Shown here piece after piece: positions 1 through 35,341 of a DNA stretch of 35,341 nucleotides. Each line of letters opens with the position of its first letter. Within the stretch, counting starts at the first letter, position 1. A program made the position numbers and the translations under genes. The notes under the pieces are model-generated. The model was not told the DNA's origin. It saw only the letters and a list, made by a program, of their open reading frames with translations, and ran no database searches. The stretch is from Coriobacteriales bacterium (lineage in GTDB: Bacteria; Actinomycetota; Coriobacteriia; Coriobacteriales; Atopobiaceae), in contig JAUMWL010000003.1 in the NCBI GenBank assembly GCA_030529665.1, forward strand, positions 16,104-51,444. Reading direction: 5' to 3'.

Positions 1-680
1 AAGCCGCGCAGCCAGTCCATCACCAGGCAGAACGCATGGTGGATGGGAAGCACGTTGAGCAGCGGCACGCTGCGCCCCGTCTTAAACGAAAGAGCCGCCA
101 CGTTCTCGGCCAAGTTGTGCTGAGAGAGCATGACGCCCTTGGCAAGTCCGGTGGTTCCCGAGGTAAAGATAATCATGGCGAGGTCGTCGTGGGTGGGCAT
201 AACGTCCGCATCCGTGGCCTGCGCCTTGAGCTCGGCAATCGTCTCCACGCGCTCGTCGTCGCACTCCGGACGCTCCCCCTCCATGATCCACACCTTGCGC
301 AGCTGAGGACATCCCGCAAGCAGCGCTGGCAGCATGCCGACGCACTTTTTGCCAAGGAACAGAGCGGTGGAGTCGGATCGATTTACCAGCGGAATGAGGT
401 CGGCAACGGGCATCTGCGGGTCAAGGGGCACGGCCGCGCACGTTCCGGTAATAATGCCCAGATACGAGCAGATCCAGCTCACGCTCGTAGTGCCAATGAG
501 GGAAATCTGCGTGTGATCAAAGCCCTCGGCAACGATGCCCTTGCGAATCGCGGTTGTCTCGTCTAGGAGCTCTCCATAGGTAAGGCTCTTCACGTCCTTC
601 TTCTGAAGCCAGCGAATCGCGTCCAGCTCGGGACACTCGCCACAATTCTGGTCTATGAACTCGCGTACGAGCTTGCTCAT
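1..680 (-). CDS. AMP-forming acyl-CoA/acyl-ACP ligase, N-terminal part (cut by window edge)
   Basis: The reading frame starts at ATG 680 and runs off the left edge, giving about 226 residues of an ANL-superfamily adenylating enzyme. Visible are an N-terminal ligase fold and the ATP-binding loop IIFTSGTTGLAKGVMLS at about residues 170-186, followed by a region with LPIHHAF typical of long-chain fatty-acid ligases. The enzyme would activate a carboxylic acid as an acyl-adenylate and pass it to a thiol. The start overlaps the stop of the upstream acyl carrier protein gene as ATGA, with GGAGG just before it, so the two are probably translationally coupled. This suggests the carrier protein next door, rather than free CoA, may be the acceptor (inference). 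The C-terminal subdomain lies outside the window, and the substrate cannot be told. Confidence 0.9.
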   Translation of the reverse strand, partial: MSKLVREFIDQNCGECPELDAIRWLQKKDVKSLTYGELLDETTAIRKGIVAEGFDHTQISLIGTTSVSWICSYLGIITGTCAAVPLDPQMPVADLIPLVNRSDSTALFLGKKCVGMLPALLAGCPQLRKVWIMEGERPECDDERVETIAELKAQATDADVMPTHDDLAMIIFTSGTTGLAKGVMLSQHNLAENVAALSFKTGRSVPLLNVLPIHHAFCLVMDWLRG

Positions 681-907
681 ACCATTTCCTCCAAGACTTC
701 CAAGGCCTTGCCCACCGACATGATGTTGGCAAACCCCACTTCCTCAAACTCGATGTCAAACTCGTCCTCGATCTCGCCAAGAAGCGTTGCGAAGTCAAGC
801 GACGACATGGCCAGGTCCTCGCGGAACCGCATGTCGTTGGTTATCTCGTCAGCGCTATAATCGCAATACTGTGCAAGGATTTCCTTAAACTGCAAATCCA
901 GATTCAT
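677..907 (-). CDS. acyl carrier protein
   Basis: A 76-residue acidic protein with the four-helix carrier fold. The phosphopantetheine site is in DLAMSSLDF, where Ser36 takes the place of the serine in the usual DSL motif. The length is normal for a free ACP. It lies 33 bases downstream of the condensation-domain gene and overlaps the ligase gene by 4 bases, so the three form a unit in which a ligase loads the carrier and the condensation protein uses the bound acyl group (inference from context). No other fatty-acid synthesis gene is near, so this is probably a pathway-specific carrier rather than the housekeeping AcpP. A GAAAGG ribosome site precedes the ATG. Confidence 0.9.
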   Translation of the reverse strand: MNLDLQFKEILAQYCDYSADEITNDMRFREDLAMSSLDFATLLGEIEDEFDIEFEEVGFANIMSVGKALEVLEEMV

Positions 908-940
908 GTTTGAGCCTTTCGTTCCGTAAGCCAGCCTTAC

Positions 941-2329
941 CTATACCTGCGCCATTATATCGCCCACGGTTACATGTGGGTCATTGATGCCGCGGAAGAG
1001 AATCTTCATCATGTAGTAATACAGAAGCTCGATGTCATTCTCGACAAGATGAGCCGTTTGGTAGTGATAGGAGAACCTCATCTCGCCCGCACTGTTGTGC
1101 GAAACGGTAAGGTACATCTTCTTGGTCGCGGCACCATTTGCGAACCACTTCACATAGAAGGGAATGCCCTTAAGGCTTGCGGTCTCGTACGAGGCCGCGG
1201 GAGGCTGGTAGGTAAGGTAGCAGCTCTCGTAGGCGGTGTTGGGAGGGGTGCCGTAGCGCTTGCGCATCTCTTCGCGAATGAGCTCGGGGTCGTAGTTGCC
1301 ATGCAGGTAGATGCGGTTTTGCGCCTGTTGGATCTCGTACGCGGCATCCAAGAACTCCATGTCGGGTGGAATGACGGTACGGCAGGGAAACATTATGGTG
1401 CGGCTGCCGCCCGATGCCATCTCGGCCCTGGTGGACCTGCGGGAGATAAAGTTCTGGATGGTAATGTCTTCTTGTCCGTTGTTTACCTTGGAGAGGTACG
1501 TGCGAATGAGCAACAGGATCACGTTGGTCACGGAAAGCTGGTTGTACTCGCAAAAGCGCATGAGGCGCGAGGTTGGCTCGGGCTCAAGGTAGTAGTCCTT
1601 TACGGCAACAAAGGTGTCTGTCATCTCCACGTCCGCAGCGCGCAGGGTGGGGTCGTTATGAAGCCTCCGCGACTCCTCGAGCACCGAGGGTCCTTGGATG
1701 TCAGAGTAGAGCGGCTCGCCCAGTGTATCGAGCTGATCGTCCCAAAAGCGCTTGTCCTTCTCCAGGCGCCTTGGGTTGGACGCCTTGGCAAGGTCGCGTT
1801 CAAGAACCTGTGAGAAGTCAGCAAGCTCGGGTGGCTCCTTGGTTCCAAGAACCTCGTGCGCGTACAGGCGAAGCAAATCGCCCACGAGCACGGCCAAGCC
1901 CTGGGAGTCCACCAGGCGATGGTCCATATGGAGGAAGAAGCCGTTGAACCCATGGGGCAGCTTTACCATCTTGAACTCAAACATGGCTATGTTGTCGCCG
2001 TCGAAGGTCTGGTACGCCCAATGCTGCATGGTGTCATCGGCTTCTTGGGAGCTCATGCCGCTAAGATCTATGAGGGGAACCTCGCCAATGCTGCGCTTCT
2101 TGCCGCTAAAGTATTGCTTGACCTCGCCCTGCCTGTTGCGCTTGGTAAAGCGAAGGCGCATGCAACCGTTGCGCTCGTACTCCATTTGCATGCACCGCTG
2201 CAGGACATCGAACTCCATGGGAATCTTGAGGGCCGCCACCATGCTTACGCCAGACACTTGCTGCGTGCCATAGTCCCTAATCCAGATGTCGTGCATTCGC
2301 TGTGCCGCAGTTAGGGGATAGGTCTTCAT
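941..2329 (-). CDS. free-standing condensation-domain protein (NRPS C-domain-like acyltransferase)
   Basis: A 462-residue protein resembling a single non-ribosomal peptide synthetase condensation domain (CAT-like acyltransferase superfamily). It opens with YPLTAAQRMHD, like the usual start of such domains. The active-site region reads HMDHRLVDSQG around residues 140-150: the second His and the Asp of HHxxxDG are kept, while the first His is Asp and the Gly is Ser. A later block, NFISRRSTR, resembles the core segment before the latch. I chose the ATG at 2329 because GAGAGGAG lies just upstream; an in-frame ATG 18 bases earlier lacks such a site. It is the first gene of a condensation-ACP-ligase cassette and presumably joins a carrier-bound acyl group to an amine or alcohol. 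The product is unknown. Confidence 0.8.
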   Translation of the reverse strand: MKTYPLTAAQRMHDIWIRDYGTQQVSGVSMVAALKIPMEFDVLQRCMQMEYERNGCMRLRFTKRNRQGEVKQYFSGKKRSIGEVPLIDLSGMSSQEADDTMQHWAYQTFDGDNIAMFEFKMVKLPHGFNGFFLHMDHRLVDSQGLAVLVGDLLRLYAHEVLGTKEPPELADFSQVLERDLAKASNPRRLEKDKRFWDDQLDTLGEPLYSDIQGPSVLEESRRLHNDPTLRAADVEMTDTFVAVKDYYLEPEPTSRLMRFCEYNQLSVTNVILLLIRTYLSKVNNGQEDITIQNFISRRSTRAEMASGGSRTIMFPCRTVIPPDMEFLDAAYEIQQAQNRIYLHGNYDPELIREEMRKRYGTPPNTAYESCYLTYQPPAASYETASLKGIPFYVKWFANGAATKKMYLTVSHNSAGEMRFSYHYQTAHLVENDIELLYYYMMKILFRGINDPHVTVGDIMAQV

Positions 2330-2392
2330 AAGGCTCCTCTCGCGCACATTGCCTTGTATAAACAGTACGAGTTAAGTATATCCCCAAAGAAC

Positions 2393-2456
2393 GGCACGCC
2401 GTTTCCCGGAATCCGTTGTACCATATGGAACACTTATTCCCGGAAAACGGCGTGCC
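2393..2456. repeat. dispersed palindrome, copy A
   Basis: The arms GGCACGCCGTTT (2393-2404) and its exact complement (2445-2456) are followed inward by TTCCCGGAA-type cores, enclosing a short CCATATGG palindrome. It lies between the methyltransferase stop and the condensation gene start, both on the minus strand. Same family as the elements at 5257, 8614, 10258 and 18675. Confidence 0.75.
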
Positions 2457-2463
2457 ACTTGGG

Positions 2464-3186
2464 TTAGAGGCGAACGAGGTGAATGGCGATGGTGTTGAGG
2501 TAATCGAGCGCACCGGCCTCGACGGCGACGCGATCGCCCGCGGCGTACTCGTTGTCGCATGCCACCCAGTCGGCCCACGCCTCCCTGTGACAGGAAAGCT
2601 CATACATGCCAACGATGCGCACGCCCTCGGTCTGCTCGATCATCGCGCGCCACCAGCGCATGTCGTGCATATACTCCAGCTGCTCCGGCGTCCAGGAGAC
2701 CAGCAGCTCCTTGGGAAGGTCGTGATGGCAGTCACGCACCATGCCGGGTATGGCAAGGTGCAACATTGCTCCGTGCTTTACGTATGGGAGGAGCTTGGTG
2801 CCAAGGTAGAGCGGATCCCGCCCAAAGTAGTTGTAGGAGTCTATGCTCACCACCGCGTCAAAGAACTCCGTCGCAAAGGGAAGTCCCTGCGACGCATCTG
2901 CCTTAAGGGGACAGACTTTACGATTGGTGAGGCCCATATCCTCAAAGAAGCGCATGTTGTCGCCCGGCTCGCTCCACAAGTCGACGGCATAGGTGACAAG
3001 GCCGTACTCGCGGGCCAGCAGGCACGAGGTGATGCCGGAGCCTGAGCCCAGGTCCAGCACGACGGACCCGGGTTCGATGCTTTGGTTTTGGAGCAGCTCC
3101 TCGGTTAGCTTGAGGGGGTTCGGCCCCATAATCTTGCTCTGCACGAGGCGCGTGGAAAAGGTTGACGACTTTACAAATGCAGTCAT
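2464..3186 (-). CDS. class I SAM-dependent methyltransferase
   Basis: A 240-residue Rossmann-fold methyltransferase. The SAM-binding motif I is VLDLGSGSGITS, an acidic residue follows strand 2 in YAVDLW, and FDAVVSIDSYNYFG corresponds to motif IV. The middle section (YFGRDPLYLGTKLLPYVKHGA) resembles small-molecule methyltransferases rather than rRNA enzymes. The substrate is not evident. I place the start at MTAFVKSS (ATG 3186); an earlier in-frame ATG would extend into a structured leader. Palindrome copy A separates it from the condensation cassette downstream on the same strand, so joint function is possible but unproven. Confidence 0.8.
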   Translation of the reverse strand: MTAFVKSSTFSTRLVQSKIMGPNPLKLTEELLQNQSIEPGSVVLDLGSGSGITSCLLAREYGLVTYAVDLWSEPGDNMRFFEDMGLTNRKVCPLKADASQGLPFATEFFDAVVSIDSYNYFGRDPLYLGTKLLPYVKHGAMLHLAIPGMVRDCHHDLPKELLVSWTPEQLEYMHDMRWWRAMIEQTEGVRIVGMYELSCHREAWADWVACDNEYAAGDRVAVEAGALDYLNTIAIHLVRL

Positions 3187-3207
3187 GGTCTCTCGCTTTC
3201 TGTAGAT

Positions 3208-3286
3208 GCGTTTTTCTAAGACAAAACGCGCAGACGCCAACCCGACAGCCATATGCTGCCTGCTCAGATACTATTGGGTTGGCGTC
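3208..3286 (-). promoter_or_regulatory. structured leader upstream of the methyltransferase gene
   Basis: Two consecutive stem-loops lie just before the start codon. The outer stem is 11 exact base pairs (GACGCCAACCC at 3233-3243 with 3276-3286) and encloses a smaller CAGC/GCTG helix. A second, 7-bp stem (GCGTTTT 3208-3214 with AAAACGC 3223-3229) is nearer the gene. The order is that of a cis-acting RNA leader. I recognise no known riboswitch class. Confidence 0.45.
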
Positions 3287-3384
3287 CTCTACAGAACAAT
3301 GACCAAAAAGACATCCCCTTGGATGGTCGTCCGTGCAAGGCCCCGTGCCCCGCACGCTTAGGAACAGTTTGCCACTACGTGCCC

Positions 3385-3420
3385 GTCTTGTCCATCGGTA
3401 TTTGTCCCAATGGACAAGAC
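3385..3420 (-). terminator. hairpin downstream of the XRE-desulfoferrodoxin gene
   Basis: A perfect 11-bp stem (GTCTTGTCCAT at 3385-3395 with 3410-3420) and 14-base loop begins one base after the stop codon of the minus-strand gene. No clear T-run follows, so it may be a weak terminator or an RNA-stabilising hairpin. Confidence 0.5.
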
Positions 3421-3421
3421 G

Positions 3422-4021
3422 CTACTGCAAGGCGCCGCTCAGACGGCATGAGTACAGCCCATCCTTGTTGCAGTACAAGTACAGGTCGCGCACCCCGGAG
3501 CGCCTAAAGTGCGCCTCGGCGGGTCCCTCGGCATAGAGTCGCTTAACCTGCACGCAGTCAGGCGAGACGGCCGCAACAAAGACAACGTGGTGCCGCTTGT
3601 CCATGTCATGATCTGCCCACACAAAGAGCTCGTCTCCTGTGCAAGAGGCGTGCATTGCGTGTTCGTCGGCCGCAGGTTCTGCCACCAACGGTGGCAACGG
3701 TATGCCGTGACAGCTAATGTGCGCCTCCCCCATGGCGTGAACGGTGTTTTTGCAGATGGGACATACGTAAAAGCGCGACCTCAGCATGTTGGCGCTCACG
3801 TTTGCGTTCTCCACGGCCAGTCCGCTCAACAGCTCTGCAACCGACACGCGCAGGGCGTTGGCGATTGGCTCAAGCAGCGTTATGTCGGGATACCCCGCCC
3901 CCGTCTCCCACTTGGACACGGCCTTGTCACTCACACTCAAAAGACTCGCCAGCTGGACCTGCGTCATGCCACGCTTTTCTCGCAAGCCCCGTATGGTTGC
4001 GCCAGTAAGGTATCTGTCCAT
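3422..4021 (-). CDS. XRE-family regulator fused to a desulfoferrodoxin-like metal domain
   Basis: A 199-residue protein. Residues 8-62 form an HTH_3 DNA-binding domain (REKRGMTQVQLASLLSVSDK and KWETGAGYPDI). From residue 84 on, the sequence follows desulfoferrodoxin/superoxide reductase closely. CPIC (87-90) and CHG (104-106) correspond to the rubredoxin-type Fe centre, with one of four Cys changed to His. EHAMH, HDMDKRHH and YCNKDG correspond to the catalytic centre, where His121, His138, His144 and Cys184 match iron ligands but the last His is Asp187. The domain therefore probably binds metal but may not reduce superoxide, which would suit a redox or metal sensor (inference). It is divergent from a second XRE gene with its own cysteine-rich domain. 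Confidence 0.8.
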   Translation of the reverse strand: MDRYLTGATIRGLREKRGMTQVQLASLLSVSDKAVSKWETGAGYPDITLLEPIANALRVSVAELLSGLAVENANVSANMLRSRFYVCPICKNTVHAMGEAHISCHGIPLPPLVAEPAADEHAMHASCTGDELFVWADHDMDKRHHVVFVAAVSPDCVQVKRLYAEGPAEAHFRRSGVRDLYLYCNKDGLYSCRLSGALQ

Positions 4022-4127
4022 CCTTGCCCCCTGTCCTCGTCTCTGGCAACAAGAAGACTATATGTCCAACATCTCTGCATGACTACCTACGCTCCGTGGA
4101 GCCGCGCGCGTGGCAACAAGATGTTTC

Positions 4128-4157
4128 TCGACATCGCGTGTGCGAGCGACCTACAAT
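4128..4157 (+). promoter_or_regulatory. promoter of the zinc-ribbon XRE gene
   Basis: TCGACA (-35-like, 4128-4133) and TACAAT (-10, 4152-4157) are separated by 18 bases. A TATAGT on the opposite strand (4057-4062) could be the -10 of the divergent XRE gene. Confidence 0.5.
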
Positions 4158-4187
4158 GTGTATGGGACCAGTGGAAAGGAGAACACC

Positions 4188-4643
4188 ATGGCAATAAAGG
4201 ACGTGCTGCCCACGCTGAGGCAGAGCAGAAACATGACCCAGAAGGAGCTCGCGCAGAAGGTCTTTGTAACGCGCCAGGCCGTGAGCCGCTGGGAGAATGG
4301 CGAGACGACGCCAAGCATCGACATGGCAAAGCTCATCGCGAACGTACTCGACGTGCCCGTGATGCAACTGCTCGATCTGCCCCAGGAGCCGTCGTGCCAG
4401 TGCTGCGGCACGCCATTCTCGGTGCCCAACATGCCAAAGGGGACCGACGCAGACGGAGCCGAGAACCCCGACTACTGCAAGTGGTGCTACGACGAGGGCG
4501 CGTTTGCAAACGAGACCATGGACGACGTGATAGAGAAGTCCGCGCCGTACCTTGCGCAAGCCACGGGCGTGAGCCTAGACGAGGCCGTGTCGTTTATGGG
4601 AGCGCTCCTGCCCACCCTCAAGCGCTGGCAGCACGAGCATTAG
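4188..4643 (+). CDS. XRE-family regulator with C-terminal zinc ribbon
   Basis: A 151-residue protein. Residues 5-62 are an HTH_3 domain (LRQSRNMTQKELAQKVFVTR, RWENGETTPSIDM). Residues about 69-105 carry two cysteine pairs, CQCCGTPF and YCKWCYDEG, as in putative zinc-ribbon domains often joined to XRE helices in Firmicutes and Coriobacteriia. The rest is helical (DDVIEKSAPYLAQ...). The ATG at 4188 has AAAGGAG just upstream, and a promoter lies 30 bases before that. It diverges from the XRE-desulfoferrodoxin gene; 166 bases between the two starts could hold shared operators. The target genes are unknown. Confidence 0.85.
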   Translation: MAIKDVLPTLRQSRNMTQKELAQKVFVTRQAVSRWENGETTPSIDMAKLIANVLDVPVMQLLDLPQEPSCQCCGTPFSVPNMPKGTDADGAENPDYCKWCYDEGAFANETMDDVIEKSAPYLAQATGVSLDEAVSFMGALLPTLKRWQHEH

Positions 4644-4656
4644 CGACACACATTCT

Positions 4657-4690
4657 GGCAGCACACGCACTCTGGGAGTGGGGTGCCACT
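4657..4690 (+). terminator. imperfect hairpin after the zinc-ribbon XRE gene
   Basis: CACTC-TGG-GAGTG is flanked by partly complementary GGCA and GGTGCC segments, followed by CACTTTTG. It resembles a degenerate member of the dispersed GGCAC...GTGCC palindrome family and could act as a terminator. Confidence 0.35.
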
Positions 4691-4785
4691 TTTGCGCGCA
4701 CACCGAAAGCACGGCCAAAGCCCGCGAATCTTGCCTATGCTTATGGGAGATTGTTTGGTTTGGATGCGAACACAAGGAGGCAACC

Positions 4786-5247
4786 ATGAAGATCGCGATG
4801 GCAAACGACCATGCAGGAACCCAGCTCAAGAACCAGATAAAGGCGTGGCTTGAGGACGAGGGGCACGAGGTGGTTGACTTTGGCACCTACGACGAGGAGG
4901 GTTGCGACCTCTCCGACTTTATCTATCCCGCCTCGATGGCCGTGGCCAAGGGCGAGTGCGAGCGCGGCATCTTTGTGGACGGCGTTGGCTATGGGTCGGC
5001 GATGATCGCCAACAAGTTCCGCGGCATCTTTGCCTGCGTGTGCCAAGACCCCGTGTGCGCCGAGCTCGCGCGTCAGCACAACGACGCCAACGTGCTCTGC
5101 ATTGGCGGAAAGCTCATTGGCCCGGTGTTGGCGATGGCCATCGTAAAGACGTGGATGTCCACCGACGCGCTCACGGCCGATCGCTACGCCAACCGTCGCG
5201 TAAAGGTTGCGGCCATAGACGAGGAGCGCACCGTCGCCGTCGTCTAA
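4786..5247 (+). CDS. RpiB/LacAB-family sugar-phosphate isomerase-like protein, atypical active site
   Basis: A 153-residue protein of the RpiB/LacA/LacB fold: start MKIAMANDHAG, a phosphate-binding loop GVGYGSAMIANK (66-77), and ARQHNDANVL with His99 in the usual place. The catalytic Cys of classical RpiB (CGTGIG) is Asp65 here (VDGVGYG), and the Glu used by the actinobacterial type is also absent. This matches a divergent subfamily I know from some anaerobes rather than standard ribose-5-phosphate isomerase, so the exact reaction is uncertain. AAGGAGG precedes ATG 4786. Gene and protein length are normal for the family, and a palindromic repeat follows. Confidence 0.8.
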   Translation: MKIAMANDHAGTQLKNQIKAWLEDEGHEVVDFGTYDEEGCDLSDFIYPASMAVAKGECERGIFVDGVGYGSAMIANKFRGIFACVCQDPVCAELARQHNDANVLCIGGKLIGPVLAMAIVKTWMSTDALTADRYANRRVKVAAIDEERTVAVV

Positions 5248-5256
5248 CCGCGCGCG

Positions 5257-5301
5257 TGGCACGTGGCACACTGTTTCCAGGAATGGGTGTGCCACGTGCC
5301 A
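5257..5301. repeat. dispersed palindrome, copy B
   Basis: The arms TGGCACGTGGCACAC are perfectly paired over 15 bp (5257-5271 with 5287-5301) around a TTTCCAGGAAT centre. It lies between the RpiB-like gene and the BASS transporter and may also serve as terminator of the former. Confidence 0.75.
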
Positions 5302-5407
5302 TCCGTTACGACTCGCCACCAATTTGTGCGTTGGGGCTTGCCTTGCGAGCGTGAGCGTACAAAATGTCTGTAGCACAGGACCAACGGACAAACGCGAGGA
5401 GGCGGGT

Positions 5408-6361
5408 ATGAGAAACGCGTGGATCGCGCTCGGCGCGTTTATTGGCAGGCACCTCATGATAATCGTGCCCGCAGGTGTGGTTGTGGGCGTGCTCTTTCCC
5501 CAGCTGCTGCTTCCCGTTAAGCCCCTGGTGCCCACCTTCTTTGCCATCATGACGTTTCAGAGCTCGCTCTCAAACGACCTGGCCGCCATGCGCACGTCCC
5601 TGCGACGGCCGCTTGCGCTCTTTGCAACCATCCTCATGGTGCATGTGGTCTTGCCACTTGTCACCTTTGGCATCGCCACCCTCATTTTTGGCACCGGCTC
5701 CCCCACTGTAGCTGGCGTGTTGCTGGAATACACGGTTCCCATTGGCGCGTCCACCGTCATGTGGATAGGCATGTTTGCCGGTGAGCTTGCGCTGGGCCTC
5801 TCCACGCTGCTCGTCTCCACGCTCATCTCGCCCTTCTCCATTCCCCTTACGCTCCAAGTGCTGGTTGGCACCACGGTAGAGATAGACGCGCTGGGCATGA
5901 TGGGCAACATGACCTACATGGTAGCCATACCCGCGCTGGTGGCGACCGTGCTTAACGAAGCCTCGCACGGTTGGGCCAAGCGCACGCTCGCCCCCGCCAC
6001 CACGCCTGTGTCGCGACTGCTGCTTCCCCTCATTGTGGCCACCAACGCAACGGGAATATCCGAGCCGCTCCACCACCTGACCCCGGCGCTCGTGGGCATA
6101 ATGCTGCTTATGCTTGCCTTTGCCATCGGTGCCTTTGTGGTGGGAATGGCGCTTGCACGACTTCTGAGCAAGGGGGACGACGCACGCTTTGTGGCGGTGT
6201 CGTTTGGGTGCGGGATTCGCAACGTCACCGCAGGTGCGGTGCTGGCATCGCAGTACTTTGGTCCCGAGGTCATGTTTCCCGCCATCATTGCCACGCCGTT
6301 TCAGCAGGTGCTCGCCGCTGCGTTTGGTCGCATTATGGAACGCATGCTCAAGCCAAAATAA
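5408..6361 (+). CDS. BASS (bile acid:sodium symporter) family transporter
   Basis: A 317-residue, very hydrophobic protein with about nine to ten membrane segments, the length of the bile acid:Na+ symporter family. Family-like stretches include an early FFAIMTFQSSLS segment, PIGASTVMWIGMFAGE, and GCGIRNVTAGAVLASQYFG near the C-terminus (the second crossover region). Bacterial members carry organic anions such as pantoate or keto acids; the substrate is not readable here. The start follows GAGGAGGCGGGT. It is transcribed in the same direction as the RpiB-like gene but separated by 160 bases with a palindrome, so it probably has its own promoter. The stop lies 25 bases from the convergent RlmKL stop. 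Confidence 0.8.
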   Translation: MRNAWIALGAFIGRHLMIIVPAGVVVGVLFPQLLLPVKPLVPTFFAIMTFQSSLSNDLAAMRTSLRRPLALFATILMVHVVLPLVTFGIATLIFGTGSPTVAGVLLEYTVPIGASTVMWIGMFAGELALGLSTLLVSTLISPFSIPLTLQVLVGTTVEIDALGMMGNMTYMVAIPALVATVLNEASHGWAKRTLAPATTPVSRLLLPLIVATNATGISEPLHHLTPALVGIMLLMLAFAIGAFVVGMALARLLSKGDDARFVAVSFGCGIRNVTAGAVLASQYFGPEVMFPAIIATPFQQVLAAAFGRIMERMLKPK

Positions 6362-6386
6362 GGGTGTGCCACCGCGCTACAAGCCC

Positions 6387-8597
6387 CTATTCGGAATCGC
6401 GCGAGATCACGAAGCAGCGGTACTCCTTTGCCGAGCGCCCGAAGTCATGCGGCAACGTCTGCGCACTCATGTTCCTAACGGCGAGCCCCTTTTGCTCGAG
6501 CGCGGCAACGTCCAGCTTGAAGCTCTTGTCCATCCATGCAACCACCAGCTTACCGCCCGGCTCCAAGAGCCCCGTTGCCGAGGTCACCAGTGCCATGCCG
6601 TCACGTCCCAGCTCCCAATCGGCCTCCGAAGCGTCACGCGCGGGCAGCCAAGAAGGCAGCACACAGAGCACCAGGCCATACGCATGCCCTGCGGGCGTCT
6701 GTTCGTCAATCCACGTGCGAGCGTCCGCACGCACGAACCTATGACGCCTGTTGTGAGAACCGCCAACAATACCATTGAGCGTCATTGCCCGCTCGGCCCA
6801 CTGTGCATCGTGCGCGAAGCCGTTGAGCGTAACCGTCGAACGCGCACCACCCGTCGCCGCACATACCGTAGCCGCACACGACGAGTCAAACAGGTTGGCA
6901 AACCGCAGACCGGCCGCCTCGCGCTCCACCAGCTCGCGCACGCCCCGCTGCCATAGCGGCAGGCCGGTTTGGTATGGCGCGCCTAGCTCCGGCACAAACA
7001 GGTAGCCCTTCTCTGACACCAGAATGGTCGTGCGGGCACTCGCCTCGCCGCGCCACGGGCAGCACACAAGCCCCTTCTGCGAAACGTCCAGCACGGCTCG
7101 CGCCACGGCACAGGCATCGGCCAGACGGCGCTCGGCGCGCCGGGCGTCCACGGACGCGGGACGCCTGTGTTCCTGCACCACCACCGCACGCCTTCCCTCG
7201 TCCTTGCCCACGCCAAGATAAAGATCCACACTCAGCGCATAGTCCGGCAAGTCCGCGTCATACACCCTTAGGCACGTCACGCCGCTCTTGCGCGCCCATC
7301 GCAAAAGCCCCTTGCTGGCCTTGCGCAATCGTGCGGCAAACTGCTCGCTGTTCTTCTCGGCTACGCTCACCTTGGTTTGCACCCCCGCCAGCGACACGAC
7401 CTCGCACGCGTGGCGCGACTCCTCGTCGATCGCATACGTACGCAGATAGGTGCGAATCGGCCCGTTGTGGCATTCCAGCACGTGATGTGGCGTGCGACCC
7501 AGAGCCGTGTCGATGCTCGTGTTTGGGCTAACAAGCACCATGGTCCAACCAGCCGGCAGCGCTTGGGCAGCCTGTGCAAGCGTCTGGTCGATCTGTGGCA
7601 GGTCCTCCTTACAGAGCAGCCGCTCGCCATAGGGAGGGTTCGTCGCCAGAAGCCCCGGCGCGTCGGCAAAGCGCCTCCCTTTTAGGTGCCGTCCCAACTT
7701 GGCTGCATCGTCTTCAAAGATGCGCATCGCAGACAACACGCCCGCACGTTTGGCGTTCTGTCGCGCAATGCCTAGGGCCGACGGGTCAATGTCACCAGCA
7801 AGCACCAAGGCGTCGGGCTTGTCCTCCACCTGCGTCAGGGCATCGAGCATTACCTGCGACCACAGCTCCTCGCGATGACTTGCCCAGCCCTCGAAGCCCC
7901 ATCGCTCACGCAGCAGGCCCGGAGCACGATGCGTCGCCATGAGCGCGCCTTCTATGGCTATGGTGCCCGAGCCACACATGGGGTCCACCAACGCGCCGCC
8001 CTTCTGCGCCATGCGGGGCCAGCCCGCTGCCAGCAACATGCCAGCGGCCAGCGTCTCCTTGAGCGGTGCCGCAGTCTGCACGCCGTCTTGGCGATAACCC
8101 CGCCGATGGAGCGACGCGCCAGAAAGGTTGAGGTAGATCGTGGCCTTTTGCGCGTGCAGGGCAACGTTAAGTTCGAAGTCCGGGTTCTTGGCATCCACGT
8201 TGGGACGTGCACCCCACGAGTCGCGCAACGCGTCGCACAGGGCGTCTTTTACCTTGAGGGCGGTAAACTTGGTGTTGCGCAGGTTGTCGTTGAGCCCATG
8301 TGCGTCCACGGCAACGGTGGCTCCCTTGCGTACGTGCGCATCCCACGGAAGCGCTCTAACGGCGTCGTAGAGCGTCTGGGCATCGGTGGCCGCAACGCGC
8401 GCCAACACCAGCTGAATCCGCGTCGCCACCCTGCTCCACATGCAGGCACGATAGGCATCGGCAAGCGAGCCAAAGAACGCCACGCCACCCTTGAGCGGTC
8501 GCACACGCCGCAGGCGCAGCTCCCTTAGCTCGGTCGCCAGCACCGCCTCGAATCCGCTCGCGCAGCGGGCAAACAGCTCGTACTCGGTCTTGCTCAC
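6387..8597 (-). CDS. rlmL: 23S rRNA methyltransferase RlmKL with degenerate RlmK half
   Basis: 736 residues, close to the length of E. coli RlmKL. Residues 1-160 are the THUMP region and 165-390 the RlmL guanine-N2 methyltransferase with DPMCGSGTIAIE (205-216) and NPPYGER (320-326), all intact. The C-terminal RlmK half (about 430-736) keeps the overall order but has lost key motifs: FLNLFSYTGxATVHA reads FANLFDSSCAATVCA, the catalytic DPPTFS reads VLPSWL, and the preceding DTGLFLDHR reads QTGLPLWQR. The N2-G2445 activity is therefore expected and the m7G2069 activity doubtful. I chose GTG 8597 because AAGGAGG lies 5 bases upstream. The start overlaps the glycosylase stop as GTGA, implying translational coupling. 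Confidence 0.9.
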   Translation of the reverse strand: MSKTEYELFARCASGFEAVLATELRELRLRRVRPLKGGVAFFGSLADAYRACMWSRVATRIQLVLARVAATDAQTLYDAVRALPWDAHVRKGATVAVDAHGLNDNLRNTKFTALKVKDALCDALRDSWGARPNVDAKNPDFELNVALHAQKATIYLNLSGASLHRRGYRQDGVQTAAPLKETLAAGMLLAAGWPRMAQKGGALVDPMCGSGTIAIEGALMATHRAPGLLRERWGFEGWASHREELWSQVMLDALTQVEDKPDALVLAGDIDPSALGIARQNAKRAGVLSAMRIFEDDAAKLGRHLKGRRFADAPGLLATNPPYGERLLCKEDLPQIDQTLAQAAQALPAGWTMVLVSPNTSIDTALGRTPHHVLECHNGPIRTYLRTYAIDEESRHACEVVSLAGVQTKVSVAEKNSEQFAARLRKASKGLLRWARKSGVTCLRVYDADLPDYALSVDLYLGVGKDEGRRAVVVQEHRRPASVDARRAERRLADACAVARAVLDVSQKGLVCCPWRGEASARTTILVSEKGYLFVPELGAPYQTGLPLWQRGVRELVEREAAGLRFANLFDSSCAATVCAATGGARSTVTLNGFAHDAQWAERAMTLNGIVGGSHNRRHRFVRADARTWIDEQTPAGHAYGLVLCVLPSWLPARDASEADWELGRDGMALVTSATGLLEPGGKLVVAWMDKSFKLDVAALEQKGLAVRNMSAQTLPHDFGRSAKEYRCFVISRDSE

Positions 8598-9142
8598 GAT
8601 TCCTCCTTCGCTCGTGGCACGTCCTTTCTGGGAAGCGGTGTGCCACTCTCCCCTGTCGCCGCAAAGATGGCCGTGTACGCCTCCTTGAGCTTGTCGTATC
8701 CGCACGCCGCATTGGCCGGACTGGTGGAGGGAAGCCTCGTTGCGGGGAGGCCGCACTCTTTCTCGCATCCCAACCTACGATAGAGCTGATGAGCCTTTGC
8801 GCCTGTGCAAAACACCGCCACTATGGGCGCCGCGCTCGTAATGAGCGACAACTTATTTGGCTTGGCGTTACGAATGCTCGTGTCGGACGCCCCCTCAATG
8901 TCGCACTCCGCAATAACGTCCCAGAGCGCAATGCCGTGCCTAAGACAGAACGAGCGCTTTTGGTCGTTGGTTACCGGCAGCTCCTCTTTTGCCAAATCCG
9001 ACAAGACCCTCCAAAAGCGGTTTTGAGGATGTCCGTAGTTGAACTGTCCCTCTCGCGACTTGGGGCTAGGAAACGAACCCAACACCAGCACGCGGCTATG
9101 CTCGTCAAAGGTGGGCGGGATGGAGTGAACGAGGTGTTCCAT
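8594..9142 (-). CDS. DNA-deoxyinosine/uracil glycosylase (UDG superfamily)
   Basis: A 182-residue protein of the mismatch-specific uracil/hypoxanthine glycosylase type. The N-terminal LVLGSFPSPKSREGQFNYGHPQNRFW region contains the family's GSFPS and PQNRFW motifs. GIALWDVIAECDIEGASD follows, and LPSTSPANA near the C-terminus is the second active-site loop. It removes deaminated bases from DNA. AAGGGAG precedes the chosen ATG 9142. The gene lies 10 bases after the threonine aldolase and overlaps rlmL by 4. The last 17 or so residues (ESGTPLPRKDVPRAKEES) are encoded by a copy of the dispersed palindrome and look like a recent extension beyond the fold. Confidence 0.85.
   Translation of the reverse strand: MEHLVHSIPPTFDEHSRVLVLGSFPSPKSREGQFNYGHPQNRFWRVLSDLAKEELPVTNDQKRSFCLRHGIALWDVIAECDIEGASDTSIRNAKPNKLSLITSAAPIVAVFCTGAKAHQLYRRLGCEKECGLPATRLPSTSPANAACGYDKLKEAYTAIFAATGESGTPLPRKDVPRAKEES
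8614..8646. repeat. dispersed palindrome, copy C (inside a coding region)
   Basis: The arms GTGGCAC/GTGCCAC enclose the family core (CTTTCTGGGAAGCGG), more diverged than other copies. It lies inside the 3' end of the glycosylase gene and encodes about residues 166-176 of that protein. Confidence 0.65.
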
Positions 9143-9152
9143 AGCGACTCCC

Positions 9153-10217
9153 TTAGTCATCTGATCCAAGCCGCCAGAGCAGCTCCAGCAACCTGTCCAC
9201 ATTCTCCGCGCGCGTGGCCCAGCTCGTTGCCAAACGGATGACGGTGGTCGTGGCGTCTGGCTTCTCCCAAAAGCTGTATTCCACGCTGCGGCCAAAGAGC
9301 TCAAGGCGCTTGTCGTCCAGCTGCAAGAACACCTGATTTGTAGGCGAGTCAATGGGCAGCACCACACCAACCTCGCGCAGACGGTTGCGAATGCGCGTTG
9401 CCTGCTCTATGGCAGACGAGCCAATGCGCTCGTACAGGCCGTCCTCAAACAGCACCTCAAATTGCACGCCGGCCACACGGCCCTTTGCCAACAGGGCACC
9501 GCGTTGTTTTATCTGCGTAAGGAAGTGCGGAATGAGCGCGGGGTCTGGCACCACTACCGCCTCCCCAAACAGGCAGCCGCACTTGGTGCCCCCAATGCTA
9601 AACACGTCGCACAGCCGCGCGATGTCGGTGAGCGTGACGTCGTTTTGTGGCGTGGACAAGGCATAGGCAAGACGAGCCCCGTCCACGTAGAGCCGCAGGT
9701 CGTGCGCACGGCACACGGCTGCGAGCGCCTCAAGCTCGGCCAGCGAGTACAGCGTGCCGTACTCGGTTGGTTGGGATATGTACACCATGCCAGGGGCAAC
9801 CATGTGGTCGCGGTTCTGGTCGCGCTCGAAGGCAGTGACGAACGCTTCCACTTGGTCTGCGACGAGCTTGCCCTCATCACCCGGCAGCTCCATCACCTTG
9901 TGACCGCCAAACTCAATGGCTCCCGCCTCGTGCTGGCTCACGTGTCCCGTAGAGGCGGCAATCACACCCTGCCAGGCGCGAAGCACGCACCCAATAACGC
10001 ATGCATTGGCCTGCGTGCCACCCACCAAAAACTGCACTTCCGCACTTGGTGCCGCACAGGCCTTGCGAATGAGCTCGCGTGCGTGCTCGCTATGATGATC
10101 GGAGCCATAGCCGCCCGTCTGCTCCATGTTGGTGCTCACGAGGCGCTCCAAGATCAAAGGATGCGCGCCTTCCATGTAGTCACTCGCAAAACACAGCTTA
10201 TTCGGTCGATCCAACAC
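9153..10217 (-). CDS. threonine aldolase family PLP enzyme
   Basis: A 354-residue fold-type I PLP enzyme of the beta-eliminating lyase/threonine aldolase family. It starts with LCFASDYMEGAHPLIL, carries the GGTQAN loop for cofactor phosphate, YVDGARLAYAL with the Asp and Arg of the PLP site, and SIGGTKCG with the Schiff-base Lys. It would split threonine or allo-threonine to glycine and acetaldehyde; stereochemistry cannot be read. I prefer the GTG at 10217, five bases after GGGAGG, over an ATG 18 bases upstream that lies before this site. First gene of a minus-strand run with the glycosylase and rlmL; no functional link is obvious. Confidence 0.88.
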   Translation of the reverse strand: MLDRPNKLCFASDYMEGAHPLILERLVSTNMEQTGGYGSDHHSEHARELIRKACAAPSAEVQFLVGGTQANACVIGCVLRAWQGVIAASTGHVSQHEAGAIEFGGHKVMELPGDEGKLVADQVEAFVTAFERDQNRDHMVAPGMVYISQPTEYGTLYSLAELEALAAVCRAHDLRLYVDGARLAYALSTPQNDVTLTDIARLCDVFSIGGTKCGCLFGEAVVVPDPALIPHFLTQIKQRGALLAKGRVAGVQFEVLFEDGLYERIGSSAIEQATRIRNRLREVGVVLPIDSPTNQVFLQLDDKRLELFGRSVEYSFWEKPDATTTVIRLATSWATRAENVDRLLELLWRLGSDD

Positions 10218-10257
10218 GGTACCTCCCGTCCGCATCGCTCTTATCCAAAGGCATTAT

Positions 10258-10286
10258 GGCACACCGATTCCCGGAAACTGTGTGCC
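10258..10286. repeat. dispersed palindrome, copy D
   Basis: GGCACAC (10258-10264) pairs with GTGTGCC (10280-10286) around ATTCCCGGAAAC. It lies between two divergent genes, upstream of both, where a transcription terminator would make no sense. Confidence 0.7.
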
Positions 10287-10329
10287 GCATCTTCTGCCAT
10301 TCTTTGCAAATGTGGGTTATCATAAAAGT

Positions 10330-11736
10330 ATGAAACCATTGATATCGTATTTACGTCCGCAAACCCAAACACCCGAGGAGAAGCGCCGCGAGATGCTCGA
10401 GCACCCCGTAAGGCCGCTCATCATCTCGCTTGCCGCACCGTCGATCTTTGCCAACGTGGTCACGACGCTCTACAACCTGGCCGACACGTTCTTTGTGGGG
10501 CAGATGGGTTCCACCAGCGCCAGCGCGGCTGTTGGCGTCGCCTTTGTAACGTCTACCGTCATCCAGGCGATGGCTTTCTATCTTGCACAGGGAACCGGCA
10601 TCCACATGAGCCGCTGCCTGGGAGCCGGAGACACCGAGCGCGCAAACGTGTTTGTGAACACCGGCATTGCCGGAACCGTGATTCTGGGTACGCTGATCGC
10701 AATTCTTGGCCACCTGTTCTTGGACCAGCTTTGCTACTTGGGAGGCTCCACGGCAACCATCCTGCCGTATGCACGGACCTACATAAGCATCTTGCTGGTT
10801 GGCGCCCCGTTTATCGCAAGCGGCTTTCTTATGAACATGCAGCTTCGCTTTCAGGGCGAGTCGTTCTACTCCATGCTCTGCATGGTGGCGGGGGCTTTGC
10901 TCAACACAGTCCTTACGCCCGTGTGCATCTTTTGGCTGGACCTGGGAATCGCGGGCAGCGCCCTCGCAACCGTAATAAGCGAGGCCGTGAGCTTCTTTTT
11001 GCTGCTCTACGAGATGAAGCGCGCGGGGATCACAAAGCTTGGGCTTCGCTACGTGCGCGTGCCCGACCTTGCCATGATACGGCAGATCAACAACGGCGGC
11101 GTGCCCTCGTTTGCACGACAGGTGATGCTGGGCGTCGCCACGTCACTTCTAAACAACGCCGCCGCACCATATGGCGATGCGGCCATCGCAGGCGTTGCCG
11201 TGGTGCAGCGCATCACGAGCGTGGCGAACTTCTTTCAGATTGGCATTGGCCAAGGCTTTCAGCCCATCGTGGGATACAACCTTGGCGCAAAGCGCTATGC
11301 CCGTATCCGCGAGGCATACCTCACCGCCATACAGGCATGCTTTGTCTCTGTCGCGGCGATTGGGGTCGTAACGTTTGCCTTTGCGCCACAGCTTATCGCA
11401 CTCTTTAGAGACGATCCCGCCGTGGTGGAATTTGGCACGCTCATCCTGCGACTGCAGAGCTTTACCATGCCGCTTACGGGGGTCGCCATGGCAACGAACT
11501 TCCTCTTGCAGACGAGTGGAAAGATGTGGCGCGCGACCATACTGGGATCTTGCAGGCTCGGTCTGGTGCTGGGTCCTGTGGTTCTTGTGCTGCCGCAGCT
11601 CCTTGGAATGCTGGGCGTACAGATTGCCCAGCCCGTAACCGACATCATCACCACGCTCATAGCGCTACCTATGGCTATAAGCATGCTACACGAGCTTCGC
11701 AGGGAAGAAGAGGCCCTCAAAGAGGCCGCGGACTGA
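10330..11736 (+). CDS. MATE-family multidrug/metabolite exporter
   Basis: A 468-residue protein with about 12 membrane segments of the MatE family. Typical stretches are PLIISLAAPSIFANVVTTLYNLADTFFVGQMG at the start, the repeated half beginning near VPSFARQVMLGVATSLLNNAA, and GIGQGFQPIVGYNLGAKR. These exporters use Na+ or H+ gradients to expel cationic or organic compounds; the substrate is unknown. No Shine-Dalgarno sequence precedes ATG 10330, while TATCAT ends seven bases before it, so transcription may begin at the start codon itself (leaderless mRNA). A GTG further upstream lies inside palindrome copy D and is unlikely as a start. A hairpin follows the stop. Confidence 0.9.
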   Translation: MKPLISYLRPQTQTPEEKRREMLEHPVRPLIISLAAPSIFANVVTTLYNLADTFFVGQMGSTSASAAVGVAFVTSTVIQAMAFYLAQGTGIHMSRCLGAGDTERANVFVNTGIAGTVILGTLIAILGHLFLDQLCYLGGSTATILPYARTYISILLVGAPFIASGFLMNMQLRFQGESFYSMLCMVAGALLNTVLTPVCIFWLDLGIAGSALATVISEAVSFFLLLYEMKRAGITKLGLRYVRVPDLAMIRQINNGGVPSFARQVMLGVATSLLNNAAAPYGDAAIAGVAVVQRITSVANFFQIGIGQGFQPIVGYNLGAKRYARIREAYLTAIQACFVSVAAIGVVTFAFAPQLIALFRDDPAVVEFGTLILRLQSFTMPLTGVAMATNFLLQTSGKMWRATILGSCRLGLVLGPVVLVLPQLLGMLGVQIAQPVTDIITTLIALPMAISMLHELRREEEALKEAAD

Positions 11737-11742
11737 CGGGTT

Positions 11743-11766
11743 GTATCCGCAAACAACCACGGATAC
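11743..11766. terminator. hairpin between convergent MATE and small membrane-protein genes
   Basis: GTATCCG (11743-11749) pairs with CGGATAC (11760-11766) over a 10-base loop, 7 bases after the MATE stop. No T-run is seen, so termination is only suggested. Confidence 0.4.
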
Positions 11767-11786
11767 GCGAACCACATGCCCTTGGG

Positions 11787-12053
11787 CTAGTCGTCTCCTC
11801 GCATGGAGCGCAAGACTATGCGTCCAAACGCGCCTGCGGTAATCAGAAGAACCACGCAGCGAACGATGGTCAGGGCATAGTAGCCCGGAGCGCCTATGGC
11901 CTCCATCATGTTTGCGGACCTCTCCGGAGACAGCATCTCCATGATTCCGTCCACCGTATAGAACAGGCAGAAGAAGACGCAGATGCTGTACATGACCGTC
12001 TGCACCTGCTTGCTTTGTATGAACGAGTTCCAATCGTTGCCGTTTCCCGCCAT
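11787..12053 (-). CDS. small two-helix membrane protein, unknown function
   Basis: An 88-residue protein with a polar N-terminus (MAGNGNDWNSFIQSK) and two hydrophobic segments (about 20-42 and 53-80) separated by a short loop. It ends in a basic/acidic tail RIVLRSMRGDD. I do not recognise the family. The ATG at 12053 follows AGAGGGG. The gene is single, convergent with the MATE exporter and divergent from the HAD phosphatase. The even hydrophobic pattern and good ribosome site support a real gene. Confidence 0.65.
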   Translation of the reverse strand: MAGNGNDWNSFIQSKQVQTVMYSICVFFCLFYTVDGIMEMLSPERSANMMEAIGAPGYYALTIVRCVVLLITAGAFGRIVLRSMRGDD

Positions 12054-12153
12054 CGCCGTTCCCCTCTGTTTCGTTGTTGGCTGTCGCATGACATAGGCCT
12101 TATGCCCGTGCTAGCATAGAACAATACAGGTTATCAGACCGAAAGGAAGCCAT

Positions 12154-12987
12154 ATGAGCAAAATCGTGTTTTTGGACGTTGACGGAACCCTCATTGACTA
12201 CGATGCAAAGTGCCCCGACTCCGCAGCCAAGGCGGTAAACATGGCACGTGCCAACGGCAACAAGGTGTACATTTGCACGGGCTGCTCAAAGGCCGAGATT
12301 GAGCAGCGCGATCTGCCGGAGCTTGACGGCATGATTGGTGCCAACGGCGGCTACGTAGAGGATGCTGGCGACGTCGTTATGCATCAGGCGCTTACGGTTG
12401 ACCAGGTAAAGCACATCGTTGACTGGTGCAACGAGCGCCACCTGGGCTTCTATTTGGAGGCAAACAGCGGCATGTACATTAACAGCTGGTTTGTGGAGCA
12501 GGCCCCAGCCGTTATGTATAAGTACGCCATGGGCAAGGGCGCTGACGAGGAGTCCGCAAAGAACGCCGGCCAGAACTTTATCAACTCCATGATTCGCACC
12601 GACGACCTGTATCGCGACGACGTTAACAAGGTGAGCTTTATTCTTTCGAGCTACCAAGACCACCTTGACTCCAAGATCGAGTTTCCCGACATGGAGTGCA
12701 ACACGTGGGGCGGCAAGGACGAGCAGGCACTGTTTGGCGACCTTGGCCCCAAGGGGATTACCAAGAAGCATGCCATCGAGGTGCTGTTGGAGCATCTGGG
12801 CGCCGATCAGGCCGACACCATCTCGTTTGGCGACGCAAAGATCGACCTCTCCATGTTTGAGCTGTGCGCCTACAACGTGGCCATGGGCAACGGCGGTGCC
12901 GAGATAAAGGCCGCGGCTGACTACATTACCGACGACGTAAACGAGGACGGCTTGTACAACGCCTTCAAGCACCTCGGGCTAATATAA
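12154..12987 (+). CDS. HAD-superfamily phosphatase, Cof type
   Basis: A 277-residue cytosolic phosphatase of the HAD IIB (Cof) group. Motif I is FLDVDGTLID (residues 6-15) with the nucleophile Asp8 and acid Asp10. ICTGCSKAEIE is motif II, though with Cys at or next to the usual Thr/Ser-Gly-Arg position. Lys in PKGITKKHAIEVLL is motif III, and SFGDAKIDLSMF is motif IV. The large cap between residues 85 and 190 fits the family. Such enzymes act on sugar phosphates or other small phosphoesters. GAAAGGAAG precedes the ATG. A stable hairpin follows the stop. Confidence 0.88.
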   Translation: MSKIVFLDVDGTLIDYDAKCPDSAAKAVNMARANGNKVYICTGCSKAEIEQRDLPELDGMIGANGGYVEDAGDVVMHQALTVDQVKHIVDWCNERHLGFYLEANSGMYINSWFVEQAPAVMYKYAMGKGADEESAKNAGQNFINSMIRTDDLYRDDVNKVSFILSSYQDHLDSKIEFPDMECNTWGGKDEQALFGDLGPKGITKKHAIEVLLEHLGADQADTISFGDAKIDLSMFELCAYNVAMGNGGAEIKAAADYITDDVNEDGLYNAFKHLGLI

Positions 12988-12995
12988 CCCGACCT

Positions 12996-13032
12996 GTTTT
13001 GGCAAGAGTGCTAAGCCCCCTTTTGCCAAAAC
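12996..13032 (+). terminator. hairpin terminator after the HAD gene; GGCAAAAGGGGG repeat, copy 1
   Basis: GTTTTGGCAA (12996-13005) pairs perfectly with TTGCCAAAAC (13023-13032), with flanking GACC/GGTC adding to the stem. In reverse complement it matches hairpins at 14054-14089 and 14175-14207, so it belongs to a small local repeat family. Confidence 0.6.
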
Positions 13033-13070
13033 GCTGGTCCTTGCGTTGTACTGCGCCTCATCAAGCTCAG

Positions 13071-13255
13071 ATTAGTGGGCAATAAAAACTCAAACTACAA
13101 CAAAAGCCCAGTTGAGAGTATCCGATATTAGAATACTGACCCTCGTATTGCCCACTAGATAAAATAGCTAGTGGGCAATACGAGGGTCTTTGGCCACATT
13201 TTCAGAAACATTACCTGCGAAAACTCGGTAGTTTGAATCTTTATTGCCCACTAAT
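13071..13255. repeat. nested inverted-repeat element, 185 bases
   Basis: The outer arms of 28 bases (13071-13098 and 13228-13255) match at 26 positions and begin ATTAGTGGGCAATA. Inside, a perfect 21-bp stem (13138-13158 with 13168-13188) closes a 9-base loop. The two unpaired segments between outer and inner arms are both 39 bases long but unrelated in sequence. TAGTGGGCAATA therefore occurs four times, in alternating orientation. The element is clearly AT-richer than its surroundings and fills most of the 283-base gap between two convergent genes. It carries no reading frame. It could be a MITE-like element, a strong bidirectional terminator or a structured RNA. Confidence 0.85.
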
Positions 13256-13270
13256 CGCGGTCTCCGCCAA

Positions 13271-14020
13271 CTAAACCTCAATCACAAGACCATCGCGGGC
13301 GAGTTCGAAGCCACGAGAAGCCACCGCAGCCTCCACATGCAAGCGATCGGCGTGAGCCCAGGCAGGGTTTTGGTGCAGCAACACCACACGGTCAAACATG
13401 CCTTCTGGAATTCCCGCCACAAGCGCCTCGGCACTCGTGTGGCGCGCATCACCATCCGCAAGCTGCCAGCATTCGTGCAGCAACACCCTCGCAGGTGCCT
13501 GCCCCTCCCACAATTCCGCATCAAACGCAGAGTCGGTCGCATACACGAGCGCATTGTCCAACCTAAGCTCGAACGACGGTGCCGAATGACGCTGTGGACG
13601 CACGCCCACCCGCACCGAACCCACGCAAAAATCACGCCCACCATAGTCGAGGTACCGCACCTCGCGTGCAAACCCCCAATGCCCCGAAGAATACATCGCT
13701 GGCTGCAACAAGTCAGCCGCATACTCCTCCGTGGTCTTTGGATACACGGGCCTGCCCGGGCCGTACACGTCCACGCGCATATCCGCCGCAAAGCGTTTGA
13801 GGTACATAAGCCCCACCACGTGATCCAGATGATAGTGCGAGAGCAGAATAGAAAGGCGCCCATGCCGTCGCAGCACGTCCTCGCAAAGATCAAGATTGGC
13901 AACTCCCGAACCCGCATCGAGCAATATGAGCTCGTCGCCCAACTCCACAAGCACACAGCACGTCTGCTGCCCCGCACTGGGCATCCATCCAATGCTCCCA
14001 AGTATCCATGCGGTTGCCAT
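13271..14020 (-). CDS. metallo-beta-lactamase-fold hydrolase (RNase Z-like group)
   Basis: A 249-residue MBL-fold protein. Metal ligands are visible in LSHYHLDHVVGL (HxHxDH), RHSAPSFELR, YATDSAFD and LHECWQ, and HTSAEALV near the C-terminus resembles the histidine motif of the RNase Z/ElaC and phosphodiesterase branch (MBL-fold hydrolases that look like tRNase Z but lack its exosite arm). The usual length and the absence of a signal peptide suggest a cytosolic zinc hydrolase; the substrate is open. AAGGAG lies just before ATG 14020. It is convergent with the HAD gene across the nested palindrome and divergent from the alpha-glucosidase. Confidence 0.85.
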   Translation of the reverse strand: MATAWILGSIGWMPSAGQQTCCVLVELGDELILLDAGSGVANLDLCEDVLRRHGRLSILLSHYHLDHVVGLMYLKRFAADMRVDVYGPGRPVYPKTTEEYAADLLQPAMYSSGHWGFAREVRYLDYGGRDFCVGSVRVGVRPQRHSAPSFELRLDNALVYATDSAFDAELWEGQAPARVLLHECWQLADGDARHTSAEALVAGIPEGMFDRVVLLHQNPAWAHADRLHVEAAVASRGFELARDGLVIEV

Positions 14021-14053
14021 CGCATCTCCTTACCATTATGTCTAAAGGGACCC

Positions 14054-14089
14054 GTCAAAAGGAGCCAGACCTCTTTTTACACTTTTGCC
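14054..14089 (-). repeat. GGCAAAAGGGGG hairpin repeat, copy 2 (diverged)
   Basis: In reverse complement it reads GGCAAAAG, a short insertion, then AGGTCTGGCTCCTTTTGAC, matching copy 3 at 14175-14207 but in the opposite orientation. It lies in the divergent promoter region. Confidence 0.5.
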
Positions 14090-14174
14090 TGAGGCACTAT
14101 GGTACTTCAGCATGCTTTGTCATATTGGGAGCGCAACTTCTTTCCCCACGGCTATCATCGGAACGAATACAAAT

Positions 14175-14207
14175 GGCAAAAGGGGGTTTGGCTCCTTTTG
14201 GCAAAAC
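14175..14207 (+). repeat. GGCAAAAGGGGG hairpin repeat, copy 3, in the alpha-glucosidase leader
   Basis: CAAAAGG (14177-14183) pairs with CCTTTTG (14194-14200). The right arm overlaps GCTCCTT (14191-14197), which is exactly complementary to the ribosome binding site AAGGAGC (14211-14217). Two mutually exclusive hairpins can therefore form in front of the start codon. Confidence 0.5.
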
Positions 14208-14221
14208 GCGAAGGAGCGACC

Positions 14222-15916
14222 ATGAGCAACACACCGTGGTGGAAGAAATCCGTCATTTACCAGGTCTATCCGCGAAGCTTTGCCGACAGCAACGGCGACG
14301 GCATTGGTGACATCAAAGGCATAACGGAGCACCTTGACTACCTTGCCAAGCTTGGCATCGACGTAATCTGGCTCTCACCTGTGTACCAGTCGCCCAACGA
14401 CGACAACGGCTACGACATAAGCGACTATCGCGCGATTATGGACGAGTTCGGCACCATGGACGACTTTGACCGCATGCTGGCACGCGCACACGAACTAGGC
14501 ATCCGCATCGTAATGGACCTCGTGGCCAACCACACATCCGACGAACACGCGTGGTTTGTGGAGAGCCGCAAGAGTCGTACAGGCGAGTACCGCGACTTCT
14601 ACTGGTGGCGCGACGGCTCGGTGGCCCCAGACGGCACGCGCCTTCCGCCCAACAACTGGCGCTCGGTCTTCTCGGGTTCGGCCTGGAAGTATGACGAGGC
14701 CACCGACCAGTGGTACCTGCACCTCTTTAGCACAAAGCAACCCGACCTCAACTGGGAGAACCCCCGCGTGCGCAGCGAAATCTACGACATGATGCGCTGG
14801 TGGTGCAACAAGGGCGTTGACGGCTGGCGCATGGATGTGATCAGCCTCATAAGCAAGAACGTTGCGCTGCCCAATGGCGAGCTGGGGCCCGACGGCTATG
14901 GCGACTTTGGCCCATACGTGGTAAACGGCCCGCGCGTTCACGAGTTCCTGCGCGAGATGAACCGCGAGGTGCTGAGCCACTACGACCTCCTTACCGTGGG
15001 AGAGGCCAGCGGCGCTACCATAGAGGAGGCCAAGCGCTATGCGGCGGCAGACGGCTCCGAGCTCTCTATGGTGTTCCAGTTTGAGCACGTGGACGCATGG
15101 CTCAACGAGCCCGCACCGCTCGTGGACAAGTGGGGCGTCGGTCGCGCATCAATGCCACGCCTGCGCGCAATCCTCAACAAATGGCAGGTGGAGCTTGCGG
15201 GCCAGGCATGGAACAGCCTGTATTGGAACAACCACGACCAACCGCGCTGCGTGAGCCGCTTTGGCGACGAGCGCCCCGAGTGGCGCGTGCTCAGCGCAAA
15301 GATGCTTGCCACCTGCCTGCACATGATGCAGGGCACACCCTACATCTACCAAGGAGAAGAGCTTGGCATGACCAACAAGCACTTTACGAGCCTTGAGGAA
15401 TGCCGCGACGTTGAGGAGATAAACATCTGGCATCAGGCGGTGGACGAGTTGCACCAGCTCACACCCGAGCAGATGCTCGATTGCTTTGACCACGTGGCAC
15501 GCGACAACGCGCGCACGCCCATGCAGTGGGACGACATGGCAAACGCGGGCTTTTGTCCTGATGGCGTGGAGCCGTGGATTGACGTGAATCCCAACTACCA
15601 GACTATCAACGCCGCAGCGGCGCTGGCCGATCCCGATTCGATCTTTTATTATTACCAGCGCCTCATCGACCTACGCCATAACTTGGACATAATCACCGAT
15701 GGCGTATTTAGACCGCTTTTGGAGGAAAGTGAAGCCATTTGGGCGTATGAGCGCGCGGACGGCGAGCACGTGCTTACGGTGGGCTGCAACTGGACGGACG
15801 TGGAGCAGCCGTGCGACCTTTGGGACTCAAACGCAGGCGAGGCCCTGATCTGCAACTACGCGCAGCACAAGCCGGGCGTGTTGCAACCCTATGAGGCATA
15901 CGTGACCTTGCGATAG
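14222..15916 (+). CDS. GH13 alpha-glucosidase (oligo-1,6-glucosidase type)
   Basis: A 564-residue intracellular GH13 subfamily 31-like enzyme. It starts WWKKSVIYQVYPRSFADSNG. Conserved regions are DLVANHTSDEHAWF (region I), GWRMDVIS with the nucleophile Asp (II), LTVGEAS with the acid Glu (III) and NNHDQPR with the transition-state Asp (IV). ARDNARTPMQWDD is a family signature of oligo-1,6-glucosidases, sucrose isomerases and trehalose-6-phosphate hydrolases. It most likely hydrolyses isomaltose-like or short alpha-glucosides. No signal peptide is present. ATG 14222 is preceded by AAGGAGC, which can be paired by the leader hairpin. No sugar transporter or kinase adjoins, so it stands as a single gene. 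Confidence 0.92.
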   Translation: MSNTPWWKKSVIYQVYPRSFADSNGDGIGDIKGITEHLDYLAKLGIDVIWLSPVYQSPNDDNGYDISDYRAIMDEFGTMDDFDRMLARAHELGIRIVMDLVANHTSDEHAWFVESRKSRTGEYRDFYWWRDGSVAPDGTRLPPNNWRSVFSGSAWKYDEATDQWYLHLFSTKQPDLNWENPRVRSEIYDMMRWWCNKGVDGWRMDVISLISKNVALPNGELGPDGYGDFGPYVVNGPRVHEFLREMNREVLSHYDLLTVGEASGATIEEAKRYAAADGSELSMVFQFEHVDAWLNEPAPLVDKWGVGRASMPRLRAILNKWQVELAGQAWNSLYWNNHDQPRCVSRFGDERPEWRVLSAKMLATCLHMMQGTPYIYQGEELGMTNKHFTSLEECRDVEEINIWHQAVDELHQLTPEQMLDCFDHVARDNARTPMQWDDMANAGFCPDGVEPWIDVNPNYQTINAAAALADPDSIFYYYQRLIDLRHNLDIITDGVFRPLLEESEAIWAYERADGEHVLTVGCNWTDVEQPCDLWDSNAGEALICNYAQHKPGVLQPYEAYVTLR

Positions 15917-15926
15917 TCGCACGTTT

Positions 15927-15983
15927 GGAAACAGGGAGTATGGCGCCAAGCTCAACGCAGCTACTTTGCTATACTCCTGTTCC
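15927..15983. promoter_or_regulatory. inverted repeat overlapping an extended -10 promoter
   Basis: GGAAACAGGGAGTATGGC (15927-15944) pairs with 15968-15983, allowing two one-base bulges and one mismatch. The right arm contains TGCTATACT (15967-15975), a good extended -10 for the next gene. It may be an operator, the alpha-glucosidase terminator, or both. Confidence 0.45.
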
Positions 15984-16009
15984 AAGTGGCGACCATGCGG
16001 GAGGCGCAC

Positions 16010-17233
16010 ATGGCAAACATCTACGACTACCTGGAGTGGCGCGGGGACGTAACCTTTGACATGCGCCCATTCAACGATGTGGACAACCTCGTCCTGTCCA
16101 TCCTTGTGTACCTGGACTTCAGCGGAGTCGTACCTAGCGAGGACCAAGGCGGTTCGGTCTCGCTTGGCGACGCATGCAAGAGCCTGCTGCAAAAGGGCGG
16201 GGGCGACGTGGCTCCCTTTGTTCGTTCGGTTACGGGAATGGACACGCAGCTCGTGCGTCTGGCGGCGGAGTCGCAGCGCTTTGGCGACGTGCGCCTAAGC
16301 GCCTATGCCGACATCGTGGACCCAGCCCGCGCACTTCAGTTTGCCGCCATTCAGTATGACCTCCCCCATGCGGGCACATACGTGGCGTTTCGCGGAACCG
16401 ACTCCACGCTGGTGGGCTGGCGAGAGAACCTTATGATCAGCTTTCGCATTACCGCCGCGCAGGAAGAGGCCGCCCGCTATTTGGAGCGAGCCATCATTCG
16501 TGCGGACGCGCCGGAACACGAGGCCAGCATAATGGTGGGCGGACACTCAAAGGGTGCAAACTTGGCGGAGTATGCTGCGGCAAGCTGTTCTGACCATCTG
16601 CGCCAACGCGTGACCTGCGTCTACTCCAATGACGGTCCCGGCATGGCACCTGAGGTCATGCCCCAAAGCACGCGACAGATCCTAAAAGACAAGCTCCGCC
16701 TTATAGTTCCCGTCTACAGCGTAATTGGCATGATCTTTGCACGTACGGACGAGAAGCGCATGGTGGTGGCCAGCACCGCCTCGGGTATCGATCAGCACGA
16801 CATGGCAACATGGCAGGTTAGGCGCGACGGCATGCAAGAAGTTGACGAGCTAAGCCCAGACTGCCAGCGACTCAACAAGTCCCTTGCAGCGTGGGTGGAC
16901 GGCATACCACTCGATGAGCGCGAACGCGTTACCAACGAGGTCTTTGACGCGCTTCAGGCAGGCGGCGCAAGCACCTTTAATCAGGTCGGCGCAACGCCAG
17001 AGGCCATGCAGCAAGTCGTACGTGCCCTTGGCACCACAGACGAGCGCACGCGCAAGCTGGCCATAGACCTCATCCAGCGAACGATCGACTCATCGGTCGG
17101 CGCCATGCGCAACGCCACCAAACACGCCTTCGAGGACGCGGTCGGACGGCTCTTGGGCGCGAGGCCCCAAAGGGTCGGCGTCGTCCCAACCAGGAGGGGT
17201 CGTCCCAAGATCAAGGTCTACATCGAATCGTAG
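16010..17233 (+). CDS. Mbeg1/DUF2974-like alpha/beta-hydrolase
   Basis: A 407-residue protein of the lipase-like family annotated as Mbeg1-like or DUF2974. Evidence: [37 protein letters not shown] at the N-terminus, typical of the family; [18 protein letters not shown] as in class 3 lipases; and [14 protein letters not shown] with the nucleophile Ser in GxSxG. A candidate acid and His follow in the HDMATWQVR region. The C-terminal part is helical and ends basic ([11 protein letters not shown]). The function in bacteria is unknown; a lipid or ester substrate is inferred from the fold. ATG 16010 follows GGGAGGCGCAC. Confidence 0.8.
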
Positions 17234-17258
17234 GCACGCCAATTTCCAGACGTTCTTG

Positions 17259-17264
17259 TACAAT
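17259..17264 (+). promoter_or_regulatory. -10 element upstream of the PFL gene
   Basis: TACAAT lies 33 bases before the start codon; no convincing -35 hexamer is seen at the right distance. Confidence 0.35.
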
Positions 17265-17297
17265 GATCCGGTCATACCGCGCGAAAGGAGACGGGCC

Positions 17298-18662
17298 ATG
17301 GCCATCACCCCCGAGGAGGTTGCCGAGACACGCTGCATGGTGACCGAGCAGAACCTTGACCTCCGCACCATCACCATGGGAGTCTCGCTCTTTGGCTGTG
17401 CCGACGAGAGCATGGAGCGCATGTGCACCAAGGTCTACGACCGCATAACCACTGCGGCACAGCGCCTCGTGCCTGTTGCCGAGGACCTGGAGCGCGAATA
17501 CGGCATCCCCATTGCAAACAAGCGTGTCTCGGTAACGCCCATCTCGCACATTGCCGCAGCATGCCCCGACCAAGACCTCTCCCCCATAGCACACGCCATG
17601 AACCGTGCGGCCGAGGAGCTTGGCATCGACTTTATGGGCGGCTTCTCGGCCCTCGTGCAAAAGGGCATGGGCTCTGCCGACAAGCGCCTCATAGACTCCA
17701 TACCGGCCGCCCTCGCCACCACCGAGCGCGTGTGCTCCAGCGTAAACGTGGCCAGCGTTCGTGCGGGAATAAACATGGACGCCGTCCTGCTTATGGCCCA
17801 CAAGATCCGTGAGGCCGCCCAACTCACCACCAACATAGACTGCTACGGGGCTGCCAAGCTCGTGGTCTTTAGCAATATGGTGGAGGACTCTCCCTTTATG
17901 GCCGGTGCGATCCACGGATCCGGCGAGAGCGACACGGTAATAAACGTTGGCGTGTCGGGTCCTGGCGTAATGGCAGCCGCCCTGCAGGAGCTTCCCGCCA
18001 CCGCAGACCTCATGGAGGTAGCGGAGCGCATAAAGCGCACCGCCTTTAAGATCACCCGCGCGGGCGAGCTCATGAGCCGCGAGGCCGCACGACGCCTCGG
18101 CGCGCAAAAGGGCATCGTAGACCTGAGCCTTGCCCCCACCCCAGCGGCAGGCGACTCCGTGGCACGTATCCTAGAGATAATTGGCGTGGGCGAATGCGGA
18201 GGTCCCGGCACCACCTGTGCCCTGGCCCTTCTTAACGACGCGGTAAAGAAGGGCGGCGTGATGGCGAGCTCGAGCGTCGGCGGCCTTTCGGGCGCCTTTA
18301 TTCCCGTAAGCGAGGATGCCGGCATGATTCGCGCAGCCCAAGACGGGGCCTTGTCGCTCGAGAAGCTCGAGGCCATGACCTGCGTGTGCTCGGTGGGCCT
18401 CGACATGATTGCAATCCCCGGCGACACGAGCGCAGAGACGATCGCCGGCATAATTGCGGACGAGATGGCCATAGGCGTGATAAACGGCAAGACGACCGCC
18501 GTGCGCCTCATTCCCGCCATCGGTCATGTTGAGGGAGACCTGTTGGAGTTTGGCGGCTTGTTTGGCTCGGCGCCCGTCATGCCGGTAAACCAGTTTGCGG
18601 GCACGGTGTTTGCCCATCGTGGCGGGCGCTTTCCCGCCCCGCTCAACTCGCTGCGCAACTAA
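17298..18662 (+). CDS. PFL family protein (UPF0210/DUF711)
   Basis: A 454-residue protein matching the UPF0210 family along its whole length. It starts with [24 protein letters not shown], has [34 protein letters not shown] and GPGVMAAAL in the middle, and ends [14 protein letters not shown]. The family is related in fold to pyruvate formate-lyase-like proteins, but its biochemical role is not established. In many genomes it sits next to a small ACT-domain protein; that partner is absent here. AAAGGAG precedes ATG 17298. A perfect-looking copy of the dispersed palindrome follows the stop. Confidence 0.9.
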
Positions 18663-18674
18663 CGACGCCTCCTG

Positions 18675-18707
18675 GTGGCACACCGTTTCCGGGAAATGGT
18701 GTGCCAC
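18675..18707. repeat. dispersed palindrome, copy E (best copy)
   Basis: GTGGCACACCGTTTCC (18675-18690) is followed directly by GGGAAATGGTGTGCCAC. The two halves are complementary except for one G/T position, with almost no loop. It lies between the convergent PFL and murB genes. Confidence 0.8.
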
Positions 18708-18713
18708 GCGGGG

Positions 18714-19571
18714 CTACCAGCCAATAAAGCGGACCTCGGGCTCCAGGCGCACGCCAAACTGGCGCTCCACCTCATCCTGCACGTGCACGATAACCGCGCG
18801 CACGTCTGCGGCCGTCGCCCCGCCAAGGTTTACCACAAACCCGGCATGCTTGGTGGATACGCAGGCGTTGCCTACCCTGTATCCCTTTAAGCCCGCATCC
18901 ATAATGAGCTTGCCCGCAAAGTAGCCCTCGGGCCGCTTAAAGGTTGACCCCGCGCTGCCGTACTCAAGAGGCTGCTTCTCCTCGCGCCTTTGGGTGAGGT
19001 CGTCCATCTTTTGTTGAATGGCCTCCCGACTCCCTGGGCAAAGCTCTATGCAGGCACGCAGCACAAGCAAGCCCTCCGAGCGAATACGGCTCGCCCGGTA
19101 TCCCAGCGCCAGCTCATCCACGCCCAGCGTCATCGTCTCTCCCTGAGGAGTAAGCACCTCAACCCAGCGCAGAACGTCGGCCATGCAGCCGTCGTATGCC
19201 CCGGCGTTCATAAAGCAGGCGCCGCCCATGCTGCCCGGAATGCCACAGGCAAACTCGAAGCCCGTTAGGCCATTCTCGCAGGCAGCTGCGGCAACGTCTG
19301 CAAGCGCTGCCCCCGCCTCGCACACCAAAGACGTCCCGTCAACCTCAATGCTGCAAAGGTCCTCCATCGATATAACCACACCGCGGCAACCATCGTCGGA
19401 GACCAAGAGGTCCGACCCCTTCCCCAACACGAAGTACGGCACGTCGAGCTTTCTGCAAGCCAGTACCGCGTCCGCCGCCTCGCGTGCGTTGCGGGGTATC
19501 ACAAACACATCCGCAGGACCGCCCACGCCAAAGGTCGTATGGGCGCTCATGGGTTCGTCAAACAGTATCAT
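18714..19571 (-). CDS. murB: UDP-N-acetylenolpyruvoylglucosamine reductase
   Basis: A 285-residue MurB, which reduces UDP-GlcNAc-enolpyruvate to UDP-MurNAc for peptidoglycan, using FAD and NADPH. Visible motifs are HTTFGVGGPADVFV and LGKGSDLLVSDDG for FAD, GIPGSMGGACFMNAGAYDG, ALGYRASRI, YGSAGSTFKRP with the catalytic Ser, and PEVRFIGW with the C-terminal Glu. The N-terminus before the FAD motif is short, but AAGGAGG directly before ATG 19571 supports this start. It follows the RpiR regulator by 37 bases on the same strand. No other mur gene is nearby. Confidence 0.95.
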   Translation of the reverse strand: MILFDEPMSAHTTFGVGGPADVFVIPRNAREAADAVLACRKLDVPYFVLGKGSDLLVSDDGCRGVVISMEDLCSIEVDGTSLVCEAGAALADVAAAACENGLTGFEFACGIPGSMGGACFMNAGAYDGCMADVLRWVEVLTPQGETMTLGVDELALGYRASRIRSEGLLVLRACIELCPGSREAIQQKMDDLTQRREEKQPLEYGSAGSTFKRPEGYFAGKLIMDAGLKGYRVGNACVSTKHAGFVVNLGGATAADVRAVIVHVQDEVERQFGVRLEPEVRFIGW

Positions 19572-19608
19572 CCGTTCCTCCTTAGTACGAGGCCATAGGC
19601 ATGGTCCG

Positions 19609-20514
19609 TCAGTACGGCAACACGTCAACCACGCGCTGGTTATGCAATCGCTCGTAGGCAATAATGGTGCGAAGCTTTGCCATCTCGTTACGGTCGTAGT
19701 TCGTCAAAAAGACTGCCGAGAAGAGCGCGTCGAGCATAAACGATATGCATTGCTCGCTGTAGTAGCCAGAGATCTTACTATAGTAGTGCTCGCGTGGCCT
19801 AAAGCCCAAAACGCAGTCGCATTGCTCATGCAACCAATTGGCACCGCTGTTGGTGATCGCAACGACCGCCACGTTGGCGCTCTTCAACACCGACAGGAGC
19901 CTCACGGGATCGCGTTGCATGCCATTGCCCGAGTAAGAGACAATGATGGCGCAGTCTTGCTCGCACAGGTCCTCTACGGTAGCCCGCCACTCATCCCGCG
20001 GGGGCACGCTGCAGGCGATTCCTATCTGATCGAGCTTATACGCAAAGAGCTCGCCATAGAAGCAATTGGGCTCGTCGCCAAGAAACACGAGCTTGCGTGC
20101 CTGAAGCACCCGGCTCGCCGCCACGGAAAGCGTGAACTCGTCAACTTGGGCTTGCGCCTCGGCAATGGCTTGTTGCTCGAGCAGCGACACGCTCCTTACC
20201 ACATCGTCGAGCGAGTCATCGGGACCAAAGGGATGATTGGGGTCTACGCACTGGTCCGAGTTTCTGCGTTCCTCTCTCTGACGCATCGCCGTCACAAACG
20301 CGAGCCTAAAGTCTCGCCAACCCGAGTAGCCCATGGCTTTGGCAAAGCGCACCAGCGAGGGCTTTGAGGTAAACGTGAGGTCGGCCACCTCTGCCATGGT
20401 GAGGTTTGCCAAGCCGCTTCCTTCCCGCATAAGAAGGTCGGCAACCGACTTGCGCGACCCAGGAGGCTCAAGTGTGGCCTGCTGCACACGTTCGAGCAGA
20501 GGATTCGTCGTCAT
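19609..20514 (-). CDS. RpiR-family regulator (HTH + SIS domain)
   Basis: A 301-residue regulator. Residues 1-80 hold the RpiR-type helix-turn-helix (MAEVADLTFTSKPSLVRFAKAMGYSGWRDFRLAF). Residues about 130-260 are a SIS sugar-phosphate-binding domain (RKLVFLGDEPNCFYGELFAYKLDQIG, IIVSYSGNGMQ, AITNSG). It would sense a phosphosugar. ATG 20514 follows GGGGAGGC, and TACAAT on this strand (20558-20563) is a likely -10. murB is immediately downstream on the same strand, so the two may be cotranscribed, which would tie an amino-sugar signal to wall synthesis (inference). Confidence 0.9.
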   Translation of the reverse strand: MTTNPLLERVQQATLEPPGSRKSVADLLMREGSGLANLTMAEVADLTFTSKPSLVRFAKAMGYSGWRDFRLAFVTAMRQREERRNSDQCVDPNHPFGPDDSLDDVVRSVSLLEQQAIAEAQAQVDEFTLSVAASRVLQARKLVFLGDEPNCFYGELFAYKLDQIGIACSVPPRDEWRATVEDLCEQDCAIIVSYSGNGMQRDPVRLLSVLKSANVAVVAITNSGANWLHEQCDCVLGFRPREHYYSKISGYYSEQCISFMLDALFSAVFLTNYDRNEMAKLRTIIAYERLHNQRVVDVLPY

Positions 20515-20615
20515 ATATGCCTCCCCACGCAACCGTTGTCCCATTTTCCTCACGACGATTGTAGCGCACGAGAAGGCAATTGGGCATGCTTGATTAGACC
20601 CATCTGAGGGCAACG

Positions 20616-22988
20616 TTACCAATGACGCTCACCCAAGATGAAGCTCAACAGCCCATTGAGAGGCTGAGGCTTGGAGAACAGGTATCCTTGCAAGAGGTCA
20701 CATCCAAAGCCCCTCAATATGGCGCTCTGCTCCACGGTCTCCACGCCCTCCACCAGCGTAGACATTCCCAGCTGCTTGCACATTGCAATTATGTTGGCAA
20801 CGATGATTGCGTTGCGACCCTCTGGAGCAAAGTTGCGCATAAAGCGCATGTCGATCTTTACCAGGTCGAAATCGAGCTCCTCCAACAGGTTGAGAGTGGA
20901 GTACTCGCTTCCAAAGTCGTCCATCCACACCTCAAACCCCGCGGCCTTAAAGCGCTCCGTCTCGTTTCTTAGGAACTCCTGATTGTTTACAAAGGCGCTT
21001 TCGGTAACCTCCAGATGAATGAGGCGATGCTCGCATCCAGCCTTGTCCACCAGGGCCGTTATCTCCCTTACCATGTCGCACCTATAGAAGTCGGTTCGCG
21101 AAAGGTTGATGGAAACGGGAACAGGCTCGATCCCAAGCCTGCGCAGCTCATCAAAGTCGTGGAGCACCTGCCTTACCACATGAAGGCTCAGCTTGTAGGT
21201 GAGGTTCTCCTTCTCCAACGTCCCAATAAAGTGGAAGGGAGACAAGAACCCGTATTCGGGGTCATCCCAGCGCGAGAGCGCCTCGAGCTCGCACACTCTG
21301 CCCGTAGCCGAGCTCACGATGGGCTGGTAGTAGACCTTGAGCCATCCCTCGTCGAGGGCCTTGTCTAGGTTGGCAATAATGTGCTGCCTGAGCTTTTCGG
21401 CCTCGTCGAGCTCCGCGTCGTAGATTCTGTAGAGGGCGTCTTCCTTGGTGTTGTCGTGAGCGATCTTTGCCTCGTCTATGAGCGAGATTACCGAGTCGCC
21501 CAAGGTATACTCGGCAAAGCCCGCGCACACATACACCGGATGGCCCGCACAGTACACACCAAGGTCGCGCTGGACCTCCTGCAAAAACGGCTCCACCTCG
21601 TCCAGATAGCACAGCACGACGAATTGGCTCCCCGTTATGTAGGCAATGTGACGGCCCTTGAGGTTCTCTCGCAAGACGTCCGCGGTGTGTCGTATGAGCT
21701 CGTCGCCGCGTTCGTAGCCAAACTCGTCGTTGAAGCTGTGAAAGTGAACGAGGTTGAGGTATCCCACCATGGGCCGCATTTGCAGGTCGGCAACATGTTG
21801 CAGCAGCTCCTGCGAGCGGGTGATAAAGTAGGTCATGGAGGGAAGGCCCGTCAGCTGGTTTACCTCGTAGGAGCGCGCGTGCGTGGAGAGATTGGAGGCA
21901 ACGATGCCCGCACGCAGCGCCTCGTTGTCGTAGGGACCTCCCTCAACCTTGTCAACGCCCGTCTTCTTTGCCTTGTGAGTGTTGATGTCTGCGAGCCTCA
22001 CCATGTTATGGAGCTCCGCGACGTCCTTTGGCGTGCCAACCACATAACCAAAGCTGGCAGTGACGTTGGAATACATCGCTTTGGTCTTTGTGGACTTTAG
22101 TGCCTCCCTGCATGCGTCTATGCCAGCCAGACAATCCTGCAAGTCCCTGTTGGTCGCAAAGCACAAGAACTCGTCGCCCTCGTACCTGTAGGTATGCATG
22201 TTTCCAAAGGAGTTTCGCAAGGCAAAGGCAAACGACCTCATCAGCTCGTCGCTGATCTCGTGCCCGTAGAAGTCGCTCAGAAGGGTAAAGTTGTCTATGT
22301 CACCAAACGCCACAAAGAGGGGGCTCCCCACGTACCTGGAGGCGTTTGTCTCAAACGAGCGCCTGTTGCGCGTGCCGGTAAGGGTGTCGTGATTGAGGTG
22401 GTAGATCGTGCGATCCAAGCTGCGCAGCATCCTCATCCGCAGTCGCAAGACCACGCTCGTTACCGCAAGCGACGCAAGCGTGAACTCCATAACATGGACC
22501 ATGTCCGCCTCAATCGTGTATGGGTCCTTTACCAAAAAGCAAATGACCAAAAAGAGCACGACCCAGCCCAACATGATGCCCATAAGCCTCAAAGGCCGGT
22601 CCAAGACAAACACAGGGGCAACCATGAGCACCAAGAGAAAGGTGACGGCCTGATGGGTAGGGTCCCACACGGTACCGAGCAAGATGGAAATCAGAATGAG
22701 CGGGGCCTCCAAGACATAGATGGCCAAGGTCGCCCGCTTGCAGGGATTGGGCAGGACAAACCGGTCGACAAACAGAAGGGCAAGGAAGTACGCAAACATC
22801 CAGCCGCCATGACCTGCAAGTATTGGCACACCCCTAATTACAGACTGCGCCGCGACATTGGCCAGCGAGACGGGTATTCCCATAACCGCCAGGTAGCGTA
22901 TGGCAAGCCGGTTCTCTTGGTTCATCTCGTCAACGGACGACACGAACTCCCGGCCCAGCAAAAACCGCTTTGCCAGCTCTAGCACCAC
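20616..22988 (-). CDS. membrane GGDEF-GGDEF-EAL protein (c-di-GMP turnover)
   Basis: 790 residues. Residues 30-185 contain about five to six membrane helices. GGDEF domain 1 (about 200-345) has RYEGDEF at 268-274, a slight change from GGDEF that keeps GDEF and the metal-binding Asp in GDIDNF. GGDEF domain 2 (about 375-525) is degenerate, with TGSQF at 452-456. The EAL domain (about 535-780) looks intact: EALSRW (569-574), SINLSR, LEVTES, MDDFGSEYSTL, VKID and VEGVETVEQ. It probably degrades c-di-GMP, with the GGDEF parts possibly regulatory. GTG 22988 follows GAGAGGGG. It is the last gene in a run with a tyrosine phosphatase and a BY-kinase, 39 bases after the former. Confidence 0.92.
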   Translation of the reverse strand: MVLELAKRFLLGREFVSSVDEMNQENRLAIRYLAVMGIPVSLANVAAQSVIRGVPILAGHGGWMFAYFLALLFVDRFVLPNPCKRATLAIYVLEAPLILISILLGTVWDPTHQAVTFLLVLMVAPVFVLDRPLRLMGIMLGWVVLFLVICFLVKDPYTIEADMVHVMEFTLASLAVTSVVLRLRMRMLRSLDRTIYHLNHDTLTGTRNRRSFETNASRYVGSPLFVAFGDIDNFTLLSDFYGHEISDELMRSFAFALRNSFGNMHTYRYEGDEFLCFATNRDLQDCLAGIDACREALKSTKTKAMYSNVTASFGYVVGTPKDVAELHNMVRLADINTHKAKKTGVDKVEGGPYDNEALRAGIVASNLSTHARSYEVNQLTGLPSMTYFITRSQELLQHVADLQMRPMVGYLNLVHFHSFNDEFGYERGDELIRHTADVLRENLKGRHIAYITGSQFVVLCYLDEVEPFLQEVQRDLGVYCAGHPVYVCAGFAEYTLGDSVISLIDEAKIAHDNTKEDALYRIYDAELDEAEKLRQHIIANLDKALDEGWLKVYYQPIVSSATGRVCELEALSRWDDPEYGFLSPFHFIGTLEKENLTYKLSLHVVRQVLHDFDELRRLGIEPVPVSINLSRTDFYRCDMVREITALVDKAGCEHRLIHLEVTESAFVNNQEFLRNETERFKAAGFEVWMDDFGSEYSTLNLLEELDFDLVKIDMRFMRNFAPEGRNAIIVANIIAMCKQLGMSTLVEGVETVEQSAILRGFGCDLLQGYLFSKPQPLNGLLSFILGERHW

Positions 22989-23027
22989 CTGTTACCCCTC
23001 TCTCAAGCGCATGCGGACCAGTAGCCA

Positions 23028-23681
23028 CTAGTCCAAGCTGTCCGCCCACTTGGCCATGGTCTGCCGCAGATAGCCATAGTGTCCAGCATAATGGGCATCG
23101 CTCGCGATATAGGTATAAAGGCCTTCTTTGAGCATTTTTATCGCTGGACGGCGCTCTCTGCCAAAGCGCCCTCCCTTAACGAAGTCGGCAGAGGCCTGAA
23201 GCTTGCAACCCATATGGGTGAGCTCCCTCGCAAGATCCAAGTTGGACTGTATTGCCGTGTAGCGCTCTGGATGGGCAATGATCACGTCGTAACCCATTCC
23301 CTGCAACTCAAATATGGTGCGCTCGTAGTCTCCAAACCTAGAAGGGCTTGCGCCGACCGAAAGCTCCAGCAAAAACTCGTTTGTCCCGTCAAAGTGCAGT
23401 CGTTGCGCCCAGCCCAGGCCAAGTTCCATGAGTTTGTCGTAATTGACTTCGAAACCCATCTGCAAGGGAAAGCTTGCGTCAATCGCGCGCACCTCATGCT
23501 CGAATGCCCTAAACGCCTTCCACATGCCAAGGTAATCAAAATAGGGCTCTCGGCAATGAGGCGTGCACGTAATGCTTGTCACGCCCGCGCTCCTGGCAGC
23601 CGCAAACATTGCGAGGGACTCTTGCATATCTGATGCGCCGTCATCCACTCCGGGGAGTATGTGGCAATGCATGTCTCTCAT
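23028..23681 (-). CDS. CpsB/CapC-type PHP tyrosine phosphatase
   Basis: A 217-residue metal-dependent phosphatase of the PHP family, as in B. subtilis YwqE and S. pneumoniae CpsB. Metal and active-site motifs are MHCHILPGVDDGA (4-16), ITCTPHCREP, ELSVGASP, IIAHPERY and ASDAHYAGHYGY. It removes phosphate from the tyrosine cluster of the BY-kinase, whose gene ends 42 bases upstream. AGAGGT precedes ATG 23681. No capsule polymerase, flippase or glycosyltransferase gene is in view, so the pair may act on other proteins or control a distant locus. Confidence 0.93.
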   Translation of the reverse strand: MRDMHCHILPGVDDGASDMQESLAMFAAARSAGVTSITCTPHCREPYFDYLGMWKAFRAFEHEVRAIDASFPLQMGFEVNYDKLMELGLGWAQRLHFDGTNEFLLELSVGASPSRFGDYERTIFELQGMGYDVIIAHPERYTAIQSNLDLARELTHMGCKLQASADFVKGGRFGRERRPAIKMLKEGLYTYIASDAHYAGHYGYLRQTMAKWADSLD

Positions 23682-23723
23682 GGCTTACCTCTTTACCGCG
23701 CGGACCACGCTCTTTGCCCCAGC

Positions 23724-24833
23724 CTACATTCTTGTGCCTATGCGTGGAATCCTTGTGGTTCCATCGGGTGAGGCACCCTCGCCCAGATCGATTGCGGGCA
23801 CCTTGCTATCCAGACCGTTATGACGCTCCGGCAACGACTTTGGGGCGGGAAGCTGCTGTGACTCCTGAGGTGCCGCAAAACCCTGCTCTTCCTCGGGTTC
23901 GGCCACCTCCTCGGACTCGGGCATTGCCTCGGGCTCGGGCGACTCCGCAGACGCCTGAGCATCATCCACGCCAAGGTCCTGGCCCAAGAGGTACGGCTCA
24001 ACGTCCCAAGCATCCGGCGCGTTTCCCCAACTTGACGGTTCTTTTACAGGCACGATGCCCTGGCTCTCGCTTGCGCCGAGGGGTTGCGACGGAGAGTTGA
24101 AGTCCACCATGTCCACAGGACCCTCTCCATCCCCCGACGAGCTTCTGCGCTGCTCCTCGCGATAGTAGTAGTAATCGTAGTAGTATTCGCTGGACTGGCT
24201 CTGGCAGAAGTTCATTACGATGCCCGAGAGCGGAGCGTTGGCAGTCCTCAGCTGATCGGCCGCGCGAACAATGGCGTCCTTGCGCGTGTACTGCTCACGC
24301 ACGACCAAAAACACCGCGTCTACCTTTGACCCAAGCACCGCCGCGTCAACAAAGGTGCCCACGGGCGGCGTGTCAAACACCACGTAGCCATACTCCTGCT
24401 TTACCGCATTGAGGAGCTCCAGGAACCTGCGAGAGTTCAAAAGGTCAGAGGGATTGGGTATATGGGGCTCGGCATCAAGAAAGTGCAGCTGCGGGGTATC
24501 GGTCGGCACAATGGCCTCTTTGAGCGAGATCTCGCCCGAAAGGACCGCATACATGCCCCGCTGCGCATGGATCCCCAGCGACCTTGCAACGGACCTTCTC
24601 CGCATGTCGCAGTCCACCAGCAGCGTTGGAACACCAGACGTGGCCATTGCGCGAGCAAGGTTGATGGAGATGAACGTCTTTCCCTCGTTTGGAACGGCAC
24701 TCGTTATGACCACCGTCTTTACGGGGTCATCCACCCGCATAAAGCGAATGTTTGCCAACAATGTCTTTGCGGAGTTGTCCACGCTTCGGGTAGATCCAGG
24801 ATACTTTTTTGAATCCTTCTTTCTTCTAGCCAT
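23724..24833 (-). CDS. cytoplasmic BY-type tyrosine kinase with long acidic C-terminal tail
   Basis: 369 residues. Residues 20-215 are the P-loop kinase domain of CpsD/YwqD type: Walker A SAVPNEGKTF (45-54), Walker A' LLVDCDMRRR (71-80) and Walker B YVVFDTPPVG (150-159). The autophosphorylated tyrosine cluster EYYYDYYYY (216-224) has seven Tyr. In most homologues the cluster ends the protein; here about 140 residues rich in Glu, Pro, Ser and Ala follow, probably disordered. No CpsC/YwqC membrane adaptor is nearby. ATG 24833 follows GGGAGG, and a perfect TATAAT lies upstream (24882-24887). It opens a kinase-phosphatase-EAL run. Confidence 0.92.
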   Translation of the reverse strand: MARRKKDSKKYPGSTRSVDNSAKTLLANIRFMRVDDPVKTVVITSAVPNEGKTFISINLARAMATSGVPTLLVDCDMRRRSVARSLGIHAQRGMYAVLSGEISLKEAIVPTDTPQLHFLDAEPHIPNPSDLLNSRRFLELLNAVKQEYGYVVFDTPPVGTFVDAAVLGSKVDAVFLVVREQYTRKDAIVRAADQLRTANAPLSGIVMNFCQSQSSEYYYDYYYYREEQRRSSSGDGEGPVDMVDFNSPSQPLGASESQGIVPVKEPSSWGNAPDAWDVEPYLLGQDLGVDDAQASAESPEPEAMPESEEVAEPEEEQGFAAPQESQQLPAPKSLPERHNGLDSKVPAIDLGEGASPDGTTRIPRIGTRM

Positions 24834-24881
24834 TGCAGCAGCCTCCCAAACCTTGCCAATCAACTACTTGGATTCCTAGGC

Positions 24882-24887
24882 ATTATA
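24882..24887 (-). promoter_or_regulatory. -10 element of the BY-kinase operon
   Basis: TATAAT on the minus strand, 49 bases before the start codon, lies in a short AT-rich gap. No strong -35 is evident. Confidence 0.5.
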
Positions 24888-24921
24888 CGTTCACAACGGC
24901 CACAAGGACTAACATAAAACG

Positions 24922-24942
24922 ATGAGTTTAGAATTTACTCAT
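24922..24942 (-). terminator. terminator of the TetR gene
   Basis: ATGAGT (24922-24927) pairs with ACTCAT (24937-24942). On the minus strand the stem is followed by CGTTTTATG. Short stem, moderate support. Confidence 0.45.
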
Positions 24943-24948
24943 TCCCAC

Positions 24949-25587
24949 CTAGCGGGTGTCCCCAACCAACAGATCCACTATGTGCGCATCATCGCGCGCG
25001 TTGCTTCCCTCCATGACGCCCATAACACCCATGAGCACCAGCTTGAGCGCCATGGGCCCCTCCTCGTCCGAAAGCCGAGGAAACAATGCGTGCACCCTGC
25101 CTGCAAGCTTGCTCTCGGCTACTGCTTGGTACACGAGCTCACTCGTGAGCCGCATAAAACGACGCTTCTCTCCCATCTCGTCCAGAACCGCAAACATTGG
25201 CCTGCGCTCGCCATTCTGCTTAAACAAAAACCGGCGCATCGACGCAACGGCATCCGTTATGGCCTCCCTCGAGAGGCGCTCGCCCAAATCGTCGCACGAC
25301 CCCTCCTTGGTTTCCCACTCGTCGCACCACAGACGAACGGTCTCCATGGCGTCCTGCACATAGAGGTCAAACACGCACTGCACGATCTCGTCCTTGCCCG
25401 AGAAGTAATAGTAGATAAGTTCCCGGGTCATGTTTGCCTCGTGCGCTATCTGCACAAGGGTCGTCTTTCGGACGCCCTTGCGCTCAAAGCACTTTCGCGC
25501 ACACTGAACGATCAGGTCGCTCTGCTGCTTGTATCCATAGGTAGCGCCTTTGCCCGCACGATTTCTGGTTGTGCCATAGGAGGCCAT
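24949..25587 (-). CDS. TetR/AcrR-family regulator
   Basis: A 212-residue protein. Residues 18-70 form the TetR DNA-binding domain (LIVQCARKCFERKGVRKTTLVQIAHEANMTRELIYYYFSGKDEIV). The helical C-terminal domain (about 80-200) is a ligand-binding/dimer region of unknown specificity. I chose ATG 25587 (MASYGTT), just after AGAGGAG, over two upstream ATGs. The divergent neighbour is the ArsC/Spx-like gene, with about 170 bases between them that may hold its operator; the target is not otherwise indicated. Confidence 0.88.
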   Translation of the reverse strand: MASYGTTRNRAGKGATYGYKQQSDLIVQCARKCFERKGVRKTTLVQIAHEANMTRELIYYYFSGKDEIVQCVFDLYVQDAMETVRLWCDEWETKEGSCDDLGERLSREAITDAVASMRRFLFKQNGERRPMFAVLDEMGEKRRFMRLTSELVYQAVAESKLAGRVHALFPRLSDEEGPMALKLVLMGVMGVMEGSNARDDAHIVDLLVGDTR

Positions 25588-25760
25588 GCTCTCCTCTTCC
25601 ATTGCATGGGTAGTCTCTCTAGAGCCATCGTGCCAAAACATAGTTTATGTATTGTCGATATCCGTAAAACTGTGCCATACTGCACGGCTTTAACAACACT
25701 GAAAGCTTTTTGTGCAAACAATCCTATAGAATTAGCTCACGCAAAGCGACGATGGGAGTC

Positions 25761-26105
25761 ATGGTGAACATACAGATATTTGGGTCAAAGAAGAGCAGCG
25801 ACTCGCGAAAGGCCGAGCGCTGGTTTAAGGAGCGTAGGATTCGCTTTCAGTACGTTGACCTTTTGGACAAGGGCCTCTCCAAAGGCGAGATGGCTTCGGT
25901 GGCCAAGGCGGTGGGCGGCTATGACAAGCTCTTGGACCCGGCGGCAAAAGACGGTTATGCGCTGGCGCTGGCACAACACACGCCGCAAGCCATGCTTCCC
26001 AACGTACTGCTAGAGAACCAGCAGGTGCTGAGGGCACCAATTGTGCGGAATGGTCGGCAGGCGACCGTTGGATATGCCCCCGAGGTGTGGAAGGCGTGGG
26101 AATAG
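25761..26105 (+). CDS. ArsC/Spx-like thioredoxin-fold protein lacking the catalytic cysteine
   Basis: A 114-residue protein with the ArsC/Spx/YffB fold: IQIFGSKKSSDSRKAERWFKERRIRFQYVDLLDKGLSKGEM, then LLPNVLLENQQVLRAPIVRNG with the cis-Pro region, and VGYAPEVWKAWE. The usual CxxC or CxxS before RKA is SSDS here, so neither Cys is present and arsenate-reductase or disulfide chemistry by this site is unlikely. A possible role is binding, as in Spx-like regulators, but this is inference. The start is uncertain: ATG 25761 or GTG 25764, both just after GGGAG. The stop overlaps the aroD start (TAGTG). Confidence 0.8.
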   Translation: MVNIQIFGSKKSSDSRKAERWFKERRIRFQYVDLLDKGLSKGEMASVAKAVGGYDKLLDPAAKDGYALALAQHTPQAMLPNVLLENQQVLRAPIVRNGRQATVGYAPEVWKAWE

Positions 26106-26881
26106 TGGCAGAACAGCACCAAAATGCCGTCCTCGAGGTACGGGGGGTCTGCATAGGGACTGGCATGCCAAAGACCATAGTGTCACTCATGGGCACAGAC
26201 GATCACGAGTTGGCCCAACAAGCACGGCGGGCCATTGCGGCAGGCACAGACTGCCTTGAGTGGCGCGCCGACTTCTATGACTCCCTCTCGACCCCCAACG
26301 ACGTGCGCCGCAGCGCCTCACGACTAAGGGAGGCCGCACCCTCGGCCCCGCTCATCTTTACCTTTAGGAGCAAGAACGAGGGTGGCCAGCGGGCTCTTGC
26401 GCACGAGGATTACGCAGACCTGTGCGAGGCGGCAATCCGGAGTGGTGCGATAGACCTGGTTGACGTGGAGCTTAACAGAGGAGACGAGCTCGTGCGCAGG
26501 CTTGTGCACCTCGCCCATGCGCATGGCGTACTGGCCGTGGTCTCGTATCACGACTTTGCGGCGACTCCTTCCACCGACCACATGGTGGAGCTTCTAGAGC
26601 GGATGTCCCACCTTGGTGCAGACATTCCAAAGCTTGCCGTGATGGCCCACGACAGCGTGGATGCGCTGCGACTCATGCAGGCGACTGCAAAGGCACGCGA
26701 CTCCCTGGGCAAACCTCTGCTCACCATGGCGATGGGTCCAGAGGGTGTCCTCTCGCGACTGGCAGGGGAGGCCTTTGGCAGCTGCCTTACGTTTTGCGCC
26801 GTCGGCACCGCCTCCGCGCCTGGCCAAGTGGAGCTTGCCCAAGCCACACGCACGCTGCAATGCCTTCACGAGGCGCTTTAG
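26105..26881 (+). CDS. aroD: type I 3-dehydroquinate dehydratase
   Basis: A 258-residue class I dehydroquinase of the shikimate pathway, converting 3-dehydroquinate to 3-dehydroshikimate through a Schiff base. Motifs visible: GVCIGTGMPKTIVSLMG, CLEWRADFY, LIFTFRSKNEGG, VVSYHDFAATP with the catalytic His, IPKLAVMAH with the Schiff-base Lys, and AMGPEGVLSRLAG with the substrate-binding Arg. I take GTG 26105, overlapping the preceding stop by one base; GTGs at 26087 and 26096 are alternatives. Length fits the family. It is probably cotranscribed with the ArsC-like gene. Confidence 0.92.
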   Translation: MAEQHQNAVLEVRGVCIGTGMPKTIVSLMGTDDHELAQQARRAIAAGTDCLEWRADFYDSLSTPNDVRRSASRLREAAPSAPLIFTFRSKNEGGQRALAHEDYADLCEAAIRSGAIDLVDVELNRGDELVRRLVHLAHAHGVLAVVSYHDFAATPSTDHMVELLERMSHLGADIPKLAVMAHDSVDALRLMQATAKARDSLGKPLLTMAMGPEGVLSRLAGEAFGSCLTFCAVGTASAPGQVELAQATRTLQCLHEAL

Positions 26882-26883
26882 CG

Positions 26884-26918
26884 TGCCAAGCGATGGGGAT
26901 ACTCCCCTTTGCTTGGCA
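26884..26918. terminator. bidirectional hairpin between aroD and the GH5 gene
   Basis: TGCCAAGC (26884-26891) pairs with GCTTGGCA (26911-26918), with an inner GGGG/CCCC helix. It fills the 37-base gap between two convergent stops. Confidence 0.65.
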
Positions 26919-28028
26919 TCAACTGGCGTCATACGATACCCATCCACGCTTTGCCATGCCCAGAAGGCTCCAACCCTCGCGATACGGCCCGTCATTGCTA
27001 AGGCTCCAAAAGCAGCCGCCGTTGCAGCGGTTCCATGTGGCGACCTGCACGTTCCAGAGCCTAAGATACGTTGCTTTCCGCTCATGCTCGCCCTTGGAAC
27101 GCAATCCCTCTATGTGGTTGGCACAGCTCCACTCCCCCACCAACACCGGATGATGCCTAGCGGCACGCGCAACCCGTGGTCCAAGCACATGGCGAACCAT
27201 CCACTCATAGAGACCCACACGCTTGCGCACCATCCATCCGTCGCAGAACCCTGCGTACTGGTGGGTATCGATCCACACGTTTGCATAACCGTCCTGCGGC
27301 CGCATAAATCGATTCCAGGCACGCAGGCAAAAGTGGTCGTGCAACACCACGGCGACCTCCTCGCCGCATGCCGCGCGAATGGCACCGTAGCATCGCTGGT
27401 AGTAGGCCCGCAAAAACGATCGCGGAATTGGTTGCGATGCGGCAACGCGCTCGGGGTAGTCCTTGCCATGCGTGCCTGCACTCGCATGCCTAAACATCAC
27501 CCGGTTTACGGGCTCGTTGAGAGGCTCGATGCCAAAGAGCTCGGCCCTCTTGCCGTAGCGTTCCGCCAGCCTCCTTACCACGTCGATCGCAAAGTCCACC
27601 TTTTGGGAATCTAGATGCCACGTCACAAGACCGCACACCCCTCCGTTGTCGAAGCCGTTCTGGCTTCCGGGAACCGTGTGCAAGTCCAGCAGCACTCGTA
27701 TTCCCGTCTTTCGTGCCCACTCGAAGGCCTTGTCAACGTATTGCACCACAGGCTCGTGATGGGCGGAGCCAAAGACCCAGTAGGGCACCGGAAGGCGCAC
27801 GAGGTCTACCCCCAAGCCCGCCAGCGTCTCAAAGGTCTTCTGCGTAACGTAGGTCTGGTAATGGGCGCAAAGCCTTGGTTGCAACACTTCCGGGGCAACA
27901 TGGCGCTCCAGTCCATACACGTCGTTTGCCAAAGACCCCTCAAACAGCGACGGACTCATCCACCGCTCAAGAACGAGCCAGTTGCCCAGGTTTACGCCAT
28001 GCCATATGCGATCGCAGCATTTGCCCAT
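26919..28028 (-). CDS. GH5 glycoside hydrolase, exo-beta-1,3-glucanase-like
   Basis: A 369-residue (beta/alpha)8 hydrolase. GVNLGNWLVLERWMSPSLFEG at the N-terminus, VRLPVPYWVFG, and LDLHTVPGSQNGFDNGG are characteristic of the GH5 subfamily 9 type exo-1,3-beta-glucanases best known from fungi. GIEPLNEP holds the acid/base Glu and VLVGEWSCA the nucleophile Glu. FWSLSNDGPYREGWS resembles the end of the barrel. No signal peptide is seen, so it probably cleaves imported beta-glucosides. I place the start at ATG 28028 after TGGAGG. It is single, running opposite to its neighbours. Confidence 0.85.
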   Translation of the reverse strand: MGKCCDRIWHGVNLGNWLVLERWMSPSLFEGSLANDVYGLERHVAPEVLQPRLCAHYQTYVTQKTFETLAGLGVDLVRLPVPYWVFGSAHHEPVVQYVDKAFEWARKTGIRVLLDLHTVPGSQNGFDNGGVCGLVTWHLDSQKVDFAIDVVRRLAERYGKRAELFGIEPLNEPVNRVMFRHASAGTHGKDYPERVAASQPIPRSFLRAYYQRCYGAIRAACGEEVAVVLHDHFCLRAWNRFMRPQDGYANVWIDTHQYAGFCDGWMVRKRVGLYEWMVRHVLGPRVARAARHHPVLVGEWSCANHIEGLRSKGEHERKATYLRLWNVQVATWNRCNGGCFWSLSNDGPYREGWSLLGMAKRGWVSYDAS

Positions 28029-28101
28029 AGGCGGCCTCCAGACTCCACAGCACAACCACGCCAAGCCCCAGAACATTTCCCAAACAGTGTGCCACGGATT
28101 G

Positions 28102-28110
28102 TGCTATTGT
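28102..28110 (+). promoter_or_regulatory. extended -10 promoter of the riboflavin operon
   Basis: TGCTATTGT gives an extended -10 whose expected start (about 28117) falls exactly at the 5' edge of the FMN riboswitch. A half copy of the dispersed palindrome (AGTGTGCCACGG) lies just upstream. Confidence 0.55.
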
Positions 28111-28117
28111 GTGCGTA

Positions 28118-28250
28118 TCAGTTTCAGGGCGGGGTGAAAGTCCCCACTGGCGGTAAGGGAGAATACCCAAGCCCGCGCGCCATCCCAAGGCGATGGCTGA
28201 CCTGGTGGAATTCCAGGGCCAACGGTAACAGTCCGGACGAGAGAAACGGA
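28118..28250 (+). ncRNA. FMN riboswitch (RFN element)
   Basis: The order of conserved blocks is that of the RFN element: TTTCAGGGCGGGGTGAAAG, CCCCACTGGCGGTAA, AAGCCCGCGCGCC, GACCTGGTGGAATTCCAGG, GCCAACGGTAACAGTCCGGA and GAGAGAAACGG. It directly precedes ribU, and its 3' end abuts the GGAGG ribosome site (28248-28252), so FMN binding probably blocks translation of ribU and, through it, the downstream coupled genes. Confidence 0.95.
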
Positions 28251-28259
28251 GGCGCCAAC

Positions 28260-28850
28260 ATGGCCACCCAGCTCAGCTCTATGAACAATCGCCACGACTC
28301 ACACTCCACCACCGAGCAAGGCCCGGGCTGGAGCACCAAGCGCATTGCCATAACGGCCCTCTTTTGCGCAGTCGCCAGCATATGCACGCTCTTTTTGCAG
28401 TTTCCCATCATTCCGGGAGTCACGTTTTTGCAGTACGACCCCTCTGCCATTATTGCCCTAATTGCCGGCTTTGCCTTTGGCCCCGTCACGGGCGTCATCG
28501 TGAGCACGATTCCCTACGTCCCGCAGATTGCAAATCAGAGCGGCGTCTATGGCATGGTGATGGCCATCATCGCAACGCTTTCCCTGGTGCTTCCCGCGTC
28601 GTTGGTCTATCGCCGCAACACCACGTTTAAGGGGGCCGTTGCGGGCATGTGCGTTGGCGCCGTCGTGTGCCTGGCATGCTGCATTGGCGCAAACATGATC
28701 ATCACCCCCATCTACATGGGCGCCCCCACCCAAGTGGTGATAGACATGATCGTACCCGCGCTCCTGCCCTTTAACGTGGCAAAGATCGCCATCAACTGCG
28801 TGGCCACGGCGCTTGTGTACAAGCCCGTCACCAAGGCTTTGGGCAACTAG
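28260..28850 (+). CDS. ribU: riboflavin ECF transporter S component
   Basis: A 196-residue membrane protein with about six helices after a polar 25-residue N-terminus. IPGVTFLQYDPSAIIALIAGFAFGPVTGV is the substrate-binding signature of RibU, and the FMN riboswitch confirms the substrate. It captures riboflavin and works with the EcfA/EcfT module encoded next to it. ATG 28260 is 7 bases after GGAGG at the riboswitch edge. The stop shares one base with the GTG of ecfA (TAGTG). Confidence 0.95.
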   Translation: MATQLSSMNNRHDSHSTTEQGPGWSTKRIAITALFCAVASICTLFLQFPIIPGVTFLQYDPSAIIALIAGFAFGPVTGVIVSTIPYVPQIANQSGVYGMVMAIIATLSLVLPASLVYRRNTTFKGAVAGMCVGAVVCLACCIGANMIITPIYMGAPTQVVIDMIVPALLPFNVAKIAINCVATALVYKPVTKALGN

Positions 28851-30619
28851 TGACGCCACGGGAACACCAAGGCTCAAAGACAAGGGGCGACGAGCACGCC
28901 CCTTGCGCCATGCTCTCGCACGTGACCCTGCAATACGAGTCAGGCGCACAGGCGCTTAACGACGTCTCGCTCACCGTCGAGCGCGGCGAGCACCTGTGCG
29001 TCTTGGGGGCCAACGGTTCGGGCAAGTCAACGCTGGCATCGGTTGTGTGCGGGCTTCTTGCGCCGGACAATGGAGTCGTGGAGCTTGTGGGCCAAACCGT
29101 GTTTGACGCCAGGCGCACGGACCCCATAGACTTTGCGGCGTATCGACGCGCACGTCGCTCCATTGGCCTGGTGTTCCAGAACCCCGACGACCAGATCGTC
29201 ACCACGGTCGTGGAGGAGGACGTGGCCTTTGGGCCCGAGAACCTTGGCGTGCCGCCCAAGGAGATTGGGTCGCGCGTGGAGCGGGAGCTCCATCGTGTGG
29301 GCATGACGGCGTATGCCAAAGAGAACCCCACGCGGCTCTCGGGGGGACAAAAGCAACGCGTAACCATTGCAGGCGCGCTTGCCATGAGGCCAGAGGTCAT
29401 CGTGTTTGACGAACCCGGCTCTCTGCTGGACGTGCGCGGCAGGACGGCCATCATGCGCGTAATGCGCGCGCTGCATGCCGATGGCACCACCATCGTGCAC
29501 ATTACGCACTTTATGGAAGAGGCCCTGTGCGCCAACAGGGTCATCGTGCTGGACCGGGGCCGCATTGTGGCAGAGGGCTCCCCCAGCCAGGTGTTCTCGC
29601 AGACCAGCAAGATCTTGTCGCTTGGCCTAGAGGAGCCGTTTGTTGCCCAGCTTTCGCGCAGGACAGGCATACCTTGGACCTGCGACGAAGACGATGCCGC
29701 AGAGAAGCTTACACGCCGCGCGACGCAAAACGGCAAGAATACCTTTAGCACGAGCGGGCAGGCAACCGCGTGCGCGTGCGCCATACGAGCAAATCATGTC
29801 TCCTACTCGTACAAGCGAGACCGAAAGGCCCTTGACGACGTGTCGTTTGAGATACCCAGCGGCTCATGGACCGCCATCGTTGGGCACACGGGTTCGGGCA
29901 AGTCCACCTTGCTGCGCCTCCTATGTGCACTCGAGACCCCCGACGAGGGGGAGGTTGTTGTGCAGGGCATATGCACCAAGAGGCGGCGCGACCGCAGGCG
30001 TCTGCACGGCACCATTGGGTACGTGATGCAGCATCCCGAGCGACAGCTCTTTGCCGAAACGGTGCGCCAGGACGTGGCTTTTGGCCCCACCAACTTGGGA
30101 TTATCGCAAGAGGAGGTCGCACATAGGTGCACGCGGGCCCTGCAGATGGTTGGTCTTGAGGGGCTCGACGAAGCCTCGCCCTTTGAGCTATCGGGCGGGC
30201 AACAGCGCCTGTGCGCGATTGCCGGAGTCCTTGCCATGGAGCCACAGACCATCGTGCTCGACGAGCCAACCGCCGGGCTCGACCCACGGGGCAGAACCGA
30301 GCTGCGACGCATACTCTCCCGCATCCACGAGCGCGGGGTCACCATTGTGGAGGTGACTCACTCCATGGACGACGCGGCGCATGCCAACAAGGTCATTGTG
30401 CTGGAGGAGTCCCGCGTCATGCTTGAGGGAACTCCCCGGGAGCTGTTTTGTGCCGCAAACGAAGACAGGCTCTCCAAGGCCGGGCTCGGGCTACCCCATG
30501 CCCTGCAATGGGCCCTAAAGCTTGGAATCGAGGGCAATCCGCTCACGCTCGACGAGCTTGTGCTGGCGCTTGGGTCGCACGCGCCGCAGGAGGGCGAGGT
30601 GATGAGCTATGGCGCTTAA
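28850..30619 (+). CDS. fused ECF transporter ATPase (EcfA1-EcfA2 in one chain)
   Basis: 589 residues with two complete ABC domains. Domain 1 (about 15-260): GANGSGKST, LSGGQKQRVTIAGALA, VIVFDEPGSLLD, HITHFMEEA. Domain 2 (about 310-560): GHTGSGKSTLL, LSGGQQRLCAIAGVLA, TIVLDEPTAGLD, EVTHSMDDA. It energises uptake by the RibU-EcfT complex. Most bacteria have two separate genes; here they are one protein. Start GTG 28850 overlaps the ribU stop by one base, and the 3' end overlaps ecfT by 11 bases, so all three are coupled. Domain 1 has Gly where DEPT is usual, but its catalytic Glu is kept. Confidence 0.93.
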   Translation: MTPREHQGSKTRGDEHAPCAMLSHVTLQYESGAQALNDVSLTVERGEHLCVLGANGSGKSTLASVVCGLLAPDNGVVELVGQTVFDARRTDPIDFAAYRRARRSIGLVFQNPDDQIVTTVVEEDVAFGPENLGVPPKEIGSRVERELHRVGMTAYAKENPTRLSGGQKQRVTIAGALAMRPEVIVFDEPGSLLDVRGRTAIMRVMRALHADGTTIVHITHFMEEALCANRVIVLDRGRIVAEGSPSQVFSQTSKILSLGLEEPFVAQLSRRTGIPWTCDEDDAAEKLTRRATQNGKNTFSTSGQATACACAIRANHVSYSYKRDRKALDDVSFEIPSGSWTAIVGHTGSGKSTLLRLLCALETPDEGEVVVQGICTKRRRDRRRLHGTIGYVMQHPERQLFAETVRQDVAFGPTNLGLSQEEVAHRCTRALQMVGLEGLDEASPFELSGGQQRLCAIAGVLAMEPQTIVLDEPTAGLDPRGRTELRRILSRIHERGVTIVEVTHSMDDAAHANKVIVLEESRVMLEGTPRELFCAANEDRLSKAGLGLPHALQWALKLGIEGNPLTLDELVLALGSHAPQEGEVMSYGA

Positions 30620-31403
30620 GCTCAGCTTTGGCCAGTACTATGCCACGGATTCGATCGTGCATGCCCTCGATCCGCGTGCAAAGGCCATTTGTGCCGTAAC
30701 CGTAATGGTGAGTGTGTTCTTTGTGCACACGCCCGTCCAACTTGCCATTGGATACGCCTTTGCGCTCCTCGCAGTGGTGCTGGCGCGCATTCCCGCCTCA
30801 AAGGTGCTAGGGTCCATACGGGGTGTGATCTTTGTTCTGTTGGTGCTGAGCGTCTTCAACCTGTTTTTGGTGAACACTGGAGACGTGCTCTGGCAGCTGG
30901 GGTTCTTGCGCATAACGACCGACAGCCTTGCCGCGGCTCTTTTGTACAGTCTGCGCCTCGTGATAGGGGTGATCATGGGCGCGCTCGTCCTTCTGACCAC
31001 CACCCCCGCCCAGCTCACCGACGCCTTTGATGCCCTGCTTGCCCCACTCGCAAGGATAGGCCTGCCGGCTCACGAGATCGCCATGGTGTTCTCGCTCATG
31101 CTGAGGTTTATTCCCACCCTTGCCGACGAGGCGAGCGCCGTGATGGATGCGCAGACCGCCCGTGGAGGCTCGCTGAGCGAGGGGTCTCCCTTGCATCGCA
31201 TACGCGCCGTGGCCGCCGTGCTCGTGGCGCTTTTGGCAAGCTCGCTGCATCATGCAAACGACCTCTCGCGCGCGCTCGACGCGCGATGCTACGAGGGCGG
31301 GGCGGCCAGGACCCACTGGCACCCCTTGCGCATGCGCGTGCGCGACTGGCTTGCGCTTGTGTTTACGGCCACGTTTGTTGGCGGACTCATTCTGGTGGGA
31401 TAG
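30609..31403 (+). CDS. ecfT: ECF transporter T component
   Basis: A 264-residue membrane protein with five to six helices. It begins FGQYYATDSIVHALDPRAKA, the usual EcfT N-terminus. The two coupling-helix motifs that contact the ATPases are present as AQTARGG and ALDARCYEGG. It joins RibU to the fused ATPase in the membrane. It overlaps the ATPase gene by 11 bases. A group II EcfT may also serve other S components elsewhere in the genome (family knowledge), but the FMN-controlled operon indicates riboflavin as main cargo. Confidence 0.93.
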   Translation: MALKLSFGQYYATDSIVHALDPRAKAICAVTVMVSVFFVHTPVQLAIGYAFALLAVVLARIPASKVLGSIRGVIFVLLVLSVFNLFLVNTGDVLWQLGFLRITTDSLAAALLYSLRLVIGVIMGALVLLTTTPAQLTDAFDALLAPLARIGLPAHEIAMVFSLMLRFIPTLADEASAVMDAQTARGGSLSEGSPLHRIRAVAAVLVALLASSLHHANDLSRALDARCYEGGAARTHWHPLRMRVRDWLALVFTATFVGGLILVG

Positions 31404-31458
31404 CGACAGGTGCTTGGTTCGCGGACCCATCCTCCTGTGGAAACTCCCACTATCACCA

Positions 31459-31467
31459 TGATATGAT
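31459..31467 (+). promoter_or_regulatory. extended -10 promoter of the secreted FN3 protein
   Basis: TGATATGAT lies 36 bases before the start codon; the -35 region is weak. Confidence 0.45.
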
Positions 31468-31503
31468 GGATACATGTTGTCGCCCTAAAAGAAGGAGGCC
31501 GTC

Positions 31504-32652
31504 ATGAAACGCTTAAGAACTCTGTTGTGTGTCATGCTGACATACATGCTATGGATGGGAATCGCTGCGGCGAATCCCGCGCGACAAGCTCTTGCACAGG
31601 GCCCCGACCCATTCTCTAACGACGGGAGCGTTGTAGGGTCTGTCGTGGAGCCCGAATCTACTGCGTACGACGTATGGGTCGGCGGAAAACGAGTGACCTC
31701 GGCCAATGCCAAGAACGTGTTGGGCAACGGCAAAGTGTCATACAACGCCTCCACAAACACACTCACGCTCAAAAACGCCAAAATCAAAGGATCCCATAAA
31801 GGTACTGACGCAGAAGCCGGCATAGCCTTTTTCACCAATACAAGCCCCACCATCATTGTTAAGGGCACCAACAGCATAACGATTGGTGGATATAGCAGTT
31901 ACGGATCGTACGGAATCTATGCTGCTACAGGCACCCTAACCATTGCAGGAAGCGGCAAGCTCACCACCACCGGGGGAAGGGCTGGAAACTATAGTGCCGG
32001 CATCTACGTTCCGCGGCTCGCACTCAAGGGAAGCGTTAGGGTCACCTCGCGCGGAAGCACTACCACCCACCAAGGATACACGCAGGCGGGACTGCCCGAG
32101 ACTGGCAGCTTTGGCGTAATTGCACCCAACGGCATATCTATGTCAGGCAGTGCCCAGCTCGTTGCCTCGGGAAAACTCGCCGCATACTGGCGCGCGCCTT
32201 CTGCAAAGTATGGCAGCGGCTATTCCTCGCTTGTGAAGGCGGGGTCCAACTCCAAGTCCATCTCGGTGAGCAGCACCAATCCAAGCAGCCGTGTATACAC
32301 GCAGTACCGGTACGTAAAGATTTCCAACCGCTCAAAGAAGCCCGCCAAGATGAAGATAACCTCCGTGTCGCTGATTGATGGCGGACTCAAGCTACGGTGG
32401 AAGACCCTCTCCAGCAACTGCACCGGTTACCAACTGCAGCTCTCAAAGAGCAGTTCTTTTCCGTCGGGCAAAAGCACGTGGAAGTACAGCACCAGCAACA
32501 AATCCGTGAGCGGAGCCACGCTTACAAACCTGAGCGAAAGCACGCGATACTACATGCGCATTCGCGGCATAAACAAGGCCGGATCAAAGACGGTCTACGG
32601 TCCGTGGAGTGCCACAAAGTCTGCCGTCACCCTTGGCGGTGCTGCCGGCTAG
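31504..32652 (+). CDS. secreted protein with carbohydrate-binding-like beta domain and fibronectin type III domain
   Basis: 382 residues. A signal peptide covers about 1-33 (KRLRTLLCVMLTYMLWMGIAAANPARQALA). Residues about 55-100 contain YDVWVGGKRVTSANAKNVLG and VSYNASTNTLTLKNA, a repeat-unit pattern common in surface proteins of Coriobacteriia and Clostridia annotated with a carbohydrate-binding domain. Residues 100-250 continue as short beta repeats rich in Gly, Ser and Thr. The C-terminal 95 residues form a fibronectin type III domain (SLIDGGLKLRWKTLSSNCTGYQLQLS...YYMRIRGINKAG). No LPxTG anchor is seen, so it may be released or held non-covalently. GAAGGAGG precedes the ATG; a strong terminator follows. 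Confidence 0.8.
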   Translation: MKRLRTLLCVMLTYMLWMGIAAANPARQALAQGPDPFSNDGSVVGSVVEPESTAYDVWVGGKRVTSANAKNVLGNGKVSYNASTNTLTLKNAKIKGSHKGTDAEAGIAFFTNTSPTIIVKGTNSITIGGYSSYGSYGIYAATGTLTIAGSGKLTTTGGRAGNYSAGIYVPRLALKGSVRVTSRGSTTTHQGYTQAGLPETGSFGVIAPNGISMSGSAQLVASGKLAAYWRAPSAKYGSGYSSLVKAGSNSKSISVSSTNPSSRVYTQYRYVKISNRSKKPAKMKITSVSLIDGGLKLRWKTLSSNCTGYQLQLSKSSSFPSGKSTWKYSTSNKSVSGATLTNLSESTRYYMRIRGINKAGSKTVYGPWSATKSAVTLGGAAG

Positions 32653-32675
32653 GCTGCGAGCAAAGGTACGATGTG

Positions 32676-32716
32676 ACAAGAGGCGGCGCCGACGCACGGT
32701 TGGCGCCGCCTCTTGT
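32676..32716 (+). terminator. strong hairpin terminator
   Basis: ACAAGAGGCGGCGCC (32676-32690) pairs perfectly with 32702-32716 over an 11-base loop, 24 bases after the stop of the FN3 protein gene. GCTTCCC rather than a T-run follows. Confidence 0.75.
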
Positions 32717-32741
32717 GCTTCCCATACCTTTTGCGGTTATT

Positions 32742-32747
32742 TATAAT
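32742..32747 (+). promoter_or_regulatory. -10 element of the luxR-type gene
   Basis: A perfect TATAAT in GGTTATTTATAATGAC. It overlaps the ATG at 32746, so that ATG cannot be the translation start if this promoter is used. Confidence 0.55.
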
Positions 32748-32778
32748 GACTGTTCTACGCGATGGGGAGGAGTACGGT

Positions 32779-34248
32779 TTGGAAGCCAATAATAACAAGC
32801 TGAGCATAGATAGCCGCCGTCTTGTTCCCGTCGTTCAGTTTGGCCTTTGGTTCTTTGCATTTATGCTGCTGGAGTCGTTTGTAAACAGTAGCGCCGCGAC
32901 GCTTCTTGGTGCCAGTGCAGTTAACGCAGCCTACTCATTGGGCATCTTTTGCACGGCAACCGGACTACTCGTATTTGGCCTTGCGCATGCACGAAGCGCG
33001 GATCTGTGCAAGAGGGCCTTTATCATTGTGGCAACGGCGTGCGCTGTGGCGACTCTGAGCATTCCATTTGCGCAGAACGCAGGCCTGCTCGCGTTCTTAT
33101 CCTGTGCGTCGCTGCTTTCGTGCGGCTTTGTTGGTGGCCGTGTGCACCTTGGGATGGCCCTTGAGTTTGGCGAGGGGCCTTGGTGCGGACGTGCAATAGG
33201 TGCAGCCACCGGCATTGTGGTCTGCGTTCAGTTTTTGGTTCAGAACCTAGCGCAAGGACCAGCGCTGGAGCTTGTGTGCATACCGGCCTCGCTCGTGGCC
33301 CTTGTCTTTTTTGACGTGCGTCATCAGGACCGTTGCATGGATGCGAACACAGGGGCCAGTGTGCGAACGTGGACACATGACCCCGCAGACAAGCAGCGCC
33401 ATGGCGCTTACCTTGTGATTGCCGCAGCCATTCTTACCGTGATATTCACCCTCAACGACAGCATTGTGGTGCCCTTGGACGCCTCGGGTACCGTGCAGCT
33501 CTTTAGCGGGGTCCGCCTCTTCTATGCGCTGGGACTCGTAGTATCTGGCCTTTTGTTCGACTTGGGTCCGCGATTCTGTTTTACCTTTACTACCGTGGCC
33601 GTACAGATAATGGCTGTGCTCGTGCCATACTTCTTGCGAACGCCAGAATGGTACAACCTCAACATGGCAATCTTTTATTTCTACGGCGGCTTTTACGTTA
33701 TGTTTGTCACCGCCGAGTTTGTGATCTTTAGTGCCCAGATGCACCATCGGGCGTTGTGGGCAGCCTTGGGCCGTACGACACGGAGCTACGTGGCAGCTCT
33801 GAGCGTTATTCCCGTTGCCTTGCTGTACGACGCCTTTGGTGTAATCTCGCTTGCCGCCATGGCAGCTGTCCTCAACATGGCACTGCTTGCGGTGTGCATG
33901 GCCGATGCCATGCTTTTGGCGCGATGCGACATGCCTGAGCGCCAAGGTTTAGAGCCCCCAGATGCCGCGCCTCAGTCGATAGAGGATGCGCAGGAACCCG
34001 CAGCGGATCCGGCCAAATTGAGTGAGAGGGACCTCGATCGCTATGCGCAGTCCATCGGCCTCACGGGTCGTGAGGCCCAGGTACTTGTTCTGTTGGTCGC
34101 CACCGAGGACAAGAACGACAAGATGGCAAATGACCTGGGCATCTCTAGGCGCACCTTACAGCGCCACATTGCCAACATCTACGACAAGGCGGGCGTGCAA
34201 TCACGCATTGGACTCTTCCAGGCAGTTGCGGCATACGTGGCGGGCTAA
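32779..34248 (+). CDS. membrane-anchored LuxR-family regulator
   Basis: 489 residues from a TTG start. Residues about 20-390 hold roughly ten to twelve membrane helices in MFS-like arrangement, a sensory half common in Coriobacteriia LuxR proteins. A Pro/Ala/Glu linker follows, and residues about 420-485 are the LuxR helix-turn-helix (IGLTGREAQVLVLLVATEDKNDKMANDLGISRRTLQRHIANIYDKAGVQSRIGLF). I choose TTG 32779 because GGGGAGG lies 8 bases upstream and because the -10 TATAAT overlaps the only plausible upstream ATG. It lies between two genes for secreted proteins, which are candidate targets (inference). The signal is unknown. Confidence 0.85.
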   Translation: MEANNNKLSIDSRRLVPVVQFGLWFFAFMLLESFVNSSAATLLGASAVNAAYSLGIFCTATGLLVFGLAHARSADLCKRAFIIVATACAVATLSIPFAQNAGLLAFLSCASLLSCGFVGGRVHLGMALEFGEGPWCGRAIGAATGIVVCVQFLVQNLAQGPALELVCIPASLVALVFFDVRHQDRCMDANTGASVRTWTHDPADKQRHGAYLVIAAAILTVIFTLNDSIVVPLDASGTVQLFSGVRLFYALGLVVSGLLFDLGPRFCFTFTTVAVQIMAVLVPYFLRTPEWYNLNMAIFYFYGGFYVMFVTAEFVIFSAQMHHRALWAALGRTTRSYVAALSVIPVALLYDAFGVISLAAMAAVLNMALLAVCMADAMLLARCDMPERQGLEPPDAAPQSIEDAQEPAADPAKLSERDLDRYAQSIGLTGREAQVLVLLVATEDKNDKMANDLGISRRTLQRHIANIYDKAGVQSRIGLFQAVAAYVAG

Positions 34249-34259
34249 GGGACAGGGTA

Positions 34260-34305
34260 AACGATCGGGGCCAGGTGAACACTTGCTCACCTGGCCCCGA
34301 TCGTT
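34260..34305. terminator. bidirectional terminator, 19-bp perfect stem
   Basis: AACGATCGGGGCCAGGTGA (34260-34278) pairs exactly with 34287-34305 over an 8-base loop. It lies between the convergent luxR-type and secreted-protein genes. Confidence 0.8.
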
Positions 34306-34332
34306 CGATTGCTCGCTTCCGCCTTGCTCGAC

Positions 34333-34986
34333 TTACTGGATGTTGACGTTCGCTATGGCTCCGGTCTTGGTATGCTTGAGAACGGCTATAACGCTCATGG
34401 CACTCTTGGGTACCGTGGCGCCATTCTTGATAGTCTTGTATCCCTTTTGGGTGGCAACTTCCAAGCGCACTACCTTATATCCACTCGCTGCGGTAACGCT
34501 CACCTTCTTACCCACAAAGGTACGCTTGTCGGTGCTGTACGTATAGGTCGCGGCCTTGTTGAATTTGGAAGTGACGTTGGTCTTTCCAATCGTGAACTTC
34601 TTTACTGGGTTCGTCCAGTTTCTAACGGTGTACGTCGTCGTATACTTCTTGCCATTGTAGGTAAAGCTCAGCTTGGTCGTCCCAGCTTTGTGAGGGACCA
34701 CGACCAAATACTTTACGCTTCCCCAGTCTTGCAGACCCATGCCAGCGACCTTGATGTTGCTTGACTTGGGGTTCTTTACACTCTTGTTGGTCATGTACCA
34801 GATTTCGTAAGGCTCCCCAGTTTTGTCCTTGGCTGCAGGCTTTACCAGCTGGATGCCCGTCTTGGCTTTTGTGAGGGACGCGACGTCTCTTTCGTTGGTT
34901 GCAAAAGCCGGCGTGGCAATTGCCAGCAAAGCCAAAATGGCAACTTGCAACACAACAAACGTTCGGACGATCTGTCTTTTTTGCAT
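34333..34986 (-). CDS. small secreted protein, unknown, Ig-like beta-rich
   Basis: 217 residues with a signal peptide (about 1-30, QKRQIVRTFVVLQVAILALLAIATPAFA). The mature part is rich in Lys, Thr and Val with beta-sandwich-like stretches (HKAGTTKLSFTYNGKKYTTTYTVRNW, KVSVTAASGYKVVRLEV) resembling bacterial Ig-like domains, but I cannot name a family. Predicted extracellular or wall-associated; no anchor motif. The start follows TTGGAGTAAGCC, and a promoter lies upstream. It converges on the LuxR regulator. Confidence 0.75.
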   Translation of the reverse strand: MQKRQIVRTFVVLQVAILALLAIATPAFATNERDVASLTKAKTGIQLVKPAAKDKTGEPYEIWYMTNKSVKNPKSSNIKVAGMGLQDWGSVKYLVVVPHKAGTTKLSFTYNGKKYTTTYTVRNWTNPVKKFTIGKTNVTSKFNKAATYTYSTDKRTFVGKKVSVTAASGYKVVRLEVATQKGYKTIKNGATVPKSAMSVIAVLKHTKTGAIANVNIQ

Positions 34987-35022
34987 GGCTTACTCCAATC
35001 TTTGTCTACCAACCGTAACTAT

Positions 35023-35051
35023 ATTGTAAGCCCATGCGCCTAAAGGCCGAA
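35023..35051 (-). promoter_or_regulatory. promoter of the small secreted protein gene
   Basis: On the minus strand, TTCGGC (35046-35051) and TACAAT (35023-35028) are 17 bases apart, 37 bases before the start codon. Confidence 0.45.
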
Positions 35052-35188
35052 TCGGAGTAACCGCAGGTAGATGCCCATGTCACACATGTGACGTTACCCC
35101 ATTGCATGCTTTTTTAGCATTGTTGGCCTGGATTCTTGCAGAGTCGCTGACGAATTACGGCAAGACGGTCCTCTCGTCAGCCACATGC
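35052..35188. other. non-coding stretch before the 41-base repeat array
   Basis: No reading frame with a ribosome site is seen on either strand. It contains GTCACA-CA-TGTGAC (35078-35091), a short dyad of CRP-site type, and the T-run CTTTTTTAG (35109-35117). Together with the array that follows it makes over 300 bases without a gene. Confidence 0.4.
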
Positions 35189-35341
35189 GTGCTGTCTTAG
35201 CGAGCTGTGTGAGACTTGTGCCTGGTGGTGTGCTGTGATCGCAAGCTGTGTGGGTCATGCCCGGGCGCGCGTGCTGTGATTGCGAGCTGTGTGGGTACCC
35301 GGACCGAAAGCGTGCTGAAATTGCGAGCTGTGTGGTTTGGT
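35189..35341. repeat. regularly interspaced repeat array, 41-base period, continues past the window
   Basis: Units begin at 35189, 35230, 35271 and 35312, exactly 41 bases apart. Each has GTGCTG, five less conserved bases, then GCGAGCTGTGTG (GCAAGCTGTGTG in unit 2), followed by about 18 bases that differ between units. Unit 1 is the most diverged, as at an array end; unit 4 is cut by the window edge. 41 is not a multiple of 3, and no frame runs through, so this is not a protein repeat. No cas, tas or transposase gene lies in this window. The 18-base variable parts are shorter than normal CRISPR spacers. Confidence 0.85.

Follow-up and report, generated by a model that had tools for sequence, protein, structure and literature searches.

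The question raised by this locus is whether a row of conserved blocks and variable segments at the edge of a contig is a guide array or a repeat of some other kind. The window, i.e. the whole stretch of 35,341 nucleotides that was analyzed (contig positions 16104-51444), ends on the right where the contig ends; the assembly therefore truncates the array, and its true end is not seen. The preliminary description had proposed extending the contig to the right, and a search for such a continuation found none. Tandem Repeats Finder reported a period of 41 and 3.7 copies at 35187-35335 of the window and, together with a consensus search and a core scorer, corroborated the earlier observation of four unit starts (35189, 35230, 35271, and 35312) exactly 41 bases apart. 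The units had been described as about 23 conserved bases with a five-base soft spot, followed by about 18 variable ones; the soft spot exists but spans columns 7-13, the core (GTGCTG...GTGTGG) has 24 bases, and the variable part of each unit amounts to about 16-17 bases. Allowing up to three mismatches, the consensus search finds three of the window cores, the expectation from 100 shuffles being 0.00; the core at 35189 was picked up by a looser pattern and the core scorer but not by this search. Of the three variable segments of the window, the first two lack a significant relative and the third has one, at a level of identity attained in <1% of column shuffles (Table 1). Elsewhere in the window, an 18-base unit is repeated 2.8 times in tandem at 23891-23940, and a long perfect hairpin at 34257-34308, lying between convergent reading frames (32713-34248 on the plus strand and 34333-34986 on the minus strand), is probably a bidirectional terminator; an RNA-family search with this hairpin returned sub-threshold miRNA-family matches only.

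Table 1. Parts of the array in the window, and positions of a second palindrome at other loci of the genome
Feature	Position	Strand	Remarks
Core, unit 1	35189..35212	+	GTGCTGTCTTAGCGAGCTGTGTGA; pattern match and core scorer
Variable segment 1	35213..35229	+	Without significant relative in other arrays
Core, unit 2	35230..35253	+	GTGCTGTGATCGCAAGCTGTGTGG; consensus search and core scorer
Variable segment 2	35254..35270	+	Without significant relative in other arrays
Core, unit 3	35271..35294	+	Same sequence as search consensus
Variable segment 3	35295..35311	+	14/17 bases shared with a segment in array L049
Core, unit 4	35312..35335	+	GTGCTGAAATTGCGAGCTGTGTGG; consensus search and core scorer
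Bases after core 4, to contig end	35336..35341	+	Start of another spacer or of the turn to the reverse arm
Second palindrome, GATGCGAAAAGCGACA...TGTCGCAAATC.CATC	L043 3102; L077 start offsets 786, 847; L084 3507, 3568	minus (L077)	

What the window shows is the forward arm of a single array that belongs to a family of converging arrays found between genes across the genome. The core pattern has 193 exact matches in the 3.18 Mb assembly, whereas a reversed control pattern has none. Core scoring covered the window and 60 fetched loci, the array analysis being confined to fetched arrays, and yielded 357 cores, for which the distance between same-strand neighbors (<60 bases) was 41 in 220 of 227 cases and the forward-to-reverse distance was 33 bases in all 55, with no case of the reverse-to-forward order and only five cores isolated from any neighbor within 90 bases. 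Forward units, a fixed turn, and reverse units make up at least 55 intergenic arrays of almost identical build, scattered over the genome of this gut bacterium. A complete array contains, in each orientation, one to five cores of 24 bases at 41-base spacing, with a 9-base center between the arms; the means for the 55 turn-containing arrays are 3.0 units in the forward and 2.6 in the reverse arm. Neither the reverse-strand units that normally come after the turn nor the dozens of sister arrays lay within view of the preliminary description. A second dispersed palindrome (Table 1) adjoins many arrays, about 36-37 bases past the last core, and also occurs alone or in tandem at 61-62 bases. As judged by our own simple gene model, 53 of the 55 turn-containing arrays are clear of predicted genes, the other two overlapping a gene at L031:12871-13923 and a weak gene call in L046. 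Of the 42 arrays with both neighboring genes known, 26 are flanked by genes on the same strand, 9 by divergent genes, and 7 by convergent genes; stop codons lie at a median distance of 86 bases and start codons at one of 236 bases, and array polarity follows gene direction in 13 cases and opposes it in 12. The neighbors scanned include ordinary genes (PNPase, HemW, ArgD, and DNase IV), and an all-against-all comparison of predicted proteins, addressing the earlier suggestion to look for conserved neighbors, found no family recurring beside the arrays.

Mean pairwise identity is 84% for the cores, a value that leans high because cores were selected by a score threshold, and 38.5% for the spacers, for which composition alone would give 27.5%; the core and the spacing therefore look maintained, and the almost constant length of such strongly diverged spacers points to a constraint on spacing. 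The variable segments are nevertheless not independent of each other, as 132 spacer pairs are identical at 12 or more of 15 positions, whereas column shuffles yield about 15 such pairs. Because these spacer families recur between arrays and in both arms, the variable parts have diverged by descent and are not captured sequences, and captured spacers were rejected on this ground. The preliminary description had itself named variable parts conserved by descent across strains as speaking against its interpretation, and they are found here as divergence by descent inside one genome. Adjacent forward-arm spacers agree at 6.37 of 15 bases (5.67 in shuffles), whereas the first mirror spacers agree at 4.4, below the 5.57 of shuffles, and cores in mirror positions match no better than chance; pairing between the arms thus does not look maintained and was dismissed as an explanation. 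The arm consensus also differs between the two arms when they are oriented by the turn-adjacent bases. No two analyzed arrays have near-identical spacer sets, and there is therefore no sign of recent copying.

The DNA itself shows the layout, the rigid spacing, the position between genes, and the common descent of the variable parts, and the combination of a rigid register, diverged filler, and arms that do not compensate for each other suggests that protein binds at distinct sites sharing one face of the helix. We therefore infer a binding role for the cores, and we give about an even chance to the arrays being a dispersed intergenic repeat family that acts as rows of helically phased putative protein-binding sites. 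Each core would be bound by a DNA-binding protein that recognizes its sequence; at nearly four helical turns, the 41-base period would set the sites on one DNA face, and the protein may assemble across the array in a manner that could serve chromosome organization or insulate neighboring genes. This reading is favored by the regularity of the same-strand step (220/227) and of the turn (55/55) in the absence of any reverse-to-forward order, and by the fact that some congeners have converging arrays of comparable layout built on a different core. On the other hand, part of the core identity could stem from copying instead of selection and, at 10.5 bases per turn, the 41-base period is 0.10 turn off a whole number of turns and a 33-base step used in a congener is 0.14 turn off, which counts against phased sites.

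The congener arrays, seen in the sampled parts of the genomes, carry the core GTGCGCAC. In G015 the turn is 21 and the steps are 33 and 31, and in G013 the turn is 21 and the steps are 32; the distances of 21, 31, and 32 are near whole helical turns. By a strict pattern, GTGCGCAC arrays occur in 3 of 140 genomes of the family, all of the same genus as the source. A genus-wide system, in which a nucleoprotein complex would recognize converging, helically phased site arrays and the core would be swapped from one sister species to another with the layout preserved, is a more tentative proposal that we regard as rather doubtful. The source core pattern itself has no match in 15 congeners, and the turn with both core ends is absent from the other 397 genomes of the class sample. 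Paired cores were not found in a genome contig database or in viral contigs, from which very near records may be excluded, and one whole array compared with plasmids and phages gave no match. An array lies downstream of the degV homologue in the source genome but of none of the homologues in five congeners, where the local gene order differs. The best named match of the PNPase is 93%, to an Atopobiaceae MAG from yak jejunum, from which the family name of the source genome is deduced. This repeat was not encountered in our literature searches. Other sampled congeners harbor, in the parts covered, different dispersed inverted repeats, for example hairpins in G004 (L112-L114) whose loop TCCGCGCTCGCTTCGCTCGCTCACTTCGTGAGTC is conserved and whose well-paired stems are specific to each locus, and another dispersed inverted repeat of the GTGGAACGGAGTTCCCGGGGAGTTTGTTCC type in G011 (L123-L124). 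The sampled DNA of G015 (L118-L119) has four copies of a dispersed inverted repeat in which TTTAGGGAAATAGA and its reverse complement are 103 bases apart. G015 also encodes, between two GTGCGCAC arrays, a 317-aa RAYT-like reading frame over a Y1_Tnp match (L228 5156-6109), the ends of which, judged by eye in translation, seem to carry a different repeat; the Y1_Tnp loci of the genus (L212-L222) contain no exact GTGCGCAC.

The main rival, which is compatible with a binding role, is that the arrays are selfish MITE- or REPIN-like miniature elements, moved in trans by a transposase without benefit to the cell, with the opposed arms forming a hairpin used in transposition. High copy number, intergenic location, confinement to this species, converging symmetry, and the strong hairpin potential would all fit, as would the second palindrome past the last core, as if composites had been copied. 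Yet no gene family recurs beside the arrays, the Y1_Tnp of the genome amounts to two degenerate fragments with no array at the one inspected, the flanks show no clear common element ends, and the spacer sets differ between all analyzed arrays. Mobilization by a RAYT was rejected, there being no linked gene, and a mobile origin is, on balance, possible but on the unlikely side. Less probable still, and in our judgment improbable, is a structured RNA, in which array transcripts would fold into a long hairpin serving as a bidirectional terminator or mRNA stabilizer. The array at L056, taken as a single strand, folds at -162 kcal/mol (z -13), so that a hairpin in RNA or single-stranded DNA is physically possible, and the arrays lie nearer to stop than to start codons; however, neither the mirror cores nor the mirror spacers, the latter less alike than chance, give any sign that the hairpin is maintained. 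Taken by itself, the core does not form a fold (z 0.16 to 0.74 for DNA), its variants doing no better than shuffles, and an Rfam search for a known family gave only tRNAs and sub-threshold miRNA matches. The arrays are also unlike terminators in that gene orientation around them is mixed and 9 of 42 sit between divergent genes. Finally, a guide or memory array (CRISPR, TIGR, or a novel RNA-guided type) with 17-base spacers, close to what the preliminary description had proposed as an interspersed spacer-carrying array, matches in having conserved and variable blocks whose length is constant. It is nevertheless very improbable given that the spacer families have a common descent, that the arms are opposed, that the dozens of loci have no neighbor gene in common, and that no match to the Nop domain (PF01798) was found in the genome, whose assembly is 88% complete and in which a remote Tas could escape.

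The usual explanations for dispersed repeats in bacteria are a transposase or hairpins. The putative protein-binding sites proposed here combine a fixed core and spacing with a diverging remainder, uncompensated arms, and a layout resembling that of arrays with another core in some sister species, which makes their role directly testable. The locus also warns that a repeat-and-spacer appearance at a contig edge need not denote a guide array. The preliminary description was right to set this array apart from a simple slipped minisatellite, as the core and the spacing stay constant and the intervening segments vary, so that the units are not alike throughout. In contrast to the diverse, unrelated spacers of CRISPR, the variable parts recur as families. 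TIGR arrays consist of two alternating 8-12-base repeats and 9-base spacers beside a Nop-domain gene (PMC12045711); the arrays share with them the regular succession of short conserved and variable blocks but have one 24-base core per 41-base unit and lack the Nop-domain match. STAR-like repeats, which occur without cas genes and are mistaken for CRISPR, resemble them in their repeat-and-spacer look and many copies per genome but differ in sequence, and opposed arms with a fixed turn are not among the features described in the part of that account considered here (PMC5294841). REP/BIME elements are likewise extragenic and of high copy number (here 193 pattern matches); however, the core is not an imperfect palindrome and folds no better than shuffles, the arms converge once without alternation, and no RAYT is linked (PMC2817692). 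REPINs, with two inverted conserved blocks around a variable stretch of fixed length, extragenic location, and compensatory changes (PMC3116915), share all but the last of these features with the arrays, which repeat the unit several times in each arm at a constant period and show no compensatory change between arms. The GTAG and CGTC palindromic repeats, reported from other phyla in a paper that does not mention Coriobacteriia, are dispersed, short, and often inverted dimers (PMC3733652); the unit described here is not a stem-loop as theirs is, but their partners are often unlike, and such heterodimers resemble the unlike arms of the present arrays.
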